A program made the translations under genes and the position numbers. A stretch of 64,000 nucleotides of DNA from Thiosulfativibrio zosterae (lineage in GTDB: Bacteria > Pseudomonadota > Gammaproteobacteria > Thiomicrospirales > Thiomicrospiraceae), in NCBI RefSeq assembly GCF_011398155.1, contig NZ_AP021888.1, positions 62,001 to 126,000 on the forward strand, in the 5' to 3' direction. Of this stretch, positions 1 to 64,000 are shown piece by piece (the first letter of the stretch is position 1; each line of letters opens with the position of its first letter). The notes under the pieces are model-generated. The model was not told the origin of the DNA and made no database searches. It worked only from the letters and a program-made list of their open reading frames with translations.

Positions 1-629
1 TCGGGTTGTTGTTTCATTTCTGCCGTTAAATTTACGACTTTGGTGTAACTGATAAATTTATCACCCACAAAAAACGCAGCACGACCTGTTTGGTCAGTTT
101 TAATAACATAGGGGTAGGTAGGGTCGTAACCACTGTCAATCAATCCACCAACCAGCTCTCTTGTTGTATAAGGCCCTATAAATGGAATCATCACAAAGGA
201 CGCTTCATTCCAAACACCCCAACGATATAAAGTTTGACCCAAATCTTCTTTCTGATGCACTAATCTGGCTGGGGTCGCAATATCTAATAATCCGCCTAAT
301 CCAAAAACCGTATTGATTGAAAAACGCATTAAACTGGTAAAACCCGCCTCACCTTTGCCTTGCAAAAAACTGTTGAGCATATTGATGGGTTCTTTCAAAT
401 TTGAAAAAAAGTTATCAAGCCCCGTTTTAGCAGGATCTGGCACATAATTGATATAAGCTTTGGCAACCGGTTCGCCAATTAAATCATTAAACCCCACATT
501 AAAATCATAGATCGTTCGATTATAGCTTTCGAAAGGATCCTGAGAATTCATGGGTTTAGATTCTGCCGCAAAGTTTGGCAAACTGACCAAACTGCTAAAT
601 ATCATTAAATTAATTTGTAAAAATTTCAT
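1..629 (-). CDS. mlaA: MlaA (VacJ) outer-membrane lipid asymmetry protein, 3' end cut by window
   Basis: MlaA is the outer-membrane component of the Mla system, which removes mislocalised phospholipids from the outer leaflet. The ATG at 627-629 begins a signal-like hydrophobic N-terminus ending near SLPNFAA. It is followed by the family hallmark DPFESYNRTIYDFN, then GLGGLLDIATPA and the GPYTTRELVGGLID segment typical of MlaA. About 209 codons are visible and the frame runs off position 1. An in-frame TAA at 642-644 limits the start to this ATG, so the absence of a lipobox cysteine is real: the protein seems to be exported without the lipid anchor found on E. coli MlaA. Partners MlaBCDEF are not in view. 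The family call is secure; the mode of membrane attachment is inferred. Confidence 0.88.
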   Translation of the reverse strand, partial: MKFLQINLMIFSSLVSLPNFAAESKPMNSQDPFESYNRTIYDFNVGFNDLIGEPVAKAYINYVPDPAKTGLDNFFSNLKEPINMLNSFLQGKGEAGFTSLMRFSINTVFGLGGLLDIATPARLVHQKEDLGQTLYRWGVWNEASFVMIPFIGPYTTRELVGGLIDSGYDPTYPYVIKTDQTGRAAFFVGDKFISYTKVVNLTAEMKQQP

Positions 630-669
630 TTTAGGTTCTTTTTATCTAAAAGTTAAATTGTCGTCTGAA

Positions 670-1587
670 TTAAGGTTCAAGTACAGCACAATGAAAATTT
701 ATTTTTTGAATTGATTGTTTTAACGATTCAATTAATTCTTTTCTAGGGAAGGTTTTGCGCCAAGCCATAATGACTGTGCGATTAGGGACTGGGTCGGTTA
801 AGGGTTTAAAAGTGAGCAGATCATTTTGTTGATTTTGCACAGATGAACAGGGAAGTACGGTTATGCCAGCACCTGATGCTACCATATAACGAATGGTTTC
901 TAGTGAGCTGCCTTCTAAAGTCTTTTGCCAATTATCGCTGTGATAATTCATGTGAATTAAATTAGGGTAAGCCTCGGTTACCTGATCTCTAAAACAATGA
1001 CCAGAGCCTAAGAGCAAAAAAGTTTCATTGGTGATTTTTTCTAAAGACACTCGGTCATGTTTGGCTAAGGGATGTTGATTGGGTAAAGCTGCCACAAAGT
1101 CTTCGGTATAAAGTTCTAAGGTTTCGATATTGGGCTCATGAAAGGGTAAGGAAATAAACATGACATCTATCTCACCCTGTTGTAATTTTTGCGCTAAAAC
1201 ATGGGTATAGTTCTCTTCAACTATTAAATGGGTTTTGGGAGAAATCTCATGAAATATGGGAATCAGTTTTGGCAGTAAATAAGGGCCTACGGTATAAATG
1301 GCGCCTATTTTGAGTTCTGTTTGGCTTTTATTTTCATTACTGGCTAAGAGTTTAATTTGTTTGCTGGTATTTAAAATTTCATTGGCTAAGAAAACAATTT
1401 TTTCACCGATTGGGGTCACCAACACTTCGTTTTTTTTTCTTTCAAACAGGGTGACTTCTAATTCATCTTCAATTTTTTTAATCGCAACGCTTAAAGTGGG
1501 TTGGCTGATAAAACAAACTTCAGCAGCTTTTTTAAATTGTTTTTCTTTAGCTAAGGCACAAATATATTTCAATTCATTGAGCGTCAT
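670..1587 (-). CDS. oxyR: OxyR-like LysR-family transcriptional regulator
   Basis: This 305-residue LysR-type regulator has an N-terminal winged helix-turn-helix (residues 1-60, with FISQPTLSVAIKKIEDEL) and a two-lobed effector domain. The motif GSGHCFRDQV matches the peroxide-sensing cysteine segment of OxyR (E. coli Cys199), and SSLETIRYMVASGAGITVLP matches the OxyR C-terminal lobe. The resolving cysteine (E. coli Cys208), expected nine residues later, is Tyr here (TEAYPNL, codon TAC). Extra cysteines occur in VLPCSS and near the C-terminus. The gene is divergent from a nitroreductase, and the window also carries a cytochrome c peroxidase, a peroxiredoxin and a Dyp peroxidase, plausible regulon members. 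It is OxyR-related by sequence; whether it works by disulfide switching is doubtful. Confidence 0.8.
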   Translation of the reverse strand: MTLNELKYICALAKEKQFKKAAEVCFISQPTLSVAIKKIEDELEVTLFERKKNEVLVTPIGEKIVFLANEILNTSKQIKLLASNENKSQTELKIGAIYTVGPYLLPKLIPIFHEISPKTHLIVEENYTHVLAQKLQQGEIDVMFISLPFHEPNIETLELYTEDFVAALPNQHPLAKHDRVSLEKITNETFLLLGSGHCFRDQVTEAYPNLIHMNYHSDNWQKTLEGSSLETIRYMVASGAGITVLPCSSVQNQQNDLLTFKPLTDPVPNRTVIMAWRKTFPRKELIESLKQSIQKINFHCAVLEP

Positions 1588-1891
1588 TTTTTAAACAAGC
1601 CTTTTTTTGAAGGAGAAAAGTTATCCCTATAGTATTATTTATTTTATATAGATTCTTTTGTTTTTATTGTTATTACTGAAGCTTTTTTGCGTTGATAAGT
1701 CATTTTTTAGTTTATTTATTAAACAGTTAGCTTGTTATTAAAAGCAGAATAACCCCACAAATAACCCCTTGTTTTGCATGTGGGTAGTTTGTGCATAAAA
1801 TTGGCTTGCCGAAAATACTCACATTTTATGCACATTTCTTCACAGGTTTTCATTAGACTTATACGCGATTAAAAAAGAAGTTAGAGGTCTT
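1588..1891. other. Divergent intergenic region between oxyR-like gene and nitroreductase
   Basis: This 304-bp AT-rich spacer holds the control regions of two divergent genes. The only clear structure is the 12-bp inverted repeat at 1790-1834, annotated separately. I see no open frame or RNA gene. A ribosome-binding stretch (GTTAGAGG) lies just before the ATG at 1892. Confidence 0.6.
1790..1834. promoter_or_regulatory. Perfect 12-bp inverted repeat upstream of nitroreductase
   Basis: TGTGCATAAAAT at 1790-1801 and its exact complement ATTTTATGCACA at 1823-1834 are separated by 21 bp, giving 33 bp centre to centre, about three helical turns. The element sits 58-102 bp before the nitroreductase start. 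It could be an operator for a dimeric regulator binding one face of the helix; the divergent LysR-type gene is the obvious candidate. A transcript hairpin is the alternative. Confidence 0.5.
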
Positions 1892-2458
1892 ATGTCTATC
1901 GCAGCTGTCATTAAAAATCGTCGCACCACCTATCAATTTACTAACGAAAAAGTGCCGCAAGAAATCCTTAATCAATGCCTTGAAGCAGCCATTTGGGCAC
2001 CCAACCACAAAATGCGACAACCTTGGTTGTTTTGGCAATTAGGTGAGGTCAGTCAAGCTTGGCTGGCGCAAATTTATGCCGAACATCGCGCCTCTAAAAA
2101 GGTTAGCCAACAAGACCCAGAATGGACTTGTTTATATGACAAAGCTGTTCAAAAATTTCAACGCATTCCCCAAGTGATATTGGTGGGGCAAAAATTGGTT
2201 GAGCATCCTGTGGATGTGATGGAAGACTATGCGGCTTGTGCCTGTGCCATTCAAAATTTTCAATTGATGGCAACTGAATGTCAACTGGGCGTGCAATGGA
2301 GCACTGGCCCAGTGATTGGTGATGATCGTGTTTATCAGTATTTAAACCTCGATAAAACGCAAACCAAGCTGATTGCAGCGCTTTATATGGGTTTTCCAGA
2401 CTGTGAGGTGACTTCGGTAAGAAAGTCTGTTGAAGCCTCTTTAATTCAGCTAGATTAA
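1892..2458 (+). CDS. Nitroreductase-family flavoprotein
   Basis: This 188-residue single-domain protein of the FMN-dependent nitroreductase superfamily starts MSIAAVIKNRRTTYQF, the usual R-R-x(2)-Y-x-F opening that contacts FMN phosphate. It contains APNHKMRQPWLFW (the usual APSxxNxQPW segment), a central EDYAACACAIQNFQLMA helix and a C-terminal GxxGPV-type turn (WSTGPVIGD). Such enzymes use NAD(P)H to reduce nitro compounds, quinones or flavins; the substrate cannot be told from sequence. It is one of the few plus-strand genes and is divergent from the OxyR-like regulator, so oxidative or electrophile stress is a reasonable guess. Its stop lies 4 bp from the stop of the convergent GGDEF/EAL gene, with no visible terminator. 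Confidence 0.82.
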   Translation: MSIAAVIKNRRTTYQFTNEKVPQEILNQCLEAAIWAPNHKMRQPWLFWQLGEVSQAWLAQIYAEHRASKKVSQQDPEWTCLYDKAVQKFQRIPQVILVGQKLVEHPVDVMEDYAACACAIQNFQLMATECQLGVQWSTGPVIGDDRVYQYLNLDKTQTKLIAALYMGFPDCEVTSVRKSVEASLIQLD

Positions 2459-2462
2459 GCAA

Positions 2463-4499
2463 TCAAATATGATGGATTTTGCGGGCGTATTCCAAGAACT
2501 GTTGTGGCTCTAAGGGTTTAGAAAATAAAAATCCTTGGCACATTTGGCAATCGTGCGCCAATAAAAAGGTTTTTTGTTCTTGGGTTTCAACCCCTTCTGC
2601 TATAACGCTCATCGACAAGTTATGGGTTAAATTGATAATGGTTTTGGCAATGGCGGCGGGTTTTTCATTGTCTGGTAAACCATCCACAAAACTTTTATCA
2701 ATTTTAAGCTGGTCAATCGGTAGGTTTTTTAAATAACTCAGTGATGAAAAACCGGTGCCAAAATCATCCAACGAAATTTTAAAACCAATCATTTTGAGTT
2801 GATTTAAGATTTTGGTGGTTTCTTCTAGATCATTTAAAAAGATACCTTCGGTAATTTCGAATTTAATTTGGTAAGGCACAATTTCATATTTTTTAATGGC
2901 CTCTTTCAAAAACGCCACCAGGTTTTTTTCAAAAAAGTGAATTGGACTGAGGTTAATTGAAATCACCAGATGGTTGATGTGATTTTTTTGAATAAACTCA
3001 AACACACTGGCAATCAACCAATTCGAAATCGGAATAATGGTTTGGTTGTCTTCTGCAATGGGTATAAATACCGCAGGACTGACCAGTTCGCCTTTTTTAT
3101 ACCAGCGCAATAAAACCTCACCACCGGTGGTTTTACCCGTTTCCATATGCACTTGAGGTTGGATTACCCAATGCAACTCATCTTTAATCAGGGCATTTTT
3201 TAAGGCATCATCTAACAAACTTTTGTATTTAATTTCGACTTCCATATTTTCTTCAAAAAATTGAATTTGGTTTTTACCCAATTCTTTAGATTTGAATAAA
3301 GCGATGTCCGCCTGTTTTAAAAGCTCATTAGCGCTGTAATTTTCACCATCAAATACCGTCACCCCAATTGAAAAATAGCTGTTGTAAATTAAGTTTTTCA
3401 ATACATAGGGTTCGTTTAAATTTAATAATAAATTAGCGGTCATATTGGATAACAGCGAAAAGTTATTTTGATTACTTAAATTATTAAAAATAATTAAAAA
3501 TTCATCACCCCCAAATCTAAAACTCACATCAGTTGGTTTTAAAAAATGCTGAATGCGTTTGGCAATTTCAACCAACAACAAATCCCCTTGATCGTGACCA
3601 TAGGTATCGTTTAAATGTTTAAAGCGGCTGATATCTATAAAAACCAGTCCAGCGCTTTGGTAGTTTTTGGCGTTATTGGCCTGTGTTTTATGAATTTCTT
3701 TTTCAAAGTTAGAACGGTTATATAAGCCTGTTAGCGCATCTTTGTGGGCAATATCTTCAATTTGCGCAAATTGCTGCTGGATTTTGGATTCCATTTGATT
3801 GAAGTTGTTCATCAAATCCCCAATCTCATCATTTTTAATATTATTGAAAATGGCATTGGTTTGTTGTGGATTGGATTTTTTAGTGGCTTGAATAATGTGA
3901 TTAATGCGTAAGGTTAAACTGTTACCCAATAACCAGGCAATCAATGAACCAATCAAAATGGCCAAAAATGCATAAATAAATCCTTCGCGGGTAATTACTT
4001 GTAAGTTTTGATGTAAATCTTGGTTGTTGATAGCCACCCTAGCCCAAGCCAGATTATTGTTTTTAATACTGATTTGAGAAGCCACATCAATAATTTGTTC
4101 GTTATTTAATACAATGGTTTGGGGTTGGGTAGACCCTAAAAAATCAATGCTGGTTTGGTCAGATAAATAAAGCCCTACTTTTGTTTTATCGGTATGCGCC
4201 AAGATTTTACCTTGAATATTTACAATCATGGCATAGGCTAAATTGGGATGATTTTTTTGGGTTTGTAAAATCCCCTCTAACCCAGCTAGGTTGCTGGATA
4301 AGGTCCATTCTAAACTATTGTAGGCCAGGGTTTTAGATAGGGTAAGCGCGTGTTCAGTGGCTTGTTTTAATAAGAACTTGCGTTCCTTTGACACCATATC
4401 AAATATAAAAACACTCATCAGCAAAGCGTTTACCAAGGCAATGCTTAATATAAGTTTGTATTTAATAGAGTTGGGCCAAAGCCACTGAAAAATAGTCAA
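2463..4499 (-). CDS. Membrane GGDEF-EAL c-di-GMP enzyme, partner of binding lipoprotein
   Basis: This 678-residue protein starts at a TTG, 4 bp after the upstream gene ends. N-terminal TM helix (about 14-32), periplasmic sensor region, second TM (about 170-192), HAMP-like linker, GGDEF domain (RFGGDEF near residue 330) and EAL domain (GEVLLRW near 461, DDFGTGFSSLSYLKNLP and AEGVE later). The GGDEF signature is intact, but the I-site arginine is replaced (KPTD, not RxxD). The EAL-domain motifs look catalytically competent (EVL variant). Both synthesis and hydrolysis of c-di-GMP are therefore possible, and the balance cannot be read from sequence. The gene is last in an operon with a PhnD-like periplasmic binding lipoprotein, an arrangement like Vibrio cholerae NspS-MbaA, where a binding protein controls a GGDEF-EAL partner. 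Confidence 0.87.
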   Translation of the reverse strand: MTIFQWLWPNSIKYKLILSIALVNALLMSVFIFDMVSKERKFLLKQATEHALTLSKTLAYNSLEWTLSSNLAGLEGILQTQKNHPNLAYAMIVNIQGKILAHTDKTKVGLYLSDQTSIDFLGSTQPQTIVLNNEQIIDVASQISIKNNNLAWARVAINNQDLHQNLQVITREGFIYAFLAILIGSLIAWLLGNSLTLRINHIIQATKKSNPQQTNAIFNNIKNDEIGDLMNNFNQMESKIQQQFAQIEDIAHKDALTGLYNRSNFEKEIHKTQANNAKNYQSAGLVFIDISRFKHLNDTYGHDQGDLLLVEIAKRIQHFLKPTDVSFRFGGDEFLIIFNNLSNQNNFSLLSNMTANLLLNLNEPYVLKNLIYNSYFSIGVTVFDGENYSANELLKQADIALFKSKELGKNQIQFFEENMEVEIKYKSLLDDALKNALIKDELHWVIQPQVHMETGKTTGGEVLLRWYKKGELVSPAVFIPIAEDNQTIIPISNWLIASVFEFIQKNHINHLVISINLSPIHFFEKNLVAFLKEAIKKYEIVPYQIKFEITEGIFLNDLEETTKILNQLKMIGFKISLDDFGTGFSSLSYLKNLPIDQLKIDKSFVDGLPDNEKPAAIAKTIINLTHNLSMSVIAEGVETQEQKTFLLAHDCQMCQGFLFSKPLEPQQFLEYARKIHHI

Positions 4500-4503
4500 A
4501 AGG

Positions 4504-5445
4504 TTAATCTCTGCTGGTTTTATCTAAAAGCGAATTATCGCCCAGGGTTTTTCTAAACTTTTCTATAAAATCTGCCACAGGTGCATAGGTTTCATTATTG
4601 GCTTGGTAAATTTTTTGCAGATTCATTCTTTCTAAAAGAGCCTCACCTTCTGGTGTTTGGTCTAGGTTGGCTAATAAGTGTTGTACCCTTAAAGCCAATT
4701 CGGCTGGCACTGTAACCGTGTGGTACATAAAACTATTATTAGGCAAAGTATCGGTTTCTGCAAAAATTTCTAATTGATTGGCTATCTCTGGCTGCTGTTT
4801 TTCAAGTTCTAACCAAGGCACTGGCCAGGTGGCTGAAGCAATGGTTTGTCCGGTATAAACATTTAAAATACTAGACTCCTGTGAGCCTACATAGAGTGTT
4901 TTGGTGTCATTTTGAATATCTAATCCATGAGTGACTAGGTAGTATTGCGGCATCATGGTTGCAGCCAAAGCCGTGGGTGCAGGGTAGGCAATCGATTTGC
5001 CTTTTAGCTGATTAATATCGGTAATATTTTGGTCTTTTCTGACCAAAATAATGCCTTTAAATAAATCATTTGACCCCATTTGATTAATCACTTTGTAGCG
5101 TTTTTTAATGGCATTTAAAGTTTGATAGGGATTTGGCAGTAAAAAATCTAAGGATTCCTTGGCAATTTTTTGGTCATAACTGGGGTAATCTTTAGAGGCT
5201 TGAATACGGAATTGGGCGTTACTAATGTGTTGTGTTAAATAATCGGCTAAAGGATTAAACACTTCATAAAGTTTGCTGGGATTATGAAGCGGATGAACGC
5301 CAATAATATAAGTTTTGGTGATTTGATTGATGGGGGTTTGGCTGTATTGTGGCTGATAAGGTGGCAATTCATCGCCACAGCCCACTAAACCGAGCAGCAG
5401 GATAAATGGGAACAGCCATTTTAAGTAAAGCACCCTACTGACCAT
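4504..5445 (-). CDS. PhnD-like periplasmic substrate-binding lipoprotein
   Basis: This protein of about 313 residues belongs to the phosphate/phosphite/phosphonate (PhnD-type) binding family. I place the start at the ATG at 5443-5445, which has GGAG upstream; the frame opens four codons earlier at a TTG. A hydrophobic signal ends in a lipobox (LGLVGC), predicting a lipidated periplasmic protein. Family features are YIIGVHPLHNPSKLYEVFNP, the DFLLPNPYQTLNAIK segment, DINQLKGKSIAYPAP and NNSFMYHTVTVP. No ABC permease or ATPase is adjacent. Instead the gene is followed after 4 bp by a membrane GGDEF-EAL protein, so it more likely presents a ligand to that sensor than feeds a transporter. The ligand is unknown. 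Confidence 0.83.
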   Translation of the reverse strand: MVSRVLYLKWLFPFILLLGLVGCGDELPPYQPQYSQTPINQITKTYIIGVHPLHNPSKLYEVFNPLADYLTQHISNAQFRIQASKDYPSYDQKIAKESLDFLLPNPYQTLNAIKKRYKVINQMGSNDLFKGIILVRKDQNITDINQLKGKSIAYPAPTALAATMMPQYYLVTHGLDIQNDTKTLYVGSQESSILNVYTGQTIASATWPVPWLELEKQQPEIANQLEIFAETDTLPNNSFMYHTVTVPAELALRVQHLLANLDQTPEGEALLERMNLQKIYQANNETYAPVADFIEKFRKTLGDNSLLDKTSRD

Positions 5446-5460
5446 CCATGTCTCCAAAGT

Positions 5461-5799
5461 TTAAAAATTTAAGGTTTCTTCTTCGCTGATAAAATTAGCG
5501 TTAAACCCTAAAGATTGTCTCACCGAGCGTTTAAATAACAGTTTGTTTTGTACGGGTAAAGGTAAATCAGTAAATCGAATGAGGTTTTTCGCCATCATTA
5601 AATCCAACATATCTTCGATCACCCGCACCATATCCAAATCGAGTTTTTCTAAAATCTTTTTAACCAAGGCATCATTTTGAGCATTGTCTAAAAACATTTT
5701 TAATTCAGGATCAAACAAATTCACTTCTTCTAACCCATCAGCGGGACTGAAATAAATATTGGCAATCGACCCTTCAGCAGAACGCTTGATATAAATCAT
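5461..5799 (-). CDS. Conserved hypothetical protein, first gene of the binding-protein/GGDEF operon
   Basis: This 112-residue acidic cytoplasmic protein has no signal or membrane segment. It opens MIYIKRSAEGSIANI and ends with a helical region containing DMVRVIEDMLDLMMAKNLIR followed by FTDLPLPVQNKLL. That pattern matches a widespread small proteobacterial family, from memory sometimes mislabelled 'tryptophan synthase subunit beta'; it has none of the TrpB catalytic domain. It ends 3 bp before the frame of the binding lipoprotein opens, so the three genes look co-transcribed. No function can be assigned. Confidence 0.7.
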   Translation of the reverse strand: MIYIKRSAEGSIANIYFSPADGLEEVNLFDPELKMFLDNAQNDALVKKILEKLDLDMVRVIEDMLDLMMAKNLIRFTDLPLPVQNKLLFKRSVRQSLGFNANFISEEETLNF

Positions 5800-5842
5800 A
5801 CTGAATTTCTCTTATTTTTATATGCAATTCTACATAAAAAAT

Positions 5843-5856
5843 AACCAGGCCTGGTT
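5843..5856. repeat. Uptake-like palindrome copy 1
   Basis: Exact AACCAGGCCTGGTT between the chemoreceptor terminator and the small operon gene. The minus-strand side continues ATTTTTT, as in most other copies. Confidence 0.85.
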
Positions 5857-5861
5857 AAAAA

Positions 5862-5892
5862 AACCGCTAAAAATTGATTTTTAGGCGGTTTT
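5862..5892 (-). terminator. Rho-independent terminator of the chemoreceptor gene
   Basis: ACCGC-TAAAAAT pairs with ATTTTTA-GGCGGT (one bulged base). On the minus strand the stem is followed by a run of Ts. It lies about 30 bp past the stop codon of the gene ending at 5921. Confidence 0.75.
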
Positions 5893-5920
5893 TAAAGGAT
5901 TTTTAAATAGGTTTAAAAAA

Positions 5921-7939
5921 TTAAAGCTTAAATGCTTTAACCACCTGTTCCAAATTTTGAGCCGATTCTGATACCGCATTGATTTGTTGTACGGTGCGCT
6001 GAATCATTTGCGTGTTGTGTTGACTGATATTTTCAGCCTGAGAGACCGCTTGGGTAATGTTTTGCGCCGATTGACTTTGTTCAATACTGGCTTGGTTAAT
6101 GGAATTGACCGATTGCTGGAGCGTTTCGACTTTTTGTTTAACCTGTTCTAAAGAGTGATTGACATGGTTAACCAACTCTACCCCATTATTGACCTTTTCA
6201 TTAGAGTTAGAAATAAGCGTTGATATTTCTTTCGCCGCATCTGCCGACTTACCAGCCAGATTTCTCACCTCGCCGGCAACCACGGCAAACCCTCTGCCCT
6301 GTTCGCCCGCTCTAGCCGCTTCTACCGCAGCGTTAAGCGCCAAAAGATTGGTTTGGAAAGCAATGCTGTCAATCAGATTAATAATATCGACAATTTTGCC
6401 TGATGATTCTTTTATGTCATCCATTGCTGACACCATGCGTTGCATCACCGCCATCCCTTCATTTAAAGCGGTGACCTGCTCATCGGTAATTTGGGTGGCT
6501 TTGCTGGTGTTTTGGGTGTTAGAGCGAATTTTGTCGGTGGTGTCTTCCACGGCTTGTAAAGTGCTGTGCAGGGTTTGAGATTGTTGATTGGAGCTTTGTT
6601 CTACCGATTCAGAATCTTCACGCACCTGAACAATTTGTTGCTGAATATGGGTTGAAGCCTGAGAGACTTCGCTGATTAATCTGGCTAAATTATCCAAGGA
6701 ACCATTTAAAGAGGTTTTAACTTGGTTGAGTTCACCCTCATAGTGACCTTTAATTTTTACCGACAAGTTTCCTTGCGCCAAGTTGTCAGACACTGTGCCC
6801 ATTTCTTTCATATAAGCTTGTAGTCTATCTAAAGTGGCATGCACACTGTCTTTAAGTTTGCTTAGGTCACCTTCAAAACCTTCAATGGGTAAGCGTTCGC
6901 CAAAATTCCCTTTGGCCACTTGCGCCATTAAAGAGCTCACAGCCATAACCGCTACATTGAGTTTTTGGCTGGTTTCTTCGGTCACTTTTTGTTGTTTAGC
7001 CACTTGCGCTTGGGCGGCTTCTGCTTCAATGACTTTGCTGTCGGCAATGGCTTTTTGTTGGTCCAGTTCATTGAGTTTGATTTCTAAATCGACACTGGCT
7101 GCATGCGCTTTGCGCGAGGCTTGGCGAATTTGCAGCATCAAAATGGCCACCAACACCAACATGGCAATCACCAAAACAATCAGCGTGTTAGACAGAGTTT
7201 CGATGAAACGGTTAACTTTAAAATATTCACCACTGTAAAACTCACGCGAGTCTTTGATGGCTTTTTCAATATTGGAAGAGCTGATGTTGTCTAAAATTTT
7301 ATGGACTTTGGGTTGATACTCCATAATCAGACTGATGTGGGTTTTAAGAATGGTGTAATCAGATTCTGAAATGTTTTGCTTATAGCGTTTAATGCTGTTG
7401 AGTGTTACAAAAATATCTTGGGTTTTGACCGCTTCGTTACCCGACATATATTGAAACATTTGCGCCTCTAAATAGGCTAACAATTGTTTCATCAGCATGT
7501 TTTGTTCGGAAACTTTATGAATTCGAATCAACTCGGGTAAATAAGCTCTTGAGTTGCTCAGTAAAGAGTTGGCACGCATAAACTCCAAAACATAAGTATC
7601 GAGTTGGTTAGCGTCTTTAATGACTTCATTATTTTTTTCTAATAAAACTTGTTTTGCACGCGCATCCAAAAACTCGGGAACATAAACTAAAGCATTAGAA
7701 TAACGCTTAAGTTTTACTAAGTTGGCTTGTAAGAAATCATAGTGCCCTACGCCACCGCGCCCAGATTTGAAAGCATTTTCAGAGGTTCTTAAAAAGTAGT
7801 TTTCCAACTTAGAATAACCATTCATATAGGCTTCATGGTGGGTTTCATTGATGTTGGGTTTTATGGCAATAATGCTGATGACCCCAATAATAATGGCGAC
7901 AATTAAAGTCATTAACAGAGTGTTTGCAGTGTTTTTCAT
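5921..7939 (-). CDS. Methyl-accepting chemotaxis protein
   Basis: This 672-residue chemoreceptor has a TM helix at residues 9-28, a helical periplasmic domain of about 220 residues rich in charged helices (four-helix-bundle type), a second TM near 255-275, a coiled coil ([20 protein letters not shown]), HAMP-type repeats ([16 protein letters not shown] and [15 protein letters not shown]), and the cytoplasmic signalling hairpin with its tip near residue 550 ([35 protein letters not shown]). The ligand is unknown. No C-terminal pentapeptide for methylation enzymes is seen. It starts 18 bp after the cytochrome c peroxidase gene ends, so the two may share a transcript, which would link motility to peroxide or respiratory state. 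A strong terminator follows. Confidence 0.9.
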
Positions 7940-7957
7940 AGGAAGACCTTAAGCGCG

Positions 7958-9007
7958 TTATTCTTTAGGAGGCAGCATGGCTTGAGTTTCAAGCTTGCCT
8001 GTCAGAGAGGTTAAGAAATCTGCAATTAATGCACGATCTTTATCCGGAATTTTACGACCCAATTGATTAAGTCCCATAATTTTGATGGCGTCATCCAAAG
8101 TTTTAGCACCGGCATTGTGAAAGTAAGGTCCAGTAACTTCAATATTGCGCAGCGAGGGCACTTTAAATACATTTTTATCGGTTTCTTTTTTCGTTAAGTT
8201 AAACAGACCTTTGTCGACTTGTCTTTCGTTCTTTTCAGAGAAGTAAGCTTCTAGAGCGCCAAATTTTTGCATCATATTGCCGCCAAAATTCACGCCCTGG
8301 TGGCAAGCCACACAGCCATAACTTTGAAACAATTGATAACCTTTGGCTTGATTAGCGCTCAGGGCATTGTCATTCCCTTTTAAATAAGCGTCAATCGGTG
8401 CGGGTGTAATCAGGCTTCGTTCAAATTCGGCAATGGCATCTGTGATGGTATAAACCGAAATGCCTTGTTCTGGATAGAGATTGCCAAATAGGTTTTGATA
8501 GGTTTTAACCGCTTGAATATTCTTAACCACCTGTGGCCATTCTGCGCCCATTTCGCCAGGGTTGGCAACAGGGCCTTCGGCTTGGTTTCTGAGGTTGGCA
8601 GCACGACCATCCCAAAATTGTTTAAAGTTAAAACCAGAATTCAAAACGGTTGGGGTATTAATTGGGCCCAGTTGACCATTTATACCTAAGGCGACCGGCA
8701 TATTATCGTCACCGCCTATGGCCAGTCCGTGACAGCTTGCACAGGTTAGTTTGCCATTACCCGATAAACGGGTATCGTGATACAGCATATTGCCCAGAGC
8801 AACTTTTTCGGAATTTAAGTTAAGGTCTTTTAAATCAGGAAGGGGTTGGTTGTATTTGGTTCTGGCGGTATTGACCGCATAGGTCATTAAATAGGGTTCT
8901 TCGGCAGTTTTTTGGTAATCAACAAATGCGGATTCTGTTTTTTGACAACTGATGAGTCCTTGCATGGCTAAAAGAACCACACCAACTCTGAATAGCGGGT
9001 ATTTCAT
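7958..9007 (-). CDS. ccp: Dihaem cytochrome c peroxidase (CcpA/MauG family)
   Basis: This exported protein of about 349 residues has two CXXCH haem c sites: CASCH near residue 91 and CVACH near 232. The spacing and the motifs NTPTVLNSGFNFKQFWDGRA, NPGEMG, FKVPSLRNIEVTGPYFHNA and a C-terminal DFLTSLTG are those of bacterial dihaem cytochrome c peroxidases, which reduce H2O2 in the periplasm with electrons from a small cytochrome c. I choose the ATG at 9005-9007, preceded by AAGGAAATTCAGC; the frame opens at a GTG 24 bases earlier. The signal sequence ends LISC, a possible lipobox. Haem attachment would depend on the CcsB/ResB genes at 11.6-14.8 kb. Confidence 0.9.
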   Translation of the reverse strand: MKYPLFRVGVVLLAMQGLISCQKTESAFVDYQKTAEEPYLMTYAVNTARTKYNQPLPDLKDLNLNSEKVALGNMLYHDTRLSGNGKLTCASCHGLAIGGDDNMPVALGINGQLGPINTPTVLNSGFNFKQFWDGRAANLRNQAEGPVANPGEMGAEWPQVVKNIQAVKTYQNLFGNLYPEQGISVYTITDAIAEFERSLITPAPIDAYLKGNDNALSANQAKGYQLFQSYGCVACHQGVNFGGNMMQKFGALEAYFSEKNERQVDKGLFNLTKKETDKNVFKVPSLRNIEVTGPYFHNAGAKTLDDAIKIMGLNQLGRKIPDKDRALIADFLTSLTGKLETQAMLPPKE

Positions 9008-9151
9008 GCTGAATTTCCTTGTTTTATACACGACTATTCATTATAGCTAAGCTATTCATGATTTAGTAATCCTCTTCATTAATCTTCTTTATCAAACAAC
9101 TCAATAAAGTTTAAGGTTGATAGATTATAAAAAGGCAGAAAAAAAGGAAAA

Positions 9152-9176
9152 CAGCCAACAACTAGGGCATTGGCTG
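9152..9176 (-). terminator. Terminator after acetolactate-synthase-like gene 1
   Basis: CAGCCAA at 9152-9158 pairs with TTGGCTG at 9170-9176. Read on the minus strand the stem is followed by TTTTCC and then seven Ts. It lies about 45 bp past the stop codon at 9222. Confidence 0.6.
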
Positions 9177-9221
9177 GATAAAACGATTCATTAAAATAAG
9201 GGAATAATGATATTGATTGCG

Positions 9222-10868
9222 TTAATCTTCAATTTCAGACAGTACATTGCCAAGCAATTTAGTGAGCTGATCATTCTCTGAATAATCCACTGGGCAATCA
9301 ATCACGGTGACGGTATTGGCCTTAAGTGCTTTTTGCAATTCAGGTAACAGTTGCTTAGCTTCGGTGATGCGCACACCGATGGCACCAAACGATTGTGCGT
9401 AGGTTACAAAGTCGGGATTTTTAAAATCTATAAAAGCGGAGCGACCAAAACGGCGTTTTTGTTTCCATTCAATCAGCCCATATTGGCTGTCATTCCAAAT
9501 CAAAATCACTATCGGTGTTTGGCAACGCAAGGCGGTTTCAATTTCTTGTGAGTTCATCATAAACCCTGCGTCACCGGTGACTGCGACCACGCCTTTGTCA
9601 GGGTAAGCCAGTTTGGCAGCCACCGCACCTGGCACAGCGATGCCCATGCCGGCAAAACCGTTGGAAATAATGCAGGTATTGGGTTCATCACATCTAAAAA
9701 GGCGCGCCATCCACATTTTATGCGCCCCAACATCGCTGATGGCAATGTCGGCTTTTTTCATGGCAGTGCGCAAATCCCAAATAATTTTTTGCGGTAACAT
9801 CGGCCATGCATCACTGTTAGCGCAACGATTCATTTCTGCAATCATGGCATCCCGCAACGGGAACTCTGTAAAAGAGGGCGCAATGGGCTCTTCAATCATC
9901 TCGCCTAAGGCAACCAAATTGCGTCCAATATTGCCGATCAATTCCACCGCGGGAATATAGCTGTTGTCCACCTCGGATTTTTTGGTGTCTATGTGAATAA
10001 TGGTGTGCGAGCGACTCGGGTTCCATAAATGTGGGTGATATTCCACCATATCAAAGCCCACGCAAATCACCACATCAGCTTGTTTAAAACCGCCATTTTC
10101 ATAGTCGCCCTTTTGCAAACCTGCGGTGCCCATGGCCATCGAGTTTTTAAAGAAAGGGATAATGCCCTTGGCCATAAAAGTATTCACCACCGGAATCGCA
10201 TGGCGTTGGGTAAAGGCCAAAATATCTTCACGGGCATGAGCGCGCACGGCGCCATTACCCGCCAATATCAATGGATATTTGGCATTTTTAATCAGGTCGG
10301 CGGCTTGTTTAAGGAGGTCAGCGTCTGCCATGGTGAGTCGATTAGCACTGGTGGGTAACGGCAGTTCATCCGAATCCATTTCCGCAATATTTTCGGGGAA
10401 GTCGATAAAGGTAGCACCGGGTTTTTCGGCTTCGGCGAGTTTAAAGGCTTTACGCACCACTTCAGGAATGGTTTCGGGTTCGAGAATTTGGGTGGCGTAT
10501 TTGGTGATGGGTTTGAACATACTCACCAAATCGACCACCTGATGCGACTCTTTGTGCAAGCGCGTGGTGGCCGCTTGTCCGGCAATGGCCACCAAAGGGG
10601 CATTGTCCATATTGGCATCAGCCACACCGGTGACCAAATTGGTGGCACCTGGGCCTAGGGTTGACATACACACGCCCGCTTTACCAGTTAAACGCCCGTA
10701 AACATCCGCCATAAAGGCCGCGCCCTGTTCGTGACGGGTGGTGATGAATTGAATGTTAGAGTCTAAGAGGGCATCCATAATGTCGAGATTTTCCTCACCA
10801 GGAATCCCAAAAATATATTCGACCCCTTCATTTTCTAAACATTTCACAAACAATTTGGCAGCTTTCAT
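9222..10868 (-). CDS. Acetolactate synthase large subunit-like ThDP enzyme, paralogue 1
   Basis: This 548-residue thiamine-diphosphate enzyme has the three expected domains: an N-terminal pyrimidine-binding domain with the catalytic glutamate in TRHEQGAAFMADVYGRLTG, a central domain, and a C-terminal pyrophosphate-binding domain with TGDAGFMMNSQEIE...WND (usual GDG-x(24-27)-N; here GDA). FGIPGEENLDIMDALLDS and LGPGATNLVTGVADANMDN are typical of the AlsS-like group. Pyruvate condensation to acetolactate is the likely reaction, but related enzymes accept other 2-oxo acids. No regulatory small subunit lies nearby, so it is not an obvious IlvBN-type biosynthetic enzyme. A second copy lies at 38571-40181, with the same MKAA opening and FVKCLE/EGVEYIFGIPGEENLD segments. 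It is flanked by a terminator and the palindrome at 10917. Confidence 0.83.
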   Translation of the reverse strand: MKAAKLFVKCLENEGVEYIFGIPGEENLDIMDALLDSNIQFITTRHEQGAAFMADVYGRLTGKAGVCMSTLGPGATNLVTGVADANMDNAPLVAIAGQAATTRLHKESHQVVDLVSMFKPITKYATQILEPETIPEVVRKAFKLAEAEKPGATFIDFPENIAEMDSDELPLPTSANRLTMADADLLKQAADLIKNAKYPLILAGNGAVRAHAREDILAFTQRHAIPVVNTFMAKGIIPFFKNSMAMGTAGLQKGDYENGGFKQADVVICVGFDMVEYHPHLWNPSRSHTIIHIDTKKSEVDNSYIPAVELIGNIGRNLVALGEMIEEPIAPSFTEFPLRDAMIAEMNRCANSDAWPMLPQKIIWDLRTAMKKADIAISDVGAHKMWMARLFRCDEPNTCIISNGFAGMGIAVPGAVAAKLAYPDKGVVAVTGDAGFMMNSQEIETALRCQTPIVILIWNDSQYGLIEWKQKRRFGRSAFIDFKNPDFVTYAQSFGAIGVRITEAKQLLPELQKALKANTVTVIDCPVDYSENDQLTKLLGNVLSEIED

Positions 10869-10916
10869 AGCAGACTCTCAATCAGCCCCAAAAGGCTTTA
10901 AATTTAAACAAAAAAT

Positions 10917-10930
10917 GACCAGGCCTGGTC
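10917..10930. repeat. Uptake-like palindrome copy 2
   Basis: Exact GACCAGGCCTGGTC followed by ATTTTT and a second T-run starting 13 bases after the core. The upstream side also mirrors this with AAAAAAT. Intergenic between the acetolactate-synthase-like gene and dsbA. Confidence 0.88.
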
Positions 10931-10962
10931 ATTTTTGGGAGGTTTTTGAACAAAATTTAGGT

Positions 10963-11580
10963 TTATTGTTCGGTTAAATGATTCACTAAAGTCCACAATT
11001 TATCACGACTACCTGCCGTGCCAACATCGGTGCGATATTTACCATTCACAACCACCGCTGGCACCCCATCTATTCCAGAACGGGCAGTAATGTCTTGGGC
11101 ACGGCGCAGATATTGTTCCACTTTAAAGCTGTCAAAAGTATCTTTAAAATCTTGTTCTTTAACGCCAAATTGGGTAAAAAACTTGGCAATGCTGTCAACA
11201 TCAAACAGTTTTTTGTGGTCACGATGTAAGGCATCAAAATAAGCACGATGGGATTTTTCTAACACGCCTAAAACTTTGGCAGTGTAAAACACCTTGGCCA
11301 TAAAAATCCAGTTAGGGCTGTTAAACACCGCAGGCACCTGTTCAAAATTGACATCGGCAGGTTTGGTTTTTACCCAAGCTTCTAGGCTGTCTTCTAGATG
11401 ATAGCAGTGCGGACAATGGTAGCCAAAAATCTCAATCACCGACTTTTTGGCGGGGGCAATATCAATGGGCATATCGGTTTTACGATATTCTGTGCCTTCT
11501 TGATAACCCAAATTATCCGCTGCTTGAGCAAAGCCCGCAAAGAAAACCGATAAAAATACAATCGAGAGTAACTTTTTCAT
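10963..11580 (-). CDS. dsbA: Thiol:disulfide interchange protein DsbA
   Basis: This periplasmic thiol oxidase of about 205 residues introduces disulfides into exported proteins. The chosen ATG at 11578-11580 gives MKKLLSIVFLSVFFAGFAQA, a classical signal peptide; the longer open frame runs back into ccsB and would bury it. The active site CPHC (FGYHCPHCYHLE) is near residue 56, identical to E. coli DsbA, and a cis-proline segment follows (GIDGVPAVVV). Length fits DsbA. It starts 2 bp after the stop codon of the upstream CcsB-like gene, so it is co-transcribed with the cytochrome c maturation genes. A link between thiol redox and haem attachment is common, though System II normally uses CcdA/CcsX reductants rather than an oxidant. 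Confidence 0.92.
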   Translation of the reverse strand: MKKLLSIVFLSVFFAGFAQAADNLGYQEGTEYRKTDMPIDIAPAKKSVIEIFGYHCPHCYHLEDSLEAWVKTKPADVNFEQVPAVFNSPNWIFMAKVFYTAKVLGVLEKSHRAYFDALHRDHKKLFDVDSIAKFFTQFGVKEQDFKDTFDSFKVEQYLRRAQDITARSGIDGVPAVVVNGKYRTDVGTAGSRDKLWTLVNHLTEQ

Positions 11581-11582
11581 GA

Positions 11583-12767
11583 TCAAAGTGTTCCGTAAGA
11601 ATGTAAACCGGATAAGAACATATTTACCCCTAAGAACGCAAAGGTGGTAATGAGTAGACCCACAAATGCCCACCAAGCCATAGGCGTGCCACGCCAGCCT
11701 TTAGACATTCTAATGTGTAACCAAGCCGCATAGTTTAACCAAACAATCAACGCCCAAGTTTCTTTAGGGTCCCAAGACCAGTAACCGCCCCAAGCTTCGG
11801 CTGCCCACATAGCGCCTAACACGGTCGCAATGGTGAAGAAGGCAAAACCCAGCGCAATGGATTTGTACATCAAGTCATCCATTTTTTCCAAAGTAGGCAT
11901 TTTGGTTAGGAAAGCGCTATTGGGGTTGGTGCGTTTTACCTTGTCGGTAATTAAGTAAGCAACCCCCACCATGGCAGCGATTGAGAAGGTGCCATAACCC
12001 ACAAAGTTAGCAGGCACATGTATTTTCATCCAATAGCTTTTCAATGCAGGCACTAAAGGTTGAATCACATGAGCGCCCTTATCAAAGGTGTACCAAAGAA
12101 TAAAAGCCACGGCCGCACTGATTACCAGTAACACAAATCCACCCATGGCACGGGTGTTCATTTTTTGTTCGTAGTACAAGTATAGTAGGGCGGTGATGAC
12201 CACAAACAACACAAACACTTCATACAAGCTGCTCACCGGAATATGGCCATAATCAAAGTTGATTAAATAAGACTCTCTCCAACGCACCAGCATGCCAACT
12301 AAGCCAAATACAGAAGCCGCCCAGGTGAGGGTGGTAGCGACTTTCCCTGTGTATTCAGAACCTTGATATAGGGCCAAGAAATAGGTCGCTGTGGCCAATA
12401 CAAAAAGGGCATTCATCCACATAATTGCCGATTGGCTAGACACTAAAAACTTTAAGAAAAAAGCGGTTTCATTGGCAGTAATTTGATTGTTATGACTACT
12501 GTAAGTCCAAAGGGCTAACAAAGTCAGGCCGGCTACCCAATACATCAGCGGTTGAATACTGGTCCACATTCTACCTAAAGCGATTAAGCCAATGCCTGTA
12601 CCAATCAAAATACCCACTTCATAAATATCCATATACTGACGATAGTCAATCCAAGCCACAAATGTGGCGATGGCTACCAGAAGAATCCACAGCCCATCCT
12701 TGATTGAGATGGGTAGTGGCTTTTTGCTCACTCCCTGAGCGTCTAGCGTTGGATTAGTTGAACTCAT
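11583..12767 (-). CDS. ccsB: System II cytochrome c synthase subunit CcsB/CcsA (ResC) type
   Basis: This polytopic membrane protein of 394 residues belongs to the haem-handling family. Near the C-terminus is the tryptophan-rich WWD-type segment (AAEAWGGYWSWDPKETWALI), which binds haem, and conserved histidines (IHVPANFVGYG, AAWLHIR) are available as ligands. About eight hydrophobic helices are visible. With the ResB-like protein it delivers haem across the membrane and ligates it to CXXCH motifs of apocytochromes. Its ATG overlaps the stop of the upstream ResB gene by 4 bp (ATGA), so the two are translationally coupled, and dsbA follows. Naming differs between organisms (CcsA/ResC or CcsB). 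Confidence 0.9.
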   Translation of the reverse strand: MSSTNPTLDAQGVSKKPLPISIKDGLWILLVAIATFVAWIDYRQYMDIYEVGILIGTGIGLIALGRMWTSIQPLMYWVAGLTLLALWTYSSHNNQITANETAFFLKFLVSSQSAIMWMNALFVLATATYFLALYQGSEYTGKVATTLTWAASVFGLVGMLVRWRESYLINFDYGHIPVSSLYEVFVLFVVITALLYLYYEQKMNTRAMGGFVLLVISAAVAFILWYTFDKGAHVIQPLVPALKSYWMKIHVPANFVGYGTFSIAAMVGVAYLITDKVKRTNPNSAFLTKMPTLEKMDDLMYKSIALGFAFFTIATVLGAMWAAEAWGGYWSWDPKETWALIVWLNYAAWLHIRMSKGWRGTPMAWWAFVGLLITTFAFLGVNMFLSGLHSYGTL

Positions 12768-14842
12768 GATGCACTCCCTGAGTGGTTAGTTTTGGGTGAA
12801 AATTGGGTTTGATATAACTCGACCAAGTTTTGAAATTCCACAGCGGTTTCAGGTAAATCTTTGGTGTCTTTGGCGGCCAGCGTTACTTCTTTGGTGATGC
12901 TTGAAAAGGCTATCCAAACCCGCTTTTGACGCACATAGAACAAGAAGAACACCCCAATAATAAGTAGGGTGCTACCAAAATACACCACATCTTTCCCTGG
13001 TGACTTAGTGATTTGTAAACCCGTGGACTGAATTTGCTTAAAGGATTTCATTTCAACATACATCGGTGGGCCATAATTAGGCAAACCACTGATGGCGGTA
13101 ATGGCATCTTCAAACCATTTTTGGTCAAACTCATTCACCTCAACAGTCTCTTCGGTTTTGTTATATTCTTTGGCCAAAATATCCACATACAAAGTCTGCA
13201 ACGCCATACTGGCTTGCGCAAAATAAAACTCAGATACTTTTTGCTGTTCTTCTTTAGGGACGGTTTTTTCAATAAAATCATTGATACCGTTAAAGCCTCT
13301 TTGGCGGAACAGGGTGGTGAGCTGTTGCATTAAACGCAGTTGTAGCTCATAAGTTTTATCATCAACGCCAGCTTCTTGTGGCAGGGCTTGTTTAAAAACA
13401 GACACCATTTCATTGCTGTTGTTCATTAAAGCCAAAAACTTAAAGAAACGCGCTTTGGTTTTTTTGACATCCGCCGGAATAAATAAATAACGGAAAGGTT
13501 CAGCTGGGGTATTACGCATACCCGTCATAAAAAACCATCGGCCATCTTGTAGGTTGGGCGACATATAGTTTTCATATTCCCAGGCCTTACCTTTTTCATC
13601 GCGCACTTTAAAAATGATGGTCGGCCCATTGTTATGCACTTTTTTACCGGTTTCAGCCTGTTCTTCTTCAGTGGTGGGGACGATGTTAAACATTTTAAAA
13701 TCGTTTAATTCCAACTTAAATTTGCCCACTGGCGTATTTAAAGGCTCAATACGATCGACCGCTGTGTCTAGGGTTAAAGGGTTTTCGGTGGGTGACATGA
13801 GCGGATGCACTTGCAAATTAAGCAAAGAACCACCGTCGCCAAACGAAGACTGGTAAATGGCATAGTTTTTATAATACAGAGGGTGGTTGACCGCTATGGT
13901 GGTTTCAATGGGTGCTTCTAAGTCGGGTGCTTTTAAAATAATGTCCGATTCGAAAGACTTAGGCATACCCGTGTCGTAATGTTCAATACGGAAGTCTTTT
14001 ACGGTGATTTCGAAAGGCAGTTTTTGCACTAAAAATCCGCGTTCATAAGGCAAAAATAACACATCGGACTTACGACCCTCAGGGATATTAACCGAACCAC
14101 GGAAAGAGAAGTTTTCTGGGCCTAACCAAGATTGTTGGGGAATTTTATCTAAGCCGACCACACGGGTTTCTGGCGCTAAATCACCGGTTAATTCACGATA
14201 TTTCAACAGTAGATTACTGTCTAGCAAACCGCCTAAACAAATAATAATAATAGAAATATGGGTAAAAAAGTAACCTAAGCGATTCCAACGACCCTTCATC
14301 CCCGCAACGGTAATGCCGTCTTCTCGGGTGTGAATTTTGGTTTTATAACCTTGTGACTCTAAAAGCGATTTTACACCCTGCGCATCAAAAGATTCGCCAG
14401 GCAAACTGGTGTGATGAGGCTGATGTTTGTAGGCGTTGATGGATAGGGTTTCGCCAAACTTTTTAATGTCTTGCCAAAAAGTAGGGGTGTTGCGGGTTAC
14501 ACAAGTGGCGGTAGACACCAACAAAAACAACAAAACCAACACAAACCAAGCTGCGCCATAAACATGAAATAACCCCAAGCTATCAAAAACTTGAGTCCAA
14601 AAGGGGCCAAATTTGATGATGTAGTCTTGAAAATTCTCATTTTGTTTAAGAATGGTGCCAATAATGGATGCAATCGCCAACATCATTAACAGCGTCACCG
14701 CCAAGTTCATAGAGCCTAAAAACTGCACAAAAGGGCTGTTGCTTTTGGGCGCCTTAGCAGGCGTTTCGGGCATTTGAGAAGTGGGCGTGTTTTGGTTGGT
14801 TGCCATAGCTTTAGTTTCTACTGTGTTGATATTTAAGCGCAT
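12764..14842 (-). CDS. resB: System II cytochrome c biogenesis protein ResB-like
   Basis: This 692-residue ResB-family protein has three N-terminal TM helices (one in FLGSMNLAVTLLMMLAIASI, one in the AAWFVLVLLFLLVSTAT region, one in LGYFFTHISIIIICLGG), a large periplasmic domain of about 400 residues, and a final TM (VYFGSTLLIIGVFFLFYV). SVNIPEGRKSDVLFLPYERG and NHPLYYKNYAIYQSSFGDGG are characteristic. It partners the CcsB-like protein encoded next, with which it overlaps by 4 bp. The start is uncertain: an ATG at 14804-14806 would remove 12 residues, and neither start has a strong ribosome-binding site. It probably supplies the haemylation machinery needed by the dihaem peroxidase at 8-9 kb. 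Confidence 0.9.
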   Translation of the reverse strand: MRLNINTVETKAMATNQNTPTSQMPETPAKAPKSNSPFVQFLGSMNLAVTLLMMLAIASIIGTILKQNENFQDYIIKFGPFWTQVFDSLGLFHVYGAAWFVLVLLFLLVSTATCVTRNTPTFWQDIKKFGETLSINAYKHQPHHTSLPGESFDAQGVKSLLESQGYKTKIHTREDGITVAGMKGRWNRLGYFFTHISIIIICLGGLLDSNLLLKYRELTGDLAPETRVVGLDKIPQQSWLGPENFSFRGSVNIPEGRKSDVLFLPYERGFLVQKLPFEITVKDFRIEHYDTGMPKSFESDIILKAPDLEAPIETTIAVNHPLYYKNYAIYQSSFGDGGSLLNLQVHPLMSPTENPLTLDTAVDRIEPLNTPVGKFKLELNDFKMFNIVPTTEEEQAETGKKVHNNGPTIIFKVRDEKGKAWEYENYMSPNLQDGRWFFMTGMRNTPAEPFRYLFIPADVKKTKARFFKFLALMNNSNEMVSVFKQALPQEAGVDDKTYELQLRLMQQLTTLFRQRGFNGINDFIEKTVPKEEQQKVSEFYFAQASMALQTLYVDILAKEYNKTEETVEVNEFDQKWFEDAITAISGLPNYGPPMYVEMKSFKQIQSTGLQITKSPGKDVVYFGSTLLIIGVFFLFYVRQKRVWIAFSSITKEVTLAAKDTKDLPETAVEFQNLVELYQTQFSPKTNHSGSAS

Positions 14843-14978
14843 CCATTGCGCAGAAAATTTAGGGCCGAAAAAAGATTGTAAAGTATAACCTCAAAGCAAA
14901 GATTGATAAAGGATGAAACCCAATACCTGAGTCAATTAATAGGTTATTAGTGTAACAAAGTTTTAGACAGGGTGTGTG

Positions 14979-14987
14979 TGGTATAAT
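14979..14987 (+). promoter_or_regulatory. Extended -10 promoter for engB
   Basis: TGGTATAAT is a perfect TATAAT with an upstream TGn extension, 49 bp before the engB start. No good -35 hexamer is at 17 bp, as is usual for extended -10 promoters. Confidence 0.5.
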
Positions 14988-15036
14988 TTGCGCCATTATT
15001 TTTACAGTCACAACAATACGTTAGCTCAAGTTAACA

Positions 15037-15675
15037 ATGGATTCCGTCATGCAACACCCGCTATTTCAACAAGCCACCTATTTAAAATCTGCCCCAAACC
15101 TGGGTTCTTGCCCAGAAGATGTGGGTTACGAAGTGGCCTTTGCTGGGCGTTCTAATGCCGGAAAATCCAGCGCTTTAAATGTGATTACCTCACAAAAATC
15201 CCTAGCCAGAACCAGTAAAACGCCTGGTCGCACCCAGTTGATTAACTTTTTTACCTGCGATGAAGAGCGCAGCTTGGTGGATTTACCGGGTTATGGTTTT
15301 GCCAAAGTGAACATTAATGTTAAAAAAGCTTGGGAAGCGGGCTTGGCAGAATACATTGAAAAACGCACCGCGTTGAAAGGATTAATCTTATTGATGGATT
15401 GTCGACTGCCGCCGACTGACATAGATATAGTGATGTTAGATTGGACTAAAGCGCTCGATTTACCGGTGCATGTGTTACTGACCAAAGCCGATAAACTCAG
15501 TAAAAATCAAGCACAAGCCAGCCTATTTAAATTGCAAGCGATGCTTAAAGAACAATATCCACATGCCACTGCCCAGCTGTTTTCATCGTTAAAACGCCAA
15601 GGATTAGACCAGGCCTGGGCAAAATTAGAGGGCTGGATGAATTATGAACGCCCTGTTAAAGTCAAAGCAGACTAA
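15037..15675 (+). CDS. engB: Ribosome biogenesis GTPase EngB (YihA/YsxC)
   Basis: This 212-residue essential GTPase is involved in large ribosomal subunit assembly. G1 is GRSNAGKSS, G3 DLPGYG, G4 TKAD, and the G2 region holds TSKTPGRTQLINFF, all in EngB order and spacing. A start four codons downstream (ATG at 15049-15051, preceded by AATGGATT) is equally possible. The gene is divergent from the cytochrome c genes and is followed by the 84-bp repeat array instead of an ordinary terminator. A copy of the CCAGGCCTGG palindrome lies in its coding region and encodes DQAW (15607-15620). Confidence 0.95.
   Translation: MDSVMQHPLFQQATYLKSAPNLGSCPEDVGYEVAFAGRSNAGKSSALNVITSQKSLARTSKTPGRTQLINFFTCDEERSLVDLPGYGFAKVNINVKKAWEAGLAEYIEKRTALKGLILLMDCRLPPTDIDIVMLDWTKALDLPVHVLLTKADKLSKNQAQASLFKLQAMLKEQYPHATAQLFSSLKRQGLDQAWAKLEGWMNYERPVKVKAD
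15607..15620. repeat. Uptake-like palindrome copy 3, inside engB
   Basis: GACCAGGCCTGGGC with an exact CCAGGCCTGG core, read in frame as Asp-Gln-Ala-Trp. The last half-site base pair departs from the symmetrical form. Confidence 0.8.
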
Positions 15676-15724
15676 ATAGTACCCCAAGGTTTTTAATTTA
15701 ACAGGGTAAGGATTGCGACGGAAA

Positions 15725-16330
15725 GGGGCGAAGGCTTTAGCCTTCTTCTTTAAAAGTTGCGCGCTTATCAGCAGGCTAAAGCCTGCGCCCCAGGTTTTGC
15801 GACTTAAACGGGCGAAGGCTTCAGCCTTCTTCTTTAAAAGTTGCACAAATTTCAGCAGACTAAAGTCTGCGCCCCAGGTTTTGCGACTTAAAGGGGCGAA
15901 GGCTTCAGCCTTCTTCTTTAAAACTTGCACAAATCTTGGCAGGCTAAAGCCTGCGCCCCAAGTATTGCGACTTAAAGGGGCGAAGGCTTCAGCCTTCCTC
16001 TTTAAAACTTGCACAAATCTTGGCAGGCTAAAGCCTGCGCCCCAGGTTTTACGACTCAAAGGGGCAAAGGCTTTAGCCTTCTTTTTTCAAAGTTGCACAA
16101 ATTTCAGCAGGCTAAAGCCTGCGCCCCAGGTTTTACGACTCAAAGAGGCAAAGGCTTCAGCCTTCTTTTTTCAAACTAGCACAATTCTTGGCAGGCTAAA
16201 GCCTGCGCCCCAGGTTTTGCGACTTAAAGGGGCGAAGGCTTCAGCCTTCTTTTTTCAAACTTGCACAAATTTCAGCAGACTAAAGTCTGCGCTCAGGTTT
16301 TAACTTAAAGGGGCGAAGGCTTTAGCCTTC
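15725..16330. repeat. Tandem array of an 84-bp unit built from two REP-like palindromes
   Basis: Seven units and a partial eighth start at 15725, 15809, 15893, 15977, 16061, 16145, 16229 and 16310; the period is exactly 84 bp except for the last step (81 bp). Each unit is GGGGCGAAGGCTTTAGCCTTC, a linker of about 26 bp, GCAGGCTAAAGCCTGCGCCCC, and a 16-bp linker. Each palindrome forms a hairpin and the two outer GGGGC/GCCCC ends are complementary, as in REPIN pairs. Copies differ by compensated changes (GGCTTTAGCC to GGCTTCAGCC). The array fills the space between convergent engB and the GGDEF response regulator, where it may end transcripts from both sides. It leaves long open frames on both strands because 84 is a multiple of three. 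Confidence 0.93.
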
Positions 16331-16335
16331 AATCT

Positions 16336-17601
16336 TTAAGCTTTAAATAACACCACTCGATTACGGCCTGATGTTTTGGCTTGATATAAAGCAACATCGG
16401 CTTGCTCTAGCCAGTCTTCTAAACTTTGTGCGGCTTGAAGTTGTGCCACCCCAAAACTGGCGGTGCGATGGCCAACGGTTTCAAAGGTGTGATGTTCGAT
16501 GCGTTTGCGAATTTTTTCCGCCAGTTGAAAAGCGCCTTCGGCATCGGTTTCTGGGCAAACAATTAAAAACTCTTCTCCGCCCCAGCGCGCTAAAAAGTCT
16601 GACTTGCTGATATTTTGGTCTAACAACTGCGCAAATTCTTTTAAAACGCTGTCGCCGGTTAAATGACCATAGTCATCATTCACGCGTTTAAAATGATCTA
16701 TGTCGCCAAAAATCAAACTGATTTCTGGGTTTTCAGAGTTGGATTGTTGACGATTTTTAAAGATTTTTTCCAGTAGTTGATTGAGCTTTTTGCGGTTATA
16801 CAAGCCCGTTAATTCATCGGTTTCTGCACTTTTTATCAAACTATTTCTGTCGTCAATGTTTTCAAAAAACACCAAATAAGCCAACAACTCTTTATTGGCG
16901 CTGAAATCGGGCACAAAATTCAATTCAAAATCATGCAGTCTGCCTTGGGTAAATAAAGACACTTCGTGTTTAAATTCTTGATGTTCAATACTTTGCCAAA
17001 ACAATGCAATCTGCTCACGAGAAAACCCATTGGCTAACAATAAAATTTCGATTGGGTTGTTTGAAAAATCAGGGTCAGTGTTGTCGCACAGCAGATTAAA
17101 AGTTGAACTGGCATGCAGCAGGGTTTTGCTTTGGGCATCAATTTTGATGTAAGCGGCATACTCATCAATAATTTCTAATAGGTGGGCATTTTTCTCCAAC
17201 TCAAATTGCAGTTGCTTTTGCAGTTGATAAGTTTTGAGGTGATTGGAAACTCGTAAATTCAGCTCTTCATTTTGAAATGGTTTATTAATAAAGTCCACAG
17301 CGCCCATCGAAAGTGCTTTAAAAATGGTTGCTTGAGAATGGTCTGAGGTCAAGAAAATCAGGGGTATTTTTGACCAGGCCTGGTTGTTTTTAAGCACTTT
17401 TGCCACTTCAAAACCATCCATTTCTGGCATATAAATATCCAGCAGAATTAAATCGATGGTTTGTTTTTCTAACAGTTTGAGGGCGGCGTTTCCGCCATTG
17501 GCCACACGAATATTGTATTGATACTGCAAAGCCTCGGCCACCAAACTCAAGTTAATGGGGTCATCATCCACAATCAATATTGTTAACTGCTTGGTAAACA
17601 T
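16336..17601 (-). CDS. Response regulator diguanylate cyclase (REC-GGDEF)
   Basis: This 421-residue protein has an N-terminal receiver domain (residues 6-120, acidic pocket VDDDPIN, phospho-acceptor Asp in LILLDIYMPEMDG, conserved Lys in FINKPF), a divergent PAS-like middle region (about 140-250), and a C-terminal GGDEF domain with an intact RWGGEEF site near residue 340. The inhibitory I-site is missing (SKSD in place of RxxD), so product inhibition is probably absent. Its ATG overlaps the TGA of the upstream 1374-residue hybrid kinase by one base, so the two are coupled and the kinase very likely phosphorylates it. Output is c-di-GMP synthesis. A CCAGGCCTGG copy encodes NQAW at 17372-17385. 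Confidence 0.93.
   Translation of the reverse strand: MFTKQLTILIVDDDPINLSLVAEALQYQYNIRVANGGNAALKLLEKQTIDLILLDIYMPEMDGFEVAKVLKNNQAWSKIPLIFLTSDHSQATIFKALSMGAVDFINKPFQNEELNLRVSNHLKTYQLQKQLQFELEKNAHLLEIIDEYAAYIKIDAQSKTLLHASSTFNLLCDNTDPDFSNNPIEILLLANGFSREQIALFWQSIEHQEFKHEVSLFTQGRLHDFELNFVPDFSANKELLAYLVFFENIDDRNSLIKSAETDELTGLYNRKKLNQLLEKIFKNRQQSNSENPEISLIFGDIDHFKRVNDDYGHLTGDSVLKEFAQLLDQNISKSDFLARWGGEEFLIVCPETDAEGAFQLAEKIRKRIEHHTFETVGHRTASFGVAQLQAAQSLEDWLEQADVALYQAKTSGRNRVVLFKA
17372..17385. repeat. Uptake-like palindrome copy 4, inside the REC-GGDEF gene
   Basis: GACCAGGCCTGGTT followed by GTTTTT and a second T-run starting 13 bases after the core. Read as NQAW on the coding (minus) strand. Confidence 0.85.
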
Positions 17602-20600
17602 CAGTGGTCGTCCATTAAACTTTGTAGGGCTTCAATGACTGTATCATATTCAAAAGTTTCAATCATGTGTTGAATATTATCAGCCGCTTCTTCGCCATAT
17701 TGATTTTTTAGTACCGCAATTAACCCATCAATGGTTTCGGCATCTAAATATTCGCCATTATTTAAATGGTCAATAAACCCTTTAATGGTGGAACGCTCAT
17801 GTGGGCTAAGTGCATGATGATTGCTTTGCGCAGGCTCTGCCTCTGCCTGTTGTTTGGTTGGTAAATAAGCTTTAACCGCCTCAACCATGGACTGTAACTG
17901 TTTTAACAACTCAGGCAGGTGTTGTTCTTTAAAACCTGGATCGGTTGTTTCATAAACTTGTTTGGTCAGCTCATGCAACTCATCCATACATAAATTGCCG
18001 GTAACCCCTTTGAGTAAATGCAGTTGTTTTTGAGAGTCTTCTGAACCAATGGGCAGTTTTTTAAGTTCTTCAGGCAAATGCTGATGTTGTTCAATAAACA
18101 GTTTTAAGAATTTTTCGACCAAAGTCATGGTTTGTACTTTGCTCAACAGAGCCTCTAGGTTTAACCCAGCGATTTTAGGGGTATTATCGTCCAAAGCTTG
18201 CTTAGATGCTGAATCGGGCGTAGCACTGGCTAGCGGTTGAATAGCGGGTTTTTGAAGGGTTGAAACTTGGCAATAACGCTTAAGTACCTCAATCAACTCA
18301 TTTAAATCAATGGGTTTGGCCAAATGGCCATTCATGCCCACTTGAGTGGTGAGTTCTTTGTCTTGCACCATCACTGCAGCACTGAGGGCAATGATGGGTA
18401 GGTCTTGGTTAAAACGGCGGATTTGGCGAGTGGCTTCAATCCCATCCATCACCGGCATTTGTAAATCCATTAACACCAAATCATAAGTGTTGTCTGTAAC
18501 CATTTGCACGGCTTCTGCGCCGTTTTCTGCTAAATCGGCAATTAATCCCAGATTTTTTAAATGGTGTTGCGCCACCAATTGATTGATTTCATTGTCTTCC
18601 ACCAACAAAACCTTGCCAAGCAGTTGTAGGCCAGTGTTTGAGGTTGTTGGATGGTCTGATAGGGTTGGGTCTTGATGACTGGGCATCATGGCATTATAAA
18701 AATCGCTGGGACAAAACGGACGACTTAAAAACGAATGCGCTTTTAAGGTGTTAAATGTTGGCAGTTGTGAACCTTGGGTTAACACCACCAATTTAGGCAT
18801 AGGGTTGAGTTGACTAAATACCCGCTCAAAATTGGCGATGCCGTAGTTATTGAGTAACTTGCCATCTAAAATCCAAAAATCGGCAGGCGCTTCTTGTAAA
18901 GCACTGTCGATATTATTGGGCACCAATACTTTGGCTTTCCAAGACTCTAATAACTTAATCAAGATGGCTTTTTCAGTGGCATTGTTATCAATTAAGGCAA
19001 TTAATTGCTCAGTGGTAAAGGCTTTTTGATGACTGGCTAAGGTGTCTTGCCCTTGGTAAGGTAAGCTGAAATAGAAGTTAAAAACACTGCCTTGATGCAG
19101 CGCACTGTGAACCTGAATTTCGCCGCCCATCTGCTCAATTAGTTTTTTAGAAATCATCAGACCTAAGCCTGTTCCGCCATATTTGCGGGTGCTAGAACTG
19201 TCTGCTTGCGAGAAGGGTGCAAATAATTTTTGCATTTGCCCTGTGGACATGCCGATGCCAGAGTCGGCAACGCTAAAACTCAGCGTAGCGTGGGTAGCGG
19301 TCTGTTGGGTTTGTTTGACGCGTAAGGTCACATTACCCTGTTCGGTAAACTTGATGGCATTGCCCACTAAGTTATTCAATACTTGGCTAATTCTTAAGGG
19401 GTCGCCTATGAGGGTGCGCGGAATATTGGGCTCTATTTCAAAAATAAGTTGAATATTTTTTTGTTCGGCTTTAAAGCCAAACAGGTCTTTCACATTTTTA
19501 AACAGCTCTTCAGGGTTAAAGGGAAGGGCTTCAAAGTCAATTTTGCCTGCTTCGACTTTAGAGTAATCCAAAATGTCGTTAATGACATTAAGCAGGGCGT
19601 GAGAAGAGCGTTTGGCTTTGTTTAGGTATTCAGCTTGTTGGCTGTCTAGATCGGTTTGTAGGGCTAAATCGGTTAAGCCAATAATGCCGTTTAAGGGCGT
19701 GCGAATTTCGTGCGACATATTGGCCAAAAACTCACTTTTTGAGCGGTTAGCTTGGTCGGCGATTTCTTTGGCTTTAATCAGGTCGGCTTCATATTGTTTT
19801 TGGGCCGTAATGTCGATCCCTATGGTGGCGACATAATTCATTGAGCCATCTAGATTTTTAACCAGAGTGTTAGACCATTCAAAAACGCGCTCTTCGCCTT
19901 CTTTAGATACCCAGCTATTTTGATAACGGCGCACAATATTACCGAGTTTGGCATTTTCTATAACCCCAACCACCTTGTCTTGAATGGATTCGGGTAAAAA
20001 TCTTGCCCAAAAATAGGGTTCACTGGCAACTTCGGTTTCCGAATAGCCCACAAAGTCTTGAGCAAATTTATTCATCTTAATCATAGTGCCGGTGTGGTCT
20101 ATGACCGCAATAATGGAGTGAGCATTATCAATAATGTTAGAGAAGAAATTTCTTTGTTCCGTAATCGCTTCTTCTAATAAATGCTGTTCGGTGACATCGG
20201 TATGGGTGCCAATTAAGCGTTTGGGTTGCCCGTCATCAGTGCGTTCCACAATAATACCGCGGTCTAAAATCCATTTATAGCTGCCGTCTTTACAAAGAAC
20301 ACGATGAATATTGCTGTAACTTTCAGCGTCACCTTGTAAATAGGAGGTTAGGTCGACATAAACCTGGGCTAAATCATCTGGGTGAACGCGTTTTTCCCAT
20401 TCTTCTAAAGAGCCTTGAATTTCGTGCTCTTCAAAGCCCAACATACGCTTCCATTGCGGCGAAAAGTAAACTTCATTGGTGATGGCATCCCAATCCCACA
20501 GACCATCGCCACTGCCTTCTACGGCAAATTTAAACAAAAGTTCACTTTGTTGGAGTGCCTGCTGTTGTTGTTTTTGCTCAGTGATATCACTGTAAACAAT

Positions 20601-21725
20601 GGCAACCCCTAAATCGGGTTGGTTTAGATAAGCAGCACTCACAGAGAGCCAATGCACGCCATCGGGTCTGTCTATGCCTTGAATTTCGTTAAAGTAGCTG
20701 GCTTTATTTTTAAGCGCCTTAACACTGGTGAAGGTTTCAACAGGCATCACATGATGGTTTTCATCTAAAATATGCCATTCTTTGCCCGCATAATTGCGCG
20801 CCAGATGTTCGGCTTTGGTAATGCCCAAAATGCTTTCACTGGCGGGGTTACAGTCAATAATATTGCCCTGCGGATCGGTGATAGAAACCCCCACGGGCAT
20901 GAGTTTAAAAACGGTTTCTAATAGGCTTTGCTGTTTAATGAGGCTTTTGCGCAGTCCATCCACATCGGTTAAATCGGTGTGTGAACCTACCATGCGACAG
21001 GGTTTGCCATGGTTATCAAAAAAGGCTTTACCACGGGTTAAAATCGGTTTGTAAATGCCATCGGCACAACGCAATCTCACTTCAAAACTATAAATTTCTT
21101 TGGCATGAGATTTAAGATGTTTGTTTAAACCGGTTTCTAAATTGGCTTTATCATCGGGATGCACTATGTCAAAAAACGCTGGGATTTCATCTGGAAAATC
21201 AGCGGGTTGGTAGCCCAACATGGTTTTCCAGTGATCCGAAAAATAGACTTCGTTGGTGATTAAATCCCAATCCCACAAACCATCATTAATGGCCTCAAAG
21301 GCCAGCTCATAGCGCAGTTGGTATTCTTTAGCCGTTTGTTGGTGCTTGAATTCGGTGGTGACATCAATTAAATAGCCTAAAAAATGCGTGACTTGATGCT
21401 TGTCATCCCGAATCAGCTGGGTGGTATCTCTGACCCAACGATATTCGCCGGCGGCATTGCGTAAACGATAGGGTTGGTGTTCAAAGCCTGTGCATTTAGG
21501 GTTAGCAAGGGCTTTAGCAACTTCGGCACCCACTCTGGGCAAGTCATCAAGGTGAATTTGTTCAATATAAGGTATGTTTTGAAGGGTAAAGGCTTCAGGG
21601 TCGTAACCCAAGATGCGTTTGATGTTTTTAGAAACCTGCACAACGGGCCAGTTAGGTTTGTTTTCCCAAACAAATAACACCATTGGACCTTGTTCAAATA
21701 ATTCAACATTTAAAAATTTATTCAC
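17601..21725 (-). CDS. Multi-PAS hybrid sensor histidine kinase with receiver and HPt domains
   Basis: This 1374-residue protein has no clear TM segment, so it is probably cytoplasmic. About five PAS/PAC modules lie in the first 640 residues (repeated motifs such as GLWDWD, EVYFSPQWKRMLGF and DVTEQ). Then come HisKA ([12 protein letters not shown], His near 671), an ATPase domain ([28 protein letters not shown]), a degenerate receiver-like region (about 910-1010), a full receiver (LVEDNEINQL, Asp near 1086 in LVLMDLQMPVMDG) and an HPt domain (LHLLKGVTGNL, His near 1233), followed by a helical tail of about 90 residues. The start is GTG with AAGG five bases upstream. It is a complete phosphorelay coupled by one-base overlap to a REC-GGDEF protein, so it probably controls c-di-GMP. 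The PAS ligands are unknown. Confidence 0.92.
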   Translation of the reverse strand: MNKFLNVELFEQGPMVLFVWENKPNWPVVQVSKNIKRILGYDPEAFTLQNIPYIEQIHLDDLPRVGAEVAKALANPKCTGFEHQPYRLRNAAGEYRWVRDTTQLIRDDKHQVTHFLGYLIDVTTEFKHQQTAKEYQLRYELAFEAINDGLWDWDLITNEVYFSDHWKTMLGYQPADFPDEIPAFFDIVHPDDKANLETGLNKHLKSHAKEIYSFEVRLRCADGIYKPILTRGKAFFDNHGKPCRMVGSHTDLTDVDGLRKSLIKQQSLLETVFKLMPVGVSITDPQGNIIDCNPASESILGITKAEHLARNYAGKEWHILDENHHVMPVETFTSVKALKNKASYFNEIQGIDRPDGVHWLSVSAAYLNQPDLGVAIVYSDITEQKQQQQALQQSELLFKFAVEGSGDGLWDWDAITNEVYFSPQWKRMLGFEEHEIQGSLEEWEKRVHPDDLAQVYVDLTSYLQGDAESYSNIHRVLCKDGSYKWILDRGIIVERTDDGQPKRLIGTHTDVTEQHLLEEAITEQRNFFSNIIDNAHSIIAVIDHTGTMIKMNKFAQDFVGYSETEVASEPYFWARFLPESIQDKVVGVIENAKLGNIVRRYQNSWVSKEGEERVFEWSNTLVKNLDGSMNYVATIGIDITAQKQYEADLIKAKEIADQANRSKSEFLANMSHEIRTPLNGIIGLTDLALQTDLDSQQAEYLNKAKRSSHALLNVINDILDYSKVEAGKIDFEALPFNPEELFKNVKDLFGFKAEQKNIQLIFEIEPNIPRTLIGDPLRISQVLNNLVGNAIKFTEQGNVTLRVKQTQQTATHATLSFSVADSGIGMSTGQMQKLFAPFSQADSSSTRKYGGTGLGLMISKKLIEQMGGEIQVHSALHQGSVFNFYFSLPYQGQDTLASHQKAFTTEQLIALIDNNATEKAILIKLLESWKAKVLVPNNIDSALQEAPADFWILDGKLLNNYGIANFERVFSQLNPMPKLVVLTQGSQLPTFNTLKAHSFLSRPFCPSDFYNAMMPSHQDPTLSDHPTTSNTGLQLLGKVLLVEDNEINQLVAQHHLKNLGLIADLAENGAEAVQMVTDNTYDLVLMDLQMPVMDGIEATRQIRRFNQDLPIIALSAAVMVQDKELTTQVGMNGHLAKPIDLNELIEVLKRYCQVSTLQKPAIQPLASATPDSASKQALDDNTPKIAGLNLEALLSKVQTMTLVEKFLKLFIEQHQHLPEELKKLPIGSEDSQKQLHLLKGVTGNLCMDELHELTKQVYETTDPGFKEQHLPELLKQLQSMVEAVKAYLPTKQQAEAEPAQSNHHALSPHERSTIKGFIDHLNNGEYLDAETIDGLIAVLKNQYGEEAADNIQHMIETFEYDTVIEALQSLMDDH

Positions 21726-21854
21726 GCCTTAAAGCCTTGTAATGAGTAAAAACGACAGACAATTATTTCCCATTCTAATGGGTTTAAGTCAGGTTTACAC
21801 ACAAAAAAACTTTATCAAGATTAATTTGGCTTATAAAAGCGTTTGTTAATGGTG

Positions 21855-23705
21855 TTAATACTTTCTTAAGAGAGCCAAAAATTCAAACCCAAAGCGCGCC
21901 AACTTGCTTTCGCCAACGCCGCTGATTTGTAAAAACTGCCCATCGGTTTGTGGTTTTTTCTTGACCATATCCACCAAGCTGGCATCGCCAAACACCTGAT
22001 AGGCGGGAATATCTTCGCTGTCGGCAATTTCTTTTCGTAGTGTTCGCAAGGCTTCAAACAGCGCTTGTTCTTCGGCTAATAAAGTGTCTTTGGCCGCAAG
22101 GCGTTGCCCCACTTTGCCCGACTTAGAGTTACTCGAGAGGCTGCTGGTTTTGAGTTCTTTTTTGGCAAATGCCAATTGCAACTCTATTTTGCCTTTCAGT
22201 AAATCGCCCGAAAGGGCGGTGAACTTAAGCTTTTGGTAATCTTGAATGTCTTGTTGCAAAAAGCCTAAATGAATCAGTTGGCGCACAATGCTTTGCCATT
22301 CGTGTGCCGAATATTCTTTGCCTATGCCATAGGTGCTGAGGGTTTGATGATTGAGTTGACGAATACGGTCAGTATCTGCGCCACGCAACACTTCAATCAC
22401 ATGTTTTAAGCCAAACCCTTGGTTGAGTCGATACACACAAGACAATACTTTTTGTGCGGCTATTTTGCCATCAAATAACTGCGGCGGATTGAGACACACA
22501 TCGCAATTGCCACAGGCCTTATGGCTGGGTTCGCCAAAGTAATTGAGCAAAACATTACGCCGACAAGTGAGCGCCTCGGCAAAATTAATCATGCTAGAAA
22601 GCTTAAAGTTCTCCAGCATTTTTTGCTGTTCGTTGCTGATTTGTTCAATAAAATATTTGGCGGTCGACACGTCTTGCATGCCAAACAACAACAAAGCCTC
22701 TGACGGCAGCCCATCGCGGCCGGCACGACCTGTTTCTTGATAATAGCCTTCAATGTTTTTGGGCAAATCATAATGCACCACAAAACGCACATTGGGTTTG
22801 TCTATGCCCATGCCAAAAGCGACGGTGGCGACCACGATATCAATTTCGTCACGAATAAATTGCTGATGTACAATTTGGCGGATTTCGGCGGGCAAACCGG
22901 CGTGATACGCCTTGGCTTTAAACCCTTTGGCTTTCAGTTGCTCAGCCACTTCTTCAACGCGTTTGCGACTGAGCGCATAAATCACACCGCTTTGGTTGGG
23001 ATGTTTCACGAGAAACTTTTCTAACTGCTGGGCGGGCTGGTTTTTTTCTAATACCGTGTATTGAATATTAGGTCGATCAAAACTGCTGATATGCACTTTG
23101 GGCTCGTTCAAATGCAGTTTATCTAAAATGTCTTGGCGTGTGGCAAAGTCTGCGGTGGCGGTGAGCGCAATAAAAGGCACCTGTGCAAACCACTGGCGCA
23201 AACTGCCCATTTGATGGTATTCAGGGCGAAAATCATGCCCCCATTGCGAAATACAATGCGCCTCATCAATCGCAAATAAACTGATTGGCAAGGTTTGCAG
23301 TTGTTGTAAAAAAGATTGATTAAGCAGGCGTTCTGGCGACACATAAAGCATATCCAATTCGCCATTATGCAGCCTTATCAACACCTGTTCGGCGGCTTGA
23401 AAATCTAAGCTAGAGTTATAGTAATCGGCATTAACCCCATTGGCCTTTAAAGCCGACACCTGGTCTTGCATCAACGCAATCAAAGGCGAAACCACTATGG
23501 CCGTGCCAGGGCGCACCAGTGCCGGAATTTGATAACACAAAGACTTACCGCCACCCGTAGGCATCAACACAAAACAATCTTGGCCGTTTAGCACATCATT
23601 AATAATGTCAGCCTGCTGCCCGCGAAAACTGTCATAACCATAAACGGTTTTCAGTAGGTGAGATGCCGTGACAAAATGAGGGTGTTGAGTGGTGTCTAAA
23701 GACAT
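21855..23705 (-). CDS. recQ: ATP-dependent DNA helicase RecQ
   Basis: This 616-residue 3'-5' helicase has Walker A MPTGGGKS, the DEAH box within AIDEAHCISQWGHDFRPEY (aromatic-rich loop included), motif IV-VI segments (VIYALSRKRVEEVAEQL, FGMGIDKPNVRFVVH, QETGRAGRDG), a zinc site (CRRN... and CGNCDVC), a winged-helix RQC region and a C-terminal HRDC domain (LFEALRTLRKEIA...ISGVGESKLARFG). Length equals E. coli RecQ. It acts in recombination, fork repair and replication restart. It stands alone; the 129-bp gap downstream to the hybrid kinase gene shows no obvious terminator. Confidence 0.96.
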   Translation of the reverse strand: MSLDTTQHPHFVTASHLLKTVYGYDSFRGQQADIINDVLNGQDCFVLMPTGGGKSLCYQIPALVRPGTAIVVSPLIALMQDQVSALKANGVNADYYNSSLDFQAAEQVLIRLHNGELDMLYVSPERLLNQSFLQQLQTLPISLFAIDEAHCISQWGHDFRPEYHQMGSLRQWFAQVPFIALTATADFATRQDILDKLHLNEPKVHISSFDRPNIQYTVLEKNQPAQQLEKFLVKHPNQSGVIYALSRKRVEEVAEQLKAKGFKAKAYHAGLPAEIRQIVHQQFIRDEIDIVVATVAFGMGIDKPNVRFVVHYDLPKNIEGYYQETGRAGRDGLPSEALLLFGMQDVSTAKYFIEQISNEQQKMLENFKLSSMINFAEALTCRRNVLLNYFGEPSHKACGNCDVCLNPPQLFDGKIAAQKVLSCVYRLNQGFGLKHVIEVLRGADTDRIRQLNHQTLSTYGIGKEYSAHEWQSIVRQLIHLGFLQQDIQDYQKLKFTALSGDLLKGKIELQLAFAKKELKTSSLSSNSKSGKVGQRLAAKDTLLAEEQALFEALRTLRKEIADSEDIPAYQVFGDASLVDMVKKKPQTDGQFLQISGVGESKLARFGFEFLALLRKY

Positions 23706-23776
23706 AAGGATTCAATCAATTCGCAAAGCGCATACCTTAGGGCAAAGCCCCACGGAATTCAAGCGAAGTTTAAAAA

Positions 23777-23837
23777 GCAGGCTAAAGCCTGCGCCCCAAA
23801 AAGTACAATGAAAAAAGGGGCGAAGGCTTTAGCCTTC
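23777..23837. repeat. Palindrome pair of the 156-bp repeat family, left of the toxin-antitoxin pair
   Basis: GCAGGCTAAAGCCTGCGCCCC at 23777-23797 and GGGGCGAAGGCTTTAGCCTTC at 23817-23837, 19 bp apart, followed by the same downstream segment (ATAATCAAC, GCGCTTTGCAGCAGTCAAGG) as the copies right of the toxin-antitoxin pair. Confidence 0.88.
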
Positions 23838-23908
23838 CATAATCAACTGGGGCGCTTTGCAGCAGTCAAGGCAGGGTATAAAGTTATGCTGTAAAGTTAG
23901 TAAATTTT

Positions 23909-24202
23909 TTATGAGTAATCTTGAATCCAGTCTTCATGCTGATGTCTTACCCGAACAATCACTATGTCGCCATGCTTGTCGACTGTGTAAATAATGATGT
24001 GGGAACTGAAGGGGTGAATTCTACAAGGAGGACTTAATTCTATGCGTTCTCTGCTGATTTCAGGAAATTGAGCAATCAGCTCGAACATCTGAAATAATCT
24101 TTGATGGTAGTTTATTGCCAATTCAATACCAAAGTTTAGCATTCCGTGAAACAATAAAGACTCGATATCTTGTGCGGCTTCGTGAGTGAGTTTGTAACTC
24201 AT
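23909..24202 (-). CDS. RelE/ParE-family toxin
   Basis: This 97-residue protein of the ParE/RelE fold begins MSYKLTHEAAQDIESLLFHG, the usual ParE opening in which a beta strand is followed by a helix carrying D-I-x(2)-I/L. The C-terminal strands are CRIHPFSSHIIIYTVDKHGDIVIVRV and end at RHQHEDW, the family's conserved R-x-x-x-x-D/E-W position. ParE toxins poison DNA gyrase; RelE members cleave mRNA, and this copy looks more ParE-like. It overlaps its antitoxin by 4 bp (ATGA), antitoxin first. The pair is bracketed by copies of a 156-bp palindromic repeat, which may relate to how it arrived. Confidence 0.85.
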   Translation of the reverse strand: MSYKLTHEAAQDIESLLFHGMLNFGIELAINYHQRLFQMFELIAQFPEISRERIELSPPCRIHPFSSHIIIYTVDKHGDIVIVRVRHQHEDWIQDYS

Positions 24203-24444
24203 AAGTTTTCTTGGTTTTTAAAACGATTAAGCGCCTTTTCTTGAAGTGTTTGCATCGTTTCGTGACTGATTCCACTGGCCAAACCTTCATCAACTAAAGC
24301 CTGCAGTTTAGCAATTTTTACTTGTTTGGGCGCTTCATCCATCATTAATACAACCCGGACAGCTTGAGATTTAAATTCAGCGAAATCTGCTGGAATCTTG
24401 ATGAGCCCATCCTGAATAACTGTTTCAAACTCAACAGCATACAT
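24199..24444 (-). CDS. Antitoxin of the ParE-type pair
   Basis: This 81-residue protein has AAAGGAGTATTCGCT just before the ATG, a strong ribosome-binding site. The N-terminal half (MYAVEFETVIQDGLIKIPAD...VRVVLMMDE) resembles AbrB-like or related antitoxins with a small beta-rich DNA-binding domain. The C-terminal half (LQALVDEGLASGISHETMQT) resembles the ParD tail that wraps the toxin. It should neutralise the toxin and repress the operon. The exact antitoxin family is uncertain; its role as partner follows from its position and the 4-bp overlap with the ParE-like gene. Confidence 0.78.
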   Translation of the reverse strand: MYAVEFETVIQDGLIKIPADFAEFKSQAVRVVLMMDEAPKQVKIAKLQALVDEGLASGISHETMQTLQEKALNRFKNQENL

Positions 24445-24523
24445 AGCGAATACTCCTTTTTATTAAACGATTTCATTATAGGTTATAAAACCCTAAAGTT
24501 ACAAAAATGGTCAGCGTTCTTCA

Positions 24524-25085
24524 GCAGGCTAAAGCCTGCGCCCCAAAAAGTGCACTGAAAAAAGGGGCGAAGGCTTTAGCCTTCCATAATCAACCTGAGT
24601 GCTTTGCACCAGTCAAGGCATGGTAAAAAATGGCAAAAACTCATAGGCCAATATCAAGCCCAGTGTTTTGCAAAACTATGCAGGCTAAAACCTGCGCCCC
24701 AAAAGTGAAATGAAAAAAAAGGGGCGAAGGCTTTAGCCTTCCATAATCAACCTGAGCGCTTTGCACTGCTTAAGGCTTGGTAAAAAATAGCAAAAACTCA
24801 TTGGCCAATAACAAGCTCAGTGTTTTGCAAAACTATGCAGGCTAAAGCCTGCGCCCCAAAAGGTGCAATGAAAAAAGGGGCGAAGGCTTTAGCCTTCCAT
24901 AATCAACCTGAGCACTTTGCAGCAGTCAAGGCAGGGGAATAAATGGCAAAACTCATTGGTCAATTTCAAGACCAGTGTTTAGCAAAACTATGCCGGCTAA
25001 AGCCTGCGCCCCAAAAAGTGCAATAAAAAAAGGGGCGAAGGCTTTAGCCTTCCATAATCAACCTGAGCGCTTTGCAGCAGTCAAG
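24524..25085. repeat. 156-bp tandem repeats with embedded copies of the ndh 3' end
   Basis: Four palindrome pairs occur, with GGGGCGAAGG starts at 24564, 24721, 24877 and 25032 (periods 157, 156, 155 bp). Each unit holds GCAGGCTAAAGCCTGCGCCCC, a spacer of about 20 bp, GGGGCGAAGGCTTTAGCCTTC, then ATAATCAACCTGAGCGCTTTGCAGCAGTCAAGG-type sequence. Three spacers (about 24641-24679, 24798-24836, 24951-24991) also carry a segment matching the coding strand near the end of the neighbouring NADH dehydrogenase gene (25162-25205: ATTGGCCAATATTAAGCCCA then GTGTTTTCCAAAA). The array fills the 675-bp gap between the antitoxin and ndh; I see no gene in it. Confidence 0.9.
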
Positions 25086-25119
25086 TCAGGGTAAAAAATC
25101 TTAAAAACACTTTGGCTTT

Positions 25120-26457
25120 TTAATAGAGTTTTAATCTGGGTTTGAGGCGTTTTTCTATAATATTGGCCAATATTAAGCCCAGTGTTTTCCAAAAACCGTG
25201 CAAGGTAAACTGATGTTGGCGATACAAGCTGGCATAAGCCCAATGCGCTAATTTGCCTTCGACCATTAAATTCTTTTTGAAAAGAGAGTCGATTAAACTG
25301 CCCAGCGTTTGGAAACGACTGAGCGACACCAACGAACCATGGTCGTTATACACAAAGGGCGTTACGGGTTGATTGTTGATTTTGGCCGCCAAATTCATCG
25401 CCAACACTTCTGCCATTTGATGCGCCGCTTGGGCGGTGGGTGGCACAGGTCTGGGGTTTTCTAGGGTGCCATCGGGGTTGTTTAACAAAAAGGCACAGTC
25501 ACCTATCGCAAAAATGGCATCTTCCCCTTTAACAGTTAAGGTCGGGGTGATTTCAATTTGATGGATTCGATTGGTGGGTAAGCCCAAAGTGCTTAAAAAC
25601 GGCGGTGCTTGCACGCCGGCTGCCCACACCAAAAAGTCGGCATTTAGGGTAGAGGCCTGGTCATTTTTAACCATGGAAAGCTGGTTTTCGGCGACTTTTT
25701 TAACGGTGACTTGGGTTTGAATATCGACCCCCAAGTCAGTTAAAGTCTGCTGTGCTTTCTCAGACAGGCTTTCGGGTAGCACGGGTAGAATTCGGGGAGC
25801 CGCTTCAATTAAGGTCACTTTTAAACTGCTGTGATGAACTTTTTTAACCCCAAATTGTTCTAAGCGATCGACCGCATTATACAGCTCGGCAGACAACTCC
25901 ACGCCCGTTGCACCCGCACCGACTATGGCAATATGCACCGCATCGGTTTCATTACCGGTTTCTGAAAATTGCAAAAACTTATTGAGAAAAGAGAGGTGAA
26001 AGTCTTCTGCTTCATGGGCATTGTCTAGGGTAAAACAATGGTCGCGCACGCCCTCAATGCCAAAGTCATTAGAACGCGCACCCACCGCAATCACCAAATA
26101 ATCGTAATCCAGTTGGCGCTCGCCTAACACCTGCTTGCCGTGGTGATCTAGCAAAGGGGCAAGAGTGATTTTTTTAGCATCTTTGTCTAACCCAATCAAT
26201 GAACCCATGCGAAAGTAATAGTGGTTGTCAGCCGAGTGCGCCCGATAACTCAGCGCCTCCATGCCGGTGTCTAAAGAACCCGCCACCACTTCATGCAACA
26301 GCGGTTTCCAAAGATGCACACGATATTGGTCAATGAGGGTAATTTCTGCGAGTTGGCGTTTGCCTAAAGAATTGCCTAAACGGGTCGCCAGTTCCAGTCC
26401 ACCCGCGCCGCCGCCAACGATGAGAATTTTGGGTTTTAAAACAGAAACTTCCGACAT
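25120..26457 (-). CDS. ndh: Type II NADH dehydrogenase-like FAD oxidoreductase
   Basis: This flavoprotein of about 445 residues starts at the ATG at 26455-26457, which has GGAGGTGGTT directly upstream; the frame opens at a GTG 15 bases earlier. It has an FAD-binding GGGAGGLELATRLG motif near the N-terminus, a second dinucleotide fold (IVGAGATGVELSAEL) for NADH, an FAD-contact motif (IFAIGDCAFL) and the quinone-side segment PPTAQAAHQMAEV. The C-terminal amphipathic helix (LGLILANIIEKRLKPRLKLY) would attach it to the inner membrane. It passes electrons from NADH to quinone without pumping protons. The 3' end is the apparent source of fragments copied into the adjacent repeat array. A degenerate uptake-like site lies at 25653-25668. 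Confidence 0.9.
   Translation of the reverse strand: MSEVSVLKPKILIVGGGAGGLELATRLGNSLGKRQLAEITLIDQYRVHLWKPLLHEVVAGSLDTGMEALSYRAHSADNHYYFRMGSLIGLDKDAKKITLAPLLDHHGKQVLGERQLDYDYLVIAVGARSNDFGIEGVRDHCFTLDNAHEAEDFHLSFLNKFLQFSETGNETDAVHIAIVGAGATGVELSAELYNAVDRLEQFGVKKVHHSSLKVTLIEAAPRILPVLPESLSEKAQQTLTDLGVDIQTQVTVKKVAENQLSMVKNDQASTLNADFLVWAAGVQAPPFLSTLGLPTNRIHQIEITPTLTVKGEDAIFAIGDCAFLLNNPDGTLENPRPVPPTAQAAHQMAEVLAMNLAAKINNQPVTPFVYNDHGSLVSLSRFQTLGSLIDSLFKKNLMVEGKLAHWAYASLYRQHQFTLHGFWKTLGLILANIIEKRLKPRLKLY
25653..25668. repeat. Degenerate uptake-like half-site inside ndh
   Basis: AGGCCTGGTCATTTTT keeps the right half of the palindrome and the first T-tract but has lost the left half. Confidence 0.45.
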
Positions 26458-26506
26458 AACCACCTCCAGCACAACAATTTGAGCGAGGTTTCATTGTACT
26501 GATTTT

Positions 26507-26854
26507 TTATGACAAGGAATCGGTGTTTTCTAAGGAGTTTAAAAATTGTTCTGCGTCGATGAGTTCTTGTTGTAAAACTGGGTAAAGATTGTGAATATGC
26601 GTTTGGGCGGTGGTGCTGGCGCCGTTGGTAATCATGCGCTCAATGGTTTCGATGTGTTTGCCTTTGGAGTTGATGCCCAGTGCATAACACATCCCTTTTA
26701 GGGTATGCAGGCGTTGGCTGATGGTTTCGCCTTTGGTAGGGTTTTTGACCATCATGTTTAGTTTGATGGAAAACTGTTGTCTAATTTTTTTGACTTCTGA
26801 TAGCCCTACTAAATTAACAAGTTCGGAAACTCTGGTTTGATCGGTCAGGTTCAT
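26507..26854 (-). CDS. Stand-alone HPt phosphotransfer protein
   Basis: This 115-residue all-helical protein has the histidine phosphotransfer signature RLHTLKGMCYALG near residues 49-61; the His is the phosphate acceptor. No kinase or receiver domain is attached, and the neighbours (NADH dehydrogenase upstream of its stop, Dyp peroxidase beyond) are not signalling genes. It may relay phosphate from a hybrid kinase that lacks its own HPt. The 770-residue hybrid kinase at 57226-59538 ends in a receiver with no HPt and is a possible donor. The partner is an inference. Confidence 0.83.
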   Translation of the reverse strand: MNLTDQTRVSELVNLVGLSEVKKIRQQFSIKLNMMVKNPTKGETISQRLHTLKGMCYALGINSKGKHIETIERMITNGASTTAQTHIHNLYPVLQQELIDAEQFLNSLENTDSLS

Positions 26855-26963
26855 GTTTTAAACTCTTTTGTAAAACAACACATGCAAAAATGAAATTCAG
26901 CGCTAAGTTTGCTGATTTTTTAGCTAAAAATCAAGCAAGCGATTTTTATGGCGAGCTGCATAG

Positions 26964-26983
26964 ATGGTTTCACATGAAACCAT
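26964..26983. promoter_or_regulatory. parS-like near-palindrome, intergenic
   Basis: ATGGTTTCACATGAAACCAT is symmetric except for its centre and is close to the ParB site TGTTTCACGTGAAACA. It lies between the HPt and Dyp peroxidase genes. It is one of six similar sites in the window; function unproven. Confidence 0.35.
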
Positions 26984-27005
26984 TTTGAATCATCGAGTCT
27001 AAAAA

Positions 27006-27911
27006 TTAGGGGTTTGTTTGGAGCAGTTGCGCCAAATCTTCTTCTGAGGGTGCAAACCAGTAACCGCCTCTAATGGCTTTTGAATAGTTCATCAGCTGGT
27101 CGATTTGCCCGTCAGCTAGGCCATACATGCTGTCTAGCTGGGTGGTGAAGCGTTTAAGGTCGCAGGCAAATGCCAAAAACATTAAACCATTTTGGTGCAG
27201 ATTGCCAAAGGGTGTCGAGCGACGATAGATTTTCATGCCAACGCCATCCACTTTTAAATCGGTGCGGCTTACATGGGAATTGCTGGGCATGGCATCGCCT
27301 TCGAGTTCTTCATTGGTGTCTTTGGTACGCCCCACAATTTTTTCTTGGCATGAAACAGGTACTTGGTTCCAAGCGCTTAAATTATGTAGCCATTGTTGGC
27401 ACAAGACCAAGCTGCCGCCCGCACCCGGTTGCCCCATGGGGATAATGGCGGCTGCGGTTTTAAGCTCAGTGGTTTTGGGGTTGGCGGTGCCGTCTTCAAA
27501 ACCGATTAAATCCATCGAATTAAAATAATCAAATCCGCGTTCATCAAACACCAACTCAGCCACTGGGCGCAATGCATTTTCGATGGCCATGGCGCTTTGG
27601 AAAACTTGCGCCAGCGAGTCGCCTTGTAGCCAAATAAATAGATCGGTTTGGGTGCCAAGGGCCGTGTGACCCTCAAGCCCGTTGATGGTGGTAAAGTCAA
27701 CTAAGCTTTCTGGCAGACTCAAATTAGGCAAGTTTTGGGTTAAATTTAACCAGGCCTGGCGTCCAAAACTGACCATTCTTTCTGACGGCTTAAGGCCTGC
27801 TAAAGCGGTTTTGAGGTGTTGGCTAAAGCCCTCAAATTGGGTAATTTGAAACTCTAGGTAATGATAGTGTTTGGCTGTTTCATTAAAAATAGCGGGTTGT
27901 GGGGTGTGCAT
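27006..27911 (-). CDS. Dye-decolourising (Dyp-type) haem peroxidase
   Basis: This 301-residue Dyp-type peroxidase has the family motif GFEDGT (GXXDG, near residue 139), whose Asp and a later Arg shape the distal haem pocket, and the proximal haem ligand His in PSNSHVSRTD (near residue 212). A conserved IYRRSTPFGN segment follows. No signal peptide is seen, so it is probably cytoplasmic or carried in an encapsulin shell; no encapsulin gene lies beside it. It uses H2O2 to oxidise bulky or unknown substrates. AGGAAGATAAATT before the ATG is a good ribosome-binding site. A CCAGGCCTGG copy within the gene encodes RQAW (27748-27761). Confidence 0.93.
   Translation of the reverse strand: MHTPQPAIFNETAKHYHYLEFQITQFEGFSQHLKTALAGLKPSERMVSFGRQAWLNLTQNLPNLSLPESLVDFTTINGLEGHTALGTQTDLFIWLQGDSLAQVFQSAMAIENALRPVAELVFDERGFDYFNSMDLIGFEDGTANPKTTELKTAAAIIPMGQPGAGGSLVLCQQWLHNLSAWNQVPVSCQEKIVGRTKDTNEELEGDAMPSNSHVSRTDLKVDGVGMKIYRRSTPFGNLHQNGLMFLAFACDLKRFTTQLDSMYGLADGQIDQLMNYSKAIRGGYWFAPSEEDLAQLLQTNP
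27748..27761. repeat. Uptake-like palindrome copy 5, inside the Dyp peroxidase gene
   Basis: AACCAGGCCTGGCG; exact 10-bp core with one arm degraded. Upstream AAATTT matches the flank of other copies. Confidence 0.75.
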
Positions 27912-27922
27912 AATTTATCTTC

Positions 27923-28354
27923 CTATGAAAACCAATTTTCTAATCGAATGCCGGGTATTCTTTGAAAGTCTTGGGTATTGCGAGTGACTAAAGTTAAACC
28001 ATTGGCAATTGCAATAGCGGCAATTTGCCCATCTACAAAGGGCAGGGTCATTCCTTGGGTCTGCAAATGAGCGCGAATTTCAGCATGGATACGCGCAGAT
28101 TTTTCATCGTAATTTAATACGGGCAATAGACTGACAACGCCTTTTAAATACTCAGCGATCGCATTTTTGCGTTGTCCTTCCGGCATTTTTAGGTAGCCGT
28201 ATTGCATTTCATGGATGACCAATGAAGGAACGCCCATCATACGCTCATTGAGATTAAGCTTTTGAATGACATTTAGACAAGGTTTTGGCTTGGTGGGTTC
28301 TGAGATAAGGTTGGAGTCGAGCAGATATTGTAGATTTGTAAAGTTGCTTACCAT
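27923..28354 (-). CDS. vapC: VapC-type PIN-domain toxin ribonuclease
   Basis: This 143-residue PIN domain protein carries the acidic residues of the Mg2+-dependent RNase site: Asp in YLLDSNLISE (near residue 13), Glu in VIHEMQYG (near 50), Asp in LPFVDGQIAAIA (near 107) and Asp in TRNTQDFQRI (near 127). VapC toxins cleave tRNA or rRNA. It begins inside the last 7 bp of the antitoxin gene. It looks intact. Confidence 0.92.
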   Translation of the reverse strand: MVSNFTNLQYLLDSNLISEPTKPKPCLNVIQKLNLNERMMGVPSLVIHEMQYGYLKMPEGQRKNAIAEYLKGVVSLLPVLNYDEKSARIHAEIRAHLQTQGMTLPFVDGQIAAIAIANGLTLVTRNTQDFQRIPGIRLENWFS

Positions 28355-28608
28355 GAAAAGTCTCGCCCAGATGAGGTGTCGCGAGTCGTTTCAAAAGGGT
28401 TGTCTTGAGATAATGAAGTTTGGTTTTGTGCTAACCAATGATTCAACTTTTCGCCAAAACTTTGTTGGGGAATAAATTGATCAACCGGCAAAATAATGGC
28501 ACAGAGTTCACCTTGTTTGGTGACGCCAACGGCTTCGCGATCTGTTTCTAAAGTTTGAATGACTTGACTAAAATGGTGACTGATTTCATTAATAGATTGT
28601 TGAATCAT
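28348..28608 (-). CDS. Phd/YefM-family antitoxin for the VapC toxin
   Basis: This 86-residue protein starts INEISHHFSQVIQTLE after MIQQS, then AVGVTKQGELCAIILPVDQF, the Phd/YefM pattern (I-N-x-x-R/H...V-T-K-x-G). The C-terminal half is polar and probably wraps the toxin. A strong ribosome-binding site (TAGGAGATAACC) precedes the ATG, and the gene overlaps vapC by 7 bp. It should repress the operon jointly with the toxin. Confidence 0.85.
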   Translation of the reverse strand: MIQQSINEISHHFSQVIQTLETDREAVGVTKQGELCAIILPVDQFIPQQSFGEKLNHWLAQNQTSLSQDNPFETTRDTSSGRDFSW

Positions 28609-28696
28609 GGTTATCTCCTACTTGAGTCCAGCTTGTTATTATCGTTATTGTAACGCAACTAACCTTTATTAAGGGATTGAAAATGCTTTAAATTCT

Positions 28697-28710
28697 AACC
28701 AGGCCTGGTT
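28697..28710. repeat. Uptake-like palindrome copy 6
   Basis: Exact AACCAGGCCTGGTT just past the stop of the RND pump gene, followed by AAATTT and a second T-run. Confidence 0.85.
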
Positions 28711-28714
28711 AAAT

Positions 28715-31700
28715 TTAGGCCTGATTTTGATGGTTTTTGTTGTTTTCAAGTTGTTGTTCTAGCGCGTGAGTTCGGGCCAAAGGCGAACCGCTGTGGCGTG
28801 TTAATAGGCTGTAAATGGTTGGGATAATCCACAGCGTGAGCAGGGTTGAAAAGGCCACGCCCCAAAACAATACAATGCCCAAAATATAGCGGGTTTCAGC
28901 GCCAGCGCCGCTGGATAAAATGAGCGGAATGGTACCCACCACAGTGGTGACGCTGGTCATGAGGATGGGTCGTAAACGCAATTGCGTGGCGGCAATCAGC
29001 GCGCGTTTGTGCGACAGGCCGCGGTCGCGCAATTGGTTGGCAAACTCCACAATCAAGATACCGTTCTTGGTTGCCAAACCGATGAGTAACACCAAGGCAA
29101 TTTGACTGTAAATATTGAGTGTCATGCCATAACTGTAAAGCGCAAAGAGTCCGCCGGCTAAGGCTAAAGGCACAGTCATTAAAATCACAAACGGATGCAA
29201 GAAACTTTCAAATTGTGCGGAGAGCACCAAAAAGATAACCGCTATCCCAAACAAGAACACAAAATAAAACGCATTGCTTGAGGTAAGGAAATCTTTGGAA
29301 TCGCCCTTGTAGGCAATCACGGCTTCTTCTGGCAAGGTTTTACGCGAGAGTTGGTTGAGGTAAGTCAGTGCATCGCCCAACGAATAGCCTTCGTCTAATT
29401 TGGCGGTCAGTGTCATGGAACGCACCCGATTGTAACGATTAAGGCTAGAGGCAACGCCTTCCGTGGTTAAGGTCGCAAAGGCGGCTAGGGGAATCATTTG
29501 CTGGCTGGTTGCTGAGCGAATATAAAGGGCTTCTAAATCTTTGGGCGATTGAAACAGCTCATGTTCGGCTTTGAGATAAATGTCGTATTCTTCGCCCTCA
29601 TAAGGGAAGGTGGTGACTTTTTTACCGCCTAATAATACTTGCAGGGTTTCACTAAGGGCTTGGTAAGAAATGCCCAGTGAGGCGGCTTTGTTATAGTCAA
29701 TGCTGAGGCGCACTTGAGGTTTGTTGGGTTCATAATCCCAGTCAATGGAGTTAAGGCCTGGGTTGTTGTCACGAATTGCCTTGTCCATTAAGGCTTTCCA
29801 GTCCTCGAGTTGCGCATAACTATTGCCACCGATCACAAATTGCACCGGCGGTTGCACACGCCCGCCAATGGGGGAGCGCATCACAGGCACGGCTTTAACA
29901 CCGCTTAGGTCGCCGAGTTTTTTACGGACTTCTTTCATAATATCGGCCGCAGGGCGACGCACCGACCAGTCGTTTAACACGACAATGACAAAACCGCTGT
30001 TAAAGATTTCGCTGTTGCTAAAGGAGCGTGGCGCACGAATCAATAGGCGCTTGGCCTCACCGTTTTCGGTGAGATACATCAGCCGATTTTCGATTTCGGT
30101 CATGTAGCTGGTCATGTATTCAAAGGTAGCGCCTTCGGGGCCTTTGACCTGCACATAGAAAACCCCACGGTCTTCAGAGGGCACATATTCTTGGGCAATT
30201 TGTTGTCCGTAATAAAAACCAGCGCCCATAATGGTCACAAAAAAAGCCAAGCCAATCAGCGGATAACGCAGGCTTTTAACCAGCCATTTTTTAAACAGGG
30301 AAGGTTTAAAACGGCGCTTGTTTGCAGTGGGGATCAGTTTGGGCTTTTTGGCTTTTAAAATAAACGATGCCAAGGCAGGCGACAGGGTTAAGGCTACCCA
30401 ACTCGAGAAAATAACCGCCACAGAGAGCGTGATGGCAAACTCTGAAAACAAGCGGCCGATTTGGCCTTCTAAAAAGCCAATGGGTAAGAAAACCGCGACC
30501 AATACCAAGGTGGTGGCGACCACGGCAAAACCAACTTGGCGCGTGCCCAAAAAGGCGGCGGCAAGCGGGGTGTAGCCTTTTTCGATGTGGCGTTGGGTGT
30601 TTTCCAACACGACGATGGCATCATCCACCACCAAACCAATTGCCAAGACTAAGGCTAACAAAGTGAGCAGATTGATGGAGAAACCGAGCATCCACAAGAT
30701 CCAAAAGGTGGCAATGAGCGACACGGGTAAGGTGACGATGGGTACCAAAGCGGCACGCCAACTTTTTAAGAAAAGTAACATCACCAAAGCCACCAGGCCA
30801 AGGGCGATGAACAGGGTTTTAAACACTTCGTTAATGGCTTGGTCTACAAACACCGAGGCATCAAAACTTTCGGCCAAGTGCAGCCCTTCGGGGAGGGTTT
30901 TATTGATTTCGATGCGGCGTTCACGCGCCAGTTTGGCAACCGTAAGCGTATTGGCGGTGGATTGTTTGATAATCCCGATACCGACCATCGGCTGACCATT
31001 GCCTTTAAAAAGTCGGCGATTTTCAATCGATCCAAGGGTGACTTTGGCAATGTCTTTCAGCAGGATTTGACCCAAAGGTTGGGCTTGTTTAATGACTAAG
31101 TTTTGGAAGTCTTCAACGGTTTTTAAGGGTTTGTCTGACTGCACACTGAATTGTACATGTTGGCCTTGAATTGAGCCGATAGGCAATTCAATATTAGCGG
31201 CACGCAGTTGGGTTTCGATGTCTTGGGTGCTGAGGTTATAGGTGGCCATTTTGGCGGGGTCGAGCCAAATGCGTAATGCCAGTGATTGGCCGCCACCGAT
31301 GCGCACATTGGCAACGCCATCGAGTACCGAAAACCGGTCGAGCAAATAGCGTTCGGCATAGTCGGTTAGCTGTGGCACGCTCATCCGATCACTGTTGAGG
31401 TTAAGCCACAAAATAACGCTTTCATCGCCATCCACTTTTTGCACTTCTGGTGGATCGGCTTGTTCGGGCAGGTTGTCCATAATGCGAGCAATACGATCGC
31501 GAATATCGTTAGCGGCATTGTCTATGTCGTTGTTAATGCCAAACTCCACCTTAATGCTGGAGCGTCCATCGCTGGAGGTGGATTCAATGGATTGAATGCC
31601 CGCCACCCCCGAAATACGGTTTTCGATGATTTTGGTAATGCGACTTTCGACCACGCTGGCGGAGGCACCGAGATAGTTGGTGGTGATATTGACAATCGGT

Positions 31701-31825
31701 GGGTCCACATTGGGATATTCACGCAGGCTCATGCGGTCAAACGCCATTAACCCAAAGGCGAGCAATAACAAAGAAACCACCGTGGCCAGCACGGGGCGTT
31801 TAACAGCGGTATCAGATAGCCACAT
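28715..31825 (-). CDS. RND (HAE1) multidrug efflux transporter, AcrB-like
   Basis: This 1036-residue inner-membrane pump opens with MWLSDTAVKRPVLATVVSLL (TM1, then YPNVDPPIV). It has 12 TM helices in two blocks split by large periplasmic loops. The proton-relay aspartates are in TM4 (GLVVDDAIVVLEN), and the lysine is in the second half (GLATKNGILIVEFANQLRDRG). Together with the adaptor encoded just upstream it should export toxic organic compounds. The adaptor's TAA directly abuts this ATG. No TolC-type outer-membrane gene follows, so a shared channel is probably used. Substrates are unknown. Confidence 0.94.
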   Translation of the reverse strand: MWLSDTAVKRPVLATVVSLLLLAFGLMAFDRMSLREYPNVDPPIVNITTNYLGASASVVESRITKIIENRISGVAGIQSIESTSSDGRSSIKVEFGINNDIDNAANDIRDRIARIMDNLPEQADPPEVQKVDGDESVILWLNLNSDRMSVPQLTDYAERYLLDRFSVLDGVANVRIGGGQSLALRIWLDPAKMATYNLSTQDIETQLRAANIELPIGSIQGQHVQFSVQSDKPLKTVEDFQNLVIKQAQPLGQILLKDIAKVTLGSIENRRLFKGNGQPMVGIGIIKQSTANTLTVAKLARERRIEINKTLPEGLHLAESFDASVFVDQAINEVFKTLFIALGLVALVMLLFLKSWRAALVPIVTLPVSLIATFWILWMLGFSINLLTLLALVLAIGLVVDDAIVVLENTQRHIEKGYTPLAAAFLGTRQVGFAVVATTLVLVAVFLPIGFLEGQIGRLFSEFAITLSVAVIFSSWVALTLSPALASFILKAKKPKLIPTANKRRFKPSLFKKWLVKSLRYPLIGLAFFVTIMGAGFYYGQQIAQEYVPSEDRGVFYVQVKGPEGATFEYMTSYMTEIENRLMYLTENGEAKRLLIRAPRSFSNSEIFNSGFVIVVLNDWSVRRPAADIMKEVRKKLGDLSGVKAVPVMRSPIGGRVQPPVQFVIGGNSYAQLEDWKALMDKAIRDNNPGLNSIDWDYEPNKPQVRLSIDYNKAASLGISYQALSETLQVLLGGKKVTTFPYEGEEYDIYLKAEHELFQSPKDLEALYIRSATSQQMIPLAAFATLTTEGVASSLNRYNRVRSMTLTAKLDEGYSLGDALTYLNQLSRKTLPEEAVIAYKGDSKDFLTSSNAFYFVFLFGIAVIFLVLSAQFESFLHPFVILMTVPLALAGGLFALYSYGMTLNIYSQIALVLLIGLATKNGILIVEFANQLRDRGLSHKRALIAATQLRLRPILMTSVTTVVGTIPLILSSGAGAETRYILGIVLFWGVAFSTLLTLWIIPTIYSLLTRHSGSPLARTHALEQQLENNKNHQNQA

Positions 31826-32986
31826 TTATAAAGCCTCAGGAGCGGGTTGTGCGGTTTTAGAAGGGGCGGCATCAGATTTTTTAGCCTTGGGTTTGAGCAA
31901 GTCTTCTTGCGATTGACCTGTTTCGATGGCTTTGATAGTGACCGGTTTATTAGGTTTTAAACTTAATACGCCTTGGCTAACCACCAAGCTGTCGGCTTTT
32001 AAACCTTCGACCACTTCACTGCTAGAAACCCCCATTTCACCGAGTTTAATCAGTGTTTTTTTGGTTTTATAGGTGTTGTTTTGGTCCGCCAATAGTTGAT
32101 AAACAAAGGTTTGGTCGCCCAACATGATTAAGGCGGTATTGGGCACGCGCAGTTGGGTTTGTGGGCTAAGTTGCAAACGGGCTTGCACCGACATATTGGT
32201 TTTAAGCTGTTGTTGCGGGTTGGCAATCAGCGCTCTGACTTTGATCAAACGCAGATCGGCTTCGAGGCGTGGTGAGATGGCAATGATTTTGCCGCTAAAG
32301 GTTTGCTTGGGAAACGCCGGTGCGGTTAGGGTGATGGGCAGTCCGATGTTTAATTGGGATAAATAGCGGGTCGCCACAAATAAATCCAGATACATTTCGC
32401 TGGTGTCGTCTAGGCTCACAATTTTATTGCCGGGGGTGACCAGCGCCCCCACCGAAAATTGGCTAAAACCCAATTGCCCATCAAACGGGGCGATAATGCG
32501 GCGGTCGGCCAAGCGCGCTTCAATCACTTTAATTTGTGCCTGAGCGGTTTGCCACTGACGATATTTTTCGTCAATCATTGATTGCGTCACCGACCCTTTA
32601 TTTTCGATGTCTTTAACGCGTTGATATTGGCGTTGCGCTTCGGCAGCCAGTGCCTTGGCTTCTTCCAATTGGGCATTTTCTTCTTGGGCATCCAGTTCAA
32701 TCAAAAGCTGACCTTTTTTAACACTTTGGCCTTCACTGAAAGACATACTTTGGATTCTTTCGGTCACGGTGGCGGCTAGGTCAACCGATTGTTTGGCTTG
32801 TAATCGACCGAGTGCATTGAGCGTGGCTGTTTGGGTAATGGGCGTGACTTGATAGGCAATCACTGCAACAGGCGGTTTTTCAGCCCATACAAAAGTAGGA
32901 AAGCTCAGAAGGCTGAGTAAGCTCACCCCAACAAAAACAGACAACTTTGGCGTTTTGACAGATAAAAATCCCAGTTTGGGCAGCAT
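31826..32986 (-). CDS. RND efflux periplasmic adaptor (membrane fusion protein)
   Basis: This 386-residue protein has a signal or anchor sequence (LSVFVGVSLLSLLSFPTFVWA) without a lipobox. Then come the split lipoyl domain (ATVTERIQSMSFSEGQSVKKG ... APFDGQLGFSQFSVGALVTPG), a helical hairpin rich in Ala, Glu and Gln (about residues 100-160), and a beta-barrel with membrane-proximal domains (GKIIAISPRLEADLRLIKVRA). It bridges the inner-membrane pump and an outer-membrane channel. It lies directly before the RND gene with no spacer. Confidence 0.93.
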   Translation of the reverse strand: MLPKLGFLSVKTPKLSVFVGVSLLSLLSFPTFVWAEKPPVAVIAYQVTPITQTATLNALGRLQAKQSVDLAATVTERIQSMSFSEGQSVKKGQLLIELDAQEENAQLEEAKALAAEAQRQYQRVKDIENKGSVTQSMIDEKYRQWQTAQAQIKVIEARLADRRIIAPFDGQLGFSQFSVGALVTPGNKIVSLDDTSEMYLDLFVATRYLSQLNIGLPITLTAPAFPKQTFSGKIIAISPRLEADLRLIKVRALIANPQQQLKTNMSVQARLQLSPQTQLRVPNTALIMLGDQTFVYQLLADQNNTYKTKKTLIKLGEMGVSSSEVVEGLKADSLVVSQGVLSLKPNKPVTIKAIETGQSQEDLLKPKAKKSDAAPSKTAQPAPEAL

Positions 32987-33121
32987 GATGATTCAACCTT
33001 TACAGTAGGGCAGTGTGTTTAAAAGTATTGCTCGATTGTATGTTTTTAAAGCAGTCTTTGCAAAGAGATTCACCCGCTACAAAATTAAGCAAAGCTTAAC
33101 CTTGCTAAAACCACATAATTT

Positions 33122-33152
33122 TTGATTAGGTTTCGTGGGGTTGCTTTATAAT
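33122..33152 (+). promoter_or_regulatory. Sigma-70 type promoter for the GGDEF/EAL gene
   Basis: TATAAT at 33147-33152 with TTGATT at 33122-33127 (19-bp spacer, longer than optimal). The predicted transcript would start about 25 bp before the ATG at 33185. Confidence 0.5.
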
Positions 33153-33184
33153 CGATTCATTGTTTTTTGTCTGGGAATTTTTTT

Positions 33185-36046
33185 ATGGCGCTTTTTCATT
33201 CTCTGCGCAGTCGTTTGTTACTGCTTTTGTTGAGTGCGGTTTTTGTGGTTACCCTCATCATCACTTGGATTTCGGTGAAACAAGGTCAAACGATGATTGA
33301 AGCCAATCGTGCCGAATTATTGCATCAATTAGCCAGTGGTATGGCGTTTCAGCTGAATAAAGACATGCAGAGTCGCGGTAATGAAATTCAAATGCTGACC
33401 GCCTTGTCCGATATTCAAAACCCGCAAGTTTCTATGACTCAAAAACGCGCCATCTTTGAAAAAATGCGTAAGGCTTATCCTTATTATGCTTGGATCGGCA
33501 TGACCGATGACCAGGGTAATATTTTGGCCGGCACAGACAACTTATTGGTGGGCAAAAGTGTCGCTAAACGCAGTTGGTTTTTAGAAGGTTCAAAAGGCCT
33601 GCATTTAGGCAGTGTGCATGACGCTTTTTTACTGGCCAAAATCATGCCTAAGCCAAAATGGGATGATTTACCCTTGCGTTTGGTGGATGTATCAGCGCCG
33701 ATAAAAGATGAAAACGGCAAACTGTTAGGCGTGATTTGTGGGCATTTAGGTTGGGACTGGGCGTTTGAAATGCGCCATAAGTTATTGTCATCCTCCAACT
33801 TACAGCATGTCAATTTGATGGTTGCCAAGGCTGATGGCTCTTTGTTGATGGGTACAGAAAAACTGCCTTCTGGGGCATTTAACCTCAGTGGTTTAGCCGC
33901 ATTTGATCAGGCCTTATTAAGCGAACACCAAGGCTTTGCCATAGAAAATTGGCCAGACAATCACACCTATATGACCTCGGTGGTTTATGAGCAGTCACCG
34001 GAAAATGCCATGTTGCAATGGGTTGTGGTGGCTCAAGAAAAAATGCAAGATGTCACTGCCGTGGTGAATGATTTAAAAGTGAAAATCATCCTGCTGTTAC
34101 TGGTGATGATGTTGGTATTGTGGGCTGTGGTTTGGCGCGTGGTGTCTGGCTCAACACGCCATTTAGAAAAGCTGACCGCGGCTGCCGATGGTATTCAAAA
34201 AGGCGATATGGATATTCGCATTCCCACCGTTAAACAACAAGATGAAGTTGGCATTTTGGCCAACTCCTTATCAACACTGGTTCATACTTTGCAAGACGAA
34301 ATTCGCGAAAAAACCCAAGTGGCGCAAGCCTTACAGTTGATGGCTCGAGTGCATGATGACAGTCCGCAAGGCATCATGATTACCGATGCTAATCAACACA
34401 TTTTAAGTATTAACCAAGCCTTTATTGATGTTACCGGTTATACCGAAGCCGATGTGCTGGGTAAAACACCGATCATCTTGCGTTCTGGTCGCCAAGATAA
34501 AGTTTTTTATGAAAAATTATGGCACACCCTCAATCGCGAAGGTCGTTGGCAAGGTGAAATTTGGAATCGCTCAAAATCTGGTGAAGTGTTTCCTGAGTGG
34601 TTGCTAATCAGCACCTTAAAGAACGAGCAAAATGAAGTCACCCATTACATTGCCATTTTTTCAGACATTACCGATAAAAAACAGGCCGAACAACAGCTGG
34701 TGTTTTTAGCCAATCACGATGTTTTAACGCAATTACCCAACCGCCGTTTATTGCAAGACACCATCAATCGTTTTATTCAATTTCACCCCAAAGATGAAGT
34801 TTCTCAGATCACCCCTCAAGTCGGGGTCATCTTTTTGGATTTGGACTTTTTTAAATCCATTAATGACTCTCTAGGACATTTGGTGGGTGACCAACTCTTA
34901 AAAGTGATTGCAGATACCCTAAATGCACAATTTAAATCTCCCAATCTGGTGGCGCGCTTTGGGGGTGATGAGTTTGTGATTTTTATGGCAGGCATACTGG
35001 ATGATCAGCAATTGATTTACGCGGCTGAAAGTGTGGTGAGTTGTTTTGAGAAGCCCTTTAAAGTGGGCGATTATTCGCTGCAAATTGGTTTAACCATGGG
35101 CATGAGTGTTTACCCACGAGATGGCAGCACGGCAGAAAGTTTGATTTCTGCCGCCGACACAGCCATGTACGACATTAAACGCAATCACCGCAGAAGTTAT
35201 CAATTTTACAGTTTGATGATGCGCGAAGCGGCCTATGAAAAACTGAGCATGGAAAATGATTTAAAACTCGCCCTAGCCAATCATGAGTTTTACTTGGTGT
35301 ATCAACCTCAGGTATCTATGCAAGGTTATCAACTGAGCGGTTTAGAGGCTTTAATTCGTTGGCAACATCCAAGCCGAGGCTTGGTTTCACCTAAGCATTT
35401 TATTCCCGTCTTAGAAGAGATGGGCTTGATTGAAGAAGTGGGGCTTTGGGTGGTTCGTGAGGCCTTAAAGCAATACCAAATTTGGTTAGCGGCTTACCCC
35501 ATTCAACATGTGTCCATTTCGATTAACTTATCTGCCGTACAATTACGCAATCCTAAACTCACTGACATGTTGCAAAAAGAAGTTAAAGCGTCAAATGTCT
35601 TGTGTAAGCAGGTGATTTTTGAAGTAACCGAATCGGTGATGGTCGATGAGGATGTGCGTATTCGTAAAGAGTTAAATACGCTACAAGAAAATGGCTGTCA
35701 TTTTGCCTTAGATGATTATGGGACTGGTTATTCTAATTTGGCTTATATTGACCAATTTAACTTGTCTGAATTGAAAATCGATCAGGCCTTTATTCAAAAA
35801 ATGCAAAACCATGCGACCGACCGTTTGATTATTCATCACACCATAGAAATGGCCAAAGCCTTAGGCATGAAAGTGGTTGCTGAAGGGGTAGAAATGGCCT
35901 CACAAATGGCGTTGCTCAGCGCTTATCCTGAGATTTTCATTCAGGGTTATTACTTTGACCGTCCATTGAGTGCAGAACAAATGACTCAGCGCCTAGAAAC
36001 TCGTGCTGATTTGGTGTGGGAACCAGCGCTAAAAACGCTGAATTAA
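33185..36046 (+). CDS. Cache-HAMP-PAS-GGDEF-EAL c-di-GMP enzyme
   Basis: This protein of about 953 residues starts at ATG 33185, preceded by GGGAA; the frame opens at a TTG six codons earlier. TM helix near residues 8-28, a periplasmic double-Cache-type sensor (motif YPYYAWIGMTDDQGNILAG and PIKDENGKLLGVICGHL), TM near 305-325, HAMP, PAS (ITDANQHILSINQAFIDVTGY), GGDEF with intact RFGGDEF near 592, and EAL (LEALIRWQHP near 720, DDYGTGYSNLAYI, AEGVEM). Both catalytic signatures look complete; the I-site is absent (KSPN). It is transcribed alone, opposite to most genes. Cache domains usually bind small organic or amino-acid ligands; the ligand here is unknown. Confidence 0.93.
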   Translation: MALFHSLRSRLLLLLLSAVFVVTLIITWISVKQGQTMIEANRAELLHQLASGMAFQLNKDMQSRGNEIQMLTALSDIQNPQVSMTQKRAIFEKMRKAYPYYAWIGMTDDQGNILAGTDNLLVGKSVAKRSWFLEGSKGLHLGSVHDAFLLAKIMPKPKWDDLPLRLVDVSAPIKDENGKLLGVICGHLGWDWAFEMRHKLLSSSNLQHVNLMVAKADGSLLMGTEKLPSGAFNLSGLAAFDQALLSEHQGFAIENWPDNHTYMTSVVYEQSPENAMLQWVVVAQEKMQDVTAVVNDLKVKIILLLLVMMLVLWAVVWRVVSGSTRHLEKLTAAADGIQKGDMDIRIPTVKQQDEVGILANSLSTLVHTLQDEIREKTQVAQALQLMARVHDDSPQGIMITDANQHILSINQAFIDVTGYTEADVLGKTPIILRSGRQDKVFYEKLWHTLNREGRWQGEIWNRSKSGEVFPEWLLISTLKNEQNEVTHYIAIFSDITDKKQAEQQLVFLANHDVLTQLPNRRLLQDTINRFIQFHPKDEVSQITPQVGVIFLDLDFFKSINDSLGHLVGDQLLKVIADTLNAQFKSPNLVARFGGDEFVIFMAGILDDQQLIYAAESVVSCFEKPFKVGDYSLQIGLTMGMSVYPRDGSTAESLISAADTAMYDIKRNHRRSYQFYSLMMREAAYEKLSMENDLKLALANHEFYLVYQPQVSMQGYQLSGLEALIRWQHPSRGLVSPKHFIPVLEEMGLIEEVGLWVVREALKQYQIWLAAYPIQHVSISINLSAVQLRNPKLTDMLQKEVKASNVLCKQVIFEVTESVMVDEDVRIRKELNTLQENGCHFALDDYGTGYSNLAYIDQFNLSELKIDQAFIQKMQNHATDRLIIHHTIEMAKALGMKVVAEGVEMASQMALLSAYPEIFIQGYYFDRPLSAEQMTQRLETRADLVWEPALKTLN

Positions 36047-36059
36047 GTTGAATTAAACA

Positions 36060-36122
36060 GAAGGCTAAAGCCTTCGCCCCAGATAGGACAGAATTTAGTA
36101 TGGGGCGCCGGCTTTAGCCTGC
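36060..36122. repeat. Single REP-like palindrome pair
   Basis: GAAGGCTAAAGCCTTCGCCCC at 36060-36080 faces GGGGCGCCGGCTTTAGCCTGC at 36102-36122 in the gap between convergent genes. Same family as the other arrays, here as one isolated pair. Confidence 0.85.
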
Positions 36123-36146
36123 TGGACAATCTAGAGATTGGGTTTT

Positions 36147-36593
36147 TTATGAGTTTTCAGTTAAAGCTTCAACCTGTGCCATATTGTTTTTTAATTGGAT
36201 CACTTTGACCAAATCACCGGCTTTAAAGGTTTGGTTGGGGGCTTTTTGAATTGCCCAGCTGGTGCCTTTGTAATTGACCCTAAGTTGCCCTTGATGTTCA
36301 ATAAGCTCACCCGTTTCACCGGTTTGCAAGGTTTCTAGAGTTAAGCTCTCACGATTGAGGGTTTTTAAAAAGAAGCCTCTTAATGCAAAAGTCAGCGCTA
36401 AACCAATCAACATAGCACTGAGCAATTGCACCTCACCGGAGGTGTGCCAGCCGAAACTGGCTAAACCCACCAAAATAAACCCTAACCCAAAAAACAACAG
36501 CACAAACAGCGTTAAAAACAATTCAGCACCCATCAGCACCAAGCCTATGCCAATCATCCACCAGGCGGGGATTTCGTTTAATAAAGGTTCCAT
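36147..36593 (-). CDS. NfeD-family membrane protein
   Basis: This 148-residue protein has three or four TM helices in its first 80 residues (WWMIGIGLVLMGAELFLTLF, LFFGLGFILVGLA, LLSAMLIGLALTFAL) and a C-terminal OB-fold domain (GETGELIEHQGQLRVNYKG...WAIQ, GDLVKVIQL). NfeD proteins are the partners of SPFH/stomatin proteins. This gene follows the SPFH gene by 6 bp, the standard pairing (E. coli QmcA with YbbJ). Confidence 0.9.
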   Translation of the reverse strand: MEPLLNEIPAWWMIGIGLVLMGAELFLTLFVLLFFGLGFILVGLASFGWHTSGEVQLLSAMLIGLALTFALRGFFLKTLNRESLTLETLQTGETGELIEHQGQLRVNYKGTSWAIQKAPNQTFKAGDLVKVIQLKNNMAQVEALTENS

Positions 36594-36599
36594 GTGGGT

Positions 36600-37511
36600 T
36601 TATCCTTTAGGGCTTTGATTATTCAATAAGCTGGTCAGCAGCGACAAAGACCCCACTAATTCAGTCGCTTCCATGGGCACCACCACCTTGTTGGCAGAGT
36701 CGCTTGCGGCTAGGCCAGCAAAGGCTTTAATGCGGTCTTTGGCCAATAAAAATTCCGCAGCATTGGCATTGTTTGCCATGGCTTCGTTAATCAACTCCAT
36801 GGCTTTTTGTTCACCGCTGGCATGTTGTTCTTTTTCGTAACGCACCGCATCCGCCATACGCTCAACGGCTTCGGCCTGTTTAAAGGCTTTTTGGCGCTCT
36901 CCTTCGGCTTGCATAATGGTGGCGTTCTTTTCCCCTTCGGCTTCGGTTTCGGTGGCGCGACGGCGACGCTCGGCTTCCATTTGTAACTCCATTGCCGTTT
37001 GCACGGCTTGAGGCACAGAAATATCCGCCACTTCTACACGCGTCACTTTTGCCCCCCAAGTGGCACTGGCTTGGTCAAGTGCACTGAGCAGTGCGGCATT
37101 TAAATCACCACGCGAGCTGAGGGTTTCATCGAGTTCTAAGCGGCCGATTTCAGAACGCAGAGTGGTCTGTGCTAATTGCGATACTGCGTGTTTTAAATCT
37201 AGAATTTCATAGGTGGCTTGTGCGCCATTGTTGATTCGGATAAACACCACCGCATCAATGTTAATGCTGACATTGTCTTTGGTAATGACGATTTGACGCG
37301 GAATATCGACAATTTGTTCTTGGGTGGTGTAGGTGGCGCGTATGGTATCGATAAACGGAATGATAAAACTCAAACCACCTTCTAGGGTGCGGTGGTATTT
37401 ACCAAGGCGTTCAATGACCCATTGGTCTGATTGTGGCACAACCTTGACGGCCATGAGTAGGTAGATAAATGCCAGCACAGAACTGGCGATGACAAATGCA
37501 AAAAAGTCCAT
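36600..37511 (-). CDS. qmcA: SPFH/stomatin-family membrane protein (QmcA-like)
   Basis: This 303-residue protein has one N-terminal TM helix (FAFVIASSVLAFIYLLMAV), the SPFH/Band 7 domain (VPQSDQWVIERLGKYHRTLEG, DIPRQIVITKDNVSINIDAV, LRSEIGRLELDETLSSRG), then a long charged coiled coil (about 175-245, AERRRRATETEAEGEKNATI) and a C-terminal segment used in oligomerisation. Such proteins form large ring assemblies in the membrane and influence quality-control proteases. GGGAGAAAACC precedes the ATG. It forms an operon with the NfeD gene. Confidence 0.92.
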   Translation of the reverse strand: MDFFAFVIASSVLAFIYLLMAVKVVPQSDQWVIERLGKYHRTLEGGLSFIIPFIDTIRATYTTQEQIVDIPRQIVITKDNVSINIDAVVFIRINNGAQATYEILDLKHAVSQLAQTTLRSEIGRLELDETLSSRGDLNAALLSALDQASATWGAKVTRVEVADISVPQAVQTAMELQMEAERRRRATETEAEGEKNATIMQAEGERQKAFKQAEAVERMADAVRYEKEQHASGEQKAMELINEAMANNANAAEFLLAKDRIKAFAGLAASDSANKVVVPMEATELVGSLSLLTSLLNNQSPKG

Positions 37512-37569
37512 GGTTTTCTCCCGTTAGAAAATGGCTCACGAGTCATTTTAGACAATTGTGCCGTTCAAG

Positions 37570-37599
37570 TTGTAGTTATTGCATGAAACTCGCTATATT
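37570..37599 (+). promoter_or_regulatory. Candidate promoter for the small exported protein
   Basis: TTGTAG at 37570-37575 and TATATT at 37594-37599 with an 18-bp spacer, about 30 bp before the ATG at 37632. Confidence 0.42.
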
Positions 37600-37631
37600 A
37601 AGCAGGCGGTCAATCAATTGAGGATTTTATA

Positions 37632-37958
37632 ATGAAAAAGGTATGGATTTTAGGATTGGGTTTATTGGGAGCCACCAGTTCGGTATTGGCTAATAATAAA
37701 GTTGAAATAGAATCCTATTCGCATCAACAGCGCATAGAGATTTTACAAAAGGCAGATGCGTGTATTAAAGCTGCCAAAACTAAAGAAGAATACAGGGCTT
37801 GTGAGGTCGCAGAAAAACAGTCTAGAGAAATCTTAAAAAGCGATGTTTTTGAGCAACGCAAACAGGGTATGCTGCAAAATTTGGACACTCGCCGCAACTG
37901 CATTGCCAAAGCACAAACTAATGAAGACTTGAAAGCTTGTCGAGTTGAAAAAAAGTAA
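37632..37958 (+). CDS. Small exported protein with two CX12C helical repeats
   Basis: This 108-residue protein has a cleavable signal peptide (MKKVWILGLGLLGATSSVLA) and then a helical, lysine- and glutamate-rich mature chain. It holds two similar segments, CIKAAKTKEEYRAC and CIAKAQTNEDLKAC, each with cysteines 13 positions apart, as in helical-hairpin proteins held by disulfides; DsbA would form the bonds in the periplasm. TTGAGGATTTTATA precedes the ATG. I do not recognise the family and assign no function. It is monocistronic on the plus strand. Confidence 0.72.
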   Translation: MKKVWILGLGLLGATSSVLANNKVEIESYSHQQRIEILQKADACIKAAKTKEEYRACEVAEKQSREILKSDVFEQRKQGMLQNLDTRRNCIAKAQTNEDLKACRVEKK

Positions 37959-38025
37959 TCGGTTTTTTGAAATACTTAAATAACAAGCTTTAATGGCTAA
38001 GCGCTTGATTGGCAAGGTTGCTCAT

Positions 38026-38481
38026 TTAAGCGCGAATTTTAAAAACCGCTTTGCGTACCGGTCTTGCGGGTACGCCAATACAGGGCATATGCGCGTCGGT
38101 GGGGAAGAAGATGGCAAACATGCCTTCTGTGACGGTAATCATAAAACCATTGGGTTCATCACGCGAAAACAATTGAAAATCTTTTTCGGGGTTGTAGGCT
38201 TTGCTGGGGATTTGCCCATTAAGCGGTAAAATGCCCATGTCTTCTTGGCCTTTTAAAACCACTTGTAAGTCTATGTAGGTTTTGTGGGATTCGTATTCGG
38301 TGGTTTCTACCGCAACGGTTTCGTATTCGTCAATAATCACAAATAGGTTTTCCCCATCTATGACATGTTTCCCCACTTCATAACCTGACAAGTCTTTGTG
38401 TTCTAAATAGCTAATGGCTTTGGCAATGCCTGGGTGAATGGCTAAATAGCGGTCGGCGTGCTCAAGGCGGTCCAAAATCAT
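38026..38481 (-). CDS. YhcH/YjgK/YiaL-family (DUF386) cupin-like protein
   Basis: This protein of about 151 residues uses the ATG at 38479-38481 with GGAG upstream; the frame opens at a TTG 24 bases earlier. The family motifs are ESHKTYIDLQVVLKGQE (His and Glu of a metal-binding beta-barrel), PEKDFQLF and FAIFFPTDAHMPCI (second histidine). Homologues are linked to sialic acid or other sugar metabolism (YhcH) or to biofilm (TabA). No sugar genes are nearby, so the substrate is unknown. Confidence 0.88.
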   Translation of the reverse strand: MILDRLEHADRYLAIHPGIAKAISYLEHKDLSGYEVGKHVIDGENLFVIIDEYETVAVETTEYESHKTYIDLQVVLKGQEDMGILPLNGQIPSKAYNPEKDFQLFSRDEPNGFMITVTEGMFAIFFPTDAHMPCIGVPARPVRKAVFKIRA

Positions 38482-38570
38482 GAGATTCTCCAAAAGGGCT
38501 GGCAAAAAAGGTTTTAAAGAACTCCATTATAAAATGCTCGCCGCAATTTTGCGCAGACTATTTTGAATGA

Positions 38571-40181
38571 TTATCCTAATCGTTGAACACAATCGTGATA
38601 ATCCATAGGCACTTCAATAAGATGCACGCCAGGGATGTGAAAACATTTTTCAATCAATCCTTGCAGTTCTTCGGTGCGAGTGAGCAAATGACCAATCGCG
38701 CCATAGCTTTCAGCATAGGCTTTAAAGTCTGGATTGTTGAGTTCAAGCCCAAAAGGCGCAAAGCCCATGGATTGTTGTTTCCATTCAATCATGCCGTAAG
38801 CATTGTCGTTGAGCACCAAAATAATTAAATCCAGTTTTAAGCGCACAGCGGTCGCCAATTCTTGTGAATTCATCATAAATCCACCATCTCCACAAATGGC
38901 CATGACTTTACGCTGCGGATAGACCAGTTTGGTGGCGATGGCAGAGGGCAAGCCTGCGCCCATGGTTGCCAGCGCATTGTCTAACAAAAGGGTGTTGTGG
39001 TGATAAGCCAAATAATTGCGGGCAAACCAAATTTTGTATAGACCATTATCTAGGGTGAGAATGCCATCTTCAGGCATGACTTGGCGGATGTCGTGCACCA
39101 AGCGTTGGGGAATGAGCGGAAATTGTAGGTTGTTAGCGTTTTCGGCGAGATGCGATTTTAAAGAGGCCAGATAGCTATGAAACGCATTGGGGTTTCCCGT
39201 GAAACAATTTTTTAAGGCTTCACTGATTTGATAAATACTGTTGGCAATGTCGCCCACGACATCGACTTGCGGAAAATAAACTGGGTCAATCGCTGCCGAA
39301 AGATAGTTAATGTGGATGACTTTAAAACCATCGGCCTGCATAAAAAAGGGCGGTTTTTCGATAACATCATGCCCGATATTGATAATCAAATCGGCTTGTT
39401 TAATGGCTTGATGAACCCAATCATTATCCGACAAGGCCGCTGTTCCTAAGTAAAGGGGGTGGCGTTCGTCTACCACGCCTTTGCCCATTTGCGTGCTTAA
39501 AAAGGGGATGCCGGTTTGGTCAATCAATTGGCGTAACATTTTGCCGGTGCTTTTACGATTAGCGCCAGCGCCGACTAAAATAATGGGGCGTAGGGCTTTT
39601 TGAATGAGCTCAACCGCATTGGCAATGGCTTTGGTTTCGGCCAAAGGGCGCCGAGTTTGGGTTGGGGGAATGAGGGGTGCATCGGTGGTGTCACGCGCGA
39701 TGTCTTCTGGTAATTCTAAATGTACGGCACCAGGTCGTTCGGTTTCGGCCAAGCGAAAGGCTTCACGAATGCGGGCGGGGATATTATGGGCGCTGCTGAT
39801 TTGTTGGGTGTATTTGGTGATGGGTCGCATCATGTCCACCACATTGATGATTTGAAACTGCCCTTGTTTTGAAGTTTTAATGGGCTTTTGTCCCGTGATC
39901 ATCACCATGGGCATGCCGCCTAATTGCGCATAGGCTGCGGCAGTGACTAGGTTGGTGGCGCCAGGTCCTAGTGTGGCTAAACAAACGCCTGCCTTGCCGG
40001 TTAAGCGACCATAGGTGGCAGCCATAAACCCGGCTGCTTGCTCGTGACGCGTGACCACTAATTTGATTGAAGAGGCTTGTAATGCATTCAGTAAATCGAG
40101 GTTTTCTTCGCCCGGAATACCAAAAATATACTCAACACCTTCGGCTTCTAGGCACTTTACAAATCGCTCTGCGGCTTTCAT
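38571..40181 (-). CDS. Acetolactate synthase large subunit-like ThDP enzyme, paralogue 2
   Basis: This 536-residue ThDP enzyme has catalytic Glu in VTRHEQAAGFMAATYGRLTG, the motif LGPGATNLVTAAAYAQLGG, a central domain, and the ThDP-Mg motif CGDGGFMMNSQELA...LND with the canonical GDG. EGVEYIFGIPGEENLDLLNA is nearly the same as in paralogue 1 at 9222-10868, but the two diverge in the substrate segment after the GATNLVT motif (AAAYAQLGGMPMVMITGQ here, GVADANMDNAPLVAIAGQ there), suggesting different acceptors or regulation. No small subunit is adjacent. GGGGGTCAAA before the ATG is a strong ribosome-binding site. Pyruvate to acetolactate is the default prediction. Confidence 0.83.
   Translation of the reverse strand: MKAAERFVKCLEAEGVEYIFGIPGEENLDLLNALQASSIKLVVTRHEQAAGFMAATYGRLTGKAGVCLATLGPGATNLVTAAAYAQLGGMPMVMITGQKPIKTSKQGQFQIINVVDMMRPITKYTQQISSAHNIPARIREAFRLAETERPGAVHLELPEDIARDTTDAPLIPPTQTRRPLAETKAIANAVELIQKALRPIILVGAGANRKSTGKMLRQLIDQTGIPFLSTQMGKGVVDERHPLYLGTAALSDNDWVHQAIKQADLIINIGHDVIEKPPFFMQADGFKVIHINYLSAAIDPVYFPQVDVVGDIANSIYQISEALKNCFTGNPNAFHSYLASLKSHLAENANNLQFPLIPQRLVHDIRQVMPEDGILTLDNGLYKIWFARNYLAYHHNTLLLDNALATMGAGLPSAIATKLVYPQRKVMAICGDGGFMMNSQELATAVRLKLDLIILVLNDNAYGMIEWKQQSMGFAPFGLELNNPDFKAYAESYGAIGHLLTRTEELQGLIEKCFHIPGVHLIEVPMDYHDCVQRLG
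39191..39206. promoter_or_regulatory. parS-like site in the second acetolactate-synthase-like gene
   Basis: GGTTTCCCGTGAAACA, 14 of 16 positions matching parS and the only copy here with the central CGTG half intact. Coding. Confidence 0.3.
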
Positions 40182-40230
40182 TTTGACCCCCTAAGGAAGT
40201 TCGTTTTTAAGTCGATTTTAGCGTAAATTT

Positions 40231-40244
40231 AACCAGGCCTGGTC
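40231..40244. repeat. Uptake-like palindrome copy 7
   Basis: AACCAGGCCTGGTC in the divergent region upstream of the second acetolactate-synthase-like gene and pyrD; AAATTT on the left, ATTTTT and a second T-run (+13) on the right. Confidence 0.87.
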
Positions 40245-40377
40245 ATTTTTGGGCAATTTTTGAATGAAATAAGAATATAAAAATATCATAATAATCTGAT
40301 GCTTATGAAATTTTTGCGCAAAGGCGTACAATCAAAACTATGCCAAATAATAGGCTTTCTCATTTAGGAGGTCTGCC

Positions 40378-41526
40378 ATGAAAACTTATTATGATTTGAA
40401 AGGATTATTAAACTATTTTGTCTATCGCTGGGTCTTAAGACCCTTGATATTCTTATGGCCACCTGAAGTTGCTCATAACAAACTCAAAGCCTTTGGTTTA
40501 TGGATGGGTTCTGGCGGTTTTGGTCGTTGGGTGTTACGCAAGCTGTTTTATTTTGAAGACCTCAGTTTAAACACGCTTGTGGATGGTATTCATTATCGCA
40601 ACCCTTTGGGGTTGTCAGCGGGGTTTGATAAAGATGGTGAACTCACCGATGTTTATCCCGAACTGGGGTTTGGGTTTGCGGAGTTGGGCTCTTTTACCGG
40701 CGAGATTTGTCCGGGGAATCCTGGCGTGGGGCGTCGCTTGTTTCGGATGCCGAAATCCAAATCCATTTTGGTTTGGTATGGGTTGAACAATCAAGGTTCA
40801 GAAAAAATTTCCAGCCGTTTGGCGGGCAAAAATTTTGCCATTCCGATTGGCATCAATGCCGCAAAATCTAATTTAAACCCTGAGTTTGATTTACAGGAAT
40901 CCATGGCGGATTATCTAAAAACCTTAAAAGCCTTCGAAAATATCGGCGATTACTTCACCATTAATATTTCATGCCCCAATACGCAAGACGGCGAACCTTT
41001 TGTAAACCCAGAAAACTTAGATGCTTTGTTGGCTGCCATTAGCGCCATTCGTCCGGCGGATAAACCCATTTATGTAAAGTTGGCGGCGGATTTAACGCTG
41101 GATGAAATCAATATTATTGTGGATGCCTGTGTGAAACATGGCATGAATGGCGTGGTGTTAACCAATTTAGCCAAGCCGGAATTTAATCAAGAATATGTGA
41201 AAGACGAACTGATTTTTCATAAAGGTGCCATGAGCGGTTTGCCCTTACAACGCATCTGCACCCAAGTAATTCGCCATGTCTATCGGCGCACGCGGGGCAA
41301 GCTCACCATTATTGGGGTGGGTGGCATTTTCACCGCAGAAGATGCTTACGAAAAAATTACTTCGGGGGCAAACTTGCTAGAAATGATTACCGGCATGATT
41401 TACGAAGGTCCACAGGTGATGGGTGAAATTAATCGTGGGTTGGTGGAATTGCTGAAAAAGGATGGCTTTGAATCCATAAGCGATGCGGTTGGCAGTCGCA
41501 ATCCTTTGCCACCGCTAGACACTTGA
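40378..41526 (+). CDS. pyrD: Dihydroorotate dehydrogenase-like protein (class 2 type) with unusual catalytic Cys
   Basis: This 382-residue FMN enzyme resembles class 2 (quinone-linked) dihydroorotate dehydrogenase, fourth step of pyrimidine synthesis. An N-terminal hydrophobic helix pair (about 8-30) would bind the membrane. The barrel shows PLGLSAGFDKDGELTD, GFAELGSFTGEICPGNPGVG, LNNQGSEKISSRL, NISCPNTQDGEP, VKLAADLTLDEI and GVGGIFTAEDAYEKI. Canonical class 2 enzymes have NISSPNTPG with Ser as base; here it is Cys, as in class 1. The FTGEICPGNPG stretch also differs from the usual SVTPRPQPGNPKPR. AGGAGGTCTGCC precedes the ATG. It could be the housekeeping PyrD or a variant with another substrate. 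Confidence 0.85.
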   Translation: MKTYYDLKGLLNYFVYRWVLRPLIFLWPPEVAHNKLKAFGLWMGSGGFGRWVLRKLFYFEDLSLNTLVDGIHYRNPLGLSAGFDKDGELTDVYPELGFGFAELGSFTGEICPGNPGVGRRLFRMPKSKSILVWYGLNNQGSEKISSRLAGKNFAIPIGINAAKSNLNPEFDLQESMADYLKTLKAFENIGDYFTINISCPNTQDGEPFVNPENLDALLAAISAIRPADKPIYVKLAADLTLDEINIIVDACVKHGMNGVVLTNLAKPEFNQEYVKDELIFHKGAMSGLPLQRICTQVIRHVYRRTRGKLTIIGVGGIFTAEDAYEKITSGANLLEMITGMIYEGPQVMGEINRGLVELLKKDGFESISDAVGSRNPLPPLDT

Positions 41527-41545
41527 TCACTTAAACCAACCTGGT

Positions 41546-42178
41546 CTAACTGGCTAAACTGGGAAACAAACCTTTGAGGCCATTAGCAATAAATTCAATC
41601 GAAATGGCCGCTAAGAGTAAGCCCATAATGCGAGTGATGATGCTAATTCCCATCATGCTTAAGTGTCTTGATAGCCAAGGGGTGAGTTGGAATAGCGCCC
41701 AAATAATCATCCCCAAGATTAAAATGATGAATCCCAAAAAGGCATAATGCATCACCGTGTCATGCCGATGGGCTTCAATAATCACGGCACTGATGGCGCC
41801 TGGCCCAGCCAATAGGGGCATTGCCAAAGGCACGACTGCAATGGATCCATTATGGTCTTTAAACTCGCTGGGTTTGCCTTTTCTGGCGGCATCGTCTTTA
41901 CTTTGCATCATGTTAATGGCCATGAGCAACAGCAAAATCCCGCCGCCCACGCGGAAGGAATTAATCGAAATACCAAAAAACTCCAGCAAGATTTCGCCAA
42001 AAAGTAGCGCCACAAACAGGATGCTCACCACGGCGATGATAATCATCTGAATAATTTTGCGTCTTTCTTCTAACGCATAATTCACCGTCATGGCTAAAAA
42101 AATCGGGATAACCCCGATGGGGTCGACGATGGCCAATAATCCAATCAAAAAGCGCGTGTATTCTGTAAACTCTAACAT
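41546..42178 (-). CDS. MarC-family (UPF0056) membrane protein
   Basis: This protein of about 210 residues has six TM helices; the start at 42176-42178 has TAGGAG upstream, while another ATG lies 24 bases earlier. Motifs are GLLAIVDPIGVIPIFLAMT, FRVGGGILLLLMAINMM and VPLAMPLLAGPGAISAVI, which define the family. The role is unknown; the old link to multiple antibiotic resistance has not held up. It converges with pyrD, 19 bp apart. Confidence 0.9.
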   Translation of the reverse strand: MLEFTEYTRFLIGLLAIVDPIGVIPIFLAMTVNYALEERRKIIQMIIIAVVSILFVALLFGEILLEFFGISINSFRVGGGILLLLMAINMMQSKDDAARKGKPSEFKDHNGSIAVVPLAMPLLAGPGAISAVIIEAHRHDTVMHYAFLGFIILILGMIIWALFQLTPWLSRHLSMMGISIITRIMGLLLAAISIEFIANGLKGLFPSLAS

Positions 42179-42317
42179 CAGCAAAACTCCTAAGATTGTC
42201 ATGCAGGTAACCGACTTTTCAATCAGCTAACCGCCTAAATGCTGCCGCTGGGGCGCAGGCTTTAGTCTGCTGACGGTTTTTTAGATAACTAAAAAGATTA
42301 GTTTAGCGATTAATTTT

Positions 42318-42331
42318 GACCAGGCCTGGTT
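42318..42331. repeat. Uptake-like palindrome copy 8 (inside 192-bp unit)
   Basis: Exact GACCAGGCCTGGTT, followed by ATTTTTT and a second T-run 12 bases after the core. Confidence 0.85.
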
Positions 42332-42509
42332 ATTTTTTAGAGTTTTAAGTGAATAAAATCAAGGCGGCATGGCGATCATCTTTAAGCGTTGGTTTATAAA
42401 AGAAGGCTAAAGCCTTCGCCCCAGTGTTTGTAATAACTTGTGGGGCGCAGGCTTTAGTCTGCTGACGGTTTTTTAGTTATCTAAAAAGATTAGTTTAGCG
42501 ATTAATTTT

Positions 42510-42523
42510 GACCAGGCCTGGTT
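42510..42523. repeat. Uptake-like palindrome copy 9 (inside 192-bp unit)
   Basis: Same sequence and phasing as copy 8, 192 bp further on. Confidence 0.85.
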
Positions 42524-42725
42524 ATTTTTTAGCGTTTTAAATGCTTAAAATCAAGGCGGCATGGCGATCATCTTTAAGCGTTGGTTTACAAAAGAAGGCT
42601 AAAGCCTGCGCCCCAGTGTTGGTAATAACTTGTGGGGCGCAGGCTTCAGCCTGCTTTTAAATCACTTAAAGCATAAATTTACCCTTGATTGGGCAAGGTG
42701 CATCATTTGCTAGAGACAGCCACTG

Positions 42726-43349
42726 TTAAGAAAAACTTGCCCAAAGTAATAACGCTAAAACCACGAGCAAAATGGCAACTGCATTTTTCTTGAGCGCGGT
42801 TATCCACTGAAACAAAGGTGCTTTTTGCAATTGTTGCTGCTGATAGCGATTAATTAAAGCCTGCAATTGTGTGGAGTCGGCAGCGGACACTTGTAAATTC
42901 AGGGGTTCGGTTTGGGTGGGGGTTTCGAGGGCGATTGCCAGCGCAAACAACATATCGATGGCTTTAAAAGTGAGCTGGGTTAACAACTGTGCCAGTTCAT
43001 CCACAATCGGCTTTAGGTCTGGGTCCAAAACCTGTGCCGATTTTAGTTGTGCAATTTGGTGGATGGCATTTAGCAAAAAGCCTTCTAGGTTATCTAAATT
43101 AACGGCGCTGGGGCTTTTCACAATTTTCAATAACAACTGCCCATAAGTGGGCGACCAATTATCCAGCAAAGCAACCCAGGGTTTTATGGCTTCTAGTTGT
43201 GTCAAAATTTGCTCAGAGCTTTCTTGCGGTTTTAAATTGAGTAAAGTGGCTTGAATTTGCGGCAATCTGTCCAATAACCAAGTGCGCAGAATTGTCTGTT
43301 GTTGGCTATTAATATCTTCAAAAGTTGAAAACGGGGTTGAATCACTCAT
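42726..43349 (-). CDS. Predicted C-tail-anchored membrane protein, unknown function
   Basis: This 207-residue protein is rich in Leu and Gln and predicted mainly helical, with a single hydrophobic segment at the extreme C-terminus (KKNAVAILLVVLALLLWASF). That suggests a cytoplasmic domain tethered to the inner membrane. The body contains repeated amphipathic helices (for example LQIETDNP is absent here; instead LEAIKPWVALLDNW and LDPDLKPIVDELAQLLTQL). AAGGCGGCATTT before the ATG supports the start. I do not recognise the family. It lies between the 192-bp repeats and the HIRAN reading frame, 68 bp after it on the same strand. Confidence 0.68.
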   Translation of the reverse strand: MSDSTPFSTFEDINSQQQTILRTWLLDRLPQIQATLLNLKPQESSEQILTQLEAIKPWVALLDNWSPTYGQLLLKIVKSPSAVNLDNLEGFLLNAIHQIAQLKSAQVLDPDLKPIVDELAQLLTQLTFKAIDMLFALAIALETPTQTEPLNLQVSAADSTQLQALINRYQQQQLQKAPLFQWITALKKNAVAILLVVLALLLWASFS

Positions 43350-43417
43350 AAATGCCGCCTTGTTTACTGGGTGGGTTGTATTAAATTTGTTAATTGATGG
43401 GGTCTAATGTGCCAGAT

Positions 43418-43864
43418 TTAGTCAGCAGGAGCAAGGTAAATGCTGATGGTCGCATAATGGGGTTTTAAATAATTTAACCGAACCTTAAGGTCTGCATTTT
43501 GGCGCAACCAACTCAATAACTCACCTTTATTGTCTTGTGGCACATAACCCAGCTTTAAATCCTCTGGGGTTAAAACGGCGATGGCATTGGCATCATAAGG
43601 ATTATCGGTTTCAATTTGCAGTTTTAAAGCCTGATATTGCGTTAAATTTGACCAGGCCTGGTTAAAATCATGGTGCATTAAGCCTGCAATGGGCGTTTTG
43701 TGCAGCAAATATCCCCAAGGCGGATTGAGGTTGGCAAGTTGTTGTTTTAAATACGCCCAATCTTGCGGTTCAATCGATTTATTTTTAAACCCCAAGGCTT
43801 CATACAAAAACCACTGCGAACTTTTAGGCACAGGTTTAAGCTGCAAAGTGAGCTCTAAAGGCAA
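43418..43864 (-). CDS. HIRAN-domain segment, C-terminal part of an amber-split PcfJ-HIRAN gene
   Basis: This 148-codon frame ends with a HIRAN-type domain: LKLQIETDNPYDANAIAVL, then LGYVPQDNKGELLSWL. HIRAN domains bind DNA ends or stalled forks in nucleases and helicases such as HLTF. The frame is continuous, in the same phase, with the upstream PcfJ-like frame: only one TAG (43880-43882) and five sense codons separate the stop from the first TTG at 43864. No ribosome-binding site or ATG supports an independent start, so I read it as the C-terminal part of one protein of about 494 residues. A CCAGGCCTGG copy encodes NQAW at 43650. Confidence 0.75.
   Translation of the reverse strand: MPLELTLQLKPVPKSSQWFLYEALGFKNKSIEPQDWAYLKQQLANLNPPWGYLLHKTPIAGLMHHDFNQAWSNLTQYQALKLQIETDNPYDANAIAVLTPEDLKLGYVPQDNKGELLSWLRQNADLKVRLNYLKPHYATISIYLAPAD
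43650..43663. repeat. Uptake-like palindrome copy 10, inside the HIRAN frame
   Basis: Exact GACCAGGCCTGGTT flanked by AAATTT and AAAATC; read as NQAW on the coding strand. Confidence 0.82.
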
Positions 43865-43879
43865 GGTGGCATCGCCCGC

Positions 43880-43882
43880 CTA
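43880..43882 (-). other. In-frame amber codon joining the PcfJ-like and HIRAN frames
   Basis: On the minus strand the reading is YFYH, TAG, then AGDATLPLELTLQ without any shift of frame. A single C-to-T change from CAG (Gln) would create it. It may be a real nonsense mutation, a read-through site or a sequencing error. Confidence 0.8.
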
Positions 43883-44905
43883 ATGATAAAAATAACTCTG
43901 ACCTTTCACCACCTCAGAGCCATAACCCCCCACACAATGCTGCATGGCTTTGCCTTCGTTTTTTAAATCCTTGCCGCTGGTGATGGGCTTTAAAACCTCT
44001 GAACCTGCCAAAGGTGGTTTGGGGAAATCGGCATTTTGTGCCAACTGATTGACCAACTGCCACAAGCAATCTTCCAACTCGTGCCAGTCTGACACCTGCG
44101 CTAAGGCTTTTTGAATTTGTTTTTGTTGAGTCGGTTTGGCCTCTAAAATGATAGGTGGAAAAATGCGATTAATCTCGATTTGCTTAAGCCAGCTTAGGGC
44201 TTGCCACACTTTACCCATCCACAAAAATTCGGGGAGTTTGCGCAATTCGCTCAAGGCACCTAGGCGCACAAACTCGGCATCCGCTAAGACTTGATTAAAC
44301 AGTGGGTTCGCCAACAATTTTAAAAACTGAATCACCTCATTTCGAGAGGTCTGCAAACTATCCAACATCACTTTGCGGGTTTTTAACGCCTGGGTTTTGC
44401 TTAAAGTCACACCGCTTAAACGACTTAAAAATTCTGCTCTGGGTTGCCCAGGTAAACTCAATAAAAAGGCCTCTTGCACGGGTAATGGATGGTTTTGTAC
44501 ATCGGCTAGGGTCCATACCAGTTTTAAATAACCACCGTCTTGAGTTTGTGCCAGTTGACCAACCCATTCGTAAAAATCACGATGATGATGCATTAACCGA
44601 ATCATCATTAACTGTGGCATAGCGGTTTGCCAGCCATTAAGCTGCGCAATGGGTTGGCGATAAACCGTTGAAATCTCATTGACCCAATCCAACCAAATCA
44701 TCGGCAAAACCGCTTTCAATTCATCACGCAACTCACCCTTGCCCACAAAAAAACTACGGTGATAAAAGGTTTCATGTGAAACCCCATACTGATCCTCAAA
44801 CACTCGCAAATCGTTTGACCAAGCATCAATCAAATAAGACTTGCCTGTTCCCTCATCATACAAGGGCAAAGGATAGGGAGATTGGGGTCTTATAGTATTA
44901 AGCAA
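43880..44905 (-). CDS. PcfJ-like protein, N-terminal part, ended by in-frame amber codon
   Basis: This 341-residue protein begins at a TTG (44905) with only a weak ribosome-binding site. Its C-terminal region, from LKNEGKAMQHCVGGYGSEVV to KGQSYFYH, matches the PcfJ-like signature (H-C-V-G-x-Y followed by a Ser/Tyr-rich strand). PcfJ-like proteins are named after a gene of the pCF10 conjugative plasmid; their activity is unknown. The family normally continues past this point, and here the next codons after the TAG do continue it (AGDATLPLEL). The gene is therefore probably interrupted. It follows a small lipoprotein gene by 6 bp. Confidence 0.72.
   Translation of the reverse strand: MLNTIRPQSPYPLPLYDEGTGKSYLIDAWSNDLRVFEDQYGVSHETFYHRSFFVGKGELRDELKAVLPMIWLDWVNEISTVYRQPIAQLNGWQTAMPQLMMIRLMHHHRDFYEWVGQLAQTQDGGYLKLVWTLADVQNHPLPVQEAFLLSLPGQPRAEFLSRLSGVTLSKTQALKTRKVMLDSLQTSRNEVIQFLKLLANPLFNQVLADAEFVRLGALSELRKLPEFLWMGKVWQALSWLKQIEINRIFPPIILEAKPTQQKQIQKALAQVSDWHELEDCLWQLVNQLAQNADFPKPPLAGSEVLKPITSGKDLKNEGKAMQHCVGGYGSEVVKGQSYFYH
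44768..44783. promoter_or_regulatory. parS-like site in the PcfJ-like frame
   Basis: GGTTTCATGTGAAACC, 13 of 16 positions matching the parS consensus. Coding for SHET on the minus strand. Confidence 0.28.
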
Positions 44906-44911
44906 TTGACT

Positions 44912-45118
44912 TTACTCTTTAGGGTCACTGGGACGCTTAATTTGCTGTTGATAGGTTTCATAGGCTGGGTTGATGTTTTCTAAACAGCGTTCTCGTTCAC
45001 TGGGGCTAGCGATTTTATAACACTCATTTTTTTGCCATTCCTGTCCAGATTGATAAGCCATTTGTGGGGTGCAAGCGTGGGTTACGGTTAGCAAAAAGAC
45101 CAAAAAAATTAACTTCAA
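44912..45118 (-). CDS. Small lipoprotein with a CX11C motif
   Basis: The best start is the TTG at 45116-45118, with TTGGAGCCAGTC directly upstream. It gives MKLIFLVFLLTVTHAC, an ideal lipoprotein signal with the lipobox cysteine at its end; the frame opens at another TTG 12 bases earlier. The mature part of about 50 residues contains ECYKIASPSERERCLENINP, where two cysteines 12 positions apart probably form a disulfide. Similar small lipoproteins are common in gammaproteobacteria but have no known role. It is 6 bp upstream of the PcfJ-like frame. Confidence 0.7.
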   Translation of the reverse strand: MKLIFLVFLLTVTHACTPQMAYQSGQEWQKNECYKIASPSERERCLENINPAYETYQQQIKRPSDPKE

Positions 45119-45206
45119 GACTGGCTCCAAGATTTAAATGTTGTGCGCTTAAGGGCTAAATGATTATACAAAAATAACCCAAAGCTTTGCGCGGTGGTTA
45201 ATAAAA

Positions 45207-45454
45207 GAAGGCTAAAGCCTTAGCCCCTGTGTTTTTAAAAATATTGGGGCGCAGGCTTTAGCCTGCTTAGGTTTTTTGGCAATTAAAAAGTTATTTTAGC
45301 GTTTAATTTTGATCAGGCCTGGTTAATTTTAGGTGTTTTGAATGCTTAAAAATGTAAACGGCATGGCGGTAATTTTGAGCGTTGGTTTATGAAAGAAGGC
45401 TAAAGCCTTCGCCTCTTTGTTTGTAACAATTCTGGGGCGCAGGCTTTAGCCTGC
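45207..45454. repeat. Diverged copy of the 192-bp composite repeat
   Basis: Palindromes at 45207-45227, 45246-45266, 45395-45413 and 45434-45454 (188-bp period). The internal order matches the unit at 42.3 kb: GGTTTTTTGGC, a GATCAGGCCTGGTT variant at 45311, GGCATGGCGGTAATTTT, GCGTTGGTTTA. It lies in the 408-bp gap between the small lipoprotein and the peroxiredoxin; nothing else is seen there except the terminator at 45482. Confidence 0.88.
45311..45324. repeat. Uptake-like palindrome copy 11 (one mismatch)
   Basis: GATCAGGCCTGGTT, one base off the core, inside the diverged composite repeat; followed by AATTTT and a second T-run. Confidence 0.7.
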
Positions 45455-45481
45455 TTGGCTTTACTTTATTTTAAGCAAAAA

Positions 45482-45505
45482 AAACCGCTGAAATTCAGCG
45501 GTTTT
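45482..45505 (-). terminator. Terminator of the peroxiredoxin gene
   Basis: AAAACCGCTGAA pairs perfectly with TTCAGCGGTTTT with no spare loop beyond four bases; on the minus strand it is followed by Ts. It lies 34 bp past the stop codon at 45539. Confidence 0.82.
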
Positions 45506-45538
45506 AGGATTGCCTGCTAGGAGAGAGCAATTTGAATA

Positions 45539-46180
45539 TTAGATGGATTTTTTACAGAAGTAAAAATCCACACATTCAAATTCTTTTGATGCCATTCTTG
45601 CTTTGGCTTCTTCAACCGTGGCTGCGGGTGGCACGATGACCTTGTCGCCTGGTTGCCATGCTTCTGGGGTTGCGCAAGCGTGCGCGTCTGATGTTTGCAT
45701 GGCGGTTACTAGGCGAACAAATTCATCCATAGAGCGACCATTGCTCATAGGATAGTACATCATGGCGCGTAGTTTCCCAACAGGGTCGATGATGAAAGTG
45801 GCACGTACCGCTGAGGTATCTGCTGCACCTGGGTGAACCATGCCATAGGCTTTGGCCACTTTCATGTCTAGGTCTGCGATGATTGGGAACTCAATATCCA
45901 CACCAAACTTTTCTTTGATGTTTAAAACCCATGCATTGTGTGAATGGTGCGAGTCGATTGAAAGACCAAGCAGTTCACAATTAAGCGCATCAAATTGCGG
46001 TTTACGCGCTTGGAAAGCCATAAACTCTGTTGTACAAACTGGCGTGAAATCCGCTGGGTGCGAAAATAAAATTAGCCATTTGCCTTTGTAGCTTTCAAGT
46101 GTTTTACGGCCATGCGTGGTGACAGCATCAAAGGCGGGCGCAGCTTCATTTAAGCGGGGTAGTGATACGATATTTTCCAT
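45539..46180 (-). CDS. Peroxiredoxin, Prx6 (1-Cys) type
   Basis: This peroxidase of about 213 residues starts at ATG 46178-46180, preceded by GGAGAAAACT; five extra codons upstream are open but lack a site. The catalytic motif is HPADFTPVCTTEF (PxxxTxxC, Cys near residue 48) with the supporting Arg in AVRATFIIDP. The length and the C-terminal Prx6 extension (PEAWQPGDKVIVPP) distinguish it from AhpC. Further cysteines exist near the C-terminus (FECVDFYFC), so the mechanism may not be strictly 1-Cys. It reduces peroxides in the cytoplasm and could be under the OxyR-like regulator. A 9-bp inverted repeat lies just upstream. Confidence 0.93.
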   Translation of the reverse strand: MENIVSLPRLNEAAPAFDAVTTHGRKTLESYKGKWLILFSHPADFTPVCTTEFMAFQARKPQFDALNCELLGLSIDSHHSHNAWVLNIKEKFGVDIEFPIIADLDMKVAKAYGMVHPGAADTSAVRATFIIDPVGKLRAMMYYPMSNGRSMDEFVRLVTAMQTSDAHACATPEAWQPGDKVIVPPAATVEEAKARMASKEFECVDFYFCKKSI

Positions 46181-46225
46181 AGTTTTCTCCATCATCGTTG
46201 AAAGTATGAGAGGGTGTGTGGCATC

Positions 46226-46265
46226 TCATAAGTTTTGTTTGTTCGTGGATAATATTAACTTATGA
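46226..46265. promoter_or_regulatory. 9-bp inverted repeat upstream of the peroxiredoxin gene
   Basis: TCATAAGTT at 46226-46234 and AACTTATGA at 46257-46265, centre spacing 31 bp (about three turns), 46-85 bp before the start codon. Plausible operator; its sequence differs from the inverted repeat at 1790. Confidence 0.42.
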
Positions 46266-46380
46266 ATTATGTCTTGGCGAATTGTAAGTTTTAATGATTG
46301 AGTTAGTTAAAAACTATAGGGTTTTATTTAATAATAAATATTGGCAATGATTAGCTGTGCGCAACTGCGGTTTCTGAAAA

Positions 46381-46827
46381 TTAAACAACGCTGAGAATAC
46401 CGACTAAAACCGCATAACGCAGCCCTTTGCCGAGGATAACTAGGACAACAAAAAGCCCGAAGTGCATTTTTAAAATGCCGGCGACTAGGGTGAGGGCATC
46501 ACCGATGATGGGTAACCAAGCAAACAAAATACTCCATTGACCATAACGCTGAAAATGCATTTGCGCTTTATTGAGGGTAGGTGGGCGGATGGGAAACCAG
46601 CGTTTATCTTGATAATGAAGCAGATAGCGCCCCAAGCCATAATTGATGATAGAGCCTAAACTATTGCCAAGTGTCGCCCAAAACCACAGAGCCCAAATGT
46701 CATATCCTTGGGCGGCCAGGGTGAGTAAAAAGGCTTCAGAGCCCAAGGGTAACAGGGTTGCGGCTAAGAGCGCAATAACCATTAAGCCCAGATAAATGTC
46801 CCAATTCAGCAGGAAATTAACGGTCAT
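46381..46827 (-). CDS. YqaA-family (DedA/SNARE-associated-like) membrane protein
   Basis: This 148-residue protein has four or five TM helices. LPLGSEAFLLTLAAQGYDIW and ATLGNSLGSIINYGLGRYL carry the Gly/Asn-rich motifs of the YqaA branch of the SNARE-associated/DedA superfamily; LPIIGDALTLVAGIL is the conserved later motif. DedA relatives flip lipid carriers or maintain proton-motive force; YqaA itself has no set function. The ATG overlaps the stop of batD by 4 bp, so it is coupled to the Bat operon. Confidence 0.9.
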   Translation of the reverse strand: MTVNFLLNWDIYLGLMVIALLAATLLPLGSEAFLLTLAAQGYDIWALWFWATLGNSLGSIINYGLGRYLLHYQDKRWFPIRPPTLNKAQMHFQRYGQWSILFAWLPIIGDALTLVAGILKMHFGLFVVLVILGKGLRYAVLVGILSVV

Positions 46828-48527
46828 TTTTGTGGGTAAAGGGCTTGTAGTTGCGGTTTTTGTTGAGCCTTTTCTGCGGTTTGTGGTTGATTAATCAGGT
46901 CGCAAATTTTAATGAGTAGTCCATCAGGTAACGCTTGCTGATGAAATAAATGCGCCTTTAAGGGTTTTAGTAATTTCGTCAGTTCTGGGTTGTTTTGTAG
47001 GCCTGACTGGTTTTGTAAATACTGATTAACCCAGCGATAAAAGTCTGCAGGTGTTTGGTTGGCATCGCATTGGGAATGATTTGTGGGTGTAGGGCTGATT
47101 TGAGCGTCAACATTAATGGGTGCTAACGCCAACTGCGAAAGTTGTTTTTTGAGTTTGCGGGTTTGTTGCCATTGCCAAATCCATGCGCCCAACAGCAGCA
47201 CAACCAAACCACTTAACGCTAACTGCATGGTGTTTGAAAATGGTGGAGCATTTGCAACATGGGTTTCATGTGGAACCAAAGTATCTGGCAAAGCATTGGG
47301 CATATTGCTAGCGGGTGAAGGCGCTGGAAGACTTGGGTTATTGAGTGCTGGCAAAACCTGTAAAGTTTTGGCGGGTAGCTGTGCGGTTTCTAAGGTTTGG
47401 GTTTGTGTATTCCACCAGTTAAGCGTAATGGCAGACAGGGTTAGGGTGCCGGCTTGGGTGGGAATAATCGCCATTTTAAAGAGTTTTTCACTTCGGTAAC
47501 CATCTAAAGCGGCTTGCTCATGGGTTTGTGGTTGGTCAGGGTAAATTTGTAAGCCTGTTTGATTTTCAAAAGCCAGCGCGGGTAATTGCGAGCCCAATTG
47601 CCCCAACGCGTTGAGTTTGATGGTGCGGGTTAAGCTGTCGCCCACATGCAATTCATTTTGTTGTGAATTGGCGGTTTGCCAGGTTTCAGAAAGGCTGATG
47701 TTTTTGGCGGGTAACCAGTTGGCTTGCGCAGGAAAAGAGCTCGGTTTTTGCAGCACTTGTAAGGTGAGTTTTTCCGAGTTGTCATGAATGGCACGCAGTT
47801 GACTGCCCAATTGCAAACGACCGGTAAAGTCTTGGGGAGCAATCACCAGTTCGCCGCTTTGCTGGGGATAGAAGGCATAACTCCACTCAAACACTTCATA
47901 GATTTGACCATTGATTTTCTTTTGATATGTCTGTTGGTTTTTGAGTTGTTTAACCAGCGAGTCGCCAAATTGTGGGGGTCGAATACTGCCATCAACCAAA
48001 CGACCGAGATGAAAAAATCGCAAGTTATAAATGACTTCTTCTTGCACATAGGCAGAGGTCTTGTTCAATTCTGCTTCGATAAAAGTGATTTGATTTTGTG
48101 TGCCATAAGCCTTGGCTTGAGTTACGCGTATGGCTAAAGGATTACTGCGCGCGCCTTCCACTTCAAAACTGGGAATGCGCAGTTCACCGGTTTGTTTAGG
48201 CGTCATCTGTGCCAGCCATTCGGTGGTGGAACTGTATTGACCATTGATGATTTGCATATTGGAACTGCGTTGCGAACCTAAGACATCAAACTGATCTTTT
48301 AGGGCTTCAAAATCAGGGGAGGCGGCATAGCTTTGGAAGTCGGCAATGACGCGCACACTGATAATATCGCCCATTTCAATTTGCCGATTATCGACTTCTG
48401 TGACCAGGGTTTTTGCCCAGGCCTGGTTAAAATTGGCGCTGAAAACCCCCAAAAAAAGACTCAAAAATAACAGATGTATCCAACTGCGTTGGCGATGGCT
48501 AAAGTGCTTGTGACCAGTGTGAATCAT
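46824..48527 (-). CDS. batD: BatD-family protein
   Basis: This protein of about 567 residues starts best at ATG 48525-48527, 4 bp after the batB stop; the frame is open further upstream inside batB. A signal sequence (RSWIHLLFLSLFLGVFSANF) leads into a periplasmic beta-rich region of about 400 residues containing VDNRQIEMGDIISVRVI and YAFYPQQSGELVIAPQDFTG, then a TM helix (NTMQLALSGLVVLLLGAWIW) and a cytoplasmic tail. BatD is linked to aerotolerance and envelope stress in the Bat system and works with the VWA proteins encoded upstream. A CCAGGCCTGG copy encodes NQAW at 48415. Confidence 0.88.
   Translation of the reverse strand: MIHTGHKHFSHRQRSWIHLLFLSLFLGVFSANFNQAWAKTLVTEVDNRQIEMGDIISVRVIADFQSYAASPDFEALKDQFDVLGSQRSSNMQIINGQYSSTTEWLAQMTPKQTGELRIPSFEVEGARSNPLAIRVTQAKAYGTQNQITFIEAELNKTSAYVQEEVIYNLRFFHLGRLVDGSIRPPQFGDSLVKQLKNQQTYQKKINGQIYEVFEWSYAFYPQQSGELVIAPQDFTGRLQLGSQLRAIHDNSEKLTLQVLQKPSSFPAQANWLPAKNISLSETWQTANSQQNELHVGDSLTRTIKLNALGQLGSQLPALAFENQTGLQIYPDQPQTHEQAALDGYRSEKLFKMAIIPTQAGTLTLSAITLNWWNTQTQTLETAQLPAKTLQVLPALNNPSLPAPSPASNMPNALPDTLVPHETHVANAPPFSNTMQLALSGLVVLLLGAWIWQWQQTRKLKKQLSQLALAPINVDAQISPTPTNHSQCDANQTPADFYRWVNQYLQNQSGLQNNPELTKLLKPLKAHLFHQQALPDGLLIKICDLINQPQTAEKAQQKPQLQALYPQK
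47262..47277. promoter_or_regulatory. parS-like site in batD
   Basis: GGTTTCATGTGGAACC, a near-palindrome related to parS with several mismatches. Coding for PHET on the minus strand. Confidence 0.25.
48415..48428. repeat. Uptake-like palindrome copy 12, inside batD
   Basis: GCCCAGGCCTGGTT; exact core, one arm base changed, read as NQAW. Confidence 0.8.
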
Positions 48528-48531
48528 AGGG

Positions 48532-50658
48532 CTACCATATTTTGTCATTAGGCTGAGCTTTGCTCGGCGCTTGTTGTTGGTATTGATAATCAAATTTTCG
48601 TTTTAAAAACAGTTGCGGTTCGTCTGGAATTTGGTTCAGCCAAGTTTGGGTGGCTTGTTGTTTTTCGGTTTTGCCTAATGCGGCAGCACTGCCCATTTGA
48701 CCTTGTGCTTTCAGCGCTTCTTGATTGAGGTCAGTATCGCTTTGCTCGCCCAATTTTGAAGGTTGTTCGCCGTTTTCATCAGAGTTTTCAAGTTTCTGTT
48801 GGGTGTCTGCGGCTTGAACTGATTCTTGGTTCATGTCTTGCCCCGCTTGCTGACCGCCGGCTTGAGCGTTTTCTTGACCTTCTTTGGCCGCATCGGACTC
48901 ACCTTGCTGTTGGGCTTGTTCACTGCCTTGGCTTTGTTCTGAGTTTTGTTGGGCATTTTTATTGGGCGTTTCACCGGCATTTTGTTTGGCTTGTTGTTCA
49001 GCGTTTTTATCCCGCGGATCGGTAGATTGCCCGCCATTTTTTAAATCATTATCGGCATTCGGTTGTGAATTTTGGCTGTTATCTTTTTGCGCATTCTGCT
49101 CATTAGAAGGTTTGGGGGTTTGCGCATTTTGCCCAGCTTGTTGATTAGGTTTAGGGGGCTCAGTTGGCTTTTGTTGATTAAGGATTTGCTCAATTAAGTC
49201 CAGGTTGTCTTGGGCTTGTTTAAAATTGGGTTGTTGTTTGAGAGCGGCCTCATAAGCGATTTTGGCTTCATCAAGTTTGCCTTGTTTGGCTAAGGCATTG
49301 CCAAGGTTGTAAAAGCCTTCAGGGGTTTTTACCCGCGCAAATTGTTCGGCGGCTTTGGCATATTGCCCCAATCGATACAAGCTGGCGCCTTTCCATTCGG
49401 CGGATTCAAATCGGGTTTCGGCACGGGCATAGTCTTGCTTTTCAAACAGTAAATAGCCTTGGCGATCGGGGGTGATAAAGGCATCGGTAAAAGACAAGCC
49501 GGTATCGCGTTTTTCGCCAATCAGTTCTGGCATAAAAGATTTAGAGGGTTGCGCTTTTTGTTCGGTGGTTTCTGTTAAGACTTCCTCTGCCGCATAAACC
49601 GTTGGGGTAGGTTGTAAAAAAACCAAGCTAACAGGCAATGCCACCCAGCTAAGTAACCAACCTCTTCTAAAAGCCAAAGCGGCTAAAACCACCAAGCCCC
49701 AAAGTAACCAAACACCTTCTTCAATCCAGGCATCTAAATAAGGATTTTGCGTGGTGTTTTCATCATCACCTGCTTTGGTAGCGGTTTGGCTGGTGACCAG
49801 TGTTGGTGGCAAAAGAGTATCTACATCACTGTTGTTTAAACTGAGTAGCTGGAGTGGGCTGTCTAACTCATTGGCGAAATCTTGCAGGCGTTCAAGGGGC
49901 AGTTTGGGTAGCACAATACGGCCTTCCTCATCTTTTAGCAGACCAAAATCTGGGATTTTAACAGGGCCACCTAGCGCGGTTCCAACCCCATAAATGGCTA
50001 GGGTTAGGTTGTTTGAGTTAAAGAAATCTTTAAGGGTTTCTTCTTGCTTAGGCTCTAAATCATCGGTAATCCAAATAATGTGGCCTTGTTTAACCTGTGC
50101 ACCTTCAATTAAATGCTTGGCCAATTCCATCGCTTCTAAGGGGTTAGCGCCATAATTGGGCATCATGGTGGGCGATATATTGGGCAAGAGTCCTAGCAGG
50201 GTTTGATTGTCTTGTGAAATGGGGGTTAGGGTGTGTGCAGAACCGGCATAAACCACCATGCCGACCGCCATTTCTGGGTGTTGGGTGAGCAGGTCACGCA
50301 GTTTGAATTGGGCGCGACTGAGGCGATTGGGTTTAAGGTCGTCTGCCAACATAGACAGTGATAAATCAAAGACCACAACGGTGCCTTGCAAGTTACTTTC
50401 GGCGGGCATTTTCACTTGCTTCCAAGTGGGGCCGCTCAGTGCAATGATGGCTAACAACCAAATCAGCCCGAGGCCCACCAAAGGCCAAAGTCTGGGTGAA
50501 CTTTCGGTGTTTTGCGGTAACAATAGCGTTTGAAATTGCGGGGCAATCACTTGCGACCAAGCGCCTTTTTGTTGTTCTTGGCGAAATAAACGCCATAACA
50601 GCAGCACTAAAGGCAGTAGGGCTAAGAGCCAAAGAGGGCGCACAAAATGTAAGTCCAT
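48532..50658 (-). CDS. batB: BatB/BatC fusion: VWA membrane protein with TPR and low-complexity tail
   Basis: This protein of about 708 residues starts at ATG 50656-50658, sharing one base with the batA stop and preceded by AGGAAAAGC. N-terminal TM helices (RPLWLLALLPLVLLLWRLF; LVGLGLIWLLAIIALSGPTW) flank a VWA domain with the metal site VVFDLSLSM (DxSxS) and a matching Asp in WITDDLE. A third TM (WIEEGVWLLWGLVVLAALAF) leads to TPR repeats (GKLDEAKIAYEAALKQQPNF) and a stretch of about 150 residues rich in Gln, Asn, Glu and Ala, then a short C-terminal part. In many bacteria BatB and BatC are separate genes; here they form one protein. It is coupled to BatA and BatD and probably forms an envelope complex. 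Confidence 0.88.
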   Translation of the reverse strand: MDLHFVRPLWLLALLPLVLLLWRLFRQEQQKGAWSQVIAPQFQTLLLPQNTESSPRLWPLVGLGLIWLLAIIALSGPTWKQVKMPAESNLQGTVVVFDLSLSMLADDLKPNRLSRAQFKLRDLLTQHPEMAVGMVVYAGSAHTLTPISQDNQTLLGLLPNISPTMMPNYGANPLEAMELAKHLIEGAQVKQGHIIWITDDLEPKQEETLKDFFNSNNLTLAIYGVGTALGGPVKIPDFGLLKDEEGRIVLPKLPLERLQDFANELDSPLQLLSLNNSDVDTLLPPTLVTSQTATKAGDDENTTQNPYLDAWIEEGVWLLWGLVVLAALAFRRGWLLSWVALPVSLVFLQPTPTVYAAEEVLTETTEQKAQPSKSFMPELIGEKRDTGLSFTDAFITPDRQGYLLFEKQDYARAETRFESAEWKGASLYRLGQYAKAAEQFARVKTPEGFYNLGNALAKQGKLDEAKIAYEAALKQQPNFKQAQDNLDLIEQILNQQKPTEPPKPNQQAGQNAQTPKPSNEQNAQKDNSQNSQPNADNDLKNGGQSTDPRDKNAEQQAKQNAGETPNKNAQQNSEQSQGSEQAQQQGESDAAKEGQENAQAGGQQAGQDMNQESVQAADTQQKLENSDENGEQPSKLGEQSDTDLNQEALKAQGQMGSAAALGKTEKQQATQTWLNQIPDEPQLFLKRKFDYQYQQQAPSKAQPNDKIW

Positions 50659-51728
50659 TAAGCTTTTCCTCCACGAGCTGTGCGTCGCCAAGCCAAGATA
50701 AAACTGAGCAATAAAGCAAGCCCTAAAGGCCATTGAAAGAGTTCGGTGCGTAAACGATAGTGGTTCACTTCGTGTTCGGTGGCTTCAAGTTGGTTAATGG
50801 TTTGATAAACCTGGTCAAGTTGCGCCGTGTCTGCTGCGTGGAAAAATTGGCCATTGGTCAATTTGGCAATTTTTTGCAAACTGGCAATATCCATGTCATT
50901 ACTGCTAAGGTTTAAAAAAGCGTCTATGCCCGTTAAACGCTGTTGGCCACCGATGCCAATGGTGTAAATTTTTAGCCCCATTTCTTGGGCTTTTTGCGCC
51001 GCATCGATGGGGTCAACCGCGCCGGCGGTGTTTGAGCCATCGGTGAGTAAAATCAATACGGTTTTCTTTAAAGCGTTTTCGGCACCCGATTTTGCGTGAA
51101 TTTGGCGCAGGTGTTTGAGGGTGAGCCCTATGGCATCCCCAATGGCGGTGTTATTACCTGCCATGCCAATTTGCGAGTCGTTAAGCAGGGTTTGCACGGT
51201 TTTAAGATCGTAGGTGAGCGGACTTTGCAAAAAGGCTTGGGTACCAAATACAATCAGCCCTAAACGGTCGCCTTGGCGCTCGCCGATAAAGTTTTCGACC
51301 ACACTTTTTACCGCCATTAAACGGTCAGCAGGATGGCCTTCAACCCGCATATCTTGTTTTTCCATGGAACCCGACAGGTCGACTGCCAACATCATGTCTT
51401 TGCCGCTTTCTTCAAAAGGCGTTGGGGTTAAATACCAAATAGGGCGCATGGCGGCCAAGATGAGTAACCCCCACAATAAAATTAAAAACCAAGAGATGCC
51501 CGCCGATTGGGTATTGGGCGCCAGCCAACCTTGCGATTGATTGGCACGGTTAAAGCGTTGTAATAGGTGGGGCGCTAATAATGGAATTTGGGTTTGTTCG
51601 GCGGGTTTCCAAAGCAGGCGCACTATCCAAGGCAAAGGCAGAAATGCCACCATCCATGGCCAAATAAAGCTGAGATTTTGCCAGACAGACACCCAGGTGT
51701 GAAAGTTGAATAGGCTCAAAAAAGTCAT
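50658..51728 (-). CDS. batA: BatA-like VWA-domain membrane protein
   Basis: This protein of about 356 residues starts best at ATG 51726-51728, sharing one base with the stop of the upstream gene; the frame runs eight codons further upstream. TM helices at the N-terminus (FIWPWMVAFLPLPWIVRLLW), a second (WFLILLWGLLILAAM), the VWA domain with the MIDAS motif MLAVDLSGSM and the supporting Thr/Asp in LTDGSNTAG, and a C-terminal TM (WPLGLALLLSFILAW). Bat proteins are tied to oxygen tolerance and envelope integrity and are thought to depend on the MoxR ATPase encoded upstream as a chaperone. Confidence 0.9.
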   Translation of the reverse strand: MTFLSLFNFHTWVSVWQNLSFIWPWMVAFLPLPWIVRLLWKPAEQTQIPLLAPHLLQRFNRANQSQGWLAPNTQSAGISWFLILLWGLLILAAMRPIWYLTPTPFEESGKDMMLAVDLSGSMEKQDMRVEGHPADRLMAVKSVVENFIGERQGDRLGLIVFGTQAFLQSPLTYDLKTVQTLLNDSQIGMAGNNTAIGDAIGLTLKHLRQIHAKSGAENALKKTVLILLTDGSNTAGAVDPIDAAQKAQEMGLKIYTIGIGGQQRLTGIDAFLNLSSNDMDIASLQKIAKLTNGQFFHAADTAQLDQVYQTINQLEATEHEVNHYRLRTELFQWPLGLALLLSFILAWRRTARGGKA

Positions 51729-52261
51729 TATTTGTGATGTCCCTTCATCCAAGCTTGCGCATAATCAATCACGCCAGCCAGTTGCTGTGCGGAAATGGGT
51801 TGGGTTTGATAACTGGCCGCCATCAAGTCGGCAAGATTGTCAGGCTGGTCGATGTAAATCGCCGTGTCTTGCAAAAAATCAATCCAGGCTTGACCGGTTA
51901 AAGGCGCAACGCGTTGTCGCCCATAATGGGTAATCGCCACTTGTTTAAGCAAATGATTAAGTGCCATTAATTTAGCGGCAGGTTCAGAGTGTTGTGCCAG
52001 CGTAGGTTGCAACAGTGCCAAAGCCTCGCGGCGATAACGATTGTTTTGGTGACGCACCCAATAGTACCAAGTTAACCCCACGAGAACACCTAATACCCCA
52101 ACAATGACCGCCCAAATAGAGTTGGCTAAAGGCCACCAAGACACTGGGTCTGGGAGTTGAATGTCATGCAATTGTGCCAGCAGGGCTTGCTGGGCTGGTT
52201 CAGCTAATTTGGCCAAATTGGCAGGCGCTAGGTTTGGAGATGCTGAATCAAGGTCGGCCAT
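51728..52261 (-). CDS. DUF4381-family membrane protein
   Basis: This 177-residue protein has a short periplasmic start, one TM helix (SIWAVIVGVLGVLVGLTWYYWV) and a helical cytoplasmic domain containing YRREALALLQP and TGQAWIDFLQD. It matches DUF4381, often found between DUF58 and BatA genes. No biochemical role is known. Its ATG shares one base with the DUF58 gene's TAA, and its own TAA shares one base with the batA ATG. Confidence 0.86.
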   Translation of the reverse strand: MADLDSASPNLAPANLAKLAEPAQQALLAQLHDIQLPDPVSWWPLANSIWAVIVGVLGVLVGLTWYYWVRHQNNRYRREALALLQPTLAQHSEPAAKLMALNHLLKQVAITHYGRQRVAPLTGQAWIDFLQDTAIYIDQPDNLADLMAASYQTQPISAQQLAGVIDYAQAWMKGHHK

Positions 52262-53160
52262 TAACGCAAGACTCCTTGTTTAAATAAACTTTCTGCAGCT
52301 AGGTCAGCGGTCGAAACACTTAACAGCGGTACTTTTAAACGCGCCATTTGTTGTTGAAGCGCTTGCCATTCTGTTTGATACAAGCTCGCGTAGCCGTCGC
52401 GCAATTGGCGGTCAGCAGCATTTAACTGTTGTTCATTTATGCCATCGCTGAGGCGCACTTGCCCAAGGTTGGGCAAATCCTTTTCTAAGGGGTCAAAGAC
52501 ATGAATCGCATTGATATCACAATGGCGCTTCAAGGTTTGTAACACCCCAAATCCTTCCGCTGGGAAACCCATAAAATCCCCTAAAAGCATCAATTTTTGA
52601 CCAGGCCTGGTCATTTTTTGAAGCTTTTTGAGGGCTTTTAGCCAATCACCGGCATCGCTCACATTGGGTTTTTTGAGCGCTTGCTGGCATTGCAGCCCCG
52701 CATGAAACAATTGCATTAAGGTTTGTTGTTGATGTTTTGGGTCAATCCAAATGCTGTTTTGATGATTAAACACCAAACCGCCCACCTGATCACCTTGATT
52801 TAGGGTTGCCCAGCCCAGTGCCGCCAAAATATGCAAAATTTGATCGGTCTTAAAACGATGCTTAGAGCCAAAAAAACAGCAGGGCGTTTGTTCAACCACA
52901 AACAACACCGGTTTATCGAGTTCTTCACTGAACACTTTGCTGTGGGTTTCGGTGGTGCGGGCGCTAACTCGCCAGTCTATGTGGCGAACATCGTCACCTG
53001 CTTGATATTGTCTGACTTCTTGAAACTCCATACCGCGGCCTTTACGCAGCGCACGATGCCCACCGCTTTTTTGGAGGTTTTGCTGGTGTGCCAGTTTGCG
53101 GTGTTTCACATGGAACCGAATCGCCAGTAAATCTTCAAGGTTTGAGTAGGCAGAAATCAT
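52261..53160 (-). CDS. DUF58-family protein (VWA-like), partner of MoxR
   Basis: This 299-residue protein contains the DUF58 signature GRGMEFQEVRQYQAGDDVRH followed by IDWRVSARTTETHSKVFSEE, and later LGDFMGFP and a VWA-like fold. No TM segment is seen, so it is cytoplasmic. It probably bridges the MoxR ATPase to the membrane VWA proteins. It is 15 bp downstream of the MoxR gene and overlaps the next gene by one base. A CCAGGCCTGG copy at 52599 is read in a different frame here (TRPGQ), unlike the QAW copies elsewhere. Confidence 0.9.
   Translation of the reverse strand: MISAYSNLEDLLAIRFHVKHRKLAHQQNLQKSGGHRALRKGRGMEFQEVRQYQAGDDVRHIDWRVSARTTETHSKVFSEELDKPVLFVVEQTPCCFFGSKHRFKTDQILHILAALGWATLNQGDQVGGLVFNHQNSIWIDPKHQQQTLMQLFHAGLQCQQALKKPNVSDAGDWLKALKKLQKMTRPGQKLMLLGDFMGFPAEGFGVLQTLKRHCDINAIHVFDPLEKDLPNLGQVRLSDGINEQQLNAADRQLRDGYASLYQTEWQALQQQMARLKVPLLSVSTADLAAESLFKQGVLR
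52599..52612. repeat. Uptake-like palindrome copy 13, inside the DUF58 gene
   Basis: Exact GACCAGGCCTGGTC followed by ATTTTTT and a second T-run starting 13 bases after the core. Confidence 0.87.
53102..53117. promoter_or_regulatory. parS-like site in the DUF58 gene
   Basis: TGTTTCACATGGAACC, 13 of 16 positions matching parS. Coding for RFHVKH. Confidence 0.28.
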
Positions 53161-53175
53161 AGGTTTTGTTGCAAG

Positions 53176-54135
53176 TTAAACCACAGGAACCAGCGTTAGG
53201 ATTTCATCAATCACTTGATCAACGCTCATGCCTTCCGCTTCTGCTTCAAAACTCAGGAGTAAACGGTGGCGTAACACATCATGCACCACCGCCTGAACTT
53301 CTTCTGGGGATACAAAATCTTGCCCTTTAAGCCACGCCAAGGCTCTTGCCGCACGCGATAGGGCGGCGGTGGCTCTTGGGCTAACGCCATAGTCAATCCA
53401 GCGCGCTAAGCGTTCGCTGTAGTTTTGCGGTTGGCGGGTGGCAATGACCAATTCAACAATATAGGTTTTAACGGCTTCTGCCATATGAATATTAAGAATG
53501 GCTTCACGAGCGGTGAATAAATCAGCTTGCGAAACGGCTGGCGGTTTAACAATTTCGTGTGCTCGGGCTTCATTTTCAATGAGTTCTAAAATAAGGCGTT
53601 CGCTGTGTTTATCTGGGTAATCGATTTTGAGGTGCATTAAAAAACGGTCAAGTTGCGCTTCGGGGAGCGCATAGGTGCCTTCTTGCTCAATGGGGTTTTG
53701 GGTAGCCATGACCATAAACAGTTTTTCTAGAGGCAGGGTTTTGCCGCCCACACTCACTTGATGTTCTGCCATGGCTTCTAGTAAAGCCGATTGCACTTTT
53801 GCTGGCGCACGGTTAATTTCGTCTGCCAAAATCAGGTTGTGAAATATAGGCCCAGCTTGAAATTCAAAAGTGCCTGTGGCGGCTCGATAAATATCCGTTC
53901 CGGTAATATCGGCAGGCAATAAATCAGGTGTAAATTGAATGCGCTGAAAGTTGCCTTCAACCACTTCGGCTAGGGTTTTGATGGCTTTGGTTTTTGCCAG
54001 ACCTGGCGGGCCTTCTACCAACAGATGTCCATCACACAATAAGGCCATCAACATGCGTTGTGTTAGGTGCGATTGGCCAATAATTTGTTGGTCTAGGTAG
54101 TTTTGGAGTTGTTCAAATTTTGTAGAAAGTGACAT
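53176..54135 (-). CDS. MoxR-family AAA+ ATPase
   Basis: This AAA+ protein of about 319 residues starts at ATG 54133-54135; the longer frame uses a TTG. Walker A is EGPPGLAKTKAI, Walker B LADEINRAPAKVQSALLEAM with sensor 1 in VMATQNPIEQEG, and the C-terminal helical domain has GVSPRATAALSRAARALAW. MoxR ATPases act as chaperones that load metal or mature VWA proteins. It is the first gene of the seven-gene series running to yqaA. Confidence 0.93.
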   Translation of the reverse strand: MSLSTKFEQLQNYLDQQIIGQSHLTQRMLMALLCDGHLLVEGPPGLAKTKAIKTLAEVVEGNFQRIQFTPDLLPADITGTDIYRAATGTFEFQAGPIFHNLILADEINRAPAKVQSALLEAMAEHQVSVGGKTLPLEKLFMVMATQNPIEQEGTYALPEAQLDRFLMHLKIDYPDKHSERLILELIENEARAHEIVKPPAVSQADLFTAREAILNIHMAEAVKTYIVELVIATRQPQNYSERLARWIDYGVSPRATAALSRAARALAWLKGQDFVSPEEVQAVVHDVLRHRLLLSFEAEAEGMSVDQVIDEILTLVPVV

Positions 54136-54232
54136 GGCAATACTTACTTTAGTAATGAGATGTTTCAATTATAAAGCAAATACTCAAACGAGACAGCCAT
54201 CAACCTTGAGGATAGTTTGAAAGCGCCCAATA

Positions 54233-54259
54233 AAAAACGCGCAGGAAGCGCGCGTTTTT
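54233..54259 (-). terminator. Terminator of the CZB chemoreceptor gene
   Basis: AAAAACGCGC at 54233-54242 pairs with GCGCGTTTTT at 54250-54259 with a 7-base loop. It lies just past the stop of the gene ending at 54287 and gives a T-run on the minus strand. Confidence 0.82.
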
Positions 54260-54286
54260 AAGGTTTTTGAAAAAAGGGCTTTTTAC

Positions 54287-57088
54287 TTAACCGTTGGCAG
54301 CCGCTTTTTCTAGGGCATTGATGGCGGCGATGACTTGTTCTGATAAGCCTTCGATTTTTTCAATCTCTTGGTCTGCAATATCTTCTTCGACGCCATCCAC
54401 CATCAAAATAACCCGCTTAATTTCAGCGTGTAATGTTTGGTGGATTTGAATCAATGCGCCAAACTCAGCTAGGTGCTGGTGTTTTAAGCCTTCCGAATCG
54501 AGCCATTTACCGAGTTCACAGCTATGAGAATCCGTTGCGATTTCAACATTTTCAGGTTTCGTACCCACATGAATTAACTGGCTCATATGAGAGCGCCAGC
54601 CACGATGCGCACGGCGTGCTTTGGCGAAGGTGAAGTCGCCAGTTTTAATGGTGGTGTCTAACGACAGCGCATGGGTATCAATGGTGAATGACCCAGTTAA
54701 ATCGACCATGCGAGTGACTTGTTCATTCATGCGTTGCGTGTCACCGGCGATTTGGTCAACCAACGCAGCATTTTGTTGGGTAATTTGATCCATTTGCGAA
54801 ACCGCTTGGTTAATTTGCCCTACGCCCAAGGCTTGTTCTTCAGCCGCTAAAGCGATTTCTTTGACCACTTCAGACACTTCATTAATACGGTTGTTGATTT
54901 TATTTAACATATCAGACGATTCTTCAGCAAGCTTGGTTCCCGCATCTATCTGTTGAGTGGTTTCGTGAATCAAGGTGGTGATGTCTTTAGCGGCATCGGC
55001 TGATTTTTGCGCCAAGTTACGAACTTCCCCCGCAACGACCGCAAATCCGCGACCATGTTCACCCGCACGCGCGGCTTCTACCGCAGCATTCAGCGCTAAT
55101 AGATTGGTTTGGAAAGCAATGCCATCGATGAGCGTGGTGATTTCTGAGATTTTGGCACTGGCTTCATGAATGCCGTGCATGGCGGATTTTGCACGCCCCA
55201 TAATTTCTGCGCCTGATTCGGCATCTACGCGCGCGTTTTCTGCCAAGGTGTTGGCGTGTTTAGCATTGGCAACAGAGTTTTGAATGGTCGAGGTAATTTC
55301 TTCCATAGAGGCGGCAGTTTCTTCAATAGACGCCGCTTGGTTTTGGGTGCGCTCGTTGAGTTCAAAGTTACCTTTGGTGACATGTTTGACATTCTCCAAA
55401 GCACCCTGTGAGGTGATTTTGATCTCCGTAAACATACTGGCAACATTACTTAAAGAGTTGTTAATGATGTCTTGTAAACGCGCCAATTGTCCGTGGAAAT
55501 GCCCCTCTACTTTCGCGGTTAAGTCACCAGAAGACAGTTTGGCTAAACTGTTTGAGAAACCATTAAAACCACCATTTAATGCGTCTAAAGTGGTGTTGAT
55601 GTTTTGTTTTAAGGTGTTTAAATCACCTTGCAACTGGGTTGTAATGGTGTGCGAGAAGTTAGCCTGTGCCATGAAGGTAACCACCGTATTGATTTGCGAA
55701 ATAGCAGAATTTAAATCTGTAGCGGTTTGTTGCAATTGCGATAGGGCATCTTTAAATGCGCCTTGGGCATTGATGTCACCCACTCGAACGCCAAACTTGG
55801 CTTGGCTCATTTCACTGAGTACGCGCCCCATTTCTAACATGGTGTTTTCTAGGTTGTCAGCGGTTTGGTTAATAGCCAGTTTAAGGGTGGCTAAATCGCC
55901 GTTAGCGGCAGTTTGTACACGATGCGACAACTCACCTTTTTCAATGGATTGCATGGTTTCAGAGATGGCATGAATGGTATTTTGCAGTGTTTTTAATAAG
56001 TGGTTAAAGTCTTTGGCCATCAAATTGACTTCGTTATGACTGTCATCCGTTTTCACGCGGATTGAAAAGTCGCCATTTTTGATGACCTGAGCAAAGGTGC
56101 GTTGTAAGTCTTTAACGGGTTTGATTACCATGTTGTTCAGTGAGAAGAGAATAACGCCCATCATCAGTAATAAAATAATCACCACGGTTAATACTTGAAA
56201 AATGATTTCACTTTTGATGCCATCTAGTACTCCGTTTAGGTGGCTATCAGGTTCTGCAATGATGTGCATCCCGACTTCTTTACCGCGCATATCTTTAATG
56301 GGTTTGCTGGTGACCAGCATCTGGTTGTGAATAAGCCAGCCTTTTTTGCTGAGCTCCTTTAAATCAAGGCCTTGTGCAAAGCTTACTGAGTCTGCACCAA
56401 ACCAGTCGTTACTGGCCAATACATAGCTGCCCACTGCCGTATTATCTTTGGCTTTGGTACTGATGCTTAAGGCTTCTTGGTTAAGGAGCATGAGGTAGTG
56501 GTCATTTAACTTTTTAAATTCTTTATGAATAGAGCCTACACCCTGAATAAACTCCAAAGAACCCACATAGGTTTGGCCATCAAACAAAGGCGTGATTCCA
56601 CGAATGGCTAAACCTGTTCTACCCAACTCTAATACTTCGATGGGTTGTTTTTCTTTAATCACCTGTTCAACACCAAAGCGGAAGGCTGATAAGTCGTCAC
56701 CATTTTTGGTATTCCAGCTTCTTAAAAATGAATGGTTGTCTGGGGTATGAATATGGATTTTGACATTTTTAGAATTGGTGTGGTCTTTAAAGGTTTGCGA
56801 AATGCCCGCTAGGATGTCTGAGGCGGCAGCTTTGTCACCATTTTTGACCGCCTGCACCAGTTGACGATTGGTGGCAACCGAAATAGCGCCGGTTAAACCG
56901 ATATCAAACTTTTTGTTCATCTTGTTTTGCACCAGCGTTAAAAGCTTGGTGGCTTCTTCTGTGGCGGTTTTTTGGTATTGAGTTTGATAGTTCATCACAC
57001 CATTAGCAATCAAAGTGGCTAAGACAACCAATCCGAGCAACAGGGTGATAAGAATGATTTTGGCTTGTAAACCAAGGCGCTGAAACAT
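54287..57088 (-). CDS. Methyl-accepting chemotaxis protein with C-terminal CZB zinc domain
   Basis: This protein of about 933 residues starts at ATG 57086-57088 with GGAG nine bases upstream; an earlier ATG lies ten codons before. TM1 ([20 protein letters not shown]), a large periplasmic sensor of about 270 residues resembling a double-Cache fold ([20 protein letters not shown]), TM2 ([19 protein letters not shown]), several HAMP-like units ([47 protein letters not shown]), then the signalling hairpin (tip near residue 676). The C-terminal CZB domain shows [24 protein letters not shown] and IHQTLH, whose His and Cys bind zinc; such domains sense oxidants or zinc in other bacteria. The ligand is unknown. 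It is a single-gene unit. Confidence 0.92.
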
Positions 57089-57225
57089 GATGGGCTCTCC
57101 AATAGGGTTAACAGACATAGTTTAACGATTAATGTTATCTAGAACGATAGAAAAAAATAATGGGTTTGACTTAAGTTTTAATCAGTCTTTTAATCCGTCA
57201 AACCCAATTTCAACGATTAGAATGC

Positions 57226-59538
57226 TTAGACGCCAAGAAAACGCCTAAAAATTTCAGTTAATTTAGGTAGATTGATGGGTTTGGTTAAATATTCATTCAT
57301 GCCGGCTGCCAAAAAGCGTTCGCGGTCGCCTGTCATGGCATTGGCGGTGACGGCAATAATCACCAGAGGTTGTTTGTAAGGCAGTTCGCCCTTGGCTTCC
57401 AAGATACGAATTTGCTTGGTGGCTTCTATGCCATTTAAATTGGGCATATTTTCATCCATTAATACAAGGTCGTAGTGACGCTCTTGAAGGGCGGTAATGG
57501 CTTCTAAACCATCATTGGCAATGTCGAATGTGAGCCCTTGTTTTTTCAACAGAGCGCTCATGAGTAATTGATTGGTTTTGTTGTCTTCTACCAATAGCAA
57601 ATGCCCTTCAATTTGGGTGCTATTTTCAATTTTAGGAGCATCATCGGGTTTCAAATCTTGACAGATTTTGGCAGGAATACTAAACGAAAAACGACTGCCC
57701 ACATGCAGTTCAGATTCGCATTTGAGCTCTCCGCCCAACATACCAATCAGTTTAGCACTGATGGTTAAGCCCAAGCCTGTGCCGCCATATTTTCGTGTGG
57801 TGGAGCTTTCAGCCTGCGAAAAGGCTTCAAAAATGCGTGCCTGAAATTCAGGTGTCATCCCGATACCTTCGTCAGACACTTGGCAAACCAAGCAACCGTT
57901 TTGGTAGTCAACGCTGAGCGAAACAGCCTTGTTAGGTTCCGTAAACTTAATCGCGTTAGACAATAGATTGCTGATGACTTGTTTAACTCGCAAAATATCG
58001 GTTTCAATGCAATTTGGCAGTGCATCTGAGAGCGTGATATTAAAGTTAAGATTTTTTTCACTGCAACGCGCCTTAAAGAGATCAGCGGTGCTGCTGAATT
58101 CTTTGCGCGGATCAAACGGACTGGGGTCGATATCCAGCTTGCCGCTTTCAATTTTACTGAAGTCTAAGATGTCATTGATAATGCCCAACAGAGAATGGCT
58201 GGAGCTGTCTATGGTATTGAGGTATTTGGTGTTTTCAGCATCATGAGTTTTGTCTTTCATTAAACTGATAAAGCCCAAAATGGCATTCAGTGGGGTGCGA
58301 ATTTCGTGGGACATATTGGCCAAAAACTCGCCCTTGGCTTGCGTGGCCGCCAGTGCTTTATTTTTTTCAATTTTCAAATCTTGGTTGATGCGCTCATTTT
58401 CAGAAATATCGAACATAGAAATAATGTAACGCTCATACTTGGTCGATTTAACAGCACTGACTTGGAAGATGGTGGTTTTGCCTTGATAGCGAAGTTTGGC
58501 TTTATGGGTAGCATTAGGATTTTGTAGGATATATTCAATCCAGTTTTTATCTTCAAAACGATAAACATAGCCTTCTTCTTTGACAAAGAGTTCACAAATA
58601 CATTGATAGCTTTTTGAAAAACTTTCTAAAGAATCGAATTCTCTAAAGAAAGAGAAGAAACCGCCACTGGCATCTATGATGTTCACGCCGTCATTGACAA
58701 TGATGATATTGCTTTGTGAGTCTAAAATGTCTTGAGTATAGTCTTGGTTAACTTCGATTTCTTTGAGGTTGTTTTTAATGTTTTGGCTGAGGCGGACAAA
58801 CACCAAAATACCAAAGAACAAGGCCACTAGCGTAAGCCCCATTTGAATATTGCGGTAGTCGTCTTTTTGTCCTTCAACCTGTTCTTGAATGCTGCGTGAA
58901 TCGAGTTTATTTTGATAAAAAATACGATTGGCATCTTCTTTTATGCGATGAAACAAGGGTTTTAACAGTTTAACTTCAAGGTTTAACTCAGTGAGTTTTT
59001 CGGCCAGGAGCGGGCTTTTTTCCATGCGCAACTGGTCAATGTAATCTTGCATGCCTTTTAAAGAAGCCAGTTTTTGATTGATGATGCCAAATTTTGGCAC
59101 TATGTCGGCATGAGCAAATGAAAAGCTATTGCGTTTTTCAGGCTTATAAATCAACGATTCAAATTGAGCCTCGGTGTTGGGCAAGTTTAAGTCGATACGA
59201 TGTTTATAGACCCCGCCTTGGTTCAAAATTTCTAAGGAATGTTCAATTTCTTCTTGTTGTTCTAGAATTTCATTTTTCAAAATACGACGCAAATGGGGGT
59301 TGGGAAAGGACGCCATTTCAAAGAAATGGGTTTCCATTTTTTGAATTTCTAAAATAATTTCTTCGCCGATTAGGGTTTCTATGTGCGCATTTTTAACTTT
59401 TTGGTCAAGTACAGCGATGAAGTTTGCAATACTTAGGTTAAGTATGGCTTGCGAACCTAGGCCGATAAAAAACACCAATAACAAAAGTGAGAGGTTCTTT
59501 GAGGTAGAGTGGTTGTGATGATGATTGCGATTTTTCAT
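57226..59538 (-). CDS. Membrane hybrid histidine kinase, partner of a binding lipoprotein
   Basis: This 770-residue protein has TM1 ([20 protein letters not shown]), a helical periplasmic domain of about 190 residues (coiled helices, no Cache motif), TM2 ([15 protein letters not shown]), a PAS-like region (about 270-380), HisKA ([13 protein letters not shown], His near 410), ATPase ([20 protein letters not shown]) and a receiver ([12 protein letters not shown], Asp near 692 in [13 protein letters not shown]). No HPt follows, so a separate HPt is needed; the orphan HPt at 26507 is a candidate. The ATG overlaps the stop of the upstream binding lipoprotein gene by 4 bp, so the lipoprotein probably senses the ligand for the kinase. 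Confidence 0.9.
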
Positions 59539-60410
59539 AGTTTTGACTGCTTAGACTGAGTTTCGCGAAGCTTGGACAGTTGCGCTTGCAGTTCGCTGGG
59601 GGTGAAAAATCCATAGTCAGCGAAAACTTGTAAACCATGTTCGCTGCTGGCAAAAGCCATAAAGGCTTTGGCAAGATCGGGATGTTTTGAAAACGACAGT
59701 AAATTCAATTCTAAGCGTTTGGGTTTGGCAAGGGTTTCTGGTAGCAAAATGGCATCCACATAAGGCTTGTGGTCGGGCCACTGGGTGGTGGCATACCAGT
59801 TGAGCGCAATATCGGCATCGCCATTTTTAATGGCAGTGTAAATGCGGTGTGAGTCGGTCGTAAAGTAAGTCACATTTTGATAAACCGCATCGGTAATACC
59901 GACACTGTCTAAAAGCATTTTGGCATTTTTGCCCACTGAGCCAGATTCGGGCGATGACAAAACCACAGATAGTTGTGGGTTGGTGAGTTGATTTAAGTCA
60001 TCCGTTAAGTTTTTGGGGTTGCCTTTAAGCACTTCAAAAGACAAACGGTTATAACCCACTAACACATAGTCTGTGAGCAAACCTTCCGCTTTATTTTTAA
60101 TGCGATAACTATCTGAGCCAGGAAAATAAATGTCGCCCAAGCGTTCAACTTTTAAGGTGTTATAGAGATATCCAGAGGCGCCTTGCTTAATTTCGATGCT
60201 GATGTTGTGTTGTTTTTCAAACTCTTTGGTCAGAATCATCAGTGGCTTGACCATGGTAATGCCACTGTAAATGGTCAGTTGTGGCTCTGCTTTAACACTG
60301 CTCAGGGGCGACTGCTCACAGCCACTCACTAATACAAAACTTAACAATAACAACAGAGACTTAGACCATTTTCGGGTGAGCTTATCAAAAGGTGAAAACA
60401 AGTTAGTCAT
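59535..60410 (-). CDS. Periplasmic substrate-binding lipoprotein paired with hybrid kinase
   Basis: This 291-residue protein has a lipobox (SFVLVSGCEQSP) and then a two-lobed binding-protein fold of the molybdate/sulfate/iron type (YSGITMVKPLMILTKEFEKQ, GASGYLYNTLKVERLGDIYF, ALNWYATTQWPDHKP). No ABC permease or ATPase is near. The stop overlaps the kinase ATG by 4 bp. The pattern of binding protein plus membrane sensor resembles LuxP-LuxQ and the NspS-MbaA pair, where the protein signals instead of transporting. The ligand is not readable from sequence; an oxyanion is one possibility. Confidence 0.85.
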   Translation of the reverse strand: MTNLFSPFDKLTRKWSKSLLLLLSFVLVSGCEQSPLSSVKAEPQLTIYSGITMVKPLMILTKEFEKQHNISIEIKQGASGYLYNTLKVERLGDIYFPGSDSYRIKNKAEGLLTDYVLVGYNRLSFEVLKGNPKNLTDDLNQLTNPQLSVVLSSPESGSVGKNAKMLLDSVGITDAVYQNVTYFTTDSHRIYTAIKNGDADIALNWYATTQWPDHKPYVDAILLPETLAKPKRLELNLLSFSKHPDLAKAFMAFASSEHGLQVFADYGFFTPSELQAQLSKLRETQSKQSKL

Positions 60411-60437
60411 AAGTGTCTCTTAAAAAAGGCTAGTGGC

Positions 60438-60484
60438 GTTCAAAAGCAAATCGTAATAATCCTTATATTTTTAATCTTTTGAAC
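60438..60484. promoter_or_regulatory. 9-bp inverted repeat before the binding-lipoprotein/kinase operon
   Basis: GTTCAAAAG at 60438-60446 and CTTTTGAAC at 60476-60484, 28-74 bp upstream of the start codon. It could be an operator or a weak terminator of cmoB; no T-run follows, which favours an operator. Confidence 0.38.
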
Positions 60485-60526
60485 CCCATAAGTAAAGCCT
60501 TAGTTACGGTTGATGTGCAAAAAATT

Positions 60527-61519
60527 CTATTTGGGGGTATTGGCAATCATCACGGCACGCAGTGGGGCGGGATAACCTTCGATGGTTTTGCTTGAATCAT
60601 TTGGGTCTAAAAAGTCAGCAAGGGATTTCCAAGTCATCCATTCTGTGGCGCGTTGCTCCTCGGTAGAGGTTTGGTCTAGGTCAACACAACGCACATTTTG
60701 ATAGCCGCAACGCGTCATCCAATGCGCCAGTTCTTTAATATTGGGTAAAAACCACACATTATTCATTTGTGCATAACGCTCGTTTGGCACCAGCACCTGA
60801 GCATAGTCTTCTGGTACCACTAGGGTTTCAAGAATCAGTTCGCCACGGGGTTTGAGGTGACGCTTTAAATCGAGTAGATGGTCAATGGGTGAGCGACGAT
60901 GATAAAGTACGCCCATAGAAAATACCGTATCAAATCCGCCACCAGTCAGCGGCACGGGCAGTTGTTCGAGCGTGAGCGGTAAAAAATAAGCAGGAACGCT
61001 TTCGCCGATGAAATGTTTGAGTACCAAAAATTGAGTCATAAACAACAGGCTAGGATCAACGCCCACCGCCAACTTAGCGTCTTCGCCCATCATGCGCCAT
61101 AGGTGATAACCGCTGCCGCAGCCAATATCTAAAACCGTGCGATTTTTTAAGGGTGAAATATGCGGCAAAACGCGATTCCATTTCCAGTCAGAATGCCATT
61201 CGGTATCTATATAAACACCTTCAATTTCAAACGGCCCTTTGCGCCAGGGTGAAAACTGTTTTAACAGTTCTGGCAGTTTGGGGGGCGTGCGGTTAGGCGT
61301 TGTCTGTGCTAAAACCGCAGAACGATTGAGTTCAAAATGCTCACTGACAGGATATTCTAAAATATCCAGTAACGGCGGTAACCAGCGCTCTAAATTGCCA
61401 TTGATGTCGGGGCGCAGAGCGTCTTCGAGTAAAGGTGGTAGGGTGTTTTGCCAGTCTATGAGTTTGGTTTGTTGCAGTTTTGGCCAAAAATGTTGGTAAT
61501 GCTGGTGATAGGGTTTCAT
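60527..61519 (-). CDS. cmoB: tRNA U34 carboxymethyltransferase CmoB
   Basis: This enzyme of about 330 residues uses carboxy-S-adenosylmethionine made by CmoA to turn 5-hydroxyuridine at tRNA position 34 into 5-carboxymethoxyuridine, widening wobble decoding. The SAM-type motif is VLDIGCGSGYHLWRMMGE, and the family segments FEIEGVYIDTEWHSDWKWNR and FSMGVLYHRRSPIDHL are clear. The start is the ATG at 61517-61519; the open frame extends three codons to a TTG with no useful site. The start region overlaps a parS-like palindrome. It follows cmoA by about 40 bp. Confidence 0.95.
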   Translation of the reverse strand: MKPYHQHYQHFWPKLQQTKLIDWQNTLPPLLEDALRPDINGNLERWLPPLLDILEYPVSEHFELNRSAVLAQTTPNRTPPKLPELLKQFSPWRKGPFEIEGVYIDTEWHSDWKWNRVLPHISPLKNRTVLDIGCGSGYHLWRMMGEDAKLAVGVDPSLLFMTQFLVLKHFIGESVPAYFLPLTLEQLPVPLTGGGFDTVFSMGVLYHRRSPIDHLLDLKRHLKPRGELILETLVVPEDYAQVLVPNERYAQMNNVWFLPNIKELAHWMTRCGYQNVRCVDLDQTSTEEQRATEWMTWKSLADFLDPNDSSKTIEGYPAPLRAVMIANTPK

Positions 61520-61527
61520 GTGAAACA
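61512..61527. promoter_or_regulatory. parS-like site at the cmoB start
   Basis: GGTTTCATGTGAAACA, 14 of 16 positions matching parS, overlapping the cmoB ATG. Confidence 0.3.
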
Positions 61528-61560
61528 ATTCCTAAGTTATATGCTTAATACGCTGATTTT

Positions 61561-62289
61561 TTAAGCGCCTTTAATGGCTAAAAAAGACACGAAATTATAA
61601 GCCTGAAACCATTGTGCCGCACTGCTAAAACCCGCCTGTTTAAAACGCGCTAAATGTTGGGCATGGGTATCGCTGATGAGCACATTTTCTAAAGAAGCAC
61701 GCTTTTGGCTGATTTCGAGTTCCGAATAGCCATTGGCGCGTTTAAATTGTAAATGCAAATGTTCTATGGCTTGCTGGGCGGCGGCGTCTTCAAAATGAAT
61801 TTTTTCCGACAAAATCAAAATGCCACCTGGTTTTAGACCTTGATAAATTTTTGTAATCAAGGCTTGGCGAGCTTCGGGTGCGATAAACTGCAAGGTAAAA
61901 TTCATCACCACCACGCTGGCATTTTCGATGGGCATATCCGACATATCGGCCAAATGGAGTTCAATCGGAATGTCTGAGTGATAGGCGTGAATGTAATCGT
62001 AGGCGCGTTTAATCATCGATTCAGAATTGTCGATGGCGATGATTTTGCAATTAGGCTGAGTAATTTTGCGGCGCATGGTTAAGCTGGCAGCACCCAGTGA
62101 ACAGCCTAAATCGTAGAGCTGGCTATTGGCTTGCGCATAGGTTTCGGTGAGTTCGCCTATGCCGGTTAAGATGGTTTGGTAACCCGGCACCGAGCGTTGA
62201 ATCATGTCGGGGAAAACCGCTGCCACCGAATCATCAAATTGAAACGCGCCCAAGCTTTCATGCGGAACGCTGAAAATCGTATCTTTCAA
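61561..62289 (-). CDS. cmoA: Carboxy-SAM synthase CmoA
   Basis: This 242-residue SAM-dependent enzyme condenses prephenate with SAM to make carboxy-SAM for CmoB. It starts at a TTG (62287-62289) preceded by AAAGGTGTTTGT. The N-terminus KDTIFSVPHES matches CmoA, followed by VFPDMIQRSVPGYQ, the SAM motif VYDLGCS-type (LYDLGCSLGAASLTMRRK) and VVMNFTLQFIAPEAR. It lies directly upstream of cmoB; a nuclease gene and cmoM lie beyond. Confidence 0.95.
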   Translation of the reverse strand: MKDTIFSVPHESLGAFQFDDSVAAVFPDMIQRSVPGYQTILTGIGELTETYAQANSQLYDLGCSLGAASLTMRRKITQPNCKIIAIDNSESMIKRAYDYIHAYHSDIPIELHLADMSDMPIENASVVVMNFTLQFIAPEARQALITKIYQGLKPGGILILSEKIHFEDAAAQQAIEHLHLQFKRANGYSELEISQKRASLENVLISDTHAQHLARFKQAGFSSAAQWFQAYNFVSFLAIKGA

Positions 62290-62414
62290 ACAAACACCTT
62301 TTGCCCAAGTTTAACCGAAGTTTTACCAAAGATTAGCCTGCGCCACCAGCGACGCTAAAAATGCCCATATTATACGCAACTTCCCAATCTTAGGTTAAGG
62401 TGAAAACAGGGTTT

Positions 62415-63338
62415 TTAATAGCGACTTTTTTGGTTTTCCACGCTGGAAAGTGACCAGGCCTGGTCGTTTTTGGAGGCTTCTAGGGTATTTTCGATGGTGT
62501 CTGGTAATTGCCAAAAAAAGTCTAGGCCGGTGAGCGCTTCGACCTCATCCACCGTGCTCACAAACTGGGTGAGTTTGGCGCTGGTGCGGGCATTTTGCGG
62601 CATGATGATGGCCAATACTTGATAAGGGCTATTCTCATCTTGGTTTTCTGTGGCTTCACTTGGTCGAATAAAAATTTTGTAAAAGGCTTTTGGAATGGCG
62701 ATGCCAGAGTTTTTAAGGGTTTGGATTTGCGAAGGATCGGCGTCAAAAATTGGGCCGGTGACCACCCAAAACTCGGGATATTTTTTGGAGAAAAAATCCG
62801 CCGCAACTTCTTCTAACCTTTGCCAGGTTTTGGTGTTTAGGCTGGCTTTTTGCGGTGAAATGTTCGACATTAAAAAGGTTTCGGCTTGCGCCTTTACGCC
62901 ATAACGGCTGGCAATTAAGTAATTGGGAGCATGATGCCCTCGGGTATAACCCGAGCCAGTATAGTCTTGTGTGGTTACGCCCGCTAAAGTGCGCCAGTCG
63001 CGTCGAAACTCAGGGCGTTTACCAAAAGATTTTTGCGCTTGGGTCACTCGGTAGGTAACCCAAAGTGGATTGCGATATTTTTCAGAATAGCCCAGCATAA
63101 ACCCTTCATTGCGCAGAATGTGGTTGCGCCAGTCGCTTGCGGGTTGTCCTACCTCTTGGGGTATGCCCATAAAACTCATGGCGGGGCGCGCAACGGTCAC
63201 TTCGTAGCCATACCAAGTACCGCCCAGACCGATGATAACAATCAACCCCATTAGGATATGTTTGGGTTGGCGAAACAATTGGCTGACCAAGCGACGAATA
63301 AGGGTGTTGATCAAGCTAGAGGCAAAGCGTTTAATCAT
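62415..63338 (-). CDS. Membrane-anchored DNA/RNA non-specific endonuclease (NUC1 family)
   Basis: This 307-residue protein has an N-terminal TM helix (ILMGLIVIIGLGGTWYGYEV) that should hold the catalytic domain on the periplasmic side. The nuclease core shows WVTYRVT, the active-site motif GYTRGHHAPN (DRGH in most relatives; here TRGH, with the catalytic His kept) and SNISPQKASLNTKTWQRLEE, where Asn is a metal ligand. Pneumococcal EndA, which degrades one strand during DNA uptake, belongs to this family and is also membrane-anchored; mitochondrial EndoG does too. The gene overlaps cmoM by 8 bp. The 62452 copy of the uptake-like palindrome lies in its 3' end (NDQAW). Role in transformation is only a hypothesis. 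Confidence 0.88.
   Translation of the reverse strand: MIKRFASSLINTLIRRLVSQLFRQPKHILMGLIVIIGLGGTWYGYEVTVARPAMSFMGIPQEVGQPASDWRNHILRNEGFMLGYSEKYRNPLWVTYRVTQAQKSFGKRPEFRRDWRTLAGVTTQDYTGSGYTRGHHAPNYLIASRYGVKAQAETFLMSNISPQKASLNTKTWQRLEEVAADFFSKKYPEFWVVTGPIFDADPSQIQTLKNSGIAIPKAFYKIFIRPSEATENQDENSPYQVLAIIMPQNARTSAKLTQFVSTVDEVEALTGLDFFWQLPDTIENTLEASKNDQAWSLSSVENQKSRY
62452..62465. repeat. Uptake-like palindrome copy 14, inside the nuclease gene
   Basis: Exact GACCAGGCCTGGTC followed by GTTTTT; read as DQAW on the coding strand. Confidence 0.85.
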
Positions 63339-64000
63339 GGCAAGTTTCTCGTTTACGGGCTAAAACATGGATATAACGCCCCATGTGACGATAAGTGGGT
63401 TGACGACAATAGCGATATTCTAAAGCAAACAGCTCGTCCATATCCGTTTTGGCAAGCGCTTCGGGTGTCATATAGTCGTGAAACACCCGAATCCCCGTTT
63501 CTACTTGCACCTCAAAATCCCAGTCTTGTAGCCAAGCCAAAACATCTTCTGGATATTGAGGATTGGGCGGCGTGAGATTTTTGCCTTTGCCTAGGTAGCT
63601 GTCATTGAGAATATGTTCTAAACGCCAATCGCCCTTGAGCACATTGGTGTAAACCGTGGCGTTGCGGTTGTAATAAAGCAACGATAAATACCCCTTGGGT
63701 TTAACCTTGTCGGCCAAAGCTTGCAAACTTTCCTTGGGTTGTGCCAGCCATTCTAAAACCGCATGACTTAGAATTAAGTCAAAAGCATCCAACTGCGGCG
63801 CAAGGTCTTGGGCAGCTCCTTGCAAAAACTGAGCGGGACAGTAGGCTTGTGCAAAATGCTGTTGCGCGCGCTCTAACATTTTGTGCGATAAATCACAGAG
63901 CGTGAGTTGATGCCCCGCTTGGGCAAACCACAGTCCCATTTGACCAAAACCACAACCAGCATCCCAAATCTGTAAAGGCGGTTGGGTGTGCAATTCTGCT
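63331..64000 (-). CDS. cmoM: tRNA 5-carboxymethoxyuridine methyltransferase CmoM, 5' end cut by window
   Basis: About 223 codons are visible, and the frame runs off the window edge without a start; the TTG at 63993 is not a credible start because the fold is already under way. The SAM motif IWDAGCGFGQMGLWFAQAGH, LSHAVLEWLAQP and the C-terminal signature RVFHDYMTPEA, YRYCRQPTYRHMGRYIHVLARK match E. coli CmoM closely. CmoM methylates the carboxyl of cmo5U34 to mcmo5U in some tRNAs. It sits beside cmoA and cmoB, so the whole modification path lies within 3.5 kb, interrupted by the nuclease gene. Confidence 0.93.
   Translation of the reverse strand, partial: AELHTQPPLQIWDAGCGFGQMGLWFAQAGHQLTLCDLSHKMLERAQQHFAQAYCPAQFLQGAAQDLAPQLDAFDLILSHAVLEWLAQPKESLQALADKVKPKGYLSLLYYNRNATVYTNVLKGDWRLEHILNDSYLGKGKNLTPPNPQYPEDVLAWLQDWDFEVQVETGIRVFHDYMTPEALAKTDMDELFALEYRYCRQPTYRHMGRYIHVLARKRETCHD

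Follow-up and report, generated by a model that had tools for sequence, protein, structure and literature searches.

A PcfJ–HIRAN gene of Thiosulfativibrio zosterae, probably interrupted by a recent nonsense mutation

The interrupted frame and its intact homologues

The stretch of Thiosulfativibrio zosterae DNA analysed here (the window, 64,000 nucleotides) carries on its minus strand a single reading frame that runs from a TTG at 44905-44903 to a TAA at 43418-43420, and whose sole interruption is an in-phase TAG at 43880-43882. The TTG lies 6 nt past the stop of a small upstream ORF and is followed by 341 codons before the TAG, then by 153 sense codons and the TAA; apart from the TAG, the frame contains neither a stop nor a shift. 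The features of the locus are as follows.

43418-44905, minus strand: complete coding frame of the ancestral PcfJ–HIRAN gene, with a single amber codon inside it (495 codons including the amber, plus TAA), colinear with two intact 505-aa homologues
43880-44905, minus strand: truncated ORF of 341 aa, with the N-terminal region and the first half of the PcfJ domain (from the ORF list, Pfam and the alignment)
43880-43882, minus strand: in-frame amber TAG; both close homologues have Trp in that column
43418-43879, minus strand: tail after the amber, with the end of the PcfJ domain and then HIRAN (153 codons plus TAA)
43727-44011, minus strand: PcfJ domain, which spans the amber (approximate; model limits chosen by us)
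43487-43696, minus strand: HIRAN domain (PF08797, 37.3 bits; the structure model of an intact homologue matches HLTF HIRAN structures)
43862-43864, minus strand: TTG, possible re-initiation site for a 148-aa protein, separated from the amber by five codons and preceded by a Shine-Dalgarno (SD)-like site
42726-43349, minus strand: ORF of 207 aa with a hydrophobic C-terminal stretch (by eye), homologous to a gene that neighbours PcfJ–HIRAN where the latter is intact

A full-length match to the frame was found in three of the 62 genomes of the order, namely the window's own, with its one TAG, and those of Thiomicrospira microaerophila ASL8-2 (G032) and Thiomicrorhabdus marina 6S2-11 (G065). In the latter two, the protein is encoded by an uninterrupted 505-aa ORF that starts with ATG and is colinear with the window frame from end to end; the alignment with a 505-aa homologue continues across the stop and covers residues 13-493 of 495, with 44% identity (E 8.5e-117). 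An earlier note on this DNA had read the locus as one gene split by one in-frame amber codon and had suggested a search for intact homologues of about 494 residues. Our results confirm this reading, as the frame is exact and two such homologues exist, both colinear and both with a sense codon at the position of the stop. That there was one ancestral gene follows from these two relatives together with three distant genomes in which both domains lie in one frame.

The same note had proposed a CAG-to-TAG change, and here the comparison leads elsewhere. The amber column is occupied by TGG in the two close homologues, and a CAG ancestor was rejected for this reason; judged from this alignment, the lost codon was most probably one for Trp and not for Gln, a residue deduced from these two homologues, since the distant three have diverged too far at that column to be of help.

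Position of the stop and state of the tail

Pfam recognises PcfJ (PF14284) in the part before the stop, with 27.4 bits against a cut-off of 25, and HIRAN (PF08797) in the part after it, with 37.3 bits against a cut-off of 24.7. The PF14284 score is thus at or over the cut-off in the window ORF and in both intact homologues (25.0 bits, exactly at the cut-off of 25, and 27.9 bits), but the window copy differs from the family in being fused to HIRAN and cut within the domain. The amber had been taken as the boundary between PcfJ and HIRAN, yet it falls inside the PcfJ domain: our own PcfJ model (length 101) matches on both sides, with positions 2-49 before the stop (47.9 bits) and positions 52-101 after it (32.9 bits). 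Our PcfJ and HIRAN models omit the window row, although the alignment from which they derive was made with it. The PcfJ domain is thus incomplete in the 341-aa product, where the stop cuts our model at about half. The end of the Pfam match was dropped as proof of truncation, for it lies at profile position 101 of 147 whether or not the amber is read through, and the match also ends early in the intact T. marina protein (103, compared with 141 in T. microaerophila, 138 in G185 and 140 in G319).

An AlphaFold2 model of the T. microaerophila protein has a mean pLDDT of 57.4, with ten-residue block values of 70-89 from residue 361 onward and moderate values of 63-68 over residues 341-360, near the amber column. 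This column corresponds to residue 349, which follows a strand at 344-348 and precedes strands at 359-365 and 372-378 and a helix at 387-400. Given this position among the strands of the model and the split match of our own PcfJ model, the amber most likely cuts the PcfJ fold itself. The N-terminal half is poorly modelled (pLDDT below 50 for residues 1-56 and 94-193), and we therefore draw no function for it.

Among the best 50 of 482 matches in a fold search with this model were protein lp_0118 (3k2y, E 1.1e-6), which was the top match, and the HIRAN domain of HLTF (4xzg_C, E 4.2e-5). PCNA folds also appeared among these 50, but we disregarded them because their probability was at most 0.18 and their rmsd about 16-19. 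The resemblance to HIRAN PF08797 and to the HLTF HIRAN structures 4xzg and 4s0n is therefore one of both sequence and, for the model of the intact homologue, fold; the difference is that HIRAN is here fused to PcfJ and is neither standalone nor joined to a helicase. The HIRAN region of the window tail also matches PDC-M03B, a candidate defence protein of PADLOC (E 2.3e-11), with a best stretch at model positions 137-214 of 250, which is the shared HIRAN part alone. For the intact PcfJ–HIRAN proteins we found no family in NCBIfam, and the matches in PHROGs were only to families of unknown function. According to PMC11090510, the HIRAN domains of prokaryotes are uncharacterised but likely to bind DNA.

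The tail resembles its homologues at least as closely as the part before the stop does. Before the stop, the T. microaerophila and T. marina proteins are each 41.8% identical to the window frame; after it, the values rise to 46.7% and 47.7%, respectively. The two homologues share 55.0% with each other in the columns before the stop and 57.1% in those that follow. Around the lesion the respective values are 54.5% and 50.5% for the last 99 compared columns before the stop, and 61.0% and 52.5% for the first 59 columns after it. The codon signature, derived from 45 reference ORFs of the window picked by hand from the ORF list, is equally good on both sides, with +0.371 bits per codon in the tail and +0.319 before the amber; the other two frames of the strand give -0.797 and -1.103. 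Together with the alignment that continues across the stop, this speaks against a merely coincidental open frame after the amber. No decay is thus visible in the tail at the level of sequence, which would fit a very recent stop just as well as continued translation of the tail.

Continued translation or loss of function

An undecayed tail would also be expected if the amber were a base-calling or assembly error and the gene whole in the living genome, and the absence of any other stop or shift from the frame agrees with this. We nevertheless regard such an error as very unlikely, because the assembly is a single contig rated 100% complete and because a single wrong base rarely lands exactly on a nonsense change.

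The tail could also have been preserved by read-through of UAG, programmed or through a suppressor, yielding a regulated full-length protein. Several observations speak against this. The amber column holds a sense codon, TGG, in both close homologues; the stop is therefore not conserved, and neither is any recoding. RF1 is encoded in the genome (548.1 bits, cut-off 423.25), and TAG serves as the normal stop of four of the 45 reference ORFs (TAA of 34, TGA of 7). The base after the TAG is G, while typical read-through contexts favour C. No CUA anticodon occurs in the 36 tRNAs recovered, an incomplete list (150 of 226 candidates scored) that contains no tRNA-Ile, and a pattern search for a CUA tRNA gave five matches, two of them inside tRNA-Glu genes and three that are not tRNAs according to ARAGORN; within that incomplete list and that pattern search, no suppressor tRNA came to light. 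Taken together, these points make read-through highly improbable.

A third way to keep the tail in use is gene fission, in which ribosomes would stop at the amber and re-initiate at the TTG at 43864 to give a working 148-aa HIRAN protein, with the 341-aa half lost or altered. The SD-like site of this TTG has a computed duplex energy of -5.7 kcal/mol (against a generic anti-SD sequence) and is stronger than that of 83% of 29 ATG-start ORFs of the window, controls in which the first ATG of each ORF was used and which may therefore understate true SD strength. The statement in the earlier note that the second part has no credible start was consequently too strong, given a site that is equalled by 17% of these ORFs. 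Fission would also be in keeping with the conserved tail and its intact codon signature, and with the HIRAN-only open frames that are common in relatives, many of them of 114-158 codons (range 63-295); we also counted in its favour a second HIRAN-only open frame, of 133 codons, elsewhere in the same genome (G000:C1:608194-608364). However, the new protein would begin in the middle of the PcfJ domain and not at a domain boundary, an equally strong SD site precedes 8.8% of 840 internal start-like codons and may thus be due to chance, and the column of the TTG is TTT, which is no start codon, in both close homologues. Fission therefore seems unlikely to us.

The locus most likely represents an ordinary loss of function and not a novel mode of decoding. 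When the close homologues were examined for what is expected of a pseudogene, both of the two proved to be whole and colinear, with a sense codon where the window frame is interrupted. A PcfJ–HIRAN gene that was once intact would have gained one nonsense codon, presumably by point mutation of a Trp codon, and translation from the TTG at 44905 would now give a 341-aa fragment without the end of the PcfJ fold and without any of HIRAN, so that the joint function of the two would be lost. The change would be recent, since the tail shows no visible decay.

Spread of the fusion and its gene neighbourhood

PcfJ matches occur in nine of the 369 genomes drawn from the class, the window's own counted. 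According to Pfam, both domains lie on the same ORF in G185 (721 aa) and G319 (658 aa), and PcfJ occurs with HIRAN absent in G363, G004, G120, G359 and G384; at the locus of G167, the eighth PcfJ genome of the class, which was left out of the Pfam scan, our own models gave no match. With the same models, both domains were found on one 708-aa ORF in G678, among 398 genomes drawn from the phylum, a set whose further PcfJ-region matches (G507, G612:C66, G654 and G667) stood outside the locus comparison. The fusion is thus present in at least five genomes besides the window's (G032, G065, G185, G319 and G678), so that the combination, which the earlier note had not seen described, is not confined to this locus. 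Among the loci compared, most of which have flanks of just about 1.5 kb, 12 genomes have PcfJ genes that lack HIRAN and the five besides the window's have the fusion, with T. microaerophila having both; wherever PcfJ and HIRAN stood on different ORFs, the locus was a copy of the gene in the window. On this basis we rejected an ancestor with two separate genes. Homologues that were always separate genes would have spoken against a split gene, and the existing intact fusions show that this is not so.

We conclude from these sequences that PcfJ–HIRAN is a genuine fusion that recurs across genomes, and that the gene is uncommon. The T. microaerophila protein had no relative in plasmid, phage and viral contig collections, and the first half of the window gene had none in a collection of genome contigs; another scan returned only T. 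microaerophila and T. marina. Matches to the 721-aa protein of G185 were found on four Thermus plasmids and cover 15-16% of the protein. In the open-licence literature of PubMed Central, PcfJ is hardly mentioned, and we found there neither a description of a PcfJ–HIRAN fusion nor anything on PcfJ together with BREX. In G019 (C5, 4432-12695), a gene with PcfJ alone has a WYL regulator on one side and BrxA, BrxB and BrxC on the other, with one further ORF after the PcfJ gene.

Both PcfJ and HIRAN are often seen near anti-phage systems. A cassette of four genes surrounds the intact fusion in two genera, in different order. In T. microaerophila (C38, 11629-17405) the order is a type IIG enzyme of the MmeI type (915 aa), a small putative membrane protein, PcfJ–HIRAN and RlaP; in T. 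marina (C8, 7218-13866) it is an MmeI-type enzyme (918 aa), RlaP, a small hydrophobic ORF, the putative membrane protein and PcfJ–HIRAN. The enzyme and RlaP were named with Pfam and PADLOC, the membrane protein was called by eye and has no family match in Pfam and NCBIfam, and RlaP is presented in PMC7824862 as an RNA-repair nucleotidyltransferase. RlaP was found in two of the 62 genomes of the order, the same two that have the whole PcfJ–HIRAN gene. Together, these four genes possibly form an undescribed defence module; to judge from its neighbours, the role of PcfJ–HIRAN would most likely be in defence.

Compared with this cassette, the window has homologues of two genes, PcfJ–HIRAN and the small protein, in swapped order. 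Its 207-aa ORF shares 29.7% identity with the small protein of the relatives over 148 residues (tblastn, E 1.4e-13). Profile searches gave no match for RlaP or MmeI_Mtase in the window's genome, and tblastn found neither MmeI nor RlaP within the 64-kb window at E 1e-2. The window pair and the T. microaerophila cassette both lie downstream of a matching operon, whose genes we take to be moxR–bat (six of six proteins matched; window 42726-54168, G032:C38 4576-17405), which suggests a shared site or hotspot. In T. marina the cassette occupies a different site, next to a ubiA-like gene and beyond atp genes and glmU (names by eye).

In the preferred reading of a recent nonsense mutation, which we consider likely, the mutation would probably have struck a relic of such a type IIG/RlaP cassette. 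The role of the intact protein would most likely have been in an anti-phage restriction cassette, with HIRAN as its nucleic-acid-binding part, as judged from the neighbours in relatives. Since the MmeI-type IIG enzyme and RlaP are unmatched in this genome, the gene would now be a relic under weak or no selection, and the cassette partners may also never have been present here. A further reading combines early gene fission, with the amber and a fortuitous SD–TTG giving rise to a selected HIRAN protein, with PcfJ–HIRAN as an undescribed accessory of a type IIG/RNA-repair defence cassette; we think this combination quite unlikely. If true, it would show one PcfJ–HIRAN protein becoming a separate HIRAN protein, seen early, still made and selected.

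The amber codon itself is ordinary; the more useful result is that PcfJ is repeatedly fused to HIRAN, in at least five genomes besides this one. The type IIG/RlaP cassette in two fusion genomes, together with WYL regulators near the fused genes of two others (G185 and G678), suggests a testable function for the little-studied PcfJ.

Within the order, the profile of the small protein matched five of the 62 genomes, three of which had served to build it. The match in G023 has a 1299-aa Eco57I/MmeI-like enzyme as its neighbour, and in G076 no restriction-like neighbour was seen by eye. An MmeI_Mtase match in G060 (C1:305298-305888) contains an in-frame TAA, so that this type of restriction gene seems to be broken there too.
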